Shown here piece after piece: positions 1 to 64,000 of a stretch of DNA of 64,000 nucleotides. Within the stretch, counting starts at the first letter, position 1. Each line of letters begins with the position of its first letter. The position numbers were made by a program, and so were the translations under genes. The DNA comes from Sphingomonas sp. GTDB lineage: Bacteria > Pseudomonadota > Alphaproteobacteria > Sphingomonadales > Sphingomonadaceae. The stretch spans positions 21,564 to 85,563 of the forward strand of contig NZ_JAGHZV010000021.1 of the NCBI RefSeq assembly GCF_017745215.1, given 5' to 3'. A model generated the notes under the pieces. It was not told the DNA's origin. It ran no database searches and saw nothing but the letters and a program-made list of their open reading frames with translations.

Positions 1-1
1 C

Positions 2-481
2 GACGCGCTGCTGCGCCGCGCTTTCCCCGCCGCCGACGAAGCCCGGCTGGTGCAGCGGCTTTGCATCGACGGCGACATGGTGCTGACGCTCGTCGCCGAC
101 GACGAGGAGACCGGCGCGATGGCGGGCATGGTCGCGTTCAGCCGGATGACGGCGGACGTGGACGGCAAGCAAGTCGCCGCGGTCGCGCTGGCGCCCGTCG
201 CGGTCGAAGCGGACTACCGGCGCCAGGGCGTCGCCGAGGGGCTGATCCAGGCCGGGCTCGACCATCTACGCGAAGCGGGCGCGACACTGTGCTTCGTGCT
301 CGGCGAACCCGATTACTACCAGCGCTTCGGCTTCGCCGCCGATTGGGCGCGCGGATTTGCCTCGCCCTATGCGGGCGACTATCTGATGGCGCTGCCGCTG
401 CAGGGCGGCGCGATGCCGTGCGGCGTGCGCGGCGAGGCGGCGCATGCGCGGGCCTTCGCGAAACTGGGCGAGACCAATTGA
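2..481 (+). CDS. GNAT family N-acetyltransferase, 5' end truncated by window edge
   Basis: Frame open to the window edge ([19 protein letters not shown]...); GNAT-like motif [29 protein letters not shown]...[13 protein letters not shown]. Confidence 0.85.
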
Positions 482-1545
482 GCTACAACACCTTCGGCCG
501 CGTCTTCCGCTTCACCACCTGGGGGGAAAGCCACGGCCCCGCGCTGGGCGCGGTCGTCGACGGCTGCCCACCCGGGCTCGCGCTGAGCGAGGCGGACATC
601 CAGCCCTTCCTCGACAAGCGCCGCCCGGGCCAGTCGCGCTTCACCACCCAGCGCCAGGAACCCGACCAGGTCCGCATTCTCTCGGGCGTGTTCGACGGGC
701 GCACCACGGGCACGCCGATCAGCCTGATGATCGAGAATGTCGACCAGCGCTCGAAGGATTATTCGGACGTCGCCAAGGCCTATCGCCCCGGCCATGCCGA
801 TTATGCCTATGACCGGAAATACGGCTTCCGCGACTATCGCGGCGGCGGCCGTGCCTCGGCGCGCGAGACGGCCGCGCGGGTGGCGGCGGGCGCGGTCGCG
901 CGGCTGGTGATCCCCGAGGTCTCGATCCGCGCCTGGGTCGAATCGATTGGCGACGACCGGATCGACGGCGAGAATTTCGACGCCGCCGAGATCGACCGCA
1001 ATCCCTTCTTCTGCCCCGACGCTGCCGCGGCGATGCGCTGCGAAGCGCTGGTCGACGCCGCGCGCAAGGCGGGCTCGTCGCTGGGCGCGGTGATCGCCTG
1101 CGAAGCGACCGGGGTGCCGCCGGGCTGGGGCGCGCCGATCTACGCCAAGCTCGACAGCGAGCTCGCCGCCGCCGCCATGTCGATCAACGCCGTGAAGGGC
1201 GTCGAGATCGGCGACGGCTTCGGCGCGGCCTTGCTCTCGGGCGAGGAGAATGCCGATGCGATCCGCCCCGGCACCAATCACCCCGAGTTCCTCGCCAACC
1301 ACGCCGGCGGGATCACCGGCGGCATCTCGACCGGCCAGCCGGTGAAGCTGCGCGTCGCGTTCAAGCCGACCAGCTCGATCCTCACGCCGGTCGAGACGAT
1401 CACCCGGGAGGGCGAGGCCACCGAGATCACGACCAAGGGCCGCCACGACCCCTGCGTCGGCATCCGCGGCGCGCCCGTGGTCGAGGCGATGATGGCGCTC
1501 GTGCTCGCCGACCAGAAGCTGCTCCACCGCGCGCAGTGCGGTTGA
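478..1545 (+). CDS. aroC: Chorismate synthase
   Basis: [88 protein letters not shown] start overlapping the upstream stop. Confidence 0.97.
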
Positions 1546-1733
1546 AGCGAGGGAACGCGCCCCGGAAGCGGCGCGTCTTCACTTGGTCGCAGCCGGCACC
1601 GCGCTCGGCTCGACGCGGATGACGAACATCTCCCGCTAGGGCGGCGGCGACGTCCGATGGGCCGTCGCGTCGTCGTGCACCCGCGACCCCGGCGGCGCGT
1701 TCCGCCATTCACAGGGGAAATCGGGAGACTGAC

Positions 1734-1967
1734 ATGCGATTCAGCAAGCTTGCCGCGACCTTGACCCTTTGCGGCTGCTCGGCCGCTGCCTATTCGGCGG
1801 TGCCGGTGCAGGATGCCCCGCCGCCGCGCGACAACCTCCAGACCGCGCCGGCGCCCACCCCTACTCCGACGCCAAGCCCAACGGCCTCGCCGACTCCGAC
1901 ACCAGCCCCCGCACCCGATCCGATGCCGAGCCCGTCGCCCACCCCGGACGCCAATCCGCCCGGCTGA
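1734..1967 (+). CDS. Small Pro/Thr-rich putative secreted lipoprotein
   Basis: Signal-like N-terminus with Cys (MRFSKLAATLTLCGCSAA) then a PTPTPTPSPT low-complexity tail. Confidence 0.5.
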   Translation: MRFSKLAATLTLCGCSAAAYSAVPVQDAPPPRDNLQTAPAPTPTPTPSPTASPTPTPAPAPDPMPSPSPTPDANPPG

Positions 1968-1985
1968 ACGACCACGTGCGATCCT

Positions 1986-2450
1986 CTAGCGCCAGAGCGC
2001 AAGCCCGGCGCAGAGGATCGCGATCACCAGATGCGGCAGGAGGACATGCGGCATGAGCGCACTGCGGAGCACCGAGCTGCGCTGCGGCGGTTCCGCCCCG
2101 CCGAAGAAGGCGTGGGTGACTTGCAGCGGCGCAATCGAGTCGCCGGCCGGATCCTTGTCGGCGAAGCTCTTCTCGATCGCGACGATGCGCGGATAATAGC
2201 TCCGCTGGAAATGCTTCCAGCCGGCATCGATCCACCAGAAGCAAAGCGCCCCGAAGCAGCAGAGCCAATAGACCAGCACCCGCGCCTCGACCGACACTTC
2301 CTTGGCGATCGTCGCACCTGCCGCGCCGACAAGACACGCCGTGACGCTCCAGCCCTTGATCTGCAGGCTCTTGTCGTCGAATTTCTCGACGACACCCTGG
2401 AGGTAGAAATATTCCTCCTTCAGCAAGGGGCGTTTTTCTTCGGGGGTCAT
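1986..2450 (-). CDS. Hypothetical membrane protein
   Basis: 154 aa ORF with hydrophobic segments VLVYWLCCFGALCFWWI and VLLPHLVIAILCAGLALW. Confidence 0.7.
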   Translation of the reverse strand: MTPEEKRPLLKEEYFYLQGVVEKFDDKSLQIKGWSVTACLVGAAGATIAKEVSVEARVLVYWLCCFGALCFWWIDAGWKHFQRSYYPRIVAIEKSFADKDPAGDSIAPLQVTHAFFGGAEPPQRSSVLRSALMPHVLLPHLVIAILCAGLALWR

Positions 2451-2482
2451 GCGCTGATCCTAGCAGCGCATGATCCACGCAG

Positions 2483-3772
2483 CTAGTCGGCGAAGGGATC
2501 GCGAACGAGGATCGTGTCCTCGCGCTCGGGGCTGGTCGAGACCAGCGCGACCGGGCAGCGGATCAGTTCCTCGATCCGGCGGATGTACTTGATCGCCTGC
2601 GCCGGGAGCTGCGCCCAGCTCCTCGCGCCGGCGGTCGATTCGCTCCAGCCGGGCATCGTCTCGTAGACCGGCTCGATCGCAGCCTGGTCGGCAGCGTTGG
2701 CGGGGTAATAGTCGAGCTCGCGGTCGCGCAGGCGATAGCCGACGCAGATCCGGATCTCGTCGAACCCGTCGAGCACGTCGAGCTTGGTCAGCGCGATGCC
2801 GGTGATCCCCGAAACCGCCGCCGACTGGCGCACCAGCACCGCGTCGAACCAGCCGCAGCGCCGCTTGCGCCCGGTGACGGTGCCGAACTCATGCCCGCGC
2901 TCGCCCAGCCGGTCGCCGACCTCGTTCGCCTGCTCCGCCGGGAAAGGCCCCGAGCCGACGCGCGTCGTATAGGCCTTGGCGATGCCGAGGACGTAGCCGA
3001 CGCCGCTCGGCCCCAGCCCCGACCCGGCCGAGGCGGTGCCCGCCACGGTGTTGGACGAGGTCACGAACGGATAGGTGCCATGATCGATGTCGAGCAGCAC
3101 GCCCTGCGCGCCTTCGAACAGGATGCGCCGCCCGCGCGACCGCGCCTCGTTCAGCATCCGCCACACCGGCTGGGCAAACGGCAGCACGAAGCCCGCGATC
3201 TCCTTGAGGCTCGCGACCAGCGCGGCACGGTCGATCGGCGCGACGCCGAAGCCGGCACGCAGCGCGTCATGGTGCGCGAGCAAGCGGTCGAGCTGGGGCT
3301 CCAATTCGTCGAGATGGTCGAGATCGCACACGCGGATCGCGCGGCGGCCGACCTTGTCCTCATAGGCCGGCCCGATGCCGCGCCGCGTGGTGCCGATCTT
3401 GCCCGCGCCGCTCGCATCCTCGCGGAGGCCGTCGAGCTCGCCGTGGAACGGGAGGATCAGCGGGCAGGTGTCGGCGATCATCAGCGTGTCGGGGGTGATG
3501 TCGACGCCCTGGCCGCGCAGCTTCTCGACTTCGGCCTTCAACGCCCACGGATCGAGCACCACGCCGTTGCCGATCACGCTCGGCGTGCCGCGCACGATGC
3601 CCGAGGGGAGCAGCGAGAGCTTGTAGACCTTCTCGCCGACGACGAGCGTGTGGCCGGCATTGTGCCCGCCCTGGAAGCGCACGACGACGTCCGCCCGCTC
3701 GGCGAGCCAGTCGACGATCTTGCCCTTGCCTTCATCGCCCCATTGGGCGCCGATCACTGCGACATTTGCCAT
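2483..3772 (-). CDS. purA: Adenylosuccinate synthetase
   Basis: [45 protein letters not shown]. Confidence 0.97.
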
Positions 3773-3964
3773 GGATGCGCGTCTCCGCCTGCCGGGGCGG
3801 ACCCAGGCCGCCCTTCGACAGGACTCGGCGGCTGGGCATTCTAGCGATGGACCCGGGCCTTGCCGGGCGGGGGCGCCAATGAAGCGATGCGCGTTCAGCG
3901 TCAAGGGGTGAGTCGACATCGCGATGCGGCACGCTATGGGAGGCGGCGAGAGGAGAACATCGGC

Positions 3965-4972
3965 ATGAAATTGGCGAGCCTGAAGCACGGCCGCGACGGC
4001 AAGCTCGTCGTCGTCTCGAACGACCTCGCCTGGTACGCCAGCGCGGCGATGATCGCGCCGACGCTCCAGGCAGCGCTCGACGACTGGGACCGAGTCGAAG
4101 GCGACCTGCGCAACCTCGCCACCGACCTCGAGCATGAGGCGATCCCGCGCGAACGCTTCCACGAGCGGCTCGCCGCCGCGCCGCTGCCGCGATCGTTCCA
4201 ATGGGCCGACGGCTCGGCCTATGTGAACCACGTCGCGCTCGTCCGCCAATCGCGCGGCGCCGAGATGCCCGAGAGCTTCTGGCAGGACCCGCTGATGTAC
4301 CAGGGCGGATCGGACGGCTTCCTGGGCCCGCGCGATTCGATCCCGCTCGCCGACGAAAGCTGGGGCGGCGACATGGAGGCCGAAGTCGTCGTCGTCACCG
4401 GCGACGTGCCGCAGGGCGTGAGCCGCGAGGACGCGCTGGCGAGCATCCGTCTCGTCGGGCTCACCAACGACGTGTCGCTGCGCAACCTCATCCCGCCCGA
4501 GCTCGCCAAGGGCTTCGGCTTCTTCCAGTCCAAGCCGGCGAGCGCCTTCTCGCCGGTGTTCGTCACCCCCGATGCGCTTGGGCCTTGGTGGCAGGACGGC
4601 AAGCTCCACCGCACGCTGATGGTCGACCTCAACGGCAAGCCCTTCGGCCGCGCCGCCGCGAACGTCGACATGACCTTCGACTTCGGCACGCTGATCGCGC
4701 ACGCCGCGAAGACGCGCAGCCTCGGCGCGGGAACGATCATCGGCTCGGGCACCGTCTCGAACCGCGACGCCGACGGCGGCCCGGGCAAACCGATCGCCGA
4801 GGGGGGGCTGGGCTATTCGTGCATCGCCGAGGTCCGCACGGTCGAGACGATCCTGCGCGGCTCGCCCGAGACGCCGTTCCTCAAGGCCGGCGACACGGTG
4901 CGCATCTGGGTGGAGGACGACAAGCATCACCCGGTGTTCGGGGTGATCGAGCAGACCGTGGTGGCGGGATAG
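3965..4972 (+). CDS. Fumarylacetoacetate hydrolase family protein
   Basis: FAH-family pattern: [60 protein letters not shown]. Confidence 0.88.
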
Positions 4973-5030
4973 GTCGGGGCAGTCGCGATCCGCCCGGGGG
5001 GCCGCGCAGGCGGACGGCGAGGCGCCTCAG

Positions 5031-5050
5031 TGTATTATTTATGCAATACA
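5031..5050. repeat. Isolated inverted repeat TGTATT-N8-AATACA in an AT-rich patch
   Basis: TGTATT ATTTATGC AATACA, followed by TTGACA at 5061-5066. Confidence 0.5.
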
Positions 5051-5264
5051 GTTTACACGGTTGACACCAATCATCTGAAAAAATCCCATCCGGGGGAAGC
5101 GAACACGCGTCGGCCCCTGGATGAGCGCTGGGCTGGATCGACGATACGAAAGAGCGCGGCCAGGGTCGCGTCTCAACTCCTATTTTGCAACCCATGGCCG
5201 ATCGATCCGCGGGACATCGTCGTCACTTGAGCGGGTGCGCCCGACCCAGGCCGACCTAACCCTC

Positions 5265-5286
5265 AACCGTCATCCCGGCGAAAGCC
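5265..5286. repeat. REP-like half-site (one arm only)
   Basis: AACCGTCATCCCGGCGAAAGCC, identical to the arm of the 52847-52934 element. Confidence 0.7.
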
Positions 5287-5292
5287 TCGTCC

Positions 5293-5841
5293 TCAAAAGC
5301 CGAACGCCCCCTGCCGCGACTCGAGCCGCCAGCGCCCCAGCTCGACATGCCGGGTCGCACCCACCACGCTGTGGATCAGCACGAAGTCGGTCGCGTCCCA
5401 ACCGATCGGCTCGATCGGTTGCTGGAAGGGCGCGCCGTTGCGGTAGAGCAGCGTGACGTGCGGGCTGAAGCTCCAGCCGTCGCGTGCCAGGCCGTGGCGG
5501 CGGAGCGGCTCGGCCAACTGGCGACTGAGCTCGGCGAGGCCGGCCGAGCGGCGGCTCGGGCGCAGCGCGATCGACCGGTTGCTGCCCGAGAGCCGGTCGA
5601 GCCGCACCGCGAAGGGACCGAGCGCCACCGCCGCGCCGATCGCCAGCATCGCCTCAGCCACGGCCTTGGGGAATCGCTCGAAATCACCGGCGATCGCGAG
5701 CGTCTTGTGGAGCCGGTCGTTGGCGACGAGGCTCGTCGCGCCGGGGAAGGCATCGCGGTGCACCGCGATGAGGTTGCGCTGCACGAAGGGGGGCAGCAGC
5801 GCGAAGAAGAGGCGGTGGAGCAGCACGGATCCGGTCCTCAA
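5293..5841 (-). CDS. thpR: RNA 2',3'-cyclic phosphodiesterase / 2'-5' RNA ligase (LigT/ThpR family)
   Basis: RLFFALLPP start and two HxT motifs (HKTLAIAGDF, HVTLLYRN); TTG start overlaps the dnaE2 stop. Confidence 0.88.
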   Translation of the reverse strand: MRTGSVLLHRLFFALLPPFVQRNLIAVHRDAFPGATSLVANDRLHKTLAIAGDFERFPKAVAEAMLAIGAAVALGPFAVRLDRLSGSNRSIALRPSRRSAGLAELSRQLAEPLRRHGLARDGWSFSPHVTLLYRNGAPFQQPIEPIGWDATDFVLIHSVVGATRHVELGRWRLESRQGAFGF

Positions 5842-8800
5842 TGAAAGTCGCGCGAGCGCACCGGGATCAGATCAGGCGCCTTGAGGCTGCGGCGTGGCGG
5901 CCAGCTGTCGGCGGGACGCTGGCGGGGCAGCTTGATCCGGTCGCGCGGGTCGATCTCGCCGCCGTGCGTCGCGCCGTCGCCAGGCATGGTCAGTCGCGGC
6001 AGCTCGAGCCCGGCGACTTCGCGCAGCATGGGCGTCAGGTCGGTCAGTTCCTCGGCGACGAGGTGGATCACCAGCCCCTCGCGCTGCACGCGCCCTCGAA
6101 TGGCCAGCATCGTCGCCGACATGACGATGCGGCGATTGGCCTCGAACCGGTCGCGCCACAGCACCGCATTGGCGATGCCGGTCTCGTCCTCGAGCGTCAC
6201 GAACACCACCCCCTTGGCGCTGCCCGGCCGCTGGCGGACGAGGATCAGCCCAGCGACTTCGACAGCGTCGCCGTCCCGCATCTGCAGGAGATCGCCGCAT
6301 CGCGCGATCCGCCGCGCCGAGAGCCGATCGCGCAGGAAGGCGAGCGGGTGCGCGCGGAGCGACAGCTGCGTCGCGCGATAATCCTCGACCACTTCGGCAC
6401 CTTCGGTGAGCGGCGCGAGCATGACATGCGGCTCGACCGCCTCGGGCACCACGAACCCCTCGCGCGCATCCGCCGCGGCGAGCAGCGGCAGCGGCGCCTG
6501 GCCGAGCGCCTTGACCGCCCACAGCGCCTCGCGCCGCGCGAGCCCGAGCGAGCGGAAGCCGTCCGCACGCGCCAGCCGTTCCAGCGCCGCAGGCTTCACT
6601 CCGGAGCGGCGCCAGAGTTCCTCGACCGACGCGAAGGGCCCGCCGGCGGCGCGCGCGTCGAGGATCCGAGTCGCATCCGTCTCCGCCAGGCCCTGCACGA
6701 CATGCATGCCGAGCCGCAGCGGCAGCAGCGCCGCCCAATCGCCATCGCCGCCGCAGAAGCGTCCCCGCACCCGCGTCGAATCGCCGGGCCCTGCGAGCAG
6801 CCGCGTGTCCCACGAGCTGTCGTTGACGCACACCGGCCGCGCCTCGACGCCATGTTCGCGCGCGTCGCGGATGATCTGCGCGGGCGCATAGAAGCCCATC
6901 GGCTGGGCATTGAGCAGCGCGGCGCAGAACACGTCGGGGTGCCGGCACTTCATCCAGCTCGAGGCATAGGCGATCCTGGCGAAGCTCGCGGCATGGCTCT
7001 CGGGGAAACCATAGTTGCTGAACCCCTTGATCTGCTCGACGAGCCGTTCGGCGAAGTCGCGGCTGATCCCGCGCTCGAGCATGCCGGCGATCAGCTTGGG
7101 GCCGAACTCGCCGATGTCGCCGCTCGACTTGAAGGTCGCCATCGCGCGCCGGAGCCTGTCCGCCTCGGTCGGCGTGAAGCCCGCGCCGACGATCGCCACC
7201 TGCATCGCCTGTTCCTGGAACAGCGGCACGCCCAGCGTCTTCTTCAGCACATCCTTGAGCGCCGGCGAAGGATAGTCGACCAGCTCGGGCTTCTCCCGGC
7301 GCTTGAGATAGGGATGGACCATGTTGCCCTGGATCGGGCCGGGCCGGACGATCGCGACCTGGATCGTGATGTCGTAATGGTCCACCGGCTTCATCCGCGG
7401 CAGCATCGACATCTGTGCGCGGCTCTCGATCTGGAAGACGCCGAGCGTGTCGGCTTTCTGGATCATCGCGAAGGTGAGCGGGTCGTTGGCCTGGAGCACG
7501 TCCGAGGCAAGCGTGAGATCCACGCCCTTGTGCTCGGCGAGCAGGGCGAAGGCGCGGCGCATGCAGCCGAGCATGCCGAGCCCCAGCACATCGACCTTCA
7601 TCAGGCCGAGTTCCTCGATGTCGAGCTTCTCCCATTCGACGACGCGGCGGTCGATCATCGCCGCGGGCTCGATCGGCACGAGCGAATCGAGCCGGTCGCG
7701 CGTGAGCACGAAGCCGCCGGGATGCTGCGAGAGGTGCCGCGGCGTGCCGATCAGCTCGCGCGCGAGCTGCAGGGTCAGCGCCAGCCGGGGATCGTTACGA
7801 TCGAGGTTGAGCGAATCGGCATGGCCATCGTCGACCTCGTTCGACGACCCCCAGACCTGGGAGGAAAGCGCCGCGGTCAGGTCCTCGGGCAGGCCGAGCG
7901 CCTTGCCGACCTCGCGCAGCGCCCCGCGCGAGCGATAGCGGCTGACCACCGCGGTCAGCGCGGCATGGTCCTGGCCATAGGTGTCGTAGATCCACTGGAT
8001 CACTTGCTCGCGCCGCTCATGCTCGAAATCGATGTCGATGTCGGGCGGCTCGCCGCGCGCGCCGGAGACGAAGCGCTCGAACAGCAGCTGGTGGCGGATC
8101 GGATCGATCGACGTGACGCCAAGCGCATAGCAGATCAGCGAATTCGCCGCCGAGCCGCGCCCCTGGCACAAGATCTTCTGACTGCGGGCATATTGGACGA
8201 TCGAATTGACCGTCAGGAAATAGGGCGCGTAGCGGAGCCTGCGCACCAGCCGCAGCTCCTTGTGCATCAGCCGCCGATAGGGGGTGGGCATGAAACCCGA
8301 GAATTTGGCCCGCAGCGATTGCCAGGCGAGCCGTTCGAGCGCGCGCTGCGGGGTATGGCGGCTCATCACGACCTCGTCGGGATATTGATAGTCGAGCTCG
8401 CGCAGCGAGAAGCGGCAGCGCTCGACGATCGCTTCGGACGCGCGCAACGCCTCGGGGCAAGGCTGGAAGCGTCGCGCCATTTCCTCGGGCGGCTTCAAAT
8501 GCCGGTCGGCATTGCGCTCGCGGCGGAAGCCGAGCGCGTCGATCGTGGTCCGCTCGCGGATCGCGGTCACCACGTCCTGGAGCATCCTCTTGTCGGGATG
8601 GTGGTAGAGCACGTCGCCGGTCGCGAGCGGCGTGAGGCCGAAGCGCCTTGCCGCTTCGTTGAGTTCGTGGAGCCGCAGCGCATCGCCCGGGCGGCGGTGT
8701 TGGGTGAGGCAGACGTGCCCGCGCCCCTCGAACAGATCGGCCATCCAGCGCAGCGCGATTTCGTCCCCCCCAAGGGCAAAGCTTTCGCCGATGCCGGGGA

Positions 8801-9182
8801 CCAGCGCCGCGACCAGCCCCTCGGCATGGACCGCGACATCCTCCCAATGGAGGAAGCATTTCCCCTTCTCGCCGCGCTGGGCATCGGCGCGGCTCTTGCC
8901 GAGGGTGAGCAGTCGCGTGAGCCGGCTCCACGCCGGCCGGTCCTCGGGCCAGACGAGCAGCGAGGCGCCGTCGGCGAGGTCGAGCCGGCAGCCGGCGACG
9001 AGCCGCACCCCCGTCGCTTCGCTCGCCACCAGCGCGCGGACCACGCCCGCCACCGAATTGCGGTCGGTCACCCCCAGCGCGGGCAGCCCCATCAGCGCCG
9101 CGGTGGCGAACAACTCGTCGGGCGAGGACGCACCGCGCAGGAACGAATAATGCGTGGTCACCTGGAGCTCGGAATAGGTCAT
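5838..9182 (-). CDS. dnaE2: Error-prone DNA polymerase DnaE2/ImuC
   Basis: MTYSELQVTTHYSFLRGASSPDELFATAALMGLPALGVTDRNSVAGVVRA; DIDIDFEHERREQVIQWIYDTYG; 1114 aa; next to imuB. Confidence 0.96.
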   Translation of the reverse strand: MTYSELQVTTHYSFLRGASSPDELFATAALMGLPALGVTDRNSVAGVVRALVASEATGVRLVAGCRLDLADGASLLVWPEDRPAWSRLTRLLTLGKSRADAQRGEKGKCFLHWEDVAVHAEGLVAALVPGIGESFALGGDEIALRWMADLFEGRGHVCLTQHRRPGDALRLHELNEAARRFGLTPLATGDVLYHHPDKRMLQDVVTAIRERTTIDALGFRRERNADRHLKPPEEMARRFQPCPEALRASEAIVERCRFSLRELDYQYPDEVVMSRHTPQRALERLAWQSLRAKFSGFMPTPYRRLMHKELRLVRRLRYAPYFLTVNSIVQYARSQKILCQGRGSAANSLICYALGVTSIDPIRHQLLFERFVSGARGEPPDIDIDFEHERREQVIQWIYDTYGQDHAALTAVVSRYRSRGALREVGKALGLPEDLTAALSSQVWGSSNEVDDGHADSLNLDRNDPRLALTLQLARELIGTPRHLSQHPGGFVLTRDRLDSLVPIEPAAMIDRRVVEWEKLDIEELGLMKVDVLGLGMLGCMRRAFALLAEHKGVDLTLASDVLQANDPLTFAMIQKADTLGVFQIESRAQMSMLPRMKPVDHYDITIQVAIVRPGPIQGNMVHPYLKRREKPELVDYPSPALKDVLKKTLGVPLFQEQAMQVAIVGAGFTPTEADRLRRAMATFKSSGDIGEFGPKLIAGMLERGISRDFAERLVEQIKGFSNYGFPESHAASFARIAYASSWMKCRHPDVFCAALLNAQPMGFYAPAQIIRDAREHGVEARPVCVNDSSWDTRLLAGPGDSTRVRGRFCGGDGDWAALLPLRLGMHVVQGLAETDATRILDARAAGGPFASVEELWRRSGVKPAALERLARADGFRSLGLARREALWAVKALGQAPLPLLAAADAREGFVVPEAVEPHVMLAPLTEGAEVVEDYRATQLSLRAHPLAFLRDRLSARRIARCGDLLQMRDGDAVEVAGLILVRQRPGSAKGVVFVTLEDETGIANAVLWRDRFEANRRIVMSATMLAIRGRVQREGLVIHLVAEELTDLTPMLREVAGLELPRLTMPGDGATHGGEIDPRDRIKLPRQRPADSWPPRRSLKAPDLIPVRSRDFH

Positions 9183-10891
9183 CCGAACACCCCGTGGAGA
9201 TACCAGCTCCGGTCGCCGGTGACGTCACGCTCGCCGTCGCCGCTGCGGAACAGCCAGTAGCGGCGGCCCTGCTCGTCCTCGACGCGGAAATAGTCGCGCA
9301 CGCTGTGGACCTCGGTGAGCCGCTTCCACCATTCGCCATGGACGCGCTCGGGCCCGTCGGCGCGGACGATGCGGTGCGTCTCGCCGCGCCAGGTGAAGCG
9401 GCGCGGCGGATGGTCGGGCATCAGCGCCATGACGTCATCGACACGCTCGGGCCGGCGCAGCAGCCGCGCGGGGCGCGGCCAGCGATGGTGCCACGGCGGC
9501 ATCGGCGGTGCGCGGTCGAGCTGGCGGACGTCGTCGGGTTTCGGCCGTGCGCCACGGCTCTCGGGCGGGTCGAGCGCCCCCGTGCGCCGGACCGAGCGTT
9601 CGGGGACGTCGCTCTCTAGGGGCGCGCACCGCCACAGCCGGTCATGGCCGATTCGCGTGGCGAGCGTGTCGACCAGCGGGGCGAGATCAGGTCCGGTCTC
9701 GGCGTCGAGCCGCTCGGCGAGTTCCTCGGGCCCCAGCGGCTCGGCGCGGCGGACATGGAGGGTGATCGCGTCGATGCCATAGCCGGGCTCGATGCTCTCG
9801 ATCCGCCGCGCGAGCAGCCGGACGAGATGTGCAGGGTCGCGGCTGGCGCGCGCGAGGCCGATTCGGATCAGCTGCGGCACCCCGTCGACGCGGTCGGCGA
9901 CCAGTTCGACCATCCGTGCGCCCTGCCCTGCCTCGGCAAGCGCCTGGGCGAGGTCGGGCGCGAGCCGGCCGAGCCAATGCGCGATCGCTTCGGCGGTGAG
10001 GATCGGCTCGGCGAAGCGGCGGCCGACCGCGATCAGCTGCGGCGGCACGACGGGCTCGAGCGGTTCGGGAAGATTGCCCAGCGCCTGCTCGAGCCGCTGC
10101 GCGAGCGCGAAGCCGAAGCGGCGGACCAGCGGCGCGCGCGGCATCGCGGCTAAGGTGCCGATGCGGATCACCCCCAACCGGCGGAGCAGCTCGGCCGCGG
10201 GCCCCTCGATCCGCAGCGCCTCGGGGGGCAGCGACGCGATCGCTTCGGCGTGGCGGGCGGGGGGACAGACCGTCACGGCCCGCGAAGTGTGCTGGACCAG
10301 CGCCCACGCCGCCCCCGGCGTGTCCGCCACGGCGATCCGCGCCGAATGGCCCAGCCGCGCGAGCAGGCGGAACAGCCGGCGCGCCATCGCTTCCTCGCCG
10401 CCGAACAGATGCGCGACACCCGTCAGGTCGAGGAAGATCACGCCCTCCTCGCCATGCGCCACCACCGGCGACCAGCGTCGCGCCAGCGCGATCGCGAGCG
10501 CGCGGCGCGCGGTTTCGTCGCCCTCCGGGTCGGCGGGGCGGATGTCGAGCCGGGGGACGAGCACGCGCGCCTGAGTGATTGCCATGCCTGGCACGAGTCC
10601 CAGCGCCAACGCCTCGGGCGAAGCGGCGGCGACAAGATTGCGATTGCCTACGCGAGTGGAGGTGACCAGCGCCTCGCCCTGCGCAGAATCGGGCGGGGGG
10701 ACGGGGCGCGAGTCGCTCTCGCCCTGCGCCCAGCGTGCACCGGGCCGCCAATGGCCCTCGCCGGGTTGCCGAGCGAGTCGCGCAAGGCTCGCCGAAGGCG
10801 TGGCTGCCTCAGGCGGCGCGGCGATCGGCCCTGCCCGTCGCAGCCTTTCGATCGGCCAATGCGGCAGGCAGAGCGCAGCGACCCGTTTCAT
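9179..10891 (-). CDS. imuB: Y-family polymerase-like protein ImuB
   Basis: MKRVAALCLPHWPIERLRRAG, ...GVAHLFGGEEAMARRL; ATGA overlap with dnaE2. Confidence 0.92.
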   Translation of the reverse strand: MKRVAALCLPHWPIERLRRAGPIAAPPEAATPSASLARLARQPGEGHWRPGARWAQGESDSRPVPPPDSAQGEALVTSTRVGNRNLVAAASPEALALGLVPGMAITQARVLVPRLDIRPADPEGDETARRALAIALARRWSPVVAHGEEGVIFLDLTGVAHLFGGEEAMARRLFRLLARLGHSARIAVADTPGAAWALVQHTSRAVTVCPPARHAEAIASLPPEALRIEGPAAELLRRLGVIRIGTLAAMPRAPLVRRFGFALAQRLEQALGNLPEPLEPVVPPQLIAVGRRFAEPILTAEAIAHWLGRLAPDLAQALAEAGQGARMVELVADRVDGVPQLIRIGLARASRDPAHLVRLLARRIESIEPGYGIDAITLHVRRAEPLGPEELAERLDAETGPDLAPLVDTLATRIGHDRLWRCAPLESDVPERSVRRTGALDPPESRGARPKPDDVRQLDRAPPMPPWHHRWPRPARLLRRPERVDDVMALMPDHPPRRFTWRGETHRIVRADGPERVHGEWWKRLTEVHSVRDYFRVEDEQGRRYWLFRSGDGERDVTGDRSWYLHGVFG

Positions 10892-11555
10892 CGCATGCCT
10901 CCACGATCCAATTTGCCCCGTCGCCGCCGCGCTGCCGCGCCAGCTCGAGCGACCAGCGCGCGCGACCCACCCCCGCCACCGGCAGCGGCGTCGACGGCGC
11001 AGTCCCGACTCGCCAACGCGTCACCGCCGCCGAGGGCAGGCGGAACGGATCGCTGGTCGTGCGCCCGTGCCGCCGCATCAGCAGCGCGATCGTCCGCCCG
11101 CCTTCGGCGGCAAGCTGGAGCCGGCGCGTCGCCGTCATGTCCGCGCGCTTCGCTTCGCCCACCACCGCGCCGAGCCCGCGATGCCGGAGCCCCTCCTCCA
11201 TCACCGCGAGCAGTTCGGCATCGTCGCTCGCCTCGGCATAGAGCAGCCTTTTGTGCGCCAGCCCCGATTGCGCGAGCCCGGGCGCGAACAGGTCGCGCCG
11301 CCGCACCACCCAGAGCACCGGCCCCCAGGCGCGTGCGGCGATTCCCGCCATGAACAGCGTCGCCGCGCAATCGTCGGCAAGGTCCGCGCTCGCGCCCGCG
11401 ATTTCGTGGAGCGCATCGAGCCGCAGCCCCTTGTCGGCCAGCGCCTCGTCGACTGCGCCGATTCCCATCGGCAGCACCGGCCGCCGGCGGAAGCTGCCGG
11501 TTTCGAGCGTGCGCAGCGTTTCGCGCAGCTTGGCCAGGACGACGGGATCGGGCAT
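10809..11555 (-). CDS. imuA: ImuA-like (RecA/SulA-related) mutasome protein
   Basis: GIGAVDEALADKGLRLDALHEIAG...; position in the imuA-imuB-dnaE2 cassette behind a LexA box. Confidence 0.87.
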   Translation of the reverse strand: MPDPVVLAKLRETLRTLETGSFRRRPVLPMGIGAVDEALADKGLRLDALHEIAGASADLADDCAATLFMAGIAARAWGPVLWVVRRRDLFAPGLAQSGLAHKRLLYAEASDDAELLAVMEEGLRHRGLGAVVGEAKRADMTATRRLQLAAEGGRTIALLMRRHGRTTSDPFRLPSAAVTRWRVGTAPSTPLPVAGVGRARWSLELARQRGGDGANWIVEACDETGRCALPAALADRKAATGRADRRAA

Positions 11556-11580
11556 GGTGTTGCGACTCGGAACTCGATTT

Positions 11581-11595
11581 GTTCCTATTTTGTTC
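11581..11595 (-). promoter_or_regulatory. LexA box (alphaproteobacterial GAAC-N7-GAAC type) for the imuAB-dnaE2 operon
   Basis: Plus strand GTTC CTATTTT GTTC = GAAC AAAATAG GAAC toward imuA, about 26 bp before the imuA ATG. Confidence 0.9.
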
Positions 11596-11684
11596 CCATC
11601 TCCAACAGAGTCAAGCCATGCTTGAGCTGTGCCGAGCCGCAGCCTTGCTTGGCCGATCGGACACCGCCCCGGAGTGGGAAATAG

Positions 11685-11705
11685 AAGGTCAGCATCACTG
11701 ACCTT
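11685..11705. repeat. Short hairpin upstream of the bkd operon
   Basis: AAGGTCAG CATCA CTGACCTT, perfect 8-bp arms. Confidence 0.6.
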
Positions 11706-11722
11706 GTTGCAACGGCCTTTGA

Positions 11723-13929
<2,207 letters not shown>

Positions 13930-13931
13930 GC

Positions 13932-14945
13932 ATGGCGCGGATGAACATGATCCAGGCGATCAACTCGGCGATGGACGTGATGATGGCGCGCGACGCCGAC
14001 GTGGTCGTGATGGGGGAGGACGTCGGCTATTTCGGCGGCGTGTTCCGCGCGACCGCGGGACTGCAGGCCAAATACGGCAAGACCCGCGTGTTCGACACGC
14101 CGATCACCGAATGCGGGATCATCGGCGTGGCGGTGGGGATGGGCGCCTATGGCCTGCGCCCGGTCCCCGAGATCCAGTTCGCCGACTATATCTACCCGGC
14201 GCTCGACCAGCTCGTCTCCGAAGCGGCGCGGCTGCGCTACCGCTCGGCGGCGGACTTCATCGCGCCGATCACGGTGCGCTCGCCCTTCGGCGGCGGCATC
14301 TTCGGCGGGCAGACGCACAGCCAGTCGCCCGAGGGCATCTTCACCCACGTCTCGGGCATCAAGACCGTGATCCCCTCGACCCCCTATGACGCCAAGGGGC
14401 TGCTGATCGCAGCGATCGAGGACAACGACCCGACGCTCTTCTTCGAGCCCAAGCGAATCTACAACGGGCCGTTCGACGGCCACTACGACCGGCCCGCGAA
14501 GAACTGGTCGAACCACCCGGCGGGCGAGGTCCCCGAAGGCTATTACAAGATCGAGCTGGGCAAGGCCGCGATCGTCCGCGAGGGCGAGGCGCTGACGATC
14601 CTCTGCTACGGCACCATGGTCCATGTCGTCGCCAGCACGATCGAGGCGCTGGGTGTCGACGCCGAGATCGTCGACCTGCGCACGCTCGTGCCGCTCGATA
14701 TCGAGGCGATCGAGGCTTCGGTCCGCAAGACCGGGCGCTGCATGATCGTCCACGAGGCGACGCGCACCGGCGGCTTTGGTGCCGAGCTCTCGGCTCTGGT
14801 AACCGAGCGCTGCTTCTACCACCTCGAAGCCCCGGTCGAGCGCGTCACCGGCTTCGACACGCCCTATCCCCACAGCCTCGAATGGGCCTATTTCCCGGGC
14901 CCGGTCCGCATCGGCGAGGCGCTCAAGAAGATCCTGAAGGACTGA
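13932..14945 (+). CDS. Branched-chain 2-oxoacid dehydrogenase E1 beta subunit
   Basis: MARMNMIQAINSAMDVMMARDADVVVMGEDVGYFGGVFRATAGLQAKYGKTRVFDTPITECGIIGVAVGMG. Confidence 0.95.
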   Translation: MARMNMIQAINSAMDVMMARDADVVVMGEDVGYFGGVFRATAGLQAKYGKTRVFDTPITECGIIGVAVGMGAYGLRPVPEIQFADYIYPALDQLVSEAARLRYRSAADFIAPITVRSPFGGGIFGGQTHSQSPEGIFTHVSGIKTVIPSTPYDAKGLLIAAIEDNDPTLFFEPKRIYNGPFDGHYDRPAKNWSNHPAGEVPEGYYKIELGKAAIVREGEALTILCYGTMVHVVASTIEALGVDAEIVDLRTLVPLDIEAIEASVRKTGRCMIVHEATRTGGFGAELSALVTERCFYHLEAPVERVTGFDTPYPHSLEWAYFPGPVRIGEALKKILKD

Positions 14946-16201
14946 TGATGAGCCGCTTCACATTCCGCTTGCCCGACATCGGCGAAGGCATCGCCGAGGC
15001 CGAGATCGTCGCCTGGCACGTCAAGGTCGGCGACCGCGTCGAGGAAGACCAGCAGATCGCCGACATGATGACCGACAAGGCGACGGTGGAGATGGAGTCC
15101 CCCGTGAGCGGCACGGTGGTCGAGCTCGCCGGCGAAGTCGGCGACCAGGTCGCGATCGGCTCGGCGCTGGTGGTGTTCGAGGTCGACGGCGACGAGACCG
15201 AGGCGCCGGCTTCGGAAGAAGTCGTCGAGGAAATCGAGGCCGAGACACCGGGCGCCGAGGAAGTCCTCGCGCCCGAGCCCGTCGCCGCAGCGCCGGCGCC
15301 CGCACCGGCCCCGGTGGTCGAGGAAAAGCCCGCCCCGCGCGAACATGTCCTCGCCTCGCCCGCCGTCCGCCAGCGCGCGCGCGACCTCGGCATCGACCTC
15401 GCGCATGTCCGCCACGACGGCGACCGCGTCCGCCACGCCGATCTCGACGCCTATCTGCGCTACAGCCAGGGCCAGGGCTATCACGCCCCTCACGCCAGCC
15501 GAGCCCGCGACGACGAGCCGGTCAAGGTCATCGGCATGCGCCGCCGCATCGCCGAGAACATGGCCGCCTCGAAGCGCGCCATCCCCCATTTCACCTATGT
15601 CGAGGAGATCGACGTCACTGCGCTCGAGGCGATGCGCGCCGATCTGAACGACAATCGCGGCGGCCGGCCCAAGCTCACGATGCTGCCGCTGCTGATCGTC
15701 GCGATCTGCCGGACGATCCCCGACTTCCCGATGATCAACGCGCGCTACGACGACGAGGCCGGCGTGGTGACGCGCCACGGCCGCGTCCACCTCGGCATGG
15801 CGACGCAGACCGACGCCGGGCTGATGGTCCCGGTGATCCGCGACGCGCAGGACAGGAACGTCTGGCAGCTGGCGAGCGAGATCACCCGCCTCGCCGAGGC
15901 CGCGCGCACCGGCAAGGCGAAGAGCGAGGAGCTGAGCGGCTCGACGCTGACCGTGACCTCGCTCGGGCCCTTGGGCGGCATCGCCACCACGCCGGTGATC
16001 AACCGCCCGGAGGTGGCGATCATCGGTCCGAACAAGATCGTCGAGCGCCCCGTCTTCCATGGGGACGACATCGTCCGCGCCAAGCTGATGAACCTGTCGA
16101 TCAGCTGCGATCACCGCGTCGTCGACGGCTGGGACGCGGCAAGCTTCGTCCAGGCGCTACGGAAGCTGCTCGAGACGCCGGTGCTGCTGTTCGCGGATTG
16201 A
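14945..16201 (+). CDS. Dihydrolipoamide acyltransferase (E2) of the branched-chain 2-oxoacid dehydrogenase complex
   Basis: FRLPDIGEGIAEAEIVAWHVKVGDRVEEDQQIADMMTDKATVEM lipoyl domain; LSISCDHRVVDGWDAASFVQALRKLLE catalytic motif. Confidence 0.95.
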   Translation: MMSRFTFRLPDIGEGIAEAEIVAWHVKVGDRVEEDQQIADMMTDKATVEMESPVSGTVVELAGEVGDQVAIGSALVVFEVDGDETEAPASEEVVEEIEAETPGAEEVLAPEPVAAAPAPAPAPVVEEKPAPREHVLASPAVRQRARDLGIDLAHVRHDGDRVRHADLDAYLRYSQGQGYHAPHASRARDDEPVKVIGMRRRIAENMAASKRAIPHFTYVEEIDVTALEAMRADLNDNRGGRPKLTMLPLLIVAICRTIPDFPMINARYDDEAGVVTRHGRVHLGMATQTDAGLMVPVIRDAQDRNVWQLASEITRLAEAARTGKAKSEELSGSTLTVTSLGPLGGIATTPVINRPEVAIIGPNKIVERPVFHGDDIVRAKLMNLSISCDHRVVDGWDAASFVQALRKLLETPVLLFAD

Positions 16202-16209
16202 GGCTCCGC

Positions 16210-17451
16210 CTAGACTTCCAGCCCCTGCAACAGCTTGGGCACGTCGCCGCTCTCGCCGCGCGCCTCGGCCATGAAGAAGCGCTTGAGCGGCGGCAGCTTG
16301 TCGACCGCCGAGAGGCCGAAACGGCGGATCGCGGCGGGAAGCTCGCCGGGGATGCCGAACAGCCGGGTGAGCCCGTCGGTGGCGGCGGCGACCATGAAGG
16401 TGTCTAGCCCGCGCCAGCGCTGGTATCGCGCGAGCAGCTGCGCGTCGCCGCAATCGAGCCCCAGGCGCTTGCCCTCGACCAGCACCTCGACCAGCGTCGC
16501 GACGTCGCGGAAGCCGACGTTCACCCCCTGGCCCGCGATCGGATGGATGCCGTGCGCCGCATCGCCGACCAGCGCGAGCCGCTCGCCGGTGATCCAGGCG
16601 GCGTGGTGGAAGCCGAGCGGATAGCTCGAGCGCTGGCTGAGCGAGGTCAGCTTGCCCAGGAACCCGCCCATCCTTTTCTCGGCCTCGGCGAGATAGGCGC
16701 GCTCGGACAGCGCCAGCATCGCCGCGGCCTGGTTGCCCTTGACCGTCCAGACGATCGCCGAACGATGGCCGTGCTCGTCGTCGACCAGCGGCAGGATCGC
16801 GAACGGCCCCTGCGCGTAGAAGATCTCATAGGCGATGTTCTCGTGAGAACGCTCGTGCCCGATCGTGGCGATCATCGCGGCATGATCATAGGTCCAGCGC
16901 GCGACCTTGAGCCCCGCCGCCTCGCGCGTCGGCGAGTTGCGACCCTCTGCGGCGACGAGCAGGTCGGCCCGCACCGTCTTCCCCGAGTCCAGCAGCGCGG
17001 CGACGCCATGACGCCCGCGCTCGACCGAGACCGCGCGCGTCTGCATCCGCACGTCGGCGAGCGGCGCGACCTGGGCGGCAGTGAGCAGCGCGGTCCTGAG
17101 CGCGCGATTCTCGAACATCCGGCCGAGCGCGCCGTCCTCGGCATCGGGCTCGAAGTCGAGCTTGCCCGGCGCGAGCCCGTCCGAGACGCGGATGCCCTGG
17201 ATCGGGCAGCCCTGACCCGCCAGCCGCCCGGCGACGCCGATCGCTTCGAACATCCGATAGGGCGCGCTGGCGATCGCCGAGGCGCGGCCGTCGTGTGCGG
17301 CGGCGAGGATCTTCACGGGATCGGCCGGATCGATGACGATCGACGAGATGCCGTGCGCGTCGAGCGCCACCGCCAGCGCACTGCCGACGAGCCCGCCGCC
17401 GAGGATGAGGACGTCGGCGCGATTGGGCGCGCGATCGCTTGTCTGAGCCAT
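16210..17451 (-). CDS. UbiH/UbiF/VisC/COQ6 family FAD-dependent hydroxylase
   Basis: ADVLILGGGLVGSALAVALDAHG; ERLALVGDAAHGIHPIAGQGVNVGFRDVATLVEVL. Confidence 0.92.
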   Translation of the reverse strand: MAQTSDRAPNRADVLILGGGLVGSALAVALDAHGISSIVIDPADPVKILAAAHDGRASAIASAPYRMFEAIGVAGRLAGQGCPIQGIRVSDGLAPGKLDFEPDAEDGALGRMFENRALRTALLTAAQVAPLADVRMQTRAVSVERGRHGVAALLDSGKTVRADLLVAAEGRNSPTREAAGLKVARWTYDHAAMIATIGHERSHENIAYEIFYAQGPFAILPLVDDEHGHRSAIVWTVKGNQAAAMLALSERAYLAEAEKRMGGFLGKLTSLSQRSSYPLGFHHAAWITGERLALVGDAAHGIHPIAGQGVNVGFRDVATLVEVLVEGKRLGLDCGDAQLLARYQRWRGLDTFMVAAATDGLTRLFGIPGELPAAIRRFGLSAVDKLPPLKRFFMAEARGESGDVPKLLQGLEV

Positions 17452-17560
17452 GGATCGCACCTAGCGCGCGTGCGGCGAACTGCCAATGGCGGCGCTTGAC
17501 GGCGGACTCCGGCTACGCGATGATTCCGGGGCACCCCCTGAAAAACTTGGAGGCTGGGCC

Positions 17561-19894
17561 ATGGCGTCCCGGGCACAGGCGCCGCTTTGGCGCGATACGA
17601 TGAAGGCGAGCGCTCGCCGCAGCTCCGCCCTGATCGGCGGATTCCTGGTCTTCGCAGGCGTGGTGCTGCTGAGCCTCGCGCTGGTGAGCTATCATGCGCA
17701 GGACCCCTCGCTGAACACCGCGGCCGGCGGTCCTGCGCGCAACATCCTCGGCGAGCCGGGCGCGTGGATCGCCGACGGGCTGTTCTCGCTGCTCGGCGCG
17801 CCGGCGTGGCTGCTGATGCCGGTGGGGCTGATCGTCGCCAACCGGCTGTGGCGCGACCGCTCGACCGGCGGCTGGGGCAAGATGTTGCGCGGCGCAACTA
17901 TCGGCGCGCTGTTCTTCGGCACCGCGCTCGCGCTGGTGCCCTTCTATTCGACGCTGCCGGCGGGCCGCGGCGGGCTGATCGGGCTCGAGCTCGCGGCGCT
18001 GGTCCGGCTTGGGCTCGAGCAGCTCCGCGAGCCGCAGGCAGCGCTCTGGGCGGGGCGAGGCATCGCGCTCGTCCTCGGCACCTTCGGCCTGTGGTGGTGG
18101 TGGCGCAGCCTCGACTTCAGCCTGCCCGACCGCAGCTGGCAGATCGGCATCCCGCGCCTGACCTTCCGCGGCGAGCCGCGCGACGCGGCGCCCGAGCCTG
18201 CGGCACCGACAGCGCCGGTTCGCTCGCCGCGCGCCGAAGCCGAACCGGCGGGCCCCAAGCCCCAGCCGCGCAAGGTCGCGACGCCCGACGCGCGCCCCGG
18301 CCCGGTGATCGCCGATCGCGCCGTCCAGCCCAGCGCCGCGCGCGCCAAGGAGCCGCGCCAGGCAAGCCTCGACTTCAAGGACAGCTTCAAGCTGCCGCCG
18401 ATCGACCTGCTCAAGGCGCCGCCCGCGAACAAGAACGCCGCGATCGACAAGGCCGCGCTCGAACGCAACGCCCGACTGCTCGAGAGCGTGCTCGACGACT
18501 TCCATGTGAAGGGCCAGATCGTCGAGGTCCGCCCCGGCCCGGTGGTCACCATGTACGAGCTCGAGCCGGCCTCGGGGATCAAGGCGAGCCGGGTGATCCA
18601 GCTCGCCGACGACGTCGCCCGCAACATGTCCGCCACCTCGGCGCGCATCGCGACGATCCCGGGCCGCAGCGTGATCGGCATCGAGCTGCCCAACGCCAAG
18701 CGCGAGGCGGTGAACCTCCACGAGCTGATCGCGAGCCAAGCGTTCGAGGACCAGGGCGCGAGCCTGCCGCTGGTGCTCGGCAAGAACATCGCCGGCGATC
18801 CTGTGATCGCCGACCTTGCGCCGATGCCGCACCTGCTCGTCGCCGGCACCACCGGTTCGGGCAAGTCGGTGGGCCTGAACTCGATGATCCTGTCGCTGCT
18901 CTACCGGCTCACCCCCGAGCAATGCCGGATGATCATGATCGACCCCAAGATGCTGGAACTCAGCATGTACAAGGGCATCCCGCACCTGCTGGCGGACGTC
19001 GTCACCGAGCCGCAGAAGGCGGTGCGCGCGTTGAAGTGGACCGTCGAGCAGATGGAGGACCGCTATCGGATGATGGCATCCGCGAACGTCCGGAGCCTCG
19101 CCAGCTTCAACGACAAGGTGCGCCAGGCCAAGGCCAAGGGCCAGAAGCTCGGCCGCAAGGTGCAGACCGGCTGGGACCCCGAGACCGGCAAGCCGATCTA
19201 CGAGGAGGAGATGCTCGACCTCCAGCCGCTGCCGCAGATCGTGGTGGTGGTCGACGAGCTCGCCGACCTGATGATGACCGCGGGCAAGGAAGTCGAGTTC
19301 CTGATCCAGCGCCTCGCGCAAAAGGCGCGCGCCGCGGGCATCCACCTGATCATGGCGACGCAGCGCCCGTCGGTCGACGTCATCACCGGCGTGATCAAGG
19401 CCAACCTGCCGACCCGGATCAGCTTCCACGTCACCTCGAAGATCGACTCGCGTACGATCCTGGGCGAGCAGGGCGCCGAGCAGCTGCTCGGCAAGGGCGA
19501 CATGCTCTACATGCCCGGCGGCAAGCAGATCACCCGCGTCCACGGCCCCTTCGTCAGCGACGACGAAGTGATGGCGATCGCCGATTTCTGGCGCTCGCAG
19601 GGCGCGCCCGAGTACATCGCCGCGGTCACCGAGGAGCCCGAGGACGGCGGCTTCCAGTTCGACGGTGCCCCCAATGGCGAGGACAGCGCCGAGGAGCAGC
19701 AATATCGCCAGGCGGTCCAGCTCGTCGCCGAGAGCCAGAAGGCCTCGACCTCCTGGCTCCAGCGCCAGCTCCGCATCGGCTACAATACCGCTGCGCGTCT
19801 GATCGAGCGGATGGAACGCGAAGGGCTGGTTTCCAAACCCGACCATGTCGGCCGCCGCGAAGTGCTGATGGATACCGAGGGGCGTCCGCTCTAG
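17561..19894 (+). CDS. ftsK: DNA translocase FtsK
   Basis: HLLVAGTTGSGKSVGLNSMILSLLYRLTPEQCRMIMIDPKMLELSMYKGIPHLL; winged-helix C-terminus TSWLQRQLRIGYNTAARLIERMEREGLV. Confidence 0.97.
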   Translation: MASRAQAPLWRDTMKASARRSSALIGGFLVFAGVVLLSLALVSYHAQDPSLNTAAGGPARNILGEPGAWIADGLFSLLGAPAWLLMPVGLIVANRLWRDRSTGGWGKMLRGATIGALFFGTALALVPFYSTLPAGRGGLIGLELAALVRLGLEQLREPQAALWAGRGIALVLGTFGLWWWWRSLDFSLPDRSWQIGIPRLTFRGEPRDAAPEPAAPTAPVRSPRAEAEPAGPKPQPRKVATPDARPGPVIADRAVQPSAARAKEPRQASLDFKDSFKLPPIDLLKAPPANKNAAIDKAALERNARLLESVLDDFHVKGQIVEVRPGPVVTMYELEPASGIKASRVIQLADDVARNMSATSARIATIPGRSVIGIELPNAKREAVNLHELIASQAFEDQGASLPLVLGKNIAGDPVIADLAPMPHLLVAGTTGSGKSVGLNSMILSLLYRLTPEQCRMIMIDPKMLELSMYKGIPHLLADVVTEPQKAVRALKWTVEQMEDRYRMMASANVRSLASFNDKVRQAKAKGQKLGRKVQTGWDPETGKPIYEEEMLDLQPLPQIVVVVDELADLMMTAGKEVEFLIQRLAQKARAAGIHLIMATQRPSVDVITGVIKANLPTRISFHVTSKIDSRTILGEQGAEQLLGKGDMLYMPGGKQITRVHGPFVSDDEVMAIADFWRSQGAPEYIAAVTEEPEDGGFQFDGAPNGEDSAEEQQYRQAVQLVAESQKASTSWLQRQLRIGYNTAARLIERMEREGLVSKPDHVGRREVLMDTEGRPL

Positions 19895-19958
19895 GGGCGT
19901 TTCGGCGGGATCGATCGCCTTCGTAGCGGGTTCACGGGGTGTTCAAGCCGCCCGTTCC

Positions 19959-20612
19959 ATGGCGGGCACTCCCATTGGAGAGATTGTCTTGCGACTGCCG
20001 ATCGTCCTCGCCCTGAGCCTTGCCGCGCCCGCGATCGTTTCCGCGGCCGCCGCGCCCGCACCCGCGGACGGGATCGCGCTCGTCCAGCAGCATCTCGCCT
20101 CGGTCTCGAGCATGACCGCGGCGTTCAGCCAGACCGACCGCAACAACCGCACCGTCACCGGCACGATGAGCCTCAAGCGCCCGGGCAAGATCCGCTTCCA
20201 GTACGAGAAGGGCGTGCCCCAGCTGATCGTCGCGGACGGCAACTCGCTCTATTTCATCGACTATCAGGTGAAGCAGGTCTCGCGCTGGCCGATCGGCAGT
20301 TCGCCGCTGGGCGTGCTGCTCAACCCCAAGCGCGACGTCACCCAATTCGCCAAGCTGCTCCCGACGCAGGATTCGCGCATCCTCTCGGTCGAGGTGCGTG
20401 ACCCCAAGCATCCCGAATATGGCCGGATCACCATGGTCTTCCAGAAGAATGGCACGGCACCCGGCGGGCTGATGCTGCTCGGCTGGGTGGCGCTCGATTC
20501 GCAGAACAACCGCACGACGATCCAGCTCTCGAACCAGCGCTTCAACGTCGCCATCGCCGACGGAACGTTCGCCTGGAGCGACCCGCGGCGGAGCGGCGGC
20601 CCCAAACGTTAA
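19959..20612 (+). CDS. lolA: Outer-membrane lipoprotein carrier protein LolA
   Basis: LASVSSMTAAFSQTDRNNRTVTGTMSLKRPGKIRFQYEKGVPQLIVADGNSLYFIDYQVKQVSRWPI. Confidence 0.92.
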   Translation: MAGTPIGEIVLRLPIVLALSLAAPAIVSAAAAPAPADGIALVQQHLASVSSMTAAFSQTDRNNRTVTGTMSLKRPGKIRFQYEKGVPQLIVADGNSLYFIDYQVKQVSRWPIGSSPLGVLLNPKRDVTQFAKLLPTQDSRILSVEVRDPKHPEYGRITMVFQKNGTAPGGLMLLGWVALDSQNNRTTIQLSNQRFNVAIADGTFAWSDPRRSGGPKR

Positions 20613-20780
20613 TGTCGTTCATCTGCGCGACAGCTTTACCCGAGTAGAACAGTCCTCGCGGATGAGGGCTCGACCCGGGATTTTCCCCCTGTTGCCCGGC
20701 CTGCCCCCATCCCGCCTGCGTGACGAACGCTAGGTCGGCCCTCGCTCCACTGCCCCCGGAGCGGGGGCCTTTCTTTTTTG
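20613..20780 (+). ncRNA. Candidate structured RNA or long lolA 3' UTR ending in an intrinsic terminator
   Basis: GGATGAGGGC (20660-20669) can pair with GCCCCCATCC (20703-20712) with one mismatch; nested CCGGG/CCCGG (20675-20679 / 20695-20699); outer CGTTC/GAACG (20616-20620 / 20725-20729); terminator at the 3' end. Confidence 0.35.
20752..20779 (+). terminator. Rho-independent terminator
   Basis: GCCCCCG GAG CGGGGGC followed by CTTTCTTTTTT. Confidence 0.9.
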
Positions 20781-20800
20781 ACGCAGCGACGCTGCGCGGA

Positions 20801-20940
20801 CGGTGCCAGCCCACTCCCCCACCAGTGTGAGGTGAACAGTGCCCCGCGCTGTTCAGGTCATGCCGGGGGCATGACCGACCTCACACTCCCATAGAATAAA
20901 CTTCCGTTGGGAGGCCGGGTGGGGGAGTGGGCTGGCACCG
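20801..20940. repeat. Cloverleaf-like inverted-repeat element (MITE/REP-like)
   Basis: Perfect 23-bp terminal inverted repeats 20801-20823 / 20918-20940 (CGGTGCCAGCCCACTCCCCCACC); nested AGTGTGAGGT/ACCTCACACT; two inner hairpins GAACAG/CTGTTC and GGTCATGCC/GGCATGACC. Confidence 0.85.
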
Positions 20941-20967
20941 CGAGACAAGCATCGCTATCTCGCGCCG

Positions 20968-21762
20968 ATGGCCGACACGCTCAAGATCGCTTCCTGGAAC
21001 ATCAATTCGGTGCGTTTCCGCATCAATATCGTCGAGCAGTTCCTCAAGGAGGAAGCGCCCGACATCCTCTGCCTCCAGGAAACCAAGGTGATCGACGGCG
21101 ACTTCCCCCGCGCCGCCTTCGAGGCGCTCGGCTATCGCCACAACCTCCTCCACGGCCAGCGGATGCACCATGGCGTGGCGATCCTCTCGAAGGTCCCGGT
21201 GGTCGAGGACGACCGGCTCGACTGGCAGGCCAACGGCGAGGCGCGGCACGTCGGCGTGCGGCTGCCCAACGGCGTGCGGCTCGAGAATGTCTATGTCCCC
21301 GCCGGCGGCGACGTGCCCGATCGCACCGTCAACCCCAAGTTCGGCCAGAAGCTCGATTTCGTCGAGCGGATGACCGGCTGGTCCGAAGGGCTGCGCGTCC
21401 CCACCATCCTGGTCGGCGACTTCAACATCGCCCCGCTCGAATGCGACGTGTGGAGCCACAAGGCGCTGCTCGACGTGGTCAGCCACACGCCGATCGAAGT
21501 CGAGGCGCTGGGCAGGCTCCAGGCCGCGCACGACTGGGTCGACCTGGGCCGCAGCTTCCTCCCGGCACCGACACGCAACTGGACCTGGTGGAGCTACCGC
21601 GCCAAGGACTGGCTCGCCTCCGACCGCGGGCGGCGGCTCGATCACATGTGGGCGAGCCCCGAGGTCGCCAAGGCGGCGACCGAGCACAAGGTCCACGAAT
21701 CCTGCCGCAGCTGGCTCAAGCCCTCGGACCATGTCCCCATCGTCACCGAGTTCGCCTTTTGA
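20968..21762 (+). CDS. xthA: Exodeoxyribonuclease III
   Basis: LKIASWNINSVRFRINIVEQFLKEEAPDILCLQETKVID; GDFNIAP; DHVPIV. Confidence 0.96.
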   Translation: MADTLKIASWNINSVRFRINIVEQFLKEEAPDILCLQETKVIDGDFPRAAFEALGYRHNLLHGQRMHHGVAILSKVPVVEDDRLDWQANGEARHVGVRLPNGVRLENVYVPAGGDVPDRTVNPKFGQKLDFVERMTGWSEGLRVPTILVGDFNIAPLECDVWSHKALLDVVSHTPIEVEALGRLQAAHDWVDLGRSFLPAPTRNWTWWSYRAKDWLASDRGRRLDHMWASPEVAKAATEHKVHESCRSWLKPSDHVPIVTEFAF

Positions 21763-22796
21763 GCGGCGCGCACCAGACCGCGCTGGCGATCGACGCGCTG
21801 CGCCGCGGCTGGCCGGTGACGCTAGGCGGCTACGACCTGCTTGCGATCGAGACCGGCGACCACGAGCGGCTCGCGGCGTTCGACCCCGATGGCACCGCGG
21901 CGCTGCTGCTCTCGGCCGGCCGCGCCGTGACGCTCAAGCTTACCAACCAGCGCGACGCCGCCGACGGGCCAGTGCTCGTCGGCCGCACGCCCTGGCTCGA
22001 CTTCGACATGGCCACCGCGCTCGCCGACCCGCAGTTCGACTTGTCGACGCCGCTCAAGGGCCCCTTCCGCGCGATCCCGCTCAGCGATCCGGAGAGCGCC
22101 GCCGCCGCGCTCCAGCTCGCGCGGATCGCCGGGCTGCTCCCGGCCTTCTTCGTCAAGCCGGCGACCGCCCCCGGGATCACGCCAGCCGACCTCGCCGAGC
22201 ATGAGGACGCCGATCGCCTGCGCATCGTCGCGCGCGCGCGGCTGCCGGTCGACGGCGCCGAGGATTCCGAGATCATCGCCTTCCGCACCGACGAGATGCC
22301 CGGCGAGCATGTCGCGCTCGTCATCGGCCAGCCCGACGGCAACCCGCCGCTCGTCCGCCTCCACAGCGAATGCCTGACCGGCGACGTGCTCGGCAGCCTC
22401 AAATGTGATTGCGGGCCGCAGCTTCAGGCGGCCATCAAGGCGATCCGGGCGAGCGGCTGGGGGATCCTGCTCTACCTTCGCCAGGAAGGCCGCGGGATCG
22501 GGCTGATCAACAAGCTGCGCGCCTATGCGCTGCAGGACCAGGGCTATGACACCGTGGACGCCAACACCCGGCTGGGCTTCGCGGTCGACGCGCGCAACTT
22601 CGCGATCGCGGGCCGGATGCTGTCGCTGCTCGGCCAGAAGCGCGTCCGGCTGCTGACCAACAACCCCGAGAAGGTCGCCCAGCTCGAAGCGACGGGGATC
22701 GCCGTGGTCGAGCGCGTGCCGCATATCCTGCCGGCCAATCCGCACAACGAGCGCTACCTCGCCGCCAAGCGCGACCGCACCGGGCACCAGCTCTGA
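21759..22796 (+). CDS. ribA: GTP cyclohydrolase II
   Basis: LVRLHSECLTGDVLGSLKCDCGPQLQAAI...LLYLRQEGRGIGLINKLRAYALQDQGYDTVDANTRLGF; likely TTG start overlapping the xthA stop. Confidence 0.94.
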   Translation: MSGAHQTALAIDALRRGWPVTLGGYDLLAIETGDHERLAAFDPDGTAALLLSAGRAVTLKLTNQRDAADGPVLVGRTPWLDFDMATALADPQFDLSTPLKGPFRAIPLSDPESAAAALQLARIAGLLPAFFVKPATAPGITPADLAEHEDADRLRIVARARLPVDGAEDSEIIAFRTDEMPGEHVALVIGQPDGNPPLVRLHSECLTGDVLGSLKCDCGPQLQAAIKAIRASGWGILLYLRQEGRGIGLINKLRAYALQDQGYDTVDANTRLGFAVDARNFAIAGRMLSLLGQKRVRLLTNNPEKVAQLEATGIAVVERVPHILPANPHNERYLAAKRDRTGHQL

Positions 22797-22798
22797 CG

Positions 22799-23236
22799 AT
22801 GCGCTATTACCTCGACGTCGAGATGAACGGCTTCGGCGGGCCGCTGATCTCGATGGCGCTGGTGCCCGAGGACGAGGGCCTGCCCGCCTTTTACGAAGCG
22901 CTCGACTGCCCCGATCCGACACCCTGGGTCGCCGAGCATGTCATCCCCGTGCTCGGCATCGCACCGATCTCGCGCGCCGAATTCGCCGGGAAGCTCGAAC
23001 GCTATCTCCACGACGTCGAATGGCCCGTCCTCGTCGCCGACTGGCCCGAGGACATCGCCAGGGCCGCCGAAGCGATGATCGTCGCGCCGGGGCGGCGGAT
23101 CGCGGTGCGCCAGGTCCGCTTCGAGCTCTGCGACCCGCCCGCCTTCGATGCCGCGGTCGCGAGCGCGGTGCCGCACAACGCCTATCACGACGCCGTCGCG
23201 CTGCGCCGCCACATGCTCGACCGCGGCTGCGACTGA
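22799..23236 (+). CDS. Putative DEDDh 3'-5' exonuclease-like protein
   Basis: MRYYLDVEMNGFGGPLISMALVPED... (D-x-E, I-S-M-A-L-V), later D residues and HNAYHDAVALRRHM. Confidence 0.55.
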   Translation: MRYYLDVEMNGFGGPLISMALVPEDEGLPAFYEALDCPDPTPWVAEHVIPVLGIAPISRAEFAGKLERYLHDVEWPVLVADWPEDIARAAEAMIVAPGRRIAVRQVRFELCDPPAFDAAVASAVPHNAYHDAVALRRHMLDRGCD

Positions 23237-23259
23237 CCTCGTTCAAGCGGCGCTTGCCG

Positions 23260-23952
23260 CTAGGCGATCAGCGCCGCCACTTCCTCGAAGCTCCAGGCGA
23301 TGTCGCGCACGCCCAGCGCGCGCAGCCGCTCGGCATGGTCTGGGCCGCAATGGCTGCCCGCGACGAGCCCGATGACATGCGCGCCCGAGGCGACCGCGCC
23401 GGTCACGCCCACCGGTGAATCCTCGAGGATCGCGCAGCGTGCGATGTCGACACCCAGCTTCTCGGCGGCGTGGAGATAGAGGTCGGGCGCCGGCTTGCCG
23501 CGCTCGACATGCTCGCGGCCGCTGAAGATCCACGCACCGAAGTCCTGGCGCAGCCCGAGGTGCTCGAGGTGCGTCTCGATCCAGTGGCTGGTGCTCGACG
23601 AGGTGATCGCGCGCGGCAGCCCGCGCGGCAGCGCCGAGACGAAGCCGATCGCACCCGCCACGGCGTCGAGCCCCTGTTCGAGCACGCGCGCGTCCTCGGC
23701 CTGGCGCGCTTCATGGAAGCCCTCGGGGATCGCGCGGCCGATCCAGCGCTCGATCGCGGCGAGGAAGTCGCCGCCGGCGAGCCCCATGAAATTGGCCATC
23801 GATTCCTCGGGCGTGGTCGGATGCCCTGCCGCGGTGAGGAACTCGGCGATCTGGCGGTTGCCGGCATATTCGCTTTCGAGCAGCACCCCGTCGAAATCGA
23901 AGAGGATCGCATCGAAGCGGACCGCGAGCGGCCGGGCGGCGGAGAGTGTCAT
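23260..23952 (-). CDS. HAD superfamily hydrolase (beta-phosphoglucomutase-like)
   Basis: FDAILFDFDGVLLESEYAGNRQIAEFL; ITSSSTSHWIETHLEHLGL; CAILEDSPVGVTGAVASG. Confidence 0.93.
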   Translation of the reverse strand: MTLSAARPLAVRFDAILFDFDGVLLESEYAGNRQIAEFLTAAGHPTTPEESMANFMGLAGGDFLAAIERWIGRAIPEGFHEARQAEDARVLEQGLDAVAGAIGFVSALPRGLPRAITSSSTSHWIETHLEHLGLRQDFGAWIFSGREHVERGKPAPDLYLHAAEKLGVDIARCAILEDSPVGVTGAVASGAHVIGLVAGSHCGPDHAERLRALGVRDIAWSFEEVAALIA

Positions 23953-24629
23953 GCGCGGTCCCCGAACAGCGCGGTGCCGACACGGGCATGGGTGGCGCCG
24001 AGCGTCACTGCCGTCTCGAAATCGCCCGACATGCCCATGCTCAGCGCCATGACGTCATGGTCCCGCGCGAGCTTGGCAAGCAGCGCGAAATAGGGCGCGG
24101 GCTCGACGTCGAGAGGCGGCACGCACATCAGCCCGGCGACGGGCAGCGCCGCGGCGCGCGCCTCGGCGAGCAGAACGGGCAGCGCCTCAACCGGGCAGCC
24201 GCCCTTCTGCGGCTCGTCGCCGATGTTGACCTGGACGAAGCACGGCGGACGGCGATCGGCCTTGTCCATCGCCCTGGCCAGCGCGACGACGAGCGAGGGC
24301 CGGTCGACCGAATGGATCGCGTCGAACAGCGCGATCGCTTCCTCGGCCTTGTTCGACTGGAGCTGGCCGACGAGGTGAAGCTCGATTCCCGGCGTCTCCT
24401 CGCGGAGCGCCGGCCACTTGGCGGCGGCTTCCTGCACGCGGTTCTCGCCGAAGACGCGCTGGCCCGCGGCGATCAGCGGGCGGATCGCTTCGGCCTCGTG
24501 CGTCTTGGAGATGGCGATCAGCGTCACGTCGGCGGGCGCGCGGCCGGCGAGATGCGCGGCACGGGCGATCCGCTCACGGACTCCCTCGAGGCGCTGGCTC
24601 GCCCCGCGGCTGGCATCGTCTGTTGGCAT
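23949..24629 (-). CDS. YggS family pyridoxal-phosphate homeostasis protein
   Basis: VTLIAISKTHEAEAIRPLIAAGQRVFGENRVQEAAAKWPAL...LHLVGQLQSNKAEEAIALFDAIHSVDR. Confidence 0.95.
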   Translation of the reverse strand: MPTDDASRGASQRLEGVRERIARAAHLAGRAPADVTLIAISKTHEAEAIRPLIAAGQRVFGENRVQEAAAKWPALREETPGIELHLVGQLQSNKAEEAIALFDAIHSVDRPSLVVALARAMDKADRRPPCFVQVNIGDEPQKGGCPVEALPVLLAEARAAALPVAGLMCVPPLDVEPAPYFALLAKLARDHDVMALSMGMSGDFETAVTLGATHARVGTALFGDRA

Positions 24630-24651
24630 GCCCGCCGCTATAGGAGGCCCG

Positions 24652-25182
24652 ATGCGCCCCCGCCACCCCCCGATTCCGCGCCTGTGGCTGATGACCGACC
24701 CGCGCCAGGGCGAGTCGCTATGGACCGCGCTCGAACGGCTGCCGTGCGGCGCGGGCGTGGTGTTCCGCCACTATCAGCTGGCCCCGGCCGAGCGGCGGGC
24801 GCTGTTCCGGAAGATCGCGAAGGTTGCCCAGAGACGGCGCCTCACCCTGGTGGCGGCGGGCGAGGAACGGCTCGGGCGGGGCCCGTTGGGAATCCACAAC
24901 AGGCGCGGTGGCCCGCAGGCCTTCCCGCGAACCGCAGCGGCGCACAGCCGGCGCGAGGCGATCACGGCGATCCGGAGCGGCGTCGATGCGATCTTCGTCT
25001 CGCCGGTGTTCGCGAGTCGGTCGCACCCCGGCGCCAAGCCGCTGGGGCGCGTGCGATTCGGCCTGCTGGTCCGGGACCTGGGCGCGCCGGTGATCGCGCT
25101 CGGCGGGATGGATGCCAGGCGCGCGCGCAGCCTCAGCCCGATGGCAATCCACGGCTGGGCGGCAATCGACGCCTGGGGTTAG
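24652..25182 (+). CDS. Thiamine-phosphate synthase/TenI-like protein (divergent)
   Basis: PRLWLMTDPRQGESLWTALERLPCGAGVVFRHY...GVDAIFVSPVFASRSHPGAKPLG...PVIALGGMD; RBS AGGAGG upstream. Confidence 0.75.
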   Translation: MRPRHPPIPRLWLMTDPRQGESLWTALERLPCGAGVVFRHYQLAPAERRALFRKIAKVAQRRRLTLVAAGEERLGRGPLGIHNRRGGPQAFPRTAAAHSRREAITAIRSGVDAIFVSPVFASRSHPGAKPLGRVRFGLLVRDLGAPVIALGGMDARRARSLSPMAIHGWAAIDAWG

Positions 25183-25910
25183 AAGCGGAAGGCAGTGCCG
25201 ACGTACACCGCCTGGCTGTCGCGCGGCTGGTTGGTCAGCTGCGGCAGGCGGTCGCGATCGGCCTTGTAACGCACGCCCGCAGTCACATCGAGGTTGCGCG
25301 TCAGGCGGTACGACCCGCCGACATCGATCGAATAGCTTGCGGCGTCGCCGATCGGCGTCGGCGTGCTGGTGAGCGGCGTATCGGTGCCGGCAGTGATGCG
25401 GCCACCCGCACGCTTGCCGGTATAGGCGAGCGACACTTCGCGATGCTCGCCGCTGCCCGGCTGGGCCACGAGATCGACATGCGCGATATCGCCCGAGACC
25501 GACAGCCGCTTCCACGCGACCGAAACGCCGAGATTATAGGCGATCGGCTGAAGCCCCACGGTCGCGGCCGGCGCAACCGGATCGGCGCGATCGACCGGCT
25601 TGGGCACGCGAGTCGACGCCGCGCGGACCGCGATCGCCACCACCGGCGCCTTCGAATCGCGCGATTCGGATGGCGTGAAGCGGAAGCTGCTCGACGGCAA
25701 CCCGCTCCGCGCGAGCATCGCAGCGAGCTTCGGATCGGCCGAGGCCGGCGTGAACACGCCGAATTGTCCATTGCTCACAGCCACTTGGCGCTTCGCCGCA
25801 TGGCCGGGATGCGTTTCCTGGGCACGAAGCGCGGGCGCGACGAAAAGCGCGGCGACGGCAACCGTCCCCAGCGCAATTCCCCCCATCCAGCGTTCCACGC
25901 GCATCGTCAT
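25179..25910 (-). CDS. Putative outer-membrane beta-barrel protein
   Basis: Signal peptide ending ALRAQ; alternating beta-strand C-terminal half ending in GTAFRF. Confidence 0.6.
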   Translation of the reverse strand: MTMRVERWMGGIALGTVAVAALFVAPALRAQETHPGHAAKRQVAVSNGQFGVFTPASADPKLAAMLARSGLPSSSFRFTPSESRDSKAPVVAIAVRAASTRVPKPVDRADPVAPAATVGLQPIAYNLGVSVAWKRLSVSGDIAHVDLVAQPGSGEHREVSLAYTGKRAGGRITAGTDTPLTSTPTPIGDAASYSIDVGGSYRLTRNLDVTAGVRYKADRDRLPQLTNQPRDSQAVYVGTAFRF

Positions 25911-26128
25911 TCCTTCTATTTGGGTCGGCCTATCACGAATCGGAAGCCCGGTGCCACAAGTGGTTGCAGATTCCTCCGGACTGTTGCGCCACGCCCACAG
26001 AGTCTTAACGCGGGACGTTAACGCGAACCCCTCGCCAAGCCGTCCTCGTCCATCGCACCGGCCCGCCTTGCTCCCGCCACATCAGCTTCTATAGATGCAA
26101 GCCGCCTGAACCATAATCGCCATTTGGG

Positions 26129-26575
26129 ATGCCATTGATGAACCGCCTGCTGCGCATTGCGATCCTCGGGTCGCTCGTTCTTCCGCTCGCCGCCTGCGGC
26201 CATCATGGCGGGAAGCGCCCGAATGCCGATCTCGCCGCGTCGCAGGTGACCACGATCGGCGTGAACTCCTATCTGTGGCGCGCGACGCTCGACACGCTGA
26301 GCTTCATGCCGCTGCTCCAGACCGATTCGAACGGCGGCGTGATCGTGACCGACTGGTTCACCAACCCCAACGTCTCGACCGAGCGGATGAAGGTGACGGT
26401 GACGATCCTCGACCGGGATCTCCGTGCCGACGCCCTGCGCGTCGCGGCGCTGCGCCAGGTCAACCGCAACGGCCAGTGGGTCGATGTCCCGGTGCAGGCG
26501 GCGACGGTGCAGAAGCTCGAGGACATCATCCTCACCCGCGCCCGCGACCTTCGCCGCTCGGCGATCGTCGACTAA
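26129..26575 (+). CDS. DUF3576-type lipoprotein
   Basis: Lipobox LPLAACG; GVNSYLWRATLDTLSFMPLLQTDSNGGVIVTDWFTNP. Confidence 0.88.
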   Translation: MPLMNRLLRIAILGSLVLPLAACGHHGGKRPNADLAASQVTTIGVNSYLWRATLDTLSFMPLLQTDSNGGVIVTDWFTNPNVSTERMKVTVTILDRDLRADALRVAALRQVNRNGQWVDVPVQAATVQKLEDIILTRARDLRRSAIVD

Positions 26576-26597
26576 GCGCTTTCCGCTTTCCAGAATC

Positions 26598-26677
26598 GTC
26601 ATCCCGGCGAAAGCCGGGATCCAGGGTCTCAAGCGGCATCGCCCTTGGCTCTGGATCCCGGCTTTCGCCGGGATGAC
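26598..26677. repeat. REP/BIME-type palindromic repeat
   Basis: GTCATCCCGGCGAAAGCCGGGATCCAG ... CTGGATCCCGGCTTTCGCCGGGATGAC. Confidence 0.92.
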
Positions 26678-26748
26678 GTCGTTTGTGCTCGGGTTGAGGC
26701 CAGCCAGCCCTTGATTGTGCGCCCTCCCCGCCCTTAGTGCCTCCAGCC

Positions 26749-29298
26749 ATGCAGAAGGAAACCCCAGTGTCGCGGTTCAACGCGCTCAAGGCCGACGCCC
26801 ATTGGCAGAAGGTGTGGGACGACGCCCGCACCTTCGCCGCGCGCGACGACAGCCCCAAGCCCAAGTCCTACGTCCTTGAGATGTTCCCCTATCCTTCGGG
26901 GCGCATCCACATGGGGCACGTCCGCAACTATACGATGGGCGACGTGCTCGCGCGCTTCCGGCGGATGAAGGGCATGGAAGTGCTCCACCCGATGGGTTGG
27001 GACGCGTTCGGCATGCCCGCCGAAAATGCGGCGATGGAGAAGAAGGTCCACCCCGGCAGCTGGACCCGCGCCAACATCGCGACGATGAAGGCCCAGTTGA
27101 AGCGCCTCGGCTTCGCGCTCGACTGGACGCGCGAGCTCGCGACCTGCGAGCCCGACTATTACGGCCAGGAACAGGCGCTGTTCCTCGACCTCCATGCCGC
27201 GGGGCTGGTCTATCGCAAGGAATCGGCGGTCAACTGGGACCCGGTCGACATGACCGTGCTCGCCAACGAGCAGGTGATCGACGGGCGCGGCTGGCGCTCG
27301 GGCGCGCTGGTCGAGCGGCGCAAGCTGAGCCAGTGGTTCCTGAAGATCACCCAGTTCGCCGACGACCTGCTGGAGGGCCTCCAGGGCCTCGAGCATTGGC
27401 CCGACAAGGTGAAGCTGATGCAGGAGAACTGGATCGGCAAGTCCGAGGGCCTGCAGTTCCGCTTCGCGCTGACCGGCAACGACACCGGCTCCAGCGACGT
27501 CGAGGTGTTCACCACGCGCCCCGACACGATCTTCGGATCGAGCTTCGTCGCGATCGCGGCGGACCATCCGATCGCGCAGGCGCTGGGCGCCGCCAACCCC
27601 GACGTCGCCGCCTTCATCGAGGCATGCAAGGCGGGCGGCACCAGCGCGGCCGAGATCGAGACGCAGGAGAAGCTGGGTTACGACACCGGCATCCGCGCGG
27701 TGCATCCCTTTGATCCGGCGTGGGAATTGCCGCTGTACATCGCCAATTTCGTGCTGATGGACTATGGCACCGGCGCCGTCTTCGGCGTGCCGGCGCACGA
27801 CCAGCGCGACTTCGAATTCGCGACCAAATACAACCTGCCGATCCGCCGAGTCGTCTCGGACGGCGACAAGGTGCTGCCCGACTTCCACGAGTCCGAGGCC
27901 TGGTCGGGCCCGGGCAGCCTGGTGAACTCGCACTTCCTCGACGGGCTCGACATCGCCCAGGCCAAGCGCGAAGTGATCACGCGTGCCGAAGCGGGCGGCT
28001 GGGGCACCGGCACCACCGTGTGGCGGCTGCGCGACTGGGGGGTGAGCCGCCAGCGCTATTGGGGCACGCCGATCCCGATCATCCATTGCGATGCCTGCGG
28101 CCCCATGCCCGTGCCGCGCGACCAGCTGCCGGTGGTGCTGCCCGAGGATGTCAGCTTCGAGGTCCCCGGCAACCCGCTTGACCGCCATCCGACCTGGAAG
28201 CATGTCGACTGCCCGGGTTGCGGCGGCAAGGCGCGGCGCGAGACCGACACGCTCGACACCTTCGTCGATTCGTCCTGGTATTTCATCCGCTTCGCCAGCC
28301 AGCCGGATAACAAACCGTTCGACAAGGCGGTCGCCGAGCAATGGCTGCCGGTGGGCCAGTACATCGGCGGGGTGGAGCATGCGATCCTCCACCTGCTCTA
28401 CGCGCGCTTCTGGACGCGGGCGCTGAAGCACATGGGGATGCTCGACGTGGCCGAGCCCTTCGCGGGGCTGTTCACCCAGGGCATGGTGACGCATTTGAGC
28501 TTCTTCAACGAAGACAAGAGCAGCGGGCGCATCACCTGGTATCCTCCCGACGATGTCGACTTCGACGGAAAGACCGCCAAGCTCCGCGCCGACGGTTCGC
28601 CGGTGACGGTCGGCCGCGTCGAGAAGATGTCGAAGACCAAGAAGAACACCGTCGATCCGGAACCGATCGTCGACCAATATGGCGCGGACGCGGTGCGCTG
28701 GTTCATGCTCTCCGACTCGCCGCCCGAGCGCGACCTGGAGTGGAGCGAGAACGGCATCCAGGGCTCGTGGCGCTTCGTCCAGCGGCTGTGGCGGCTCTTC
28801 GCCGAGCCGACCGACGCCGAGGGCGCCGATGCCGAGCTCGACAAGAAGCTCCATCGTACCATCGCCGGCGTCGCCGAGGACATCGAGGCGTTGTCGTTCA
28901 ACAAGGCCGTCGCCAAGCTCTACGAGCTGGTGAACGCGATCGAGCGCGCCAAGCCCTCCGCCTCGCGCGCGACCGCGGTGCGCACGCTGGCACGAATCGC
29001 CGCGCCGATGGTTCCGCACCTGGCGGAGGAGGCCTGGGTCGCGATGGGCGAGGCCGGCCTGATCGCCGACGCGGCCTGGCCCGAGGTGGACCCCGTGCTG
29101 CTGGTGGACGATGAAGTGACGATCGCGGTGCAAGTGAATGGCAAGCTGCGCGACACGCTGCTATTGCCAAAGGGCGCGCCCCGCGAGACCGCGGAGGCGG
29201 CCGCGCTGGCGTCGGAGAACGTCCAGCGCGCGCTCGAAGGAAAGGCGCCGAAGAAAGTGATCGTCGTGCCCGACCGGCTGGTGAACCTCGTCGCATGA
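26749..29298 (+). CDS. leuS: Leucyl-tRNA synthetase
   Basis: YVLEMFPYPSGRIHMGHVRNYTMGDVLARF; MSKTKKNTVDPEPIVDQYGADAVRWFMLSDSPPERDLEW. Confidence 0.98.
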   Translation: MQKETPVSRFNALKADAHWQKVWDDARTFAARDDSPKPKSYVLEMFPYPSGRIHMGHVRNYTMGDVLARFRRMKGMEVLHPMGWDAFGMPAENAAMEKKVHPGSWTRANIATMKAQLKRLGFALDWTRELATCEPDYYGQEQALFLDLHAAGLVYRKESAVNWDPVDMTVLANEQVIDGRGWRSGALVERRKLSQWFLKITQFADDLLEGLQGLEHWPDKVKLMQENWIGKSEGLQFRFALTGNDTGSSDVEVFTTRPDTIFGSSFVAIAADHPIAQALGAANPDVAAFIEACKAGGTSAAEIETQEKLGYDTGIRAVHPFDPAWELPLYIANFVLMDYGTGAVFGVPAHDQRDFEFATKYNLPIRRVVSDGDKVLPDFHESEAWSGPGSLVNSHFLDGLDIAQAKREVITRAEAGGWGTGTTVWRLRDWGVSRQRYWGTPIPIIHCDACGPMPVPRDQLPVVLPEDVSFEVPGNPLDRHPTWKHVDCPGCGGKARRETDTLDTFVDSSWYFIRFASQPDNKPFDKAVAEQWLPVGQYIGGVEHAILHLLYARFWTRALKHMGMLDVAEPFAGLFTQGMVTHLSFFNEDKSSGRITWYPPDDVDFDGKTAKLRADGSPVTVGRVEKMSKTKKNTVDPEPIVDQYGADAVRWFMLSDSPPERDLEWSENGIQGSWRFVQRLWRLFAEPTDAEGADAELDKKLHRTIAGVAEDIEALSFNKAVAKLYELVNAIERAKPSASRATAVRTLARIAAPMVPHLAEEAWVAMGEAGLIADAAWPEVDPVLLVDDEVTIAVQVNGKLRDTLLLPKGAPRETAEAAALASENVQRALEGKAPKKVIVVPDRLVNLVA

Positions 29299-29792
29299 CG
29301 CGCGCCGCCCTCCTGCTCGCCGCGGCTGCGCTCGCGCTCTCCGGCTGCTCGCTCCGCCCGCTCTACGGCGGCGGCGAGGCCGGGCCGGTGCAGACCACCT
29401 TCGCCTCGGTCCAGGTCGCGCCGATCGAGGGCCAGGCGGGCTGGCTGGTCGCCAATGCGCTCAAGGACAGGCTCGAGATGGGCGGCGGCCAGGCGGCGCG
29501 CTACCGGCTCGAGGTCAAGCTCGACGACCGGATCTCGGGCCTCGGCGTGCGCAGCGACGACAGCGTTGCGCGCGAGCGGCGGACCCTGCGCGCGCGCTTC
29601 CAGCTCGTCGACCTGCAATCGGGCGCCGTCGTGCTCGACGCGACCGCAGGGTCGGACGCCGGCGTCGACGTGGTGGGCTCCGAATATGCGACGATCGCGG
29701 CCGAGCGCTCGGCGCTCGAGCGGCTCTCCGGCATCGTCGCCGACCAGATCGTGGCCCGCGTCGCACGATTCGCCCAGACCACCGCCAAATGA
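29295..29792 (+). CDS. lptE: LPS assembly lipoprotein LptE
   Basis: Lipobox LALSGCSLRPLYG; leuS-lptE-holA order. Confidence 0.88.
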   Translation: MTRAALLLAAAALALSGCSLRPLYGGGEAGPVQTTFASVQVAPIEGQAGWLVANALKDRLEMGGGQAARYRLEVKLDDRISGLGVRSDDSVARERRTLRARFQLVDLQSGAVVLDATAGSDAGVDVVGSEYATIAAERSALERLSGIVADQIVARVARFAQTTAK

Positions 29793-30811
29793 AGGCAAGC
29801 GCGGCGCAGATCCGCGCCGAGCTCGACAAGCCGAGCGGGCGGTTCCGCATCTACCTCCTCCACGGCCCCGACGAATCGGGCGCGGCCGAGCTGGCCGAGC
29901 GGCTGATCCGCGCGATGGGCCCGGGCACCGAGCGTGTCGACATCGACCCAAGGCGGCTGCGCGATTCGCCGGGCCTGCTCGCCGACGAAGCCGCGTCGAT
30001 GTCGCTGTTCGGCGAGAAGCGGCTGATCCGTCTGATGGGCGCGGATGAGGCCTGCGCCGAAGCCTTCAACCTGCTGATCGGCGCCGAAGCCGCGGGCAAT
30101 CCGGTGGTCGCGATCGGGCCGGGGCTCAAGGCAAGCGGCAAGCTGGTCAAGCTCGCGGTCGCGGCACCCTCGGCGATGGCGCACGGCTGCTATGTGCCCG
30201 AGGCAGGCGAGATCACGCGGATCGCGGCGATGATCGCGCGCGAGCACGGGCTGCGCCTCACCAGCGACGTGCCCCAGCGGCTCGCTGCGGCCTGCGGCGG
30301 CGATCGCGCGATCCTGACGCGCGAGATCGAGAAGCTTGCGCTCTACCTCGATTCGGCGCCCGACCGCCCCAAGGAAGCCGACGGCCGCGCGCTCGACGCG
30401 GTGGGCGCCGACCTGGGCGAGGCCGAAGCTTCGGGGGTGATCGACGCCGTGATCGACGGGCGCGTCGCCGAAGTGGGCGAGGAGCTCGCGCGGCTGGCCG
30501 AATCGGGCGGGCAGACCATCCCGCTGATGCGCCAGCTCGCGCGACGGCTGCTGACCCTCGCCGAGCTCCGCAGCGAAGTCGATGCCGGCGCGGACATCGA
30601 CGATGTCATTGAAAAACATCGAATCTTCTTCCGTGAGAAAGCCTCGACCGCTCGGGCGCTGCGACGCTGGAACGCGGTCCAGCTCGCCCGCGCGCTTGAT
30701 CGCGTCCGCAAGGCCGAGCGCGGGCTGATGCACGGGTCGAGCGCAGGCGATGTGCTCGCCGAAGCCGAATGCGTTGCCGTGACGCGCGCCGCGGCCCGGG
30801 CGCGGGCCTGA
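29789..30811 (+). CDS. holA: DNA polymerase III subunit delta
   Basis: FRIYLLHGPDESGAAELAERLIRA; LTREIEKLALYL; position after leuS-lptE. Confidence 0.93.
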   Translation: MKASAAQIRAELDKPSGRFRIYLLHGPDESGAAELAERLIRAMGPGTERVDIDPRRLRDSPGLLADEAASMSLFGEKRLIRLMGADEACAEAFNLLIGAEAAGNPVVAIGPGLKASGKLVKLAVAAPSAMAHGCYVPEAGEITRIAAMIAREHGLRLTSDVPQRLAAACGGDRAILTREIEKLALYLDSAPDRPKEADGRALDAVGADLGEAEASGVIDAVIDGRVAEVGEELARLAESGGQTIPLMRQLARRLLTLAELRSEVDAGADIDDVIEKHRIFFREKASTARALRRWNAVQLARALDRVRKAERGLMHGSSAGDVLAEAECVAVTRAAARARA

Positions 30812-31004
30812 ACCGCCGACTTCCGGCGATCGACTCGAGTCGCAGGCCGATCGGCCGCCGAAAAGTCACAAGAGTCACAACCCGTCGCGGCGAATCCGGC
30901 GTCCGGCCCCTGCCAGGTTCAAAAAGCGGCGGGATTCCCCCAGCCGCGCCAGCCAAGCACCCGAATTCCTACATTGCAATCGGTCGCGGTCCGGGGCGAG
31001 TTTC

Positions 31005-31922
31005 TTAGATCCGCTCGCCCGAAAGCCGCTGGCAGACCATGTCGAGCTGGTCGAGCGTCGAATAGGACAGCGTCAGCGTGCCGCCCTTCGCCCCGTGCGC
31101 GATGCGGATGTTGAGCCCGAGCACGTCGCCCAGATGTCGTTCGAGCGCCTCGATATCGGCGTCGCGGTCGCCCCTGGCCTTGCGCTTGAGCACCGGCTTG
31201 GACTCGCGGACGAGCTTCTCGGTGTCGCGGACCGAAAGGTCCTTGTCGATCACGACGCGCGCGAGCTTCTCGGCGTCAGGCACGCCGATCAGCGCGCGGG
31301 CATGGCCCATGTCGAGCGCACCCTCCATCACCATCTGGCGGACCGGCGTCGGAAGATCGAGCAATCGCAACAGGTTGGCAATGTGGCTGCGCGACTTGTG
31401 GACGAGCCGGCCAAGCGCTTCCTGGGTGTGGCCGAACTCCTGGATCAGCCGCGAATAGCCCTCGGCCTCCTCGATCGCGTTGAGGTCCTTGCGCTGGATA
31501 TTCTCGATCAGCGCGATCTCGAGCGTCTCGGCATCGTCGAGTTCGCGGACGATCACCGGCACTTCGTGGAGCCGCGCGCGCTGCGCCGCGCGCCAGCGGC
31601 GCTCGCCGGCGACGATCTGGTAGTTGTGCCCCTGCGGGCGGACCATGATCGGCTGGATCAGCCCGCGCGTGGCGATCGACTTGGCGAGCTCCTCGAGCGC
31701 ATCCTCGTCGAAGAAGCGGCGCGGCTGGCCCGGGTGCGGCACCAGCGAGCTCACCGGTAGCATGCGGATCCCGGAGTTCGCTTCGGGCGTGCCGCCCACC
31801 GGCTCCTCGCGCGCATTGTCGCCGAGCAGCGCCGAAAGGCCACGACCGAGCCCGGGGCGCGGCTTGCGCGACGCAGTGGCGGGGCTCAGGGGCGCGGTGG
31901 GCACGGGCGTCTCGGTCGTCAT
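31005..31922 (-). CDS. parB: Chromosome partitioning protein ParB
   Basis: GLGRGLSALLGD; LIQPIMVRPQGHNYQIVAGERRWRAAQRA; ALIENIQRKDLNAIEEAEGYSRL. Confidence 0.98.
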   Translation of the reverse strand: MTTETPVPTAPLSPATASRKPRPGLGRGLSALLGDNAREEPVGGTPEANSGIRMLPVSSLVPHPGQPRRFFDEDALEELAKSIATRGLIQPIMVRPQGHNYQIVAGERRWRAAQRARLHEVPVIVRELDDAETLEIALIENIQRKDLNAIEEAEGYSRLIQEFGHTQEALGRLVHKSRSHIANLLRLLDLPTPVRQMVMEGALDMGHARALIGVPDAEKLARVVIDKDLSVRDTEKLVRESKPVLKRKARGDRDADIEALERHLGDVLGLNIRIAHGAKGGTLTLSYSTLDQLDMVCQRLSGERI

Positions 31923-32707
31923 GCGGCCTTCTTGTGCTTGGGCAGGCGCTCGATCACTTCACGCGCCAGCGCGATATAGGCTTCGGAACCGGAGCATTTG
32001 TAATCGTAGATCAGCGCCGGCACGCCGTGGCTCGGTGCTTCGGACAGGCGGACGTTGCGCGGGATCACCGTGTCGAACACCACGCGGCCGAGCACCGCGC
32101 GAACGTCGTCCGAGACCTGGTCGGTCAGCCGGTTGCGCCGATCGTACATCGTCAGCACCACGCCGAGGATCGACAGGCCGGGATTGAAGCGGCTGCGGAT
32201 CCGCTCGACGGTGTTGAGCAGCTGGCTGAGCCCCTCGAGCGCGAAGAATTCGCACTGGAGCGGGACGAGCAGCGCATGCGCCGCGACCATCGCGTTGATC
32301 GTCAGCAGCCCCAGCGACGGCGGGCAATCGATCAGGATGACGTCCCAGCGCGACCCCGCCGCGGTGCTCCGCGCGATCGCGCCGTCAAGCCGGTGGGTGC
32401 GCGCCTCGAACTCGATCAGCTCGATCTCGGCGCCCGAAAGATCCTGCGTCGCCGGCACGATGTCGAGCCCGGGGACCTTGGTGGGGATGGTGACCTCTTC
32501 GAGCGTCACGTCGCTCACCAACAGGTCGTAGCTCGAATGCTCGCGATCGGCGCGCAGGATGCCGAGCCCGGTCGAGGCGTTGCCCTGGGGATCGAGATCG
32601 ATCAGCAGCACGCGCTTGCCGATCGCGGCGAGCGCGGTGCCGACGTTGATGGCCGTGGTGGTCTTGCCCACCCCGCCCTTTTGATTGGCAATCGCGATGC
32701 AGATCAT
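31919..32707 (-). CDS. parA: Chromosome partitioning ATPase ParA
   Basis: CIAIANQKGGVGKTTTAINVGTALAAIGKRVLLIDLDPQGNASTGLG. Confidence 0.98.
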   Translation of the reverse strand: MICIAIANQKGGVGKTTTAINVGTALAAIGKRVLLIDLDPQGNASTGLGILRADREHSSYDLLVSDVTLEEVTIPTKVPGLDIVPATQDLSGAEIELIEFEARTHRLDGAIARSTAAGSRWDVILIDCPPSLGLLTINAMVAAHALLVPLQCEFFALEGLSQLLNTVERIRSRFNPGLSILGVVLTMYDRRNRLTDQVSDDVRAVLGRVVFDTVIPRNVRLSEAPSHGVPALIYDYKCSGSEAYIALAREVIERLPKHKKAA

Positions 32708-33327
32708 CGGCTACGCACCTCCTGCGCTACCACGATTCCTGAATCCGGCTGCGTAATGCTTGGTTCCACGTGAAACACACCCTGCCACGCGCGTCGCGCC
32801 GCTTCCACCTCCGAATGCGCCCTGCTGCCCTTCGGAAGCAACCATCTTGTGGATGAATTCGCGCAAGGGTGCGCGGCAGCGAGAAGCTGCGACAATTCGG
32901 CAACGGCCCGGGCAGAGATGACCGCAGCTTTCCGGGGCAACCGGACAGCTTCGATCTTGCGCGGCTCGACCGTCACCCGATCGGCGATCCCGAGCATTTC
33001 GGCCGCGTGACGAAGGAATTCGACGCGTCTGGCGCGGGGCTCGGAGAGGACCAGCTGTCGCTCGGTGAGGACCGCGACGACGAGGCCCGGCAGTCCGGGA
33101 CCGCTGCCAATGTCGAGCCACGGACCCTCGGCCGCGCCGTCCGCGAGGGGGACGAGCTGGGCGGAATCGACGAGGTGTCGATTCCAGATCGTCTCCAGCG
33201 TCGATGCGGCGACGAGGTTCTGCCGCTCGTTCTCGGCGGCGAGCAGTTCGGCGAAGCGAGCGAGCAACGTTTCACGTGAAACACCGAACCGCTCGCGGAC
33301 CCAGGCCCGCGCTTCCTCCTCGGTCAT
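32704..33327 (-). CDS. rsmG: 16S rRNA (guanine-N7) methyltransferase RsmG
   Basis: [46 protein letters not shown]. Confidence 0.95.
32763..32776. promoter_or_regulatory. parS-like site (3' end of rsmG)
   Basis: GTTCCACGTGAAAC, 1 mismatch to GTTTCACGTGAAAC. Confidence 0.88.
33269..33282. promoter_or_regulatory. parS site (5' part of rsmG)
   Basis: Perfect GTTTCACGTGAAAC. Confidence 0.95.
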
Positions 33328-35153
33328 GCGGCGCGCCGTGCGTGGAGGAGGATCGCCGAAAGCGCCGCCGGGGTGATCCCGCGGATGCGCGACGCAGCCC
33401 CCAGCGTCGCGGGACGCGACGCGCTGAGCCGCTCGACCATCTCGTTCGACAGGCCCGGGATCGCGGCGAAGTCGAGCGCCTCGGGCAAGCGGACGGCGTC
33501 GTTGGTGCGGAGCTGGCTTACCTCGGCTTCCTGGCGCTCGAGATAAGGAGCATAGCGCGCATCCTCGATCGCCTCGGCGAGCAGCTGCGGGTCGCCGTCA
33601 AAGGCCACGCCGAGATGCGCAAGCTCGACCCCCGGGAAGCGCAGCCATTCGGCGGTGCTGCGCCGCGCCCCGTCAGCGGCAACCGGAGCGCCGCGGCTGC
33701 GGAGCACGCTGGAGGTGATCTGCTCGGAGAAACGTGCGTCCAGATGCGCTCGCTCGGCCTGGCGCGTTTCGAGGCGCGCCAGCCGCCCCTTCCCAAGACA
33801 ACCGAGCTCGCGAGCGATCGGACCGAGCCGCGTCTCGGCATTGTCGGCGCGCAGCCTCAGGCGGAACTCGGCGCGCGCCGTGAGCATTCGATAGGGCTCG
33901 GTGACGCCCTGGAGCACGAGGTCGTCGATCATCACGCCGAGGTAGGACTGGGCCCGGTCGAGCACCAGCGGCGCGATTCCGAGCGCATGGGCCGCGGCGT
34001 TGATCCCGGCGACCAGTCCCTGGCCCGCGGCCTCCTCATATCCGGTCGTGCCGTTGATCTGGCCCGCGCAGAAGAGCCCGCGCAGCACGGGCAGCGCCAA
34101 GGTCGCATCGAGCGCGCGGGGGTCGAGATGGTCATATTCGACCGCATAGCCCGGCGTGACGATCGCCGTCCGCTCGAGCCCGGGGATCGACGCCACCATC
34201 GCCTGCTGGATATCGACGGGCAGCGACGTCGACATGCCATTGGGATAGACGAGCGGCGTGTCGAGCCCCTCGGGCTCGAGGAAGATCTGGTGCCCGTCAC
34301 GGTCGCCGAAGCGATGGATCTTGTCCTCGATCGACGGGCAATAGCGCGGGCCCTGCGCCTCGATCGCGCCGGTGAATAGCGGCGAGCGATGGAGGCCGGC
34401 GCGGATCGCGTCGTGCGTCGCCTCGGTGGTGCGCGTGACGCCGCAGTGGAGCTGGGGGAGCAGCCGCGCGGGCGTGACCGGCGACATCGTCCAGGGGTCT
34501 TCGTCCGAAGGCTGCTCGGCCACGCGCGCCCAATCGATCGTGCGGCCGTCGAGCCGAGGCGGCGTGCCGGTCTTGAGCCGCGCCATCGGCAGCGCGAGCT
34601 CGCGGAGCTGTGCCGCGATGGCATGCGCGGCAGACTCGCCGATCCGGCCGCCGTCGAGCCGCTCCTCGCCGCGAAAGATCCGGCCTCCGAGGAAGGTGCC
34701 CGTGGCGAGCACCACTGCCGGAGCCGAGAGGAGGGTGTCGTCGGCGAGACGGACGCCGGCGATCCTGCCTGCGTCGAGGATCAGCGCCGCCGCCTCGCCT
34801 TCGACGAGCGTAAGGCCTGCCTGCGCGTGGAGCATCGCCTGGATCGCGGCCGCGTAGCGCTTGCGGTCGGCCTGGACGCGCGGTCCCTGGACGGCAGTGC
34901 CCTTCGAGCGATTGAGCATGCGATAATGGATCGCCGCGGCATCGGCGGCGCGAGCGATGAGGCCGTCGAAGGCGTCGGTCTCGCGGACGAGATGGCCCTT
35001 GCCCAGCCCACCGATCGCCGGGTTGCACGACATTGCGCCGAGCTTGGAAAGGTCGAAGCTCAGCAGCGCCGTACGCGCGCCGCGCCGCGCCGAAGCGGCG
35101 GCCGCTTCGGTCCCGGCATGACCGCCGCCGATCACGATCACATCGAACTGCAT
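33324..35153 (-). CDS. mnmG: tRNA uridine-5-carboxymethylaminomethyl modification enzyme MnmG (GidA)
   Basis: [56 protein letters not shown]. Confidence 0.98.
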
Positions 35154-35193
35154 GTCGCGCCCGCTAGTCGTTCCCGGCGCTCGCGTCAAAAAC

Positions 35194-35207
35194 GTTCCAC
35201 GTGGAAC
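35194..35207. promoter_or_regulatory. parS-like site between mnmG and mnmE
   Basis: Perfect palindrome GTTCCACGTGGAAC. Confidence 0.85.
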
Positions 35208-35210
35208 AGC

Positions 35211-36500
35211 CTATTTGCCGATGCAGAAGCGCGCGAACAACGCGTCGAGCATCGCTTCTACATCGGCACGGCCGGTGATCGCGTCGAAGGCTCGCAGCGC
35301 CGCGCGAAGCTGCTCGGCGAGGAGCAGCGGATCGCGCTCGCCTGCGGCATCGCCGAGCGCGGCAGCGGCGCGCGAGGCGAGATCGCGCTGACGGAGGTTG
35401 AGCGCGAGCTGGTCCGCCGGCGGGACCATCGTGCGGGCCAGGCCGGCGATGGTCGCCCAGAGCGCCTCGATCCCTTCGCCCGTGACGGCAGAGATGGCCA
35501 GCCGATCGCCAGCGACAACACGCCCCGATTCGTCGGCGCGCGAATGGATCGCGATGACGCCCTCTCCCGCAGGCGCCGCATCGTCGCCAAGCCAGAGCAG
35601 GATATCTGCGCCTGCCATCGCTTCGCGCGCGAGACCGATGCCGATTTCCTCGACCGCATCGCCGGGCGCTTCGGACAGTCCGGCGGTGTCAGTGAGCACG
35701 AAGGCCAGCCCGTCACGCATCACCGGCGCCTCGATCCGGTCGCGGGTGGTGCCGGCGAGCGGCGAGACGATCGCGGCCTCGCGCCCGGCGAGCGCGTTGA
35801 ACAGCGTCGACTTGCCGGCATTGGGGGGGCCGGCGATCACAACTTGCAGGCCATCGCGGAGCCGCTCGACCGGCGGACGCATGGCAACCGCTGCGATCTC
35901 GGCCGAAAGCGCCGCGGCCTGGCCGAGGACCGGCTCGAGCAGGTCGCCCTCCCCCGCGACATCCGCCTCATCGGCATGGTCGAGCATGGCCTCGACGCTC
36001 GCCGACAATGCCAGTGCCCGCGCCGCCCAGGCCTCGACCTGCCGGCGCAGCCCGCCCTCGGCGCTGCGGATCGCGACGCGGCGCTGGGTCTCGGTCTCAG
36101 CGGCAAGCAGATCGCCCAGTCCCTCGGCCTCGCTGAGGTCGATCCGGCCGTTGAGCAGCGCGCGCCGCGTGAATTCCCCCGGCTCGGCCGGGCGCAGTCC
36201 GGGGAGCCGCGCCAGCGCGGCCTCCACCGCCCGAACGACTGCACGCCCGCCATGGAGATGGAATTCGGCAAGATCCTCTCCCGTCGCGCTGGCGGGACCC
36301 GGAAAGCAGAGCAGCAACGCGCGATCGAGCAACGCGCCTTCCGCCGGATCGCGCAGCGAGACCAGCCGCGCACGGCGGGGTTGGGGAAGCTCGCCCCGCG
36401 CCAGCGCGCGGACAGCGTCGAACGCGCCAGGCCCGCTCAGCCGCATCACCCCGATCGCCGCCGGCGGCGCGCCGCTCGACAGCGCGAAGATCGTGTCCAT
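35211..36500 (-). CDS. mnmE: tRNA modification GTPase MnmE (TrmE)
   Basis: MDTIFALSSGAPPAAIGVMRLSGPGAFDAVRAL; VIAGPPNAGKSTLFNALAGREAAIVSPLAGTTRDRIEAPV; C-terminal ARFCIGK. Confidence 0.98.
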   Translation of the reverse strand: MDTIFALSSGAPPAAIGVMRLSGPGAFDAVRALARGELPQPRRARLVSLRDPAEGALLDRALLLCFPGPASATGEDLAEFHLHGGRAVVRAVEAALARLPGLRPAEPGEFTRRALLNGRIDLSEAEGLGDLLAAETETQRRVAIRSAEGGLRRQVEAWAARALALSASVEAMLDHADEADVAGEGDLLEPVLGQAAALSAEIAAVAMRPPVERLRDGLQVVIAGPPNAGKSTLFNALAGREAAIVSPLAGTTRDRIEAPVMRDGLAFVLTDTAGLSEAPGDAVEEIGIGLAREAMAGADILLWLGDDAAPAGEGVIAIHSRADESGRVVAGDRLAISAVTGEGIEALWATIAGLARTMVPPADQLALNLRQRDLASRAAAALGDAAGERDPLLLAEQLRAALRAFDAITGRADVEAMLDALFARFCIGK

Positions 36501-36520
36501 TCGTCGGAAACCCGGTCCGC

Positions 36521-36754
36521 TCAGCCCTTCTTGCCCATGCTGTCGAACATGCCGCGCCACAAGCTCATCCCCGCCTCGCCCATCGGCGCCCAGCTCTTCA
36601 TCATCGCTTCGAAGGCGGCTTCAGGATTTCCTTGTTTTTCAATAGCATCGGTCATCATCTTGATGTAGCGATCATGCACGGGGGTGAGATCGGGCAATCC
36701 CATCGCGCGCCGGGCCTCCTCGGGCGTGCAATCGACTTCGACGTTGATCTTCAT
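36521..36754 (-). CDS. DUF6489-type small protein
   Basis: MKINVEVDCTPEEARRAMGLPDLTPVHDRYIKMMTDAIEKQG... Confidence 0.8.
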   Translation of the reverse strand: MKINVEVDCTPEEARRAMGLPDLTPVHDRYIKMMTDAIEKQGNPEAAFEAMMKSWAPMGEAGMSLWRGMFDSMGKKG

Positions 36755-36789
36755 GGTCTTCTCCACGCCCGGCTGCTAGTTGAGCCGCC

Positions 36790-37269
36790 ATGTATGCGCG
36801 CGACCACGCCCTGATCGCAACGCCCATCGGCCCGGTGCGAGTGGAGGGCGGCAACGGCAGGGTGACCGCCATCCGCCTCGGGGGCGATGGCGCCCCCGTC
36901 CACGGTACCGACGTCGCGGTCCGCGCGGCAGCCGAGCAGCTCGAGCAATGGTTCGCCGGCGAGCGGCGCGACTTCGACCTCGCGCTCGAGCCCGCCGGCA
37001 CGCCGCGTGGCGCGGTGCTCCGCCAGGGCCTGATCGCGGTTGGCTATGGCGAGACGCTCAGCTACGGCGCGCTCGCTCGCCAGCTCGATTCGGCCGCGCG
37101 TGCGATCGGCCAGCTCTGCGCGCGCAATCGCTTTCCCATCGTCGTCCCCTGCCACCGCGTGCTCGGCGCGGGCGGGGCGCTGGGGCATTATTCGGCCGGC
37201 GACGGCCCCACCACCAAGGCCTGGCTGCTCGAGCACGAGCGGCGCCATTCGGGAGGACTGCTGTTATGA
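36790..37269 (+). CDS. Methylated-DNA--protein-cysteine methyltransferase (Ogt family)
   Basis: Active site IVVPCHRVLGAGGALGHYSAG. Confidence 0.95.
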   Translation: MYARDHALIATPIGPVRVEGGNGRVTAIRLGGDGAPVHGTDVAVRAAAEQLEQWFAGERRDFDLALEPAGTPRGAVLRQGLIAVGYGETLSYGALARQLDSAARAIGQLCARNRFPIVVPCHRVLGAGGALGHYSAGDGPTTKAWLLEHERRHSGGLLL

Positions 37270-37958
37270 CGATGATCTCGATCGACGCGCTCGACGGCAG
37301 CGGCCGCTTCGAGGCCTATTGCGCCCGGCCCCAGGGCGAGGCGCGCGGCGCGATCATGGTGATCCAGGAGATCTTCGGGGTGAACCCCGGCATCCGCCGG
37401 AAATGCGACCGGCTCGCCGCCGACGGCTGGCTGGCGCTGGCGCCCGACCTGTTCTGGCGGCTCGAGCCGGGCATCGTGCTCGATCCCGATGTCCCGGAGC
37501 AGTTCCAGGCGGCGCTCCAGTGGATGGGCAAGTTCGACCAGACCAAGGGCATCGAGGACATCGAGGCGACGATCCGCACGGCGCGCGAGCTGGGTGCGGC
37601 GAAGGTCGGCGCGGTGGGCTACTGCCTGGGCGGCCGGCTGGCGTACATGACCGCGGCGCGCACCGACGTGGATGCGAGCGTGGGCTATTATGCGGTCGGG
37701 ATCGACGGGTTGCTCGGCGAGAAGCACGCGATCGCCAACCCGCTGCTGCTCCACATCGCCGGCGCCGACCATTTCGTGCTCCCCGACGTGCAGGCGAAGA
37801 TGCACGAGGGGCTCGACGACCATCCCAAGGTGACGCTCCATACCTATCCGGGCGAGGATCATGGCTTCGCGACCGAGATGGGCAAGCGCCGCTCGCCCGA
37901 AGCCGCGGAGCTGGCGGACGCGCGGACGGCGGCGTTCTTCGCGGAGACGCTCGCCTAG
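37266..37958 (+). CDS. Dienelactone hydrolase family protein
   Basis: GAIMVIQEIFGVNPGIRRKCDRLAADGWLALAPDLFWR; VGYCLGGRLAYM; PGEDHGF. Confidence 0.95.
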   Translation: MTMISIDALDGSGRFEAYCARPQGEARGAIMVIQEIFGVNPGIRRKCDRLAADGWLALAPDLFWRLEPGIVLDPDVPEQFQAALQWMGKFDQTKGIEDIEATIRTARELGAAKVGAVGYCLGGRLAYMTAARTDVDASVGYYAVGIDGLLGEKHAIANPLLLHIAGADHFVLPDVQAKMHEGLDDHPKVTLHTYPGEDHGFATEMGKRRSPEAAELADARTAAFFAETLA

Positions 37959-38578
37959 AACAGCGTCACCAGCCCCGTCTCGCGGCTCACCACGCCTTCG
38001 TAGATCATCCGCACTGCGACCCAGAGGATCACCGCCAGCCCGACGAAGCCGATCCAGCGATAGCGGTCGATCACGCGCGCGATGAGGTTGGCGGCGAGCC
38101 CCATCATCGCGACCGAGAAGAGCAGGCCGAAGACCAGGATCGCCGGATGCTCGCGCGCGGCTCCGGCGACGCCGAGGACATTGTCGAGGCTCATGCTCAC
38201 GTCCGCCAGCGCGACCGACCAGGCGGCGGCGAGGAAGCGCTTGGGCGGGCGTGCGGCGTGCTCGTCATGGTGGTGCGCGGTGCCGCGCAGCTCGCGCCAC
38301 ATCCGCCACGAGACCCAGAGCAGCAGCAGCCCGCCCGCGAAGAGCAGGCCGATCACCTGGAGCAGCTGCGTCGCGATCAGCGCGAAGGCGATGCGCATCA
38401 CCAGCGCCGCGCCGATGCCGACGAGGATCACCTGGCGCTGCTGGCGATGCGGCAGCCCCGCGGCGAGCGCCCCGACGACGACGGCATTGTCGCCCGCGAG
38501 CACCAGGTCGATGACGATGACTTCGCCGAGCGCCTGAAGCGCACCGGGAGCGAAGAGCGAGCCGAGGTCCATGGTCAT
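37955..38578 (-). CDS. TerC family membrane protein (YjbE-like), copy 1
   Basis: ALGEVIVIDLVLAGDNAVVVGALAAGLP...LADVSMSLDNVLGVAGAAREHP. Confidence 0.9.
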   Translation of the reverse strand: MTMDLGSLFAPGALQALGEVIVIDLVLAGDNAVVVGALAAGLPHRQQRQVILVGIGAALVMRIAFALIATQLLQVIGLLFAGGLLLLWVSWRMWRELRGTAHHHDEHAARPPKRFLAAAWSVALADVSMSLDNVLGVAGAAREHPAILVFGLLFSVAMMGLAANLIARVIDRYRWIGFVGLAVILWVAVRMIYEGVVSRETGLVTLF

Positions 38579-38610
38579 GGCGTACGAACGCTCGCGCCCG
38601 GCGGCAAGCC

Positions 38611-39261
38611 TCAGACGAGCAGGTGGAGGATGCCGATCTGGTGGTCGACCACGCCTTCGTAGATCATTCGCCCGGCGACCCAGAGAATCACGACGAGGCC
38701 GATGTAGCCGATCCAGTGATAGCGCTGGACCAGCCGCGCGACGAAATTGGCGGCGAGGCCCATCAGCAGCACCGAGAAGGTGAGTCCGATGAACAGCAGC
38801 GCGGGGTTCTCGCGCGCGATCGAGGCGACGAGCAGGACATTGTCGATGCTCATCGACAGGTCGGCGAGGGTGATCTGCACCGCGGCGCGCAGGAAGGTCT
38901 TGGCGGGCGGCGCGGCGGCGGCTTCTCCGGCTTCCTCGGCGCCGTGCCTGCGCGCGTGCGACGCCTCGCGGATCTCGCGCCACATATTATAGGCGACCCA
39001 GAGCAGCAGCAGCCCGCCGGCGAGCACCAGACCGGTGATGTGGAGCAGCTCGACCGCGATCAGCGAGAAGCCGATCAGGAAGACCAGCGCCATCGCGACG
39101 CCCAGCATCAGCACCTGGCGCCGCTGCTTCTCGGGCAGCCCCGAAGCGAGCGAGCCCATCACCACGACATTGTCGCCGGCCATGGTCAGATCACCGAGGA
39201 TGATCTGCCCCAGGCTGGCGAGTCCCGAAGGCGTGGCGATGGCGGCGAAGTTGAAATGCAT
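38611..39261 (-). CDS. TerC family membrane protein (YjbE-like), copy 2
   Basis: LGQIILGDLTMAGDNVVVMGSLASGLPEKQRRQVLMLGV...LADLSMSIDNVLLVASIARENP. Confidence 0.9.
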   Translation of the reverse strand: MHFNFAAIATPSGLASLGQIILGDLTMAGDNVVVMGSLASGLPEKQRRQVLMLGVAMALVFLIGFSLIAVELLHITGLVLAGGLLLLWVAYNMWREIREASHARRHGAEEAGEAAAAPPAKTFLRAAVQITLADLSMSIDNVLLVASIARENPALLFIGLTFSVLLMGLAANFVARLVQRYHWIGYIGLVVILWVAGRMIYEGVVDHQIGILHLLV

Positions 39262-39376
39262 GGATGCGCCCCTAACCCGAACTCGGGCGTGGGCATAGCC
39301 CACCGTCGGCCGGGGTTCGCGCGCCGCCGGATCGGCGTGGGCCCGAATTCGCTACTCTAATTCAGGGCCCGCGCGC

Positions 39377-40633
39377 TCACTGGTTCATCGAGTCGAAGAA
39401 GTCCTCGTTGGTCTTCGAGTCCTTCATCTTGTCGAGCAGGAACTCCATCGCGTCGATGGTGCCCATCTGCATCAGGATGCGACGCAGCACCCACATCTTG
39501 GAGAGCTTTGCCTTGTCGACCAGCAGCTCTTCCTTGCGCGTGCCCGACTTGCCGACGTCGAGCGCCGGGAAGATGCGCTTGTCCGCCACCTTGCGGTCGA
39601 GCACGATCTCGGAGTTGCCGGTGCCCTTGAACTCTTCGAAGATCACTTCGTCCATGCGGCTGCCGGTGTCGATCAGCGCGGTGGCGATGATCGAGAGCGA
39701 GCCGCCCTCCTCGATGTTGCGCGCCGCGCCGAAGAAGCGCTTCGGGCGCTGCAGCGCATTGGCGTCGACGCCGCCGGTGAGCACCTTGCCCGAGCTCGGC
39801 ACCACCGTGTTGTAGGCGCGGCCGAGGCGCGTGATCGAGTCGAGCAGGATCACGACATCCTTCTTGTGCTCGACGAGGCGCTTGGCCTTTTCGATCACCA
39901 TCTCGGCGACCTGGACGTGGCGGGTGGCCGGCTCGTCGAAGGTCGAGGACACGACCTCGCCCTTCACCGAGCGCTGCATGTCGGTGACTTCCTCGGGGCG
40001 CTCGTCGATCAGCAGGACGAGGAGGAAGACCTCGGGATGGTTGTCGGTGATCGCCTTGGCGATGTTCTGGAGCATCACCGTCTTGCCGACCCGCGGCGGC
40101 GCGACGATCAGCGTGCGCTGGCCCTTGCCCTGCGGGCTGACGATGTCGATCACCCGCGCCGACTTGTCCTTGATCGTCGGATCGGCGGGATCGAGCGTGA
40201 GCTTCTGCTCGGGATAGAGCGGGGTGAGGTTGTCGAAGTTGACCCGGTGGCGGACCGCGTCGGGATCGTCGAAATTGACCGAGACGAGGCGCGTCAGCGC
40301 GAAATAGCGCTCGCCGTCCTTAGGGCCGCGGATCTCGCCTTCGACCGTGTCGCCGGTGCGCAGGCCGAATTTGCGGACCTGGTTGGGCGAGACATAGATG
40401 TCGTCGGGGCCGGCGAGATAATTGGCCTGGGCCGAACGGAGGAAGCCGAAGCCGTCGGGCAGCACTTCGATCGTGCCCTCGCCCATGATCTGCTCGCCGT
40501 TTTCGGCCTGGGCCTTGAGGATCGCGAAGAGGAGGTCCTGCTTGCGAAGCGTCGAAGCGCCCTCGACGCCGAGTTCCTCGGCCATTTCGACCAGTTCGGC
40601 GGGGGCTTTCTTCTTAAGGTCCTTGAGATGCAT
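39377..40633 (-). CDS. rho: Transcription termination factor Rho
   Basis: [91 protein letters not shown]. Confidence 0.98.
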
Positions 40634-40832
40634 GAAATTGGAGTCCGGGCGTGGGGGGTTCTTGGGCGGGGTTCGGCGGTTGCGTCGGTCGGCGAAGCTG
40701 GCGCGCGGGCGATGCTGTGAAGGAGGGATGCGCCCCGCAAGCAGCGGGGGCATGCGTCGGAATTAGGTGCGCCGCCGGGCTTAGTCAACCGGCTTCGGGG
40801 AACGACTCGCCCGATTCGGTAGCGAAACCGCG

Positions 40833-41147
40833 CTAGCCGCCGAGCGATTTGCTGGCGCGATCGACTTCCATCATCTTGGCGCGAAACTCGTCGGCACAGC
40901 GGCCGAGCTCGCCCTTGAAGACGTCGGCCGCGTACGCAGCCGACGCGCGGTGGAGATTGGCGCCCAGGTCATAGCCAGGCGTGCGGCCGGCGATCTTCCC
41001 GAGGAAATAGCTGAGCTGGTAGGAAAGCGGCTTGGCCTTGTCGTCGCTCGCATCGGACAGCGCGATCGCAATCGCGGCGACGCATTTGAGGTCCGCCTCG
41101 TTGGCGTCGGCCGGCAGCGCCGCGGCAAGGGCCAGCGCCAGGATCAT
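40833..41147 (-). CDS. Hypothetical secreted small protein
   Basis: 104 aa ORF with short signal-like N-terminus MILALALAAALPADANEADLKCVAAIA. Confidence 0.65.
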   Translation of the reverse strand: MILALALAAALPADANEADLKCVAAIAIALSDASDDKAKPLSYQLSYFLGKIAGRTPGYDLGANLHRASAAYAADVFKGELGRCADEFRAKMMEVDRASKSLGG

Positions 41148-41175
41148 CGCGATTCTCCCCCTGACCGCAATCGTC

Positions 41176-41628
41176 TCAGAAGGGCTTCACCACCGCAAGC
41201 ACCACGATGAGGATCACCGCGAGCGCGGGTACTTCGCCGAGGAGCCTGAGCGTACGCGACGGAATCGGCGCCTTGCCCGCGGCGAGCTTGCGCGAATACG
41301 ACACGGCCCAACCATGATAGCCCGAAAGCGCCACGACGAGGAGCAGCTTGGCGTGGAGCCAGCCGAGCCCCGGCGCGCCGTCGAACAACCCCATGTTCGC
41401 AGCGAGGGTAAGGCCCAGCAGCCAGACGATGCCGATCGAGGGCGTCAGGATCATGCGCTTGAGCAACGCCTCGCGCTCGGCCCATTTGGCCGCCTCGGGC
41501 GTGCCCAGCGCTTCCTGGTGATGGACGAGATAGCGCGGGAGAAGGAACAGCCCCGCCATCCAGAAGATCACGAAGATGAGGTGCGCAGCCTTCACCCACA
41601 GATAGGTGCTTCCCAGGAATCCGATCAT
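41176..41628 (-). CDS. hemJ: Protoporphyrinogen IX oxidase HemJ (UPF0093)
   Basis: MIGFLGSTYLWVKAAHLIFVIFWMAGLFLLPRYLVHHQEA; next to hemE. Confidence 0.93.
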   Translation of the reverse strand: MIGFLGSTYLWVKAAHLIFVIFWMAGLFLLPRYLVHHQEALGTPEAAKWAEREALLKRMILTPSIGIVWLLGLTLAANMGLFDGAPGLGWLHAKLLLVVALSGYHGWAVSYSRKLAAGKAPIPSRTLRLLGEVPALAVILIVVLAVVKPF

Positions 41629-42659
41629 CGTCCCCTCACCCGCGCCAGCAGCGCCTCGACATGCTCGATCGGCGTGTCCTGCTGGATGCCGTGACCGAGA
41701 TTGAACACGTGCGGGCGATTCGGAAAGGCCCCGAGGATCCGGTCGATCGCGGCATCGAGCGTCGCGCCGCCGGCGATCAGCGCGAGCGGATCGAGATTGC
41801 CCTGCACCGGCAGCCCTTCGGGGAGCACGGCGTCGGCCCAGGCTGGGTCGACGCTCTCGTCGAGCCCCACTGCGTCGACCCCCGTCTCGCGCGCATAGGC
41901 GGCGAGCTTGCCGCCCGCGCCCTTGGGGAAGCCGATCACCGGCACCTGCGGCGCCCTGGCCTTGAACGCCGCGACGATCCGCGCGGTCGGTGCGACCACC
42001 CATTGCTCGAACTGCGCCGGCGAGAGGCTGCCCGACCAGCTGTCGAACAGCTGCACGGCCTCGACGCCCGCCTCCGCCTGGCCGAACAGATAGTCGACGG
42101 TGCAATCGACGATGCGGTCGACCAGCGCCTGCATCAGCGCGGGATCGGCATAGGCGAGCCGGCGCGCCTCGGCCTGTTCGCGGCTCCCTTGCCCTGCGAT
42201 CATATAGGTCGCGACCGTCCAGGGGCTGCCCGCAAAGCCCAGCAAGGTGACGTCATGAGGCAAGCTGGCCTTCACGCGGCGCACGGTCGCGTAGATCGGC
42301 TCGAGCACCCTTGGATCGGGCACCAGCGCGTCGAGCGCGGCCCTGTTCGCGATCACCGGCGCCAGCCGCGGCCCCTCGCCCGCCTCGAACCAGAGCTTCT
42401 GGCCCAGCGCCATCGGCACCATCAGGATGTCCGAGAAGAGGATCGCCCCGTCCATCCCGAAGCGCCGGATCGGCTGGAGCGTGATCTCGGCCGCGGCCTC
42501 GCTGTCGAGCGCAAGCACGAGGAACCCGCCCTTCTCGGCCCTCAGCGCGCGATATTCGGGCAGATAGCGCCCCGCCTGGCGCATCAACCAGATCGGCGGG
42601 CTCTCCTGGCGAACCCCTTTCAGCGTTTCGAGGAGCGGCTTGGACGGAACCGGAGTCAG
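41625..42659 (-). CDS. hemE: Uroporphyrinogen decarboxylase (probable CTG start; ORF caller start is 42587)
   Basis: LMRQAGRYLPEYRALRAEKGG, GFAGSPWTVATYMI; conserved-looking N-terminal extension PLLETLKGVRQESPPIW in frame upstream of 42587. Confidence 0.93.
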   Translation of the reverse strand: MTPVPSKPLLETLKGVRQESPPIWLMRQAGRYLPEYRALRAEKGGFLVLALDSEAAAEITLQPIRRFGMDGAILFSDILMVPMALGQKLWFEAGEGPRLAPVIANRAALDALVPDPRVLEPIYATVRRVKASLPHDVTLLGFAGSPWTVATYMIAGQGSREQAEARRLAYADPALMQALVDRIVDCTVDYLFGQAEAGVEAVQLFDSWSGSLSPAQFEQWVVAPTARIVAAFKARAPQVPVIGFPKGAGGKLAAYARETGVDAVGLDESVDPAWADAVLPEGLPVQGNLDPLALIAGGATLDAAIDRILGAFPNRPHVFNLGHGIQQDTPIEHVEALLARVRGR

Positions 42660-42968
42660 GTCGGGTCTCCCTTACAGACTCAAGAGAGTCTTAGATTCAA
42701 GAAAGATGCTGGAGTCTGTTGGCGCGTGGAAGCCGGGGCTTATGCACTTGTCCGCGATCTGCCAACAGCTTGACGCGCGTCCGCCCCTCGGAGTCAGCCG
42801 GATTCGCTCGTCGTAATCCCGTAATCCACAGCCTGTGGATCGGATCGACGGGCTGGGGACCGCGTTGTGGACGAATCAGCTGCGACTCCCCGAGCCTGCG
42901 GACGCTTGGCCCGTGCACGCGCTTGCGCTAGCGCTGTCCACGATGTTGTCCACAAAGCTGTCCCCCTG
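42653..42968. other. Predicted chromosomal replication origin (oriC)
   Basis: hemE-oriC-ppsR synteny; 8 GANTC sites (42653, 42677, 42686, 42694, 42712, 42791, 42801, 42884); DnaA-box-like 9-mers TTATGCACT (42740), TAATCCACA (42822), CGATCCACA (rc 42834-42842), TCGTCCACA (rc 42866-42874), TTGTCCACA (42946); AT-richer patch about 42674-42720; transcription diverges here. Confidence 0.85.
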
Positions 42969-43799
42969 ATGCGGTTGCACCTCCACCTTCTCTCGGATTC
43001 GACGGGCGAGACGCTGGAGAATATCGCCAAGGCGGCGCTTGCCCAGTTCGACGATGTCGAGACGTTGCGCCACTTCTGGCCGATGGTGCGCAGCGAAGCG
43101 CATCTCGAGCGCATCCTCCAGGAGATCGCGCAGAACCCGGGGCTCGTGCTGTTCACCCTGGTGAATTCCGAGATCCGACGCACGCTCGAGGCCCGCTGCC
43201 GCGCGATGGGGTTGCCGGCGGTCGCGCCGCTCGATCCGGTCAATCATGCGCTGACCAATCTGCTCGGCCAGGAAGCCAAGGCGCGGCCGGGTCGCCAGCA
43301 CGTCCTCGACGCCGCCTATTTCGCGCGCGTCGACGCGATCCAGTTCACCATCGCGCACGACGACGGCATCGGCATGGAGGATTGGGAAGAGGCCGACGTC
43401 GTCCTCGTCGGGGTGTCGCGCTCGTCCAAGACGCCGACCTCGATCTACCTCGCCAACCGCGGATACAAGACCGCCAATATCCCGATCGTGGTCGAATCGC
43501 CGCCCCCGCCCGATCTCTACAAGCTCAGGCATCCACTGATCGTCGGGCTCACGACGAGTGCCGACCGGCTGGTCGCGATCCGCCGCAATCGCCTCCTCTC
43601 GCTGAACCAGCACCCCGAGACGAGCTATGTCGACCAGGATTCGGTAGCGCGCGAGATCGCCTATGCCCGGCGCATGTTCGCCGACAATGGCTGGCCGGTG
43701 ATCGACGTCACCCGCCGCTCGATCGAGGAGACCGCCGCCGCGATCATCCAGCTCTGCAACGAGCGCATGGCGGGACTCACGGGCGGCGACCGGGAATGA
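42969..43799 (+). CDS. ppsR: Pyruvate, water dikinase (PEP synthase) regulatory protein, DUF299 kinase/pyrophosphorylase
   Basis: MRLHLHLLSDSTGETLENIAKAALAQF; DVVLVGVSRSSKTPTSIYLANRGYKTANIPIV. Confidence 0.96.
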   Translation: MRLHLHLLSDSTGETLENIAKAALAQFDDVETLRHFWPMVRSEAHLERILQEIAQNPGLVLFTLVNSEIRRTLEARCRAMGLPAVAPLDPVNHALTNLLGQEAKARPGRQHVLDAAYFARVDAIQFTIAHDDGIGMEDWEEADVVLVGVSRSSKTPTSIYLANRGYKTANIPIVVESPPPPDLYKLRHPLIVGLTTSADRLVAIRRNRLLSLNQHPETSYVDQDSVAREIAYARRMFADNGWPVIDVTRRSIEETAAAIIQLCNERMAGLTGGDRE

Positions 43800-44392
43800 A
43801 GCTGGTCCTCGCGTCCCAGAGCGCGTCGCGGCGGGCGATGCTCGATGCCGCGGGCGTGCCGCACGAGGCCGTCGCCGCGCAGGTCGACGAGGCGGCCGCC
43901 AAGGAATCGCTCAAGGCCGCGCAAGTTGCGCCGCGCGACTTGGCCGACGCGCTTGCCGAGCTCAAGGCGCTCAAGGTCTCGCAGATGATTCCCCGGGCGC
44001 TGGTGCTCGGCGGCGATTCGGTGGTCGCGCTCGAGGACGGCAGCCTGCTCGACAAGCCGGAGAGCCGCGAACAGGCAGCCGACCACCTCCGGCGGATGTC
44101 GGGGCGGCACCACGACCTGATCAGCGCCGCAGTGATCGCCGAAGCAGGGCGCCCGGTGTGGCGCTTCGTCGATCGCGCGCGGATGCATGTCCGGCCGCTG
44201 TCGGAGGGCTTCATCCAGGCCTATCTCGACCAGGAATGGCCGGCGATTTCGGGCTGCGTCGGCTGCTACCGGATCGAGGGGCCCGGGATCCAGCTCTTCG
44301 CCAAGGTGGCGGGGGATCATTTCACCGTACTGGGCATGCCGCTGATGCAAGTAGTTGATTATCTGAGGACGCGTGGGGTCTTGGCGTCATGA
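43796..44392 (+). CDS. maf: Maf family nucleotide pyrophosphatase
   Basis: MKLVLASQSASRRAMLDAAGVPHE; GYYRIEG-like motif GCYRIEGPGIQLFAKVAGDHFTVLGMPL. Confidence 0.95.
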   Translation: MKLVLASQSASRRAMLDAAGVPHEAVAAQVDEAAAKESLKAAQVAPRDLADALAELKALKVSQMIPRALVLGGDSVVALEDGSLLDKPESREQAADHLRRMSGRHHDLISAAVIAEAGRPVWRFVDRARMHVRPLSEGFIQAYLDQEWPAISGCVGCYRIEGPGIQLFAKVAGDHFTVLGMPLMQVVDYLRTRGVLAS

Positions 44393-45198
44393 CGTCGCCC
44401 TATGCCGAAGTGATCGGCGACCCGATCGCACATTCCAAATCGCCGACGATCCACGGCTTCTGGCTGAAGGCGCTTGGGATCGAGGCGGACTATCGCAGGC
44501 ACCGCGTCGCGCCCGAGGACCTCGGCGCCTATTTCGCCGGACGCGCCGAGGATCCCGACTGGCGCGGCTGCAACATTACCATCCCACACAAGCAGGCGGC
44601 GCTCGAATTCGTCGGCGATCCCGGGGGTGTCCGCGCGTCGATTGGCGCGATCAACACCGTGATCCGCGGCGAGGACGGCAAGCTCATCGGCACCAACACC
44701 GATGCCGGGGGCTTCTATGCGCCGATCGCGGGGCTCGACCTCATCGGTCAGCCGGTGGTGGTGATCGGCGCGGGCGGCGCGGCGCGCGCAATCCTGTTCG
44801 CGCTGTCGAAGCTCGGCGTCGGCCGCGTGACCATCCTCAACCGCAACGTGCTCAAGGCGGCCGCGCTGCTCGCGAGCTTCGGGCTCAAGGGCGACGCGTT
44901 GCCGCTCGGAAGCGCGATTCCGCCCGCCCGGCTGGTGGTCAATGCCAGCGCGCTCGGCATGACCGGCCAGCCGCCGCTCGCCGTCGACTTGTCGCCGCTG
45001 CCGGAGGACGCGGTGGTCTATGATGCGGTCTATGCGCCGCTCGAGACCGGGCTGCTCGCCCAGGCGCACGATCGCGGGCTCGACACGGTCGACGGGCTCG
45101 AGATGCTCGTCGGCCAGGCAGCGCTCGCCTTCGAACTTTTCTTCGGCGCCGCCCCGCCGCGCGACCGCGACGACGAACTGCGCGCGCTGCTCGCATGA
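44389..45198 (+). CDS. aroE: Shikimate dehydrogenase
   Basis: [55 protein letters not shown]. Confidence 0.97.
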
Positions 45199-45788
45199 TC
45201 ATTTTGGGCCTCACCGGCTCGATCGGCATGGGCAAGTCGACCGTCGCGCAGATGTTCCGCGACGAAGGCGTGCCGGTGTTCGACGCCGATGCCGCGGTGC
45301 ATGCGCTGCAGGGCCCGGGCGGCCGCATCGTGCCGGCGATCGAAGCGGCCTTCCCGGGAACGACGGGGCCAGGGGGCGTGAATCGCGAGGCACTGCGCGC
45401 CGTGGCGATCGGCGATCATGACGCCATGGCGCGGCTCGAGGCGATCGTTCACCCCGCGGTGGGCGAGGAGCGCGCGGCCTTCCTCGCAGCCAACGCCGAG
45501 GCGCCGCTGGCCGTGCTCGACATCCCCCTGTTGTTCGAGACCGGCGGCGCGAGCCGAGTCGACAGGATCGCAGTGGTCTCCGCTCCCGCCGAGGTCCAGC
45601 GCGAGCGCGTCCTCAGGCGCCCCGACATGACCCCCGAGCGCTTCGACGCGATCCTCGCGCGCCAGCTCCCCGACGCCGAGAAGCGCGCCCTCGCCGATTT
45701 CGTGATCGACACCGGCGCCACGCTCGACGCCACTCGCGCGCAGATTCGATCGGTCATCGCTTGCCTCGCGGGTCCGGCAGGCCGATAG
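45195..45788 (+). CDS. coaE: Dephospho-CoA kinase
   Basis: [53 protein letters not shown]. Confidence 0.97.
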
Positions 45789-45796
45789 AGACTCGC

Positions 45797-46489
45797 ATGC
45801 GTGAAATCGTGTTCGACACCGAGACGACGGGGCTGAGCTTCTCGGGTGGCGACCGGCTCGTGGAGATCGGCTGCATCGAGCTGGTCAACCGCGTGCCGAC
45901 CGGCGAGAACTTCCACGCCTATATCAACCCCGGCCGCGCGATGCCGGCCGAGGCGTTTGCGGTGCACGGCCTCAGCGACGCGTTCCTGCGCGACAAGCCG
46001 GGTTTCACCGACGTCGTCGAGGCGCTGCTCGAGTTCATCGGCGAGTCGCCCCTGGTCGCGCACAATGCCACCTTCGACTTCGGTTTCCTCAACGGCGAGC
46101 TGAAGCTCTGCGGTCGGCCCATCGTGGCGATGGACCGGATGGTCGATACGCTCGCGCTCGCCCGCGTCCGCCATCCCGGCGCCAAGCACACGCTCGATGC
46201 GCTCTGCTCGCGCTACGGCATCGATCTCAGCGCGCGCACGCTTCACGGCGCGCTTCTCGACGCGCAGCTGCTCGCGCAAGTCTATGTCGAGCTCACCGGC
46301 GGGCGGCAGATTACGCTGGGGCTCGCGGTCGACGTCGCGCCGATGCGCGAAGCGGTGGTGGAGTCGCCGGTGCGCGCCCAGGTCCGCCCCGCGCGGCATT
46401 TTGAAGCGTCGCCGGCGGAACTAGAACGCCACAAAGCCTTTCTCGAACGGTTGGAGGAGCCGCTCTGGGGCACGGCCGCATCCGGTTGA
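45797..46489 (+). CDS. dnaQ: DNA polymerase III subunit epsilon
   Basis: MREIVFDTETTGLSFSGGDRLVEIGCIELVNRVPTGENFHAYINPGR; LVAHNATFDFGFLN. Confidence 0.96.
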   Translation: MREIVFDTETTGLSFSGGDRLVEIGCIELVNRVPTGENFHAYINPGRAMPAEAFAVHGLSDAFLRDKPGFTDVVEALLEFIGESPLVAHNATFDFGFLNGELKLCGRPIVAMDRMVDTLALARVRHPGAKHTLDALCSRYGIDLSARTLHGALLDAQLLAQVYVELTGGRQITLGLAVDVAPMREAVVESPVRAQVRPARHFEASPAELERHKAFLERLEEPLWGTAASG

Positions 46490-46542
46490 CGATGCGGAAC
46501 TGCGTGCCTAGGTGCGCGCCCTATTTTAGTGCGGAGGACGTC

Positions 46543-47139
46543 ATGGATATCCGGATTTCGGGCCACCAGGTGGAAACGGGCGAGGCGCTCCAGTCGCAAG
46601 TCGCCGACCGGCTTCAGGGGATCAGCGGCAAATACTTCGCACGCGCGCTGTCTTCGCAGGCGACCTTCGGCAAGGGTCCGCACGACAACGGCTTCACCTG
46701 CGACATCATCATGCACGTGACTCAGGGCCTGCTGCTCAAGGCCGCCAATTCGGGGATGGACGCGCACGGTGCGTTCGACGGCGCGGCCGACCGGATCGAG
46801 ACGCAGCTGCGCCGCTACGTCCGCCGCCTCAAGGACCGCCAGAACGGCGAGATCATCGCCGCAGCCGAGAGCGGCGCGTACGACAACGGCGCCGACAATG
46901 CCGGCTACACGTTGTTCCAGGAATCTGCAGCGGACGAGGAACCCTCGGATTCTCCGGTGGTTATCGCCGAGATGCGGGTCGACGTGCCCGACACCACCGT
47001 GTCGGACGCCGTGATGATGTTGGATTTACGTAATACCAATGCCCTATTGTTCCGTAATAGCGGCACGGGTGCCTATAATATGGTCTATCGCCGGGGAGAT
47101 GGAACCATCGGCTGGGTGGAGCCCAATCGCGCCGCCTGA
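46543..47139 (+). CDS. hpf: Ribosome hibernation-promoting factor (long form)
   Basis: MDIRISGHQVETGEALQSQVADRLQGISGKYF; C-terminal ALLFRNSGTGAYNMVYRRGDGTIGWVEP. Confidence 0.95.
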   Translation: MDIRISGHQVETGEALQSQVADRLQGISGKYFARALSSQATFGKGPHDNGFTCDIIMHVTQGLLLKAANSGMDAHGAFDGAADRIETQLRRYVRRLKDRQNGEIIAAAESGAYDNGADNAGYTLFQESAADEEPSDSPVVIAEMRVDVPDTTVSDAVMMLDLRNTNALLFRNSGTGAYNMVYRRGDGTIGWVEPNRAA

Positions 47140-47172
47140 ATGCCGGCCTGCCAGGATTTGCATGGAAGTTTG

Positions 47173-47640
47173 ATGACCGACTTGAGCGACTTGCTCGCCC
47201 ACGAAGCCGTGGTCGCGGGCATGAATGTGGGCAACCGCAAGATCTTGTTTCAGCAGCTCGGGGGACTTGCCGAGCGGGCTTATGGTCTTGATGCCAAGAT
47301 CGTCGCCGAGCGACTCGCCGATCGCGAGAAGCTCGGCTCGACGGGCTTCGGCGGCGGGATCGCGATTCCGCACGCCAAGCTCGACGGGCTGAAGCATGTC
47401 GTCGGCGCCTTCGTGCGGCTGGCGCAGCCGATCGAGTTCGGCGCGGTCGATGAGCTGCCGGTGGACCTGGTGTTCATGCTGCTCTCCCCCGTGGGTGCGG
47501 GCGCCGAGCATCTCAAGGCGCTCGCGCGCGTCTCGCGGCTGCTGCGCGACCGGGCCTTCGCCGCCAAGCTGCGCGGCGCCGGGTCGCACGATGCCATCTT
47601 CGCGCTGATCGCCGGCGTCGAGGCGCGTGACGCCGCCTGA
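47173..47640 (+). CDS. ptsN: PTS IIA-like nitrogen regulatory protein
   Basis: LADREKLGSTGFGGGIAIPHAKLDGLKHVVGAFVRL; follows hpf. Confidence 0.95.
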   Translation: MTDLSDLLAHEAVVAGMNVGNRKILFQQLGGLAERAYGLDAKIVAERLADREKLGSTGFGGGIAIPHAKLDGLKHVVGAFVRLAQPIEFGAVDELPVDLVFMLLSPVGAGAEHLKALARVSRLLRDRAFAAKLRGAGSHDAIFALIAGVEARDAA

Positions 47641-48103
47641 CGCCGTATCGGGCGCTCCCACCGGGGCGGAGGCGCATTATCGCGCGCTCGAATCGCTCTA
47701 TGCCTCGGCGCCGATCAACCAGCTGTTCGACTCGCGGCTGGTGATTCCCGAGGCCGGCGTCGCCCGGATCGAGTTCACCCTCGATGGCCGCTATTTCCAC
47801 GCCGCCGGCGCGGCGCACGGCACGAGCTACTTCAAGATGCTCGACGACGCGGCCTTCTATGCCGCGAACAGCCTGGTCACCGATCGCTTCCTGCTCACCA
47901 CTGCCTTCAACCTGCTGCTCACCAAGCCTTTGAGGGAGGGTCCGGTGGTCGCCGAAGGCCGCTGGGTGAGCGGCCAGCGCCGCGTGTTCGTCGCCGAGGC
48001 GCGGCTGATCGACGCGACCGGCGAGGAGGCCGCGCGCGGCACCGGCACCTTCATGCGCTCGCGCATCGCGCTTGCCGGGCTGCCCGGCTATCGCCAGGGG
48101 TGA
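47627..48103 (+). CDS. PaaI family thioesterase
   Basis: AHGTSYFKMLDDAAFYAANSLVTDRFLLTTAFNLLLTKPLREG hot-dog pattern. Confidence 0.88.
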   Translation: MTPPDAVSGAPTGAEAHYRALESLYASAPINQLFDSRLVIPEAGVARIEFTLDGRYFHAAGAAHGTSYFKMLDDAAFYAANSLVTDRFLLTTAFNLLLTKPLREGPVVAEGRWVSGQRRVFVAEARLIDATGEEAARGTGTFMRSRIALAGLPGYRQG

Positions 48104-48441
48104 GCGCGCGCGTCACCAGCGCAGTGATGGCCAGCGCGCTGATCCGGCGCGTGAACCAGGAAGGCGGCATGGCCGCCGTGCTTGCCAGGGGCGACCCGAC
48201 CGCGGGCGCCATTCTGCTGCTCTTGCTCGAGAAAGGCCGCAATCCCCGCTTCTTCGAGCGCGGCATCGGGGCTGATGGCGAACCCGCGCTGGTCCGCGCC
48301 GGTCCGGCCGAACTCATCGACGACGCGGCCGCGCACGACTATTGGTCGCGGCGCCGTTCGCGCGATTCGGACCTGTGGGTGATCGAACTGGATATCGCAG
48401 ACGGGGAACGGTTCGCCGCTGCAACGATGGGCGTTGGTTGA
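48100..48441 (+). CDS. DUF1491 family protein
   Basis: SALIRRVNQEGGMAAVLARGDPTAGAILLLLLEKGRNPRFFERG...DSDLWVIELDIADGERF. Confidence 0.88.
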   Translation: MSARVTSAVMASALIRRVNQEGGMAAVLARGDPTAGAILLLLLEKGRNPRFFERGIGADGEPALVRAGPAELIDDAAAHDYWSRRRSRDSDLWVIELDIADGERFAAATMGVG

Positions 48442-48597
48442 CACCCAGCGGCTACGCCGCCAAAGGCCCGCCACCATTAATAGCGTTGTGCCGCGCGGGG
48501 TGTGAAGCCGGGCGGTTACGCAGTCGGGGGGAAACCCGGCGGCCCCAGAACCAACCAGGGGGCCGGCCGCGAACCAACCGCATAGTTGCGACCTTCA

Positions 48598-49239
48598 ATG
48601 AAGTTCCTGTCTCGCGCCGCGGCCGCCGCGGCTGTGACGTTTTGCGCTGGCGCACTTGCGAATGCCGCCACGCTCGATCTCGGGGCCCTGCCGGCCCAGA
48701 TTGATCAACACCTGAACGCCCCGGTGACCGCACAGGTTCCGCAGCCGCAGGTCGCGGCGGGCACGCTTCCCCAGGCGGGGAGCGCCCAGGTGATCCCGGC
48801 TCCGATCACGGAGGCCGAAGCCCCCAAGTTCACGACGCTGGCTGCCGCTGTCGACGCGCAGGGTGTGCCGGGCGCTGCCGATTCGGAGCTGCGCTGCCTC
48901 GCCACCGGCGTCTATTTCGAAGCCAAGGGCGAGCCGCTCTCGGGCCAGCTCGCGGTCGCCGAAGTGATCCTCGATCGCGCGTCTTCGGGCCGCTTCCCGC
49001 CCTCGGTGTGCCGCGTGCTGTCGCAGCCGGGGCAATTCTCCTTCGTCCGCGGTGGCAGGATGCCGACGCCGCCGTCGAACGCCGCCTGGCGCAAGGCAAT
49101 GGCGGTCGCGCTCGTCGCGCAGAAGGACCTCTGGGCCTCGCCGGTCGACGGCGCGCTCTATTTCCACGCGCGCTACGTACGGCCGACGTGGAAGCGCGCG
49201 CGCGTCGGCTCGGTCGGCAACCACGTCTTCTATCGCTGA
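48598..49239 (+). CDS. Cell wall hydrolase (SleB-like)
   Basis: LRCLATGVYFEAKGEPLSGQLAVAEVILDRASSGRFPPSVCRVLSQPGQFSFVRGG...ALYFHARYVRPTW. Confidence 0.93.
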   Translation: MKFLSRAAAAAAVTFCAGALANAATLDLGALPAQIDQHLNAPVTAQVPQPQVAAGTLPQAGSAQVIPAPITEAEAPKFTTLAAAVDAQGVPGAADSELRCLATGVYFEAKGEPLSGQLAVAEVILDRASSGRFPPSVCRVLSQPGQFSFVRGGRMPTPPSNAAWRKAMAVALVAQKDLWASPVDGALYFHARYVRPTWKRARVGSVGNHVFYR

Positions 49240-49269
49240 AGCCGGCGGAGGCGCGCGGGGCTTTTCCGC

Positions 49270-49284
49270 GTTCCTAGAATGTTC
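49270..49284 (+). promoter_or_regulatory. LexA box in front of mmcB
   Basis: GTTC CTAGAAT GTTC, 13 bp before the ATG at 49298. Confidence 0.9.
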
Positions 49285-49297
49285 TAGTCAGGCGGGG

Positions 49298-49798
49298 ATG
49301 CGCAACCTGGCGTCCCCGCCTGATCTGTCTCCGGAGCTCGCGCCGATGATCGCGGCGGACGTCGTGCGCGGCGTCTGCCGGATGCTGCTGCGCGACCATG
49401 ACAGCGTGGCCATCGGCGAAGTGCCCCTCGCCGGCGGCCGCCGTGCCGACCTGATGGCGATCGACGCGCGCGGCGAGATCGTCATCGTCGAGATCAAGGT
49501 GTCGCGCGCCGACCTGCTCGGCGACTGCAAATGGACCGAGTATCTCGATCATTGCGACCGGTTCTTCTGGGCGGTGCCGTCGGGCTTCGACCTGTCGCCC
49601 TTCGAGACCGAGGCCTTTCTGCCCGCGCGCGCCGGGCTGATCGTCGCCGACCGCTACGACGCGGCGATCCTGCGCGACGCCGCCTGCGTGGCGCTTCCTG
49701 CGGCGACCCGCAAGCGCTGCACCCTCGCCTTCGGCCGCCGCGCGGCGCGGCGCGTGCTGGCGATGCTCGACCCTGAGTCGGCGGCGATTCTGCCTTAG
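49298..49798 (+). CDS. mmcB: MmcB family DNA repair protein
   Basis: VVRGVCRMLLRDHDSVAIGEVPLAGGRRADLMAIDARGEIVIVEIKVSRADLLGDCKWTEYLDHCDRFFWAVP. Confidence 0.93.
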   Translation: MRNLASPPDLSPELAPMIAADVVRGVCRMLLRDHDSVAIGEVPLAGGRRADLMAIDARGEIVIVEIKVSRADLLGDCKWTEYLDHCDRFFWAVPSGFDLSPFETEAFLPARAGLIVADRYDAAILRDAACVALPAATRKRCTLAFGRRAARRVLAMLDPESAAILP

Positions 49799-50400
49799 AG
49801 CTTCGGCCCCGCCACGCCCTTGCGCTGGACCTTGGGCGCATCGGCGAGTGCCTTGACGATCGCCGGCGGCATGCGCCCGTCGGCCTTGGCATAATCGCGC
49901 GCGCTCATCCCGGCGAGCACATCGGCCTGGTCGGGGTCAGCACCCGAATCGAGCAGCAGCCGCACCATCTCGATATTGCGGAGCTGCACCGCGCGGATCA
50001 GCGGCGTCTCGCCCTTCGAATTGCGCAGGTTCACGTTCGCCTTGTAGGTGATCAGGATCTGCACGCCTTCGACATAATCGTGGTTCACCGCGACCATCAT
50101 CGGGGTGTTGCCCTGATTGTCCTGGATGTTCGGATTGGCGTCGCGCTGAAGCAGGAAGCGCAGATAGACCGTGCTGCCCTTCTTCGCGACGATGTGGAGC
50201 CCGGCCTCGCCGGTCGAGCGATCCTTGGTGTCGACGATCCGCACGCCCGGCTCGTTGAGCATGTCGGTGACCTTGGTCCCGTCTTCCTTCCGCACGGCTT
50301 CGAGGAACTGATAGCCGTCGGAGAAATGCTGGGCGCTGGCCGGCGCGGCGGCGGCAAGCATCGCGGCGGCGGCCACGCACCCGAGGAAACGGTACGACAT
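49795..50400 (-). CDS. Ankyrin repeat periplasmic protein
   Basis: Signal peptide and repeats NPNIQDNQGNTPMMVAVNHDYVEGVQILI / NVNLRNSKGETPLIRAVQLRNIEMVRLLLDSGADP. Confidence 0.92.
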   Translation of the reverse strand: MSYRFLGCVAAAAMLAAAAPASAQHFSDGYQFLEAVRKEDGTKVTDMLNEPGVRIVDTKDRSTGEAGLHIVAKKGSTVYLRFLLQRDANPNIQDNQGNTPMMVAVNHDYVEGVQILITYKANVNLRNSKGETPLIRAVQLRNIEMVRLLLDSGADPDQADVLAGMSARDYAKADGRMPPAIVKALADAPKVQRKGVAGPKL

Positions 50401-50473
50401 CTACTCAACCTTTCGCGGGAAACCCCCCGGAGACCTTGCAAGCCCGCGCGGTTCAGATCAAGGCTGCGGCGCC

Positions 50474-51067
50474 ATGAATCGCAAGGCGATCCGTATCGCG
50501 GCTGCAATAAGCGCCGCACTGTTGCTTGCAAATTGCAGCACTGCAACACCGCAGCAACCTCCGCTGGCCGGCGCCAAGGTCGGCGGCCCCTTCGCGCTGA
50601 CCGACAAGGACGGCAGGACGGTTCGCGACTCCGATTTCGCGGGGAAGTACCGGCTGGTCTATTTCGGCTATACCTTCTGCCCCGATGCCTGCCCCACCGA
50701 CATGGCCAAGCTCGGCCAGGCACTGAAGAAGCTCGACAAGAGCGATCCCGCGCTCTCGGCGAAGCTGGTGCCGATCTTCATCACCGTCGACCCCGAGCGC
50801 GATACGCCCAAGGTCGTCGGCGAGTTCACCGCCAATTTCCACCCGCGGATGATCGGGCTCACCGGCAGCCTCGATGCGATCAAGCAGGTCGCGCGCGAAT
50901 ACAGCGTCTATTTCGCCAAGCAGCCGCCCGCGCCGGGCGGCGGCTACCTCGTCGACCACAGCCGGGTGATCTACCTGATGGGGCCCAAGGGCGAGCCGAT
51001 CGCGCCGATCACCAGCGACATGAGCGTCGACGAGATCATCGAGACGATCAAGCGCTGGGCGGTGTGA
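50474..51067 (+). CDS. SCO1/SenC family protein
   Basis: LVYFGYTFCPDACPTDMAKLGQAL; FITVDPERDTPKVV; LVDHSRVIYLM. Confidence 0.96.
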   Translation: MNRKAIRIAAAISAALLLANCSTATPQQPPLAGAKVGGPFALTDKDGRTVRDSDFAGKYRLVYFGYTFCPDACPTDMAKLGQALKKLDKSDPALSAKLVPIFITVDPERDTPKVVGEFTANFHPRMIGLTGSLDAIKQVAREYSVYFAKQPPAPGGGYLVDHSRVIYLMGPKGEPIAPITSDMSVDEIIETIKRWAV

Positions 51068-51072
51068 GCGCC

Positions 51073-51504
51073 ATGGCCGACCGCTTCTGGGAAAAGCCGC
51101 TCGCGAGCCTCGACCGCGCGCAATGGGAGGCGCTGTGCGACGGCTGCGGGAAATGCTGCCTCCACAAGCTCGAGGACGACGAGACCGGCGAGCTCTTCCC
51201 GACCAATGTCGCCTGCCGCCTGCTCGACCGGCATATGGGGCGATGCAAGGATTATAAGCACCGCCACGCCTATGTCGCCGAATGCGTGCGGCTCAATGCG
51301 GGCAACGTCACCCAGATCGACTGGCTGCCGTCGACCTGCGCCTACCGCCTGCGCGCGGCGGGCGAGCCGCTGCCCGACTGGCATTATCTGGTGAGCGGCG
51401 ACCCCGAGGCCGTCCACCGCGCGGGCGAATCGACGCGTGGCTGGACCGTCTCCGAGGACGATGCGGGCGACTTCGAGCATCACCTGGTGGACCGCAAGCT
51501 GTGA
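51073..51504 (+). CDS. YcgN family cysteine cluster protein
   Basis: WEALCDGCGKCCLHKLEDDETGELFPTNVACRLLDRHMGRCKDY. Confidence 0.94.
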   Translation: MADRFWEKPLASLDRAQWEALCDGCGKCCLHKLEDDETGELFPTNVACRLLDRHMGRCKDYKHRHAYVAECVRLNAGNVTQIDWLPSTCAYRLRAAGEPLPDWHYLVSGDPEAVHRAGESTRGWTVSEDDAGDFEHHLVDRKL

Positions 51505-52196
51505 GCGAAGCGGCGGGCCACGGGCTCGACGTCGTGCGCAACCCGCGTGCGCGACGGATGCGGCTGTCGGTGGATCCGCGCAGCGGCCGCGTCCGGCTGA
51601 CGCTGCCGCCGCGTGCGTCGCTGCGCCATGCGCTCGCCTGGGCGGAGGAGCAGCGCGAGTGGGTCGCACGCCAGCGCTCGAAGCTCCCTGAGGTCCGCCC
51701 GTTCGTGCCCGGCGCGCGCGTTCCCTGGGGCGACGGGGAGATCGAGATCGTCTGGCCGGCGGGCGTGGCACGCACGCCGCGGCTCGAGGGCGAGCGGCTG
51801 CTCTGCGGCGGCCCGCGCGAGGGGCTCGAGCGGCGCGTCGAGCGCTGGCTGAAGCGCGAGGCGCTGGCGCTGCTCAGCCGCGAGACTGCCGAATATGCCG
51901 CCAGGGCCGGGGTTAAGGTCGCGAGCGTGACGATCGGCGATCCGCGCGCGCGCTGGGGAAGCTGCGCCTCGTCGGGGGCGATCCGCTACAGCTGGCGGCT
52001 CGCGCTGGCGCCGGCCTTCGTGCGGCGCGCGACGGTGGCGCACGAAGTCGCGCACCGCGTCCATATGAACCATGGCCCGGCGTTCCACGCGCTGGTCGCG
52101 CAGCTGTTCGGCGCCGATCCCACGCCCGCGCGCGAATGGCTGCGGCGGCACGGCGCGCAGCTCCACTGGATCGGGCGCGGAGCCGCGGAGGCGTGA
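51501..52196 (+). CDS. SprT/YgjP-like metallopeptidase
   Basis: RARWGSCASSGAIRYSWRLALAPAFVRRATVAHEVAHRVHMNHGPAFHALV (HExxH variant HEVAH). Confidence 0.92.
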   Translation: MSEAAGHGLDVVRNPRARRMRLSVDPRSGRVRLTLPPRASLRHALAWAEEQREWVARQRSKLPEVRPFVPGARVPWGDGEIEIVWPAGVARTPRLEGERLLCGGPREGLERRVERWLKREALALLSRETAEYAARAGVKVASVTIGDPRARWGSCASSGAIRYSWRLALAPAFVRRATVAHEVAHRVHMNHGPAFHALVAQLFGADPTPAREWLRRHGAQLHWIGRGAAEA

Positions 52197-52780
52197 TCGC
52201 GCGCACCGGCCTCGGCCTGCGCGCGCAGAAGGGCGGGGCGGTGGCCGTGGCGGTGGTGCTCGAGGGGGGCAAGCCGCGAGTCGTGTCCTCGACGCTGCTC
52301 GCGACTCACGCCGAGGGCGACCGGCTGTCGCTCGAACCCTATCGCGTCGCGCACGGGCTCGGCCAGGGGCGCGCCGCCGAAGCCGCTGACGCCGTTGCCG
52401 AGGGCCGCGCGCGGCAGGACCGGCTGGCCGAGGCTGGATTACGAGCGATCGTCGACGGACCCTTCGTCGCGGCGCTGCTGGTCAATCGTGCCGGCTGGGT
52501 GACCAACCTCCTCGACTACAGCCTCGCCTGGCCCGACCATGTCCCCGTCGCCGAAGGGCTGGCGGTGCGCGAGGCGCTGCGGACCGGGCTGCGCGCGTGC
52601 GGCGTCGAGACGCTCGAGCTCGACGAGAAGTCGCTCCCCGAGCGCGCCGCCGAGAGGCTCGGGCTGGCTTCCGCCGAGATCGACGCGCGGCTCAAGGCGC
52701 TGGGCAAGGCCGTCGGCGGGCCGTGGCGCAAGGAACAGAAGCTCGCCTGCCTCGCCGGCTGGATCGCCGCGCTCGGCTGA
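52193..52780 (+). CDS. Uncharacterized protein, possible RNase H-like fold
   Basis: GTG start overlapping the upstream stop; GLGLRAQKGGAVAVAVVLEGGKPRVVSSTLLATH alternating hydrophobic strands. Confidence 0.7.
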   Translation: MIARTGLGLRAQKGGAVAVAVVLEGGKPRVVSSTLLATHAEGDRLSLEPYRVAHGLGQGRAAEAADAVAEGRARQDRLAEAGLRAIVDGPFVAALLVNRAGWVTNLLDYSLAWPDHVPVAEGLAVREALRTGLRACGVETLELDEKSLPERAAERLGLASAEIDARLKALGKAVGGPWRKEQKLACLAGWIAALG

Positions 52781-52846
52781 AGCCGCGAGCTCGTCCTGCT
52801 GTGAACTTGGGCGTGTCATCAAATGTGAATGGGTGTCACGCCCTCA

Positions 52847-52934
52847 AACCGTCATCCCGGCGAAAGCCGGGACCCAGGGCCACGAGCGACGCACTTTGTA
52901 ACCCTGGGTCCCGGCTTTCGCCGGGATGACGGTT
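52847..52934. repeat. REP/BIME-type palindromic repeat
   Basis: Perfect 33-bp arms AACCGTCATCCCGGCGAAAGCCGGGACCCAGGG / CCCTGGGTCCCGGCTTTCGCCGGGATGACGGTT. Confidence 0.95.
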
Positions 52935-52969
52935 GGGGAGTGCCAATTCCCGACCGCAGGTGCGCGGGC

Positions 52970-55147
52970 CTATTCGCGATTGGGCCGGCGGTCCTCGGGG
53001 GTATCGCCGGACTGCTCGCGCGAGGGCGTGCGCGGCGCGGGGATCGGCGCGGGCTGCTGCTCGCGGTCGCGGCGGCGCTCGCGTCGGGAATCGCCGTTCT
53101 CGTCGCGGTTGTTCGCGCGCGGATCGGTGTCCGAGCCGCCGCCGGTCATCCGGTCGATCCAGTCCTCGTCGAGCTGGCTGCCCGGGCCGGCGTCCTGCCC
53201 CTGGCCGCGGCTGCCGTCGCGCGCGCTGTCGTCGGGGTTCACCGGCATGCCGTCGTCGTCGACGAAGGCGCCGTTGTCGGGGGCGCCGAGATAGTCTTCC
53301 TCGTTGCCGAAGTCCTCGGGCGGGGTGACTTCGGTCTCGAACTGCTCGACCGGCCGGCCGGCGACCGCGCGCGACATGAACGCCGAGAACGCGCGTGCCG
53401 GCGCCGTGCCGCCCTGGAGGCCGGGCACCACCTTGGCATCGTCGCGGCCCATCCACACGCCGGTGGTGAGCCCGCTCGAAAAGCCGATGAACCAGCCGTC
53501 CTTGTTCGAGGTGGTCGTGCCGGTCTTGCCCGCGACCGGGCGGCCGATCTGCGCCGCCTTGCCGGTGCCGGTCATCACCGCGGTCTGGAGCAGGTCGGTC
53601 ATCTGCGCGGCGACATGCTCGCCCACCAGCACGCGGCTGGTGTCGACTTCATGCTGGTAGATCACCGATCCGTTCGCGGTCACGCGCGTGATGGCGTAGG
53701 GCGTCACCTGCACGCCGCGCTGGCCGACCGAGGCGAAGGCGCGCGTCATGTCGATCAGGCGGACGTCGGAGGTGCCGAGCACCATCGCCGGGGTCGTGTC
53801 GATCTTGCTCGAGATGCCGAAGCGGCGCGCCATGTCCGCCACCGTGCCGAAGCCGACTTCCTGGCCCATCTTGGCCGCGATCGTGTTCACTGAATAAGCG
53901 AAGGCGTTGCGCAGCGTCATCTCGCCGCGGAACTGGCCCGAGCTGTTGCGCGGGCTCCAGCCGGCGATCGTCACCGGCTCGTCGACCACCATGTCGTCGG
54001 GATGGTGCCCCGCCTCGAGCGCGGCGAGATAGACGAACAGCTTCCACGACGAGCCCGGCTGGCGCTCGGCCTGGGTCGCGCGGTTGTAGATCGATTCGAC
54101 ATAGTCGGTGCCGCCCACCATCGCGCGCACCGCGCCATCGCGGTCGAGGCTCACCAGCGCGCCTTGGGCGTTCTTGGGCGCCATCGTGCGGATCGCGTCG
54201 TTGGCGGCGCGCTGCATGTTGGGATCGAGCGTGGTCCACACCTCGAGCGGCGCTTCGGTCTCGTCGATCAGCACTTCGAGCTGCGGCAGCGCCCAGTCGG
54301 TGAAGTAGCGCGCGCTGTTCTGCCCCGCCTCGCGCGCGAGCTTGAGGCCCTGCGGATTGGCGCTGGCGGCTTCGGCAGGCGTGATCACGCCCTGTTCCTG
54401 CATCACCTGCAGCACCACGCCGGCGCGGCCCTTGGCGGCTTCCTCGTCGGCGGTCGGCGAATAATGCGACGGCGCGCGGACGAGGCCGGCGATCACCGCG
54501 GCCTCGGAGAGCGTCAGGCTGGTCGCGGCATGGCCGAAGAACTTGCGGCTCGCCGCGTCGATGCCATAGGCGCCGCCGCCGAAATAGACCTTGTTGAGGT
54601 AGAGCTCGAGGATCTGCTGCTTGGTGAACTTGCGCTCCATCGCCAGCGCGATCACGGCCTCGCGAATCTTGCGGCCGATGTCGTATTTGTTCGACAGGAA
54701 GATCGTGCGCGCCACCTGCTGGGTGATCGTCGAGGCGCCCTGGACGCGGCGGTTCTCGCCGCGATGCTCGAAGGCGAGCCACAGGCCGCGCATCATGCCC
54801 CAGACGTCGACGCCCCAATGCGATTCGAAGCGCTTGTCCTCGATCGAGACCATCGCTTCCTTCATCACCTTGGGCACGTGGTCGTAGTCGATCCACTCGC
54901 CATAGCTCGGCCCCAGGGAGACGAGCACGGTGCCGTCCGAGGCGTGGACGCGAATCATCTGGCCGTTGGGCGAGGACTTCATCTCGTCGAAGCTCGGCAG
55001 CGTCGCGCGGGTCGAATAGACCGCGATCACGAGGACGATGAAGGCGAGCAGCCCGAGCGCGCCGATTCCGCCCGCGGTCCACAAGAGCCAGCGACGCCAC
55101 TTCGGCCAGGAGGGGAAGCGCGCGAGGAGGTTCGGTTTCGTGGCCAT
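52970..55147 (-). CDS. Penicillin-binding protein 1A family (transglycosylase/transpeptidase)
   Basis: AMVSIEDKRFESHWGVDVWGMMRG; GASTITQQVARTIFLSN; QPGSSWKLFVYLAALEAG; VAGKTGTTTSNKDGWFIGFSSG. Confidence 0.97.
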   Translation of the reverse strand: MATKPNLLARFPSWPKWRRWLLWTAGGIGALGLLAFIVLVIAVYSTRATLPSFDEMKSSPNGQMIRVHASDGTVLVSLGPSYGEWIDYDHVPKVMKEAMVSIEDKRFESHWGVDVWGMMRGLWLAFEHRGENRRVQGASTITQQVARTIFLSNKYDIGRKIREAVIALAMERKFTKQQILELYLNKVYFGGGAYGIDAASRKFFGHAATSLTLSEAAVIAGLVRAPSHYSPTADEEAAKGRAGVVLQVMQEQGVITPAEAASANPQGLKLAREAGQNSARYFTDWALPQLEVLIDETEAPLEVWTTLDPNMQRAANDAIRTMAPKNAQGALVSLDRDGAVRAMVGGTDYVESIYNRATQAERQPGSSWKLFVYLAALEAGHHPDDMVVDEPVTIAGWSPRNSSGQFRGEMTLRNAFAYSVNTIAAKMGQEVGFGTVADMARRFGISSKIDTTPAMVLGTSDVRLIDMTRAFASVGQRGVQVTPYAITRVTANGSVIYQHEVDTSRVLVGEHVAAQMTDLLQTAVMTGTGKAAQIGRPVAGKTGTTTSNKDGWFIGFSSGLTTGVWMGRDDAKVVPGLQGGTAPARAFSAFMSRAVAGRPVEQFETEVTPPEDFGNEEDYLGAPDNGAFVDDDGMPVNPDDSARDGSRGQGQDAGPGSQLDEDWIDRMTGGGSDTDPRANNRDENGDSRRERRRDREQQPAPIPAPRTPSREQSGDTPEDRRPNRE

Positions 55148-55191
55148 GCGGGACGAGTGAACTAAGCCCTTATCGGGCGGCGCTCAAGCCG

Positions 55192-55632
55192 TCACGCGCC
55201 GCCGGTTTCGCCGTCGCTCTTGCCGGCTGTCCCGTTAGCGCCGCGTGAACGGAAATCGAGGCTCACCGAGTTCATGCAATAGCGCAGCCCGGTGGGGGGC
55301 GGACCATCGGGGAAGACGTGCCCCAGATGCCCGTCGCAGCGCGCGCAGCGCACCTCGACGCGGTGCATGCCGTGCGTGCCGTCCTCGTGCGCGGTGACGT
55401 GGTCGGGGTCGATCGGCCGGGTGAAGCTCGGCCAGCCCGACCCCGAATCATATTTGTCGTCGCTGTCGAACAGCTCGAGTGCGCAGCCGGCGCAGCGATA
55501 GATGCCGTCGGCCTTGTTGTTGTTGTAGCGGCCGGAGAAGGCGCGTTCGGTGCCGGCTTCGCGCAGCACGTGGAACTGCTCGGGCGTGAGTCGCTTGCGC
55601 CACTCGGCCTCGGATAGATTGAGGTGCTCCAT
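55192..55632 (-). CDS. msrB: Peptide-methionine (R)-S-oxide reductase
   Basis: [64 protein letters not shown]. Confidence 0.97.
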
Positions 55633-55758
55633 TGCCCGGACATGTGTTGATGCGGAAGGCCGCCGTCAATTGCCGAGTTCGGAATCGAGTCCGAATCGGC
55701 GCGCGGCGTTGCATTGCGCCCACAAGGTCCTAAGCGGGCTCGGCATGCGGAGCACCTC

Positions 55759-57063
55759 ATGAGCCGGGTCCGGATCGACCGGACCTTCGCGCTGCTCTTC
55801 GTCGTGATGCTGGCGATCGCGGCGGGGAACAATGCGCTGCAATCGGTGCTGCCCGCGCTCGGCCGGTCGCTGGGGGCGAGCGATTCGATGGTGGCGATGG
55901 CCTTTTCGGTCTCGGCGCTGCTCTGGATGGTCGCCGCGCCCTATTGGGCGAATCGCTCCGAGCGGCAGGGGCGGCGCGCGATGGTGCTCGTCGGCGTCGC
56001 AGGATTCACCGTGTCGCAGGCGCTGTGCGGGGTGTTCCTCGTGCTCGGGATCAACGGCTGGCTCTCGCCGATCGCGACCTTTGTCGCCTTCATCCTCGGG
56101 CGGATGCTCTACGGCGGCTTCGGCTCGGCCGCGCCGCCGGCGGTGCAGGCGCTCGCGGCCGGGCGTACCAGCCGAGAGGAGCGGACCCGCGCGCTCACCC
56201 TGCTCGCCTCGGCTTTCGGGCTCGGCACGATCCTCGGGCCGGCGCTCGCGCCCTATCTGGTGCTCGGCCATCTCGGCGACCTCAAGCTGGGACTCGCCGG
56301 CCCCGCCTTCGCGTTCAGCGCGGCGGGTGCGGTGCTGTGGGTCGCGGTCGCGCGCTGGCTGCCGCGCGAGGAGGGCTCGGCGCATGGCGCGGCGGTCTCC
56401 TACCCGACGATCGGCGGCCAGGGCACCGGCGCGAGCGTGATCGCCGCCACGGCCGAGCGGGGCGAGCGCGTCGGCTATCTCGATCCGCGGGTGCGCGGCT
56501 GGATGATCGTCGGCTTCGTGATGGGCCATGCCCAGGTGATGGCTGGCCAGGCGATCGGCTTCCTGCTGATCGACCGGATGCACTTGCCCCCTATCGAGGC
56601 GATCCAGCCGACGGGCCTGGTGCTGATGATGGGCGCGGGTGCCTCGCTGCTCGCGCAATGGGGGCTGATCCCGCTGCTCGACCTCAAGCCGCGCCAGCTG
56701 GTGCTGTCGGGACTCGCGCTGTCGGCATTCGGCTGCGTGCTCACCGGCAGCGCGACGGGGCTCTACGGGATCGCGATCGGCTATGCGATCGCCTCGCTCG
56801 GCTTCGGCTTCGCGCGGCCGGGGTTCACGGCGGGCTCGTCGCTCGCGGTGGGGGCGGCGGCGCAAGGATCGGTGGCGGGCAAGGTCACGTCGGTCAACGG
56901 CGCCGTCTATGTCTTCGGGCCGTCGATCGGCATCGGCCTCTACGAGCTCTGGCGGCCGCTGCCTTACCTGACAGCGGCCGCCTGGCTCGTGATCCTCTGC
57001 GTCTATGCCTGGCTCAGCCTTCGCCCTTCGGACCGTGACCCCGGAGCATCCCCGGCGCAATGA
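55759..57063 (+). CDS. MFS transporter
   Basis: Multiple hydrophobic helices; VAAPYWANRSERQGRRAMVLVGVAGF; 3' end overlaps the next gene. Confidence 0.92.
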   Translation: MSRVRIDRTFALLFVVMLAIAAGNNALQSVLPALGRSLGASDSMVAMAFSVSALLWMVAAPYWANRSERQGRRAMVLVGVAGFTVSQALCGVFLVLGINGWLSPIATFVAFILGRMLYGGFGSAAPPAVQALAAGRTSREERTRALTLLASAFGLGTILGPALAPYLVLGHLGDLKLGLAGPAFAFSAAGAVLWVAVARWLPREEGSAHGAAVSYPTIGGQGTGASVIAATAERGERVGYLDPRVRGWMIVGFVMGHAQVMAGQAIGFLLIDRMHLPPIEAIQPTGLVLMMGAGASLLAQWGLIPLLDLKPRQLVLSGLALSAFGCVLTGSATGLYGIAIGYAIASLGFGFARPGFTAGSSLAVGAAAQGSVAGKVTSVNGAVYVFGPSIGIGLYELWRPLPYLTAAAWLVILCVYAWLSLRPSDRDPGASPAQ

Positions 57064-59308
57064 AGCCGATCGGCTGGATCGCCATCGCGTCCTGCTTCAG
57101 CCGGCCCGACATGTCCTCATATTCGCGTTCCATCTCCTCGGTGACCGTCGCGCGCGAATCGGCGAGCGCGGCCTCGAAATTGGCCATCGTCACTTCGCGC
57201 GCCTGAAGCGATTCGCGCAGCGCGATGAGCCCGGCGCGGCGGACGACGTCCTCGAGGTCGGCGCCGGTGAAGCGCTCGGCCCTGGTGGCGATCGAATCGA
57301 GGTCGACATCGCTCGCGAGCGGCATCTTCGCGGTCTGGATCCGCAGGATGCGCGCGCGTCCCTCGCGATCGGGCACGCCGACGTAGATCAGCTCGTCGAA
57401 CCGGCCCGGGCGGAGCAGTGCGGGGTCGACCAGGTTGGGCCGGTTGGTCGCGCCGATCACCACCACCGACTGGAGCTCCTCGAGCCCGTCCATCTCGGCG
57501 AGGATCGTGTTGACCACGCGCTCGGTGACTTGGGGCTCGCCCATGCCGCCGCCGCGCGCCGGCACGAGGCTGTCGATCTCGTCGATGAAGATCACGCACG
57601 GCGCGACCTGGCGGGCGCGGGCGAACAGCCGCGAGATCTGCTGCTCGCTCTCGCCATACCATTTGGAGAGCAGGTCGCTCGACTTGGTGGCGATGAAGTT
57701 CGCTTCCGATTCGCGCGCGACCGCCTTGGCGAGCAGCGTCTTGCCGGTGCCCGGCGGGCCATAGAGCAGGAAGCCCTTGGCCGGGCGGATGCCGAGCCGG
57801 CGGAACGCGTCGGGATCCTTGAGGGGCAGCTCGACGCCTTCCTTCAGCCGGATCTGCGCATCGTCGAGCCCGCCGACGTCGTCCCAATGGACCGTCGGCT
57901 TCTCGACCATCACTTCGCGCATTGCCGAAGGCTGGACGCGCTTCAGCGCCTCGAGGAAGTCGTCGCGCGTCACCGAGAGCGTGTCGAGCACTTCGGCCGG
58001 GATCGTCCCGTCCGAAAGGTCGAGCCTGGGCATGATCCGCCGCACCGCTTCGATCGCAGCCTCGCGGGTGAGCGCCGCCAGGTCGGCGCCGACGAAGCCG
58101 AAGGTGGTGCGGGCGAGCTCGGCGAGGTCAACGCCCTCGGCGAGCGGCATGCCGCGAGTGTGGATGCCCAGGATCTCGCGGCGGCCGCGATCGTCGGGCA
58201 CGCCGACCACGATCTCGCGGTCGAACCGGCCCGGCCGGCGCAGCGCCTCGTCGATCGCGTCGGGCCGGTTGGTCGCGGCGATGACGACGACGTTGGCGCG
58301 CGCCTCCAGCCCGTCCATCAGCGTGAGCAGCTGCGCGACGAGGCGCTTCTCGGCCTCGCCCGAGACCTGGCCGCGCTTGGGCGCGATCGAATCGATCTCG
58401 TCGATGAACACGATCGAGGGCGCGGTCTTGGCCGCCTCGGCGAACACGTCGCGCAGCCGCTTCTCCGATTCGCCATAGGCCGAGCCCATGATCTCCGGGC
58501 CGTTGATCAGCAGGAAGTTGGCGTCGCTCTCGTTGGCGACGGCGCGGGCGAGCCGGGTCTTGCCGGTGCCGGGCGGGCCGTGGAGCATCACGCCCTTGGG
58601 CGGATCGACGCCGAGGCGCTGGAACAGCTCGGGATAGCGCAGCGGCAGCTCGACCATCTCGCGGAGCTGGTCGATGGTGCCGGCCATGCCGCCGATGTCG
58701 TCATAGGTGACGTCGGCGCGGCGGCTTTCCTGCGCTTCCTCATATTCGGGACGCAGCTCGATCTCGGTGTTCTCGTCGATATGGACGATTCCCTTGGGCG
58801 TCGCCGAGATCACCGCGAGGCGGATCTCCTGCAGCGCATAGGCCGGCGCGCGGAGGTGCTGCGCGACCTGCGGCGGCATGTCCGAGACGCGGCCATGGCC
58901 GACGGTGGCGATCGTGTCGCCCTGCGCCACCGGCCGGCCGAAGAAGATGCGCTTGAGCGCCTGCGCCGAGCCCTGGAGGCGGAGGTTGGCCTGCGCCGGC
59001 GCGAGCACCACGCGAGTCGCGGGCTTCGATTGCGCCTTGCGCACTTCGACGAAGTCGCCCGCGCCGATCCCGGCGTTGGCGCGCTGGAGCCCGTCGATGC
59101 GGATCACCTCGAGGCCCTCGTCCTCGGAATAGGGCAGCACCGCGAGCGCGGGCGTCGTGCGCTTGCCGGAAATCTCGATTGCGTCGCCCTCGGTAATGCC
59201 CAGCGCGGCCATCGCGGCGCGCGGGATGTGCGCGAGCCCGCGTCCGCTGTCCTCAGGTCGTGCGTTCGCCACCTGTAGCCGGCGAACCACGCGTTCCTCG
59301 TCTGCCAT
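57014..59308 (-). CDS. CDC48/VCP family AAA+ ATPase (two AAA domains plus N-domain)
   Basis: GVMLHGPPGTGKTRLARAVANESDANF and GFLLYGPPGTGKTLLAKAVARESEANF; DDIGGMAGTIDQLREMVELPLRYPELF. Confidence 0.96.
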   Translation of the reverse strand: MADEERVVRRLQVANARPEDSGRGLAHIPRAAMAALGITEGDAIEISGKRTTPALAVLPYSEDEGLEVIRIDGLQRANAGIGAGDFVEVRKAQSKPATRVVLAPAQANLRLQGSAQALKRIFFGRPVAQGDTIATVGHGRVSDMPPQVAQHLRAPAYALQEIRLAVISATPKGIVHIDENTEIELRPEYEEAQESRRADVTYDDIGGMAGTIDQLREMVELPLRYPELFQRLGVDPPKGVMLHGPPGTGKTRLARAVANESDANFLLINGPEIMGSAYGESEKRLRDVFAEAAKTAPSIVFIDEIDSIAPKRGQVSGEAEKRLVAQLLTLMDGLEARANVVVIAATNRPDAIDEALRRPGRFDREIVVGVPDDRGRREILGIHTRGMPLAEGVDLAELARTTFGFVGADLAALTREAAIEAVRRIMPRLDLSDGTIPAEVLDTLSVTRDDFLEALKRVQPSAMREVMVEKPTVHWDDVGGLDDAQIRLKEGVELPLKDPDAFRRLGIRPAKGFLLYGPPGTGKTLLAKAVARESEANFIATKSSDLLSKWYGESEQQISRLFARARQVAPCVIFIDEIDSLVPARGGGMGEPQVTERVVNTILAEMDGLEELQSVVVIGATNRPNLVDPALLRPGRFDELIYVGVPDREGRARILRIQTAKMPLASDVDLDSIATRAERFTGADLEDVVRRAGLIALRESLQAREVTMANFEAALADSRATVTEEMEREYEDMSGRLKQDAMAIQPIGFIAPGMLRGHGPKGEG

Positions 59309-59410
59309 TTCTGCTCTCTCCTGGGGCACCCGAAAGCGCGCAACATAGGGAGGCGGTTCCGGCTCTGCGAGGGGACTAGCCGAAAGGATGGGCGCAACCC
59401 CGCGCGGACC

Positions 59411-59438
59411 AAAAAAAAGGCCGAGCAGATGCCCGGCC
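59411..59438 (-). terminator. Rho-independent terminator (minus strand)
   Basis: GGCCG...CGGCC followed by TTTTTTTT on the minus strand, about 100 bp before the CDC48 start codon. Confidence 0.8.
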
Positions 59439-59473
59439 GTGAAAGGTTTAGGAGAGGATGCCTGAAAGGCACG
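59411..59473 (-). ncRNA. Candidate compact small RNA with intrinsic terminator
   Basis: Minus strand: GTGCCTTTCAGGCATCCTCTCCTAAACCTTTCACGGCCGGGCATCTGCTCGGCCTTTTTTTT; 5' hairpin TGCCT/AGGCA, unpaired CCTCTCCTAAACC, terminator stem GGCCG/CGGCC plus 8 T; upstream TTGCAC and ATAA-type hexamers. Confidence 0.55.
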
Positions 59474-59650
59474 AGTTATGTGCAGTGCGGCGAGAATTTG
59501 TGCAAGTGCGAAATCATTTCGGTGTAATTGTCATACTTGCAATCGTATCGCTGCGGAACGATAAAGGGGAAATCAGGTGTATGGCGCGGCTCGGTTTGCG
59601 CAAATGCTCGATTCATGATTCTGACGCACCGCAACAACAATAGAGCGAGG

Positions 59651-60541
59651 ATGCGACGGCTTCCCCCCCTTACGGCGATCGAGGCGTTCGTGCAGGTGGC
59701 ACGGCTGGGCTCGATCAAGGCTGCCGCGGAAGAGCTGGCGCTCTCCTCGCCCGCGCTCAGCCGGCGCGTTCAGGCGCTCGAGCGCTTCATCGGCAAGCCG
59801 CTGTTCGAGCGCCGCCACCAGGCGCTCAAGCTCAATGACGACGGCGAGCGGCTGCTCGGGCTGATCGCGCCGGCGCTCGACAACATGACTGACGCGGTCG
59901 AGGCGATGACGAGCGGCGCCGAGCTGCTCCGCCTCCGCCTCGGCGTGCTTCCGCTGTTCGCCACGCAGCGGCTGATGCCGCACATGGCCGACCTCAAGCT
60001 CAAGCACCCCCAGCTCCACCTCGACGTCGACACTGCGGGCCACGGCGTCGCGCGGCTAGGCGACGGGCTCGACGCCGCGATCGTGATCGCGCGCGACATC
60101 GATCCCACGCTCTACGCGCGGCGGCTCGATCGCAACCGGGTGCACGTGATCGCGGCGCGCTCGCTGGTGGAGGGTCCCAATCCGGTGACGCGCCCCGAGC
60201 AGCTCGCGGGGCTGACCGCGCTGATCCACCGCGACATGCCCGACACCTTCACGGCCTGGCGTGCCGCGGCGGGCGTGCCCGAGGTCGAGCCGGCGGCGGT
60301 CGACCATTTCGATTCGGGCCAGCTGATGCTCGAGGCGGCGGCGCAGGGGCTCGGCGTCGCCTTCATGCTCGAATCGCACTTCGAAGCGGCGCGCGACCCG
60401 CGGCTGGTCCAGCTCTTCGACCTCACGGTCGACAGCCACTACAGCTATTGGTTCGTCTGCCGCCCGCGCGCGCTCGCGCAGCGCCCGGTGCGGCTGTTCC
60501 ACGACTGGCTGGTCGAGGCGCTGGGCGCGGAGCCGGATTAG
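59651..60541 (+). CDS. LysR family transcriptional regulator (GcvA-like)
   Basis: RRLPPLTAIEAFVQVARLGSIKAAAEELALSSPALSRRVQALERFIGKPLFERRHQALKL. Confidence 0.95.
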   Translation: MRRLPPLTAIEAFVQVARLGSIKAAAEELALSSPALSRRVQALERFIGKPLFERRHQALKLNDDGERLLGLIAPALDNMTDAVEAMTSGAELLRLRLGVLPLFATQRLMPHMADLKLKHPQLHLDVDTAGHGVARLGDGLDAAIVIARDIDPTLYARRLDRNRVHVIAARSLVEGPNPVTRPEQLAGLTALIHRDMPDTFTAWRAAAGVPEVEPAAVDHFDSGQLMLEAAAQGLGVAFMLESHFEAARDPRLVQLFDLTVDSHYSYWFVCRPRALAQRPVRLFHDWLVEALGAEPD

Positions 60542-60565
60542 CGCCTTCCGGCCGCCGAACAGCTC

Positions 60566-60647
60566 AACCGTCACTCCGGCGAAAGCCGGGACCCGGTCAC
60601 GAGCGACGTCCTGTGTGGCCCTGGGCTCCGGCTTTCGCCGGGGTGAC
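60566..60647. repeat. REP/BIME-type palindromic repeat (diverged copy)
   Basis: AACCGTCACTCCGGCGAAAGCCGGGACCC ... CCCTGGGCTCCGGCTTTCGCCGGGGTGAC. Confidence 0.88.
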
Positions 60648-60658
60648 GAGCAGACAGC

Positions 60659-61123
60659 TTACTCCGCCCGCGCCTTGACGATCTTGCCGGGGTTGCGCGG
60701 CGGCTCTCCCTTGGGGAGCGCGTCGACATGCTCCATGCCTTGGGTCACTTCGCCCCACACAGTGTATTGCCGGTCGAGGAAGGTCGCGTCGTCGAGGCAG
60801 ATGAAGAACTGCGAATTGGCGCTGTTCGGGTTCATCGTGCGCGCCATCGAGCAGACCCCGCGGACGTGCGGCTCGTCGCTGAACTCCTGCGCCATGTCGG
60901 GGAGGTCCGAGCCGCCCGAGCCGCGGCCGGTCGGGTCGCCGCCCTGCGCCATGAATCCGTCGATCACGCGGTGGAACACCACGCCGTCGTAGAAGCCCGA
61001 ATTGGCGAGCGTCGCGATCCGCTCGACATGGTTGGGCGCAAGGTCGGGGCGCAGCTTGATGACGACGTCGCCAGTGTCGTCGCCGCTGTCGAGGGTCAGC
61101 ACCAGCGTGGTGAATTCGGACAT
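60659..61123 (-). CDS. Peptidyl-prolyl cis-trans isomerase (cyclophilin)
   Basis: NSGFYDGVVFHRVIDGFMAQGGDPTGRGSGG; ARTMNPNSANSQFFICL. Confidence 0.96.
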   Translation of the reverse strand: MSEFTTLVLTLDSGDDTGDVVIKLRPDLAPNHVERIATLANSGFYDGVVFHRVIDGFMAQGGDPTGRGSGGSDLPDMAQEFSDEPHVRGVCSMARTMNPNSANSQFFICLDDATFLDRQYTVWGEVTQGMEHVDALPKGEPPRNPGKIVKARAE

Positions 61124-61235
61124 TTGGGCCTCCAAGGGACAGAATTGGCCGCGCACCTAGGCGTTGGGACCCCGACTTGCAAATCCGCGTGCCCCGGCTA
61201 GGAGAGGCCGGGGTCGCAAGCGGGAGGTTCGGAGC

Positions 61236-62639
61236 ATGAGCGAAGCCGATCTCCACGGCGAGCAGCCGGCGCCCGACACCGGCCTCGACGAAGACGACCG
61301 CCTCAAGCCCGAGTTCGTCGATGCGGTGCTCGCCGCGGTCGAGGCGGGCGACGCCGAGGCCGCGCACGCCAAGGTCGCTCGCCTCCACCCCGCCGACATC
61401 GCCGACCTCGTCGAGCTGACTCCGGCCGAGGAGCGCCCCGCGCTCGTCTCGGCGATCGCCGACCTGATCGACGGCGACGTGCTCGCCGAGATGAACGACT
61501 GGGTGCGCGAGGCGCTGGTCGACGCGCTCGAGCCGCACCAGGTGGCGGACATCGCCGCCGAGCTCGATACCGACGACGCCGTCGCGATCATCGAGGACAT
61601 GGACGCCGAGGATCAGCGCGAGGTGCTCCGCGCGCTCGACCCCGACGACCGCGCCGCGATCGAGGAAGCGCTCTCTTACCCCGAGGAATCCGCCGGCCGC
61701 CTGATGCAGCGCGAGCTGATCGCGGTGCCCGAGCATTGGACCGTCGGCGACGTGCTCGACTATCTCCGCGGCAGCGAGGACCTCACCACCGATTTCTGGG
61801 AGATCTTCGTCGTCGATCCGGCGCACAAGCCGATCGGCACCTGCGCGCTCTCCTGGGTGCTGCGCACCCCGCGCTCGGTATCGATGAGTGACGTCATGAA
61901 GCGCGAGCAGACGCTCATCCCGGTCGACATGGACCAGGAGGAGGTGGCGCTGCGCTTCCAGAAATATGCGCTGATCTCGGCCGCGGTGGTCGATGCCAAC
62001 GGCCGGCTGGTCGGCATGATCACGGTGGACGACGTCGTCCACATCATCTCCGAGGAAGCCGGCGAGGACATCCTGCGCCTGTCCGGCGCCGGCGAAGGCG
62101 ACATCAACGAGCCGGTGATCGACAGCTACAAGGGCCGCGTGCGCTGGCTGATCACCAACCTCGGCACCGCGCTGGTCGCCGCGACGATCATCAGCCTGTT
62201 CGAGAGCACGATTGCGCGGATGGTGACGCTCGCCGCGCTGATGCCGATCGTCGCGGGCGTCGGCGGCAACGCCGGTACCCAGACGATGGCGGTGACGGTG
62301 CGCGCGCTCGCCACCAACCAGCTCACCCAGTCGAACAGCGTCCGCGCGATCCGCCGCGAGCTGGCGATCGCGCTGCTCAACGGCTCGACCGTGGCGGCCG
62401 TGATCGGGATGGCGACGGCCTTCGTCTTCTGGAACGCGCATCTCGGCGCGGTGATCGCGGCGGCGATGCTCGCCAACATCGTGATCGCGGGGCTGGCGGG
62501 CGTGGTCGTGCCGCTGGCGCTCGACCGGTTCAGGGCCGACCCCGCGGTCGCCTCGTCGATCTTCGTGACGATGACCACCGATTCGATGGGCTTCCTGGCG
62601 TTCCTCGGCCTCGCCAGCGCAAGCGGTCTGGTCGGTTGA
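61236..62639 (+). CDS. mgtE: Magnesium transporter MgtE
   Basis: MgtE N, CBS and TM regions: LHPADIADLVELTPAEERPALV; MPIVAGVGGNAGTQTMAVTVRALA. Confidence 0.96.
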   Translation: MSEADLHGEQPAPDTGLDEDDRLKPEFVDAVLAAVEAGDAEAAHAKVARLHPADIADLVELTPAEERPALVSAIADLIDGDVLAEMNDWVREALVDALEPHQVADIAAELDTDDAVAIIEDMDAEDQREVLRALDPDDRAAIEEALSYPEESAGRLMQRELIAVPEHWTVGDVLDYLRGSEDLTTDFWEIFVVDPAHKPIGTCALSWVLRTPRSVSMSDVMKREQTLIPVDMDQEEVALRFQKYALISAAVVDANGRLVGMITVDDVVHIISEEAGEDILRLSGAGEGDINEPVIDSYKGRVRWLITNLGTALVAATIISLFESTIARMVTLAALMPIVAGVGGNAGTQTMAVTVRALATNQLTQSNSVRAIRRELAIALLNGSTVAAVIGMATAFVFWNAHLGAVIAAAMLANIVIAGLAGVVVPLALDRFRADPAVASSIFVTMTTDSMGFLAFLGLASASGLVG

Positions 62640-62670
62640 TTGCAGCGGTTTCGCGCCCCAGATTAGCGAC

Positions 62671-63069
62671 GTGCCACTCCATCTGACCAAAGTCGCCTTC
62701 GGTTGCGACTCCGTAGAATATCTCGCCCAGCGCCTCGCCTCGCGCGGGGAGGCCTGGGGGCTGACCACGCGCTATCTGCCCAAGCGCCACGAGGAGATCG
62801 GCGGCGAAGGATCGCTGTTCTGGATTCTCAAGCACCAGCTGGTCGGCCGCACCCCGATCGTCGGGTTCAGCGAGGCCGAAGGCGGGCGCACCGCGATCCT
62901 GATGGAACCGCGGCTGATCCTGGTCGCCAACCGCCCCAAGCGCGCGCACCAGGGCTGGCGCTATCTCGAGGATGCGGATGCGCCCAAGGATCTGGGCGAA
63001 GCCGGGGCAGGGCTGGACGAACTGCCGCCCGCGCTGATGGGCGAGCTGGCGGGGCTGGGGCTGATCTGA
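62671..63069 (+). CDS. DUF1489 family protein
   Basis: LHLTKVAFGCDSVEYLAQRL...TRYLPKRHEEIGGEGSLFWILKHQLVGRTPIVGF. Confidence 0.88.
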   Translation: MPLHLTKVAFGCDSVEYLAQRLASRGEAWGLTTRYLPKRHEEIGGEGSLFWILKHQLVGRTPIVGFSEAEGGRTAILMEPRLILVANRPKRAHQGWRYLEDADAPKDLGEAGAGLDELPPALMGELAGLGLI

Positions 63070-63143
63070 TTTCGCCGCGGCGGATTCCAGTGCCGCCGTC
63101 CAGCCGCTACACCCGGTGAATCGCAACAGCCAGGGAGAGCGGG

Positions 63144-63716
63144 ATGCCGGAATCCGGCGCCATCATGATTCGCCGGAGGACACCGGAATCCGCCGCAATG
63201 GTGGCCAGCGTGCAGCGCGCCATGGCGATCACGCCGAAGCTGAACCGGCTCGAATATGGTGATGCGGACGCGATCCGCGCGCTGTTCGGCGAGCTGATCG
63301 GCGCCGAGCTGGACGAACGCTTCTCGCTGATCCCGCCCTTCTACACCACCGGCGGCGAGAATATCCGGATCGGGCGCAACGTCTTCATCAACCAGAATTG
63401 CACGATGTACGATCTCGGCGGAATCGAGATCGGCGACGATGTGCTGATCGGCCCCAATGTCAGCCTGATCACCTCGGGCCATCCGATCGAGCCCGAGGAG
63501 CGGCGCGAGGGCGTGACCGCCGCGCCGATCACGATCGGGCGCAACGTCTGGATCGCGGCGGGAGTGACGGTGATCGGCGGCGTGTCGATCGGCGACAACT
63601 CGGTGGTGGCAGCAGGCTCGGTCGTCACCCGCGACGTGCCGCCGAACAGCCTGGTCGGCGGCAATCCCGCGCGTCTGATCCGCGCGATCGGCGAAGACCG
63701 AAGCGCGGCGCCCTAG
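63144..63716 (+). CDS. Sugar O-acetyltransferase (maltose acetyltransferase-like, left-handed beta-helix)
   Basis: NIRIGRNVFINQNCTMYDLGGIEIGDDVLIGPNVSLITSGHPI...ITIGRNVWIAAGVTVIGGVSIGDNSVVAAGSVVTRDVP. Confidence 0.94.
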   Translation: MPESGAIMIRRRTPESAAMVASVQRAMAITPKLNRLEYGDADAIRALFGELIGAELDERFSLIPPFYTTGGENIRIGRNVFINQNCTMYDLGGIEIGDDVLIGPNVSLITSGHPIEPEERREGVTAAPITIGRNVWIAAGVTVIGGVSIGDNSVVAAGSVVTRDVPPNSLVGGNPARLIRAIGEDRSAAP

Positions 63717-64000
63717 TTCACCAGCAGCGGATAGGCGTTCCGGAACGCCGCCACCTTGGGCTTGTCGTAGCGCACGATGTAGGGGTGCGTCGGGTTCCGC
63801 CAGAAGAAGTCCTGGTGATAGGCCTCGGCGGGATAAAAGGCGCCGCTCTCCAGCTTGGTGACGATCGGCTTGGGAAAGGCCTTCGCCTTGGTCAGCTGGG
63901 CGATATAGGCGGCGGCGACGCTGCGCTGCTCGTCATCCTGCGGGAAGATCGCCGAGCGATAGCTGGGGCCGGTATCGGGATATTGGCGGTTGAGCTGGGT
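63713..64000 (-). CDS. msrA: Peptide-methionine (S)-S-oxide reductase, N-terminus beyond window
   Basis: Minus-strand translation ...YRSAIFPQDDEQRSVAAAYIAQL...AFYPAEAYHQDFFWRNPTHPYIVRYDKPKV... Confidence 0.93.
   Translation of the reverse strand, partial: TQLNRQYPDTGPSYRSAIFPQDDEQRSVAAAYIAQLTKAKAFPKPIVTKLESGAFYPAEAYHQDFFWRNPTHPYIVRYDKPKVAAFRNAYPLLVN

Follow-up and report, generated by a model that had tools for sequence, protein, structure and literature searches.

The hemE-ppsR intergenic region

The window, by which we mean the whole 64-kb stretch of Sphingomonas DNA that was analysed, belongs to a draft genome of 4.16 Mb in 38 contigs. Within it, hemE and ppsR diverge from an intergenic gap of 309 bp, and parA and parB lie on the hemE side (Table 1). 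A first-pass annotation, made from the letters of the window, had placed a probable chromosomal replication origin between hemE and ppsR. Its identification of hemE, ppsR, parA, parB, mnmG, mnmE and rho was confirmed by Pfam. It had also described a gap with no convincing coding sequence from 42588 to 42968. The gap is real; however, the start at 42588 was wrong, because it had been set by a TTG at 42587 that is internal to hemE. The first 72 bases of that interval, up to 42659, still encode the conserved HemE N-terminus LTPVPSKPLLETLKG, and the true start of the gap is 42660. In a search of the whole genome for parS-like sites with at most one mismatch, the three listed in Table 1 were the only ones found.

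The apparent CTG start of hemE has AAGGGAG seven bases upstream and a stop codon just before. Of 78 Sphingomonas hemE genes, 36 (that of the window and those of 35 further loci) had no ATG, GTG or TTG at the required start position. A suitably placed CTG was present in 33 of these 36, and in 26 of the 33 a tetramer resembling a Shine-Dalgarno sequence lay no more than 18 bases upstream of it. A literature search found nothing relevant on a CTG start of hemE.

Table 1. Features of the hemE-ppsR locus, given as positions in the window
Feature	Position	Strand	Basis
parB	31005-31922	-	Pfam
parA	31919-32707	-	Pfam
Three parS-like sites (32762-32777, 33268-33283, 35193-35208)	32762-35208		Sequence search
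hemE, uroporphyrinogen decarboxylase	41625-42659	-	Pfam URO-D; apparent CTG start 42659-42657
Candidate chromosomal origin (Cori/oriC), entire hemE-ppsR intergenic gap	42660-42968		Motifs, conservation, polarity switch
AT-richer segment, 41% GC, candidate DNA-unwinding element	42674-42719		Base count; unwinding role putative
Eight CcrM-type GANTC sites (starts 42677, 42686, 42694, 42712, 42791, 42801, 42873, 42884)	42677-42888		Count
Conserved CCGGGGCTTATGC, includes TTATGCACT	42733-42748	+	Alignment; role putative
DnaA-box-like TTATGCACT, 2 mismatches	42740-42748	+	9-mer scan
Most conserved block TGCCAACAGCTTGAC	42760-42774	-	Alignment of relatives
Central inverted pair of DnaA-like boxes, TAATCCACA (+) / CGATCCACA (-)	42822-42842		Sequence
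DnaA-like box TAATCCACA, 1 mismatch	42822	+	9-mer scan
DnaA-like box CGATCCACA, 2 mismatches	42834	-	9-mer scan
DnaA-like box TCGTCCACA, 2 mismatches	42866-42874	-	9-mer scan, alignment
Conserved TTGGC...CGCTAGC, candidate ppsR promoter	42906-42934	+	Alignment; role putative
DnaA-like box TTGTCCACA, 1 mismatch, adjoins ppsR; TTATCCACA in several relatives	42946-42954	+	9-mer scan, alignment
ppsR, kinase/pyrophosphorylase (PF03618, COG1806), ATG at 42969	42969-43799	+	Pfam Kinase-PPPase

Motifs in the gap

Five 9-mers within two mismatches of the DnaA-box consensus TTATCCACA were located in the gap, in line with the several that had been noted before, and no perfect TTATCCACA was found there. 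The inverted pair ATCCACA-GCC-TGTGGAT, also reported in the first-pass annotation, is present exactly at 42824-42840. When the 4.16-Mb genome was searched, the inverted pair TCCACAGCCTGTGGA and the exact pair TCCACAGNCTGTGGA each occurred once. The gap contained four TCCACA cores, the maximum for any 310-bp stretch of the 64 kb. One-mismatch 9-mers numbered four in the 64 kb versus 1.7 expected; since this count is near chance, they are weak evidence by themselves, which the TCCACA clustering is not. At least three TCCACA within 310 bp were seen at five distinct places, the gap included, in 2.46 Mb of sampled DNA from relatives, so that TCCACA clustering alone is not diagnostic.

The AT-richer segment proposed near 42674-42720 was borne out by the base count (41% GC, versus 61% in the gap and about 68-69% in the window). 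This segment holds four of the GANTC sites and the imperfect inverted repeat ACAGACTCAAG/CTGGAGTCTGT. A DnaA-trio element is not claimed, as TAGATGATAGTAG is missing from the window's own gap. In some other members of the family, L023 and L025 included, TAGATGATAGTAG flanks the AT-rich segment and resembles a DnaA-trio element.

The strongest local statistic, absent from the first-pass annotation, was the number of GANTC sites: eight in the gap against about 0.9 expected (mean of 0.88 per 310 bp over the 64 kb), with five in the runner-up 310-bp stretch elsewhere in the 64 kb. A CcrM-type RAMA-domain protein was encoded in 59 of the 61 Sphingomonas genomes searched, including the one studied here. 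As judged from the motif, the GANTC sites imply that the region is methylated by CcrM.

Two perfect copies of TTATCCACA lie 24 bp apart upstream of ccrM in the same genome (G000 contig C33:128446-128478; L005, L006, L146). Of 32 Sphingomonas examined, 18 had a perfect DnaA box upstream of ccrM, a fraction that is only indicative because the 32 were mostly best RAMA matches and not a random sample. These boxes suggest a putative control of ccrM by DnaA.

Conservation of the gap among relatives

The best PpsR matches among named genomes were from Sphingomonas, and 80 such loci were compared. The hemE(-)/ppsR(+) arrangement was found in 78 of them, with gaps of 294-507 bp. When motifs were averaged over these 78 gaps and the window, TCCACA occurred 3.20 times per gap (0.06-0.15 expected) and GANTC 5.56 times (0.78-1.19 expected). 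The GC content was 58% in the gaps versus 66% in the flanks. GANTC abundance was common but not universal, since the number per gap ranged from 2 to 11 and was only 2 in the closed relative G093.

The alignment revealed shared blocks at 42733-42745, 42760-42774, 42825-42839, 42865-42870, 42922-42932 and 42942-42955, with the highest conservation at 42760-42774. The latter block, TGCCAACAGCTTGAC, had a single exact copy in the 4.16-Mb genome, and so did TGCCAACAGNTTGAC within it. Its minus strand reads TCAAGCTGTTG, which is IHF-like and a putative IHF-binding site; the core TCAANNNNTTG lies inside the block, yet the site differs from the consensus WATCAANNNNTTR at two positions. The blocks at 42733-42774 and 42902-42934 may be promoters of hemE and ppsR, and 42733-42748 could also be the site of the -10 element of the minus-strand hemE promoter. 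Part of the conservation may therefore be transcriptional.

A similar plan was retained in other genera of the family. Two genera, g26 and g80, gave no ppsR match but still had DnaA-box-like sites upstream of hemE, with two TCCACA cores in g80. Since these genera keep such sites at hemE, the motif distribution suggests that the origin is linked to hemE, not to ppsR. The cluster in g26 (L302, L303), with 8-9 TCCACA cores upstream of hemE and several perfect TTATCCACA, is much stronger than that of Sphingomonas.

Strand polarity in closed relatives

Because the genome under study is a draft in 38 contigs, closed relatives were used at chromosome scale. G093, of the same genus (3,376,213 bp), was sampled over about 59% of its length and over a contiguous 190-kb stretch. 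Its most strand-biased octamer was GGGCAGGG (158 to 15), and GGGNAGGG was taken as a KOPS-like motif from general knowledge of FtsK. In the sampled data, the best-fit change-point of GC skew fell in the stretch starting at 2,176,001 and that of GGGNAGGG at 2,244,001. In the 190-kb stretch, 20 copies of GGGNAGGG to the left of the gap were on the minus strand and 2 on the plus strand, and to the right 15 were on the plus strand and 3 on the minus strand. The switch lay between 2,207,806 and 2,221,749, a 14-kb interval that contains the gap, which is immediately upstream of the ppsR start at 2,208,874. The GC-skew minimum, which the first-pass annotation had put forward as a check, agreed only roughly: the cumulative minimum of G093 was at 2,159,928, 49 kb off the gap (1.5% of the chromosome).

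The same picture was obtained in a second closed relative, G201 (Sphingomonas sp. 7/4-4, NZ_CP115960.1), by an octamer search. All 57 copies of GGGGCAGGG between 0.80 and 3.05 Mb were on the minus strand, and from 3,129,095 onwards the plus strand took their place. The gap, just above 3,127,381, lies within the 76-kb interval of the polarity flip. Within the window, GGGNAGGG occurred five times on the minus strand to the left of the gap and once on the plus strand to the right; GC skew inside the 64 kb was uninformative. In each of the three genomes, parS-like sites were located on the hemE side of the gap, at a distance of 6-10 kb. A literature search for marker-frequency work in Sphingomonas found nothing relevant.

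Origins adjoin dnaA in many bacteria, and the closed relatives G093 and G073 are numbered from dnaA, so the origin could be expected there, with the features of the hemE gap being coincidental. However, dnaA of G093, at base 488, is 1.17 Mb from the gap and its polarity switch by the shorter arc, and the dnaA locus has a single TCCACA core with no box cluster alongside. Moreover, dnaA is not conserved near the origin in Sphingomonadales (PMC8116508). An origin at dnaA is thus extremely improbable.

The gap might instead be no more than the divergent promoter region of hemE and ppsR, where DnaA and CcrM control transcription, with the true origin lying nearby. The two blocks that look like promoter elements, one facing each gene, and the DnaA boxes upstream of ccrM as well would fit this explanation. 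Nevertheless, the KOPS-like switch brackets the gap to 14 kb in G093, DnaA-box-like sites persist upstream of hemE where ppsR is missing, and at least three box cores, together with an inverted pair that is conserved, are more than a promoter requires. The Cori of Caulobacter, furthermore, combines promoter and origin functions, which also counts against a promoter-only role. We consider such a role very unlikely.

Comparison with known origins

The locus shares with a Cori-type origin an intergenic hemE-COG1806/ppsR gap, a DnaA-box cluster kept in relatives, an AT-richer segment, nearby parS sites and parAB, and a strand-polarity switch in two closed relatives. Like the Cori of Caulobacter crescentus, it is flanked by hemE and a COG1806 gene, carries several weak DnaA-like boxes instead of perfect ones, and is linked to the par locus. 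Unlike that of Cori, its IHF-like site matches only with two mismatches. The Caulobacter G-box reportedly reads TGATCCACA; this sequence was absent from the window's gap. Cori has five CtrA sites (PMC1914354, PMC4468827), whereas no CtrA box (TTAA-N7-TTAA) was found within one mismatch in the gap and one was found with two mismatches. The missing CtrA boxes are unsurprising, because CtrA sites have not been observed at most other origins (PMC4468827).

An oriC adjoining hemE has been published for Caulobacter and Rickettsia, as related in PMC1914354 with reference to Brassinga. Within the family, PMC4741004 gives a predicted oriC near hemE for most Sphingomonadaceae, and PMC4059872 one by hemE in Novosphingobium. 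The predicted origins of Sphingopyxis granuli TFA and Novosphingobium PP1Y (DoriC) are likewise near hemE with several DnaA boxes, and that of Sphingopyxis also has a candidate unwinding element (PMC4741004, PMC4059872). No clear difference from these origins appeared in the accounts of PMC4741004 and PMC4059872, which, in their passages on these origins, do not mention GANTC abundance.

Origin assignment and its implications

The polarity switch, the parS sites, the distant dnaA and the motifs conserved in 78 related gaps support the original proposal of a replication origin between hemE and ppsR. We conclude that 42660-42968 is almost certainly the origin from which this Sphingomonas chromosome is replicated (probability about 0.94). 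It is an ordinary case, a well-supported further instance of the hemE-adjacent origin already expected for the group.

At such an origin, the inverted pair at 42822-42842 would serve as a binding site for DnaA, as would the boxes on either side of it at 42740, 42866 and 42946. The DNA would bend at the conserved 42760-42774, possibly through IHF, so that the complex reaches the AT-richer segment at 42674-42719, which would then open. Two forks would depart, one towards hemE and parAB and the other towards ppsR. Their passage would leave the GANTC sites hemimethylated, and the hemimethylated sites may report or limit re-initiation via CcrM.

A GANTC-rich origin without CtrA boxes, combined with DnaA boxes at ccrM, could further be read as a DnaA-CcrM loop, in which the Sphingomonas origin is gated by DNA methylation in place of CtrA. 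We regard this as a speculative and rather unlikely extension; if true, the loop would couple initiation to remethylation. The assignment fixes the origin of one Sphingomonas genome independently of the dnaA position that is used for numbering some records, and studies of replication and copy number can make use of its coordinates. With many GANTC sites and no CtrA boxes, the region lends itself to a direct test of methylation-based control.
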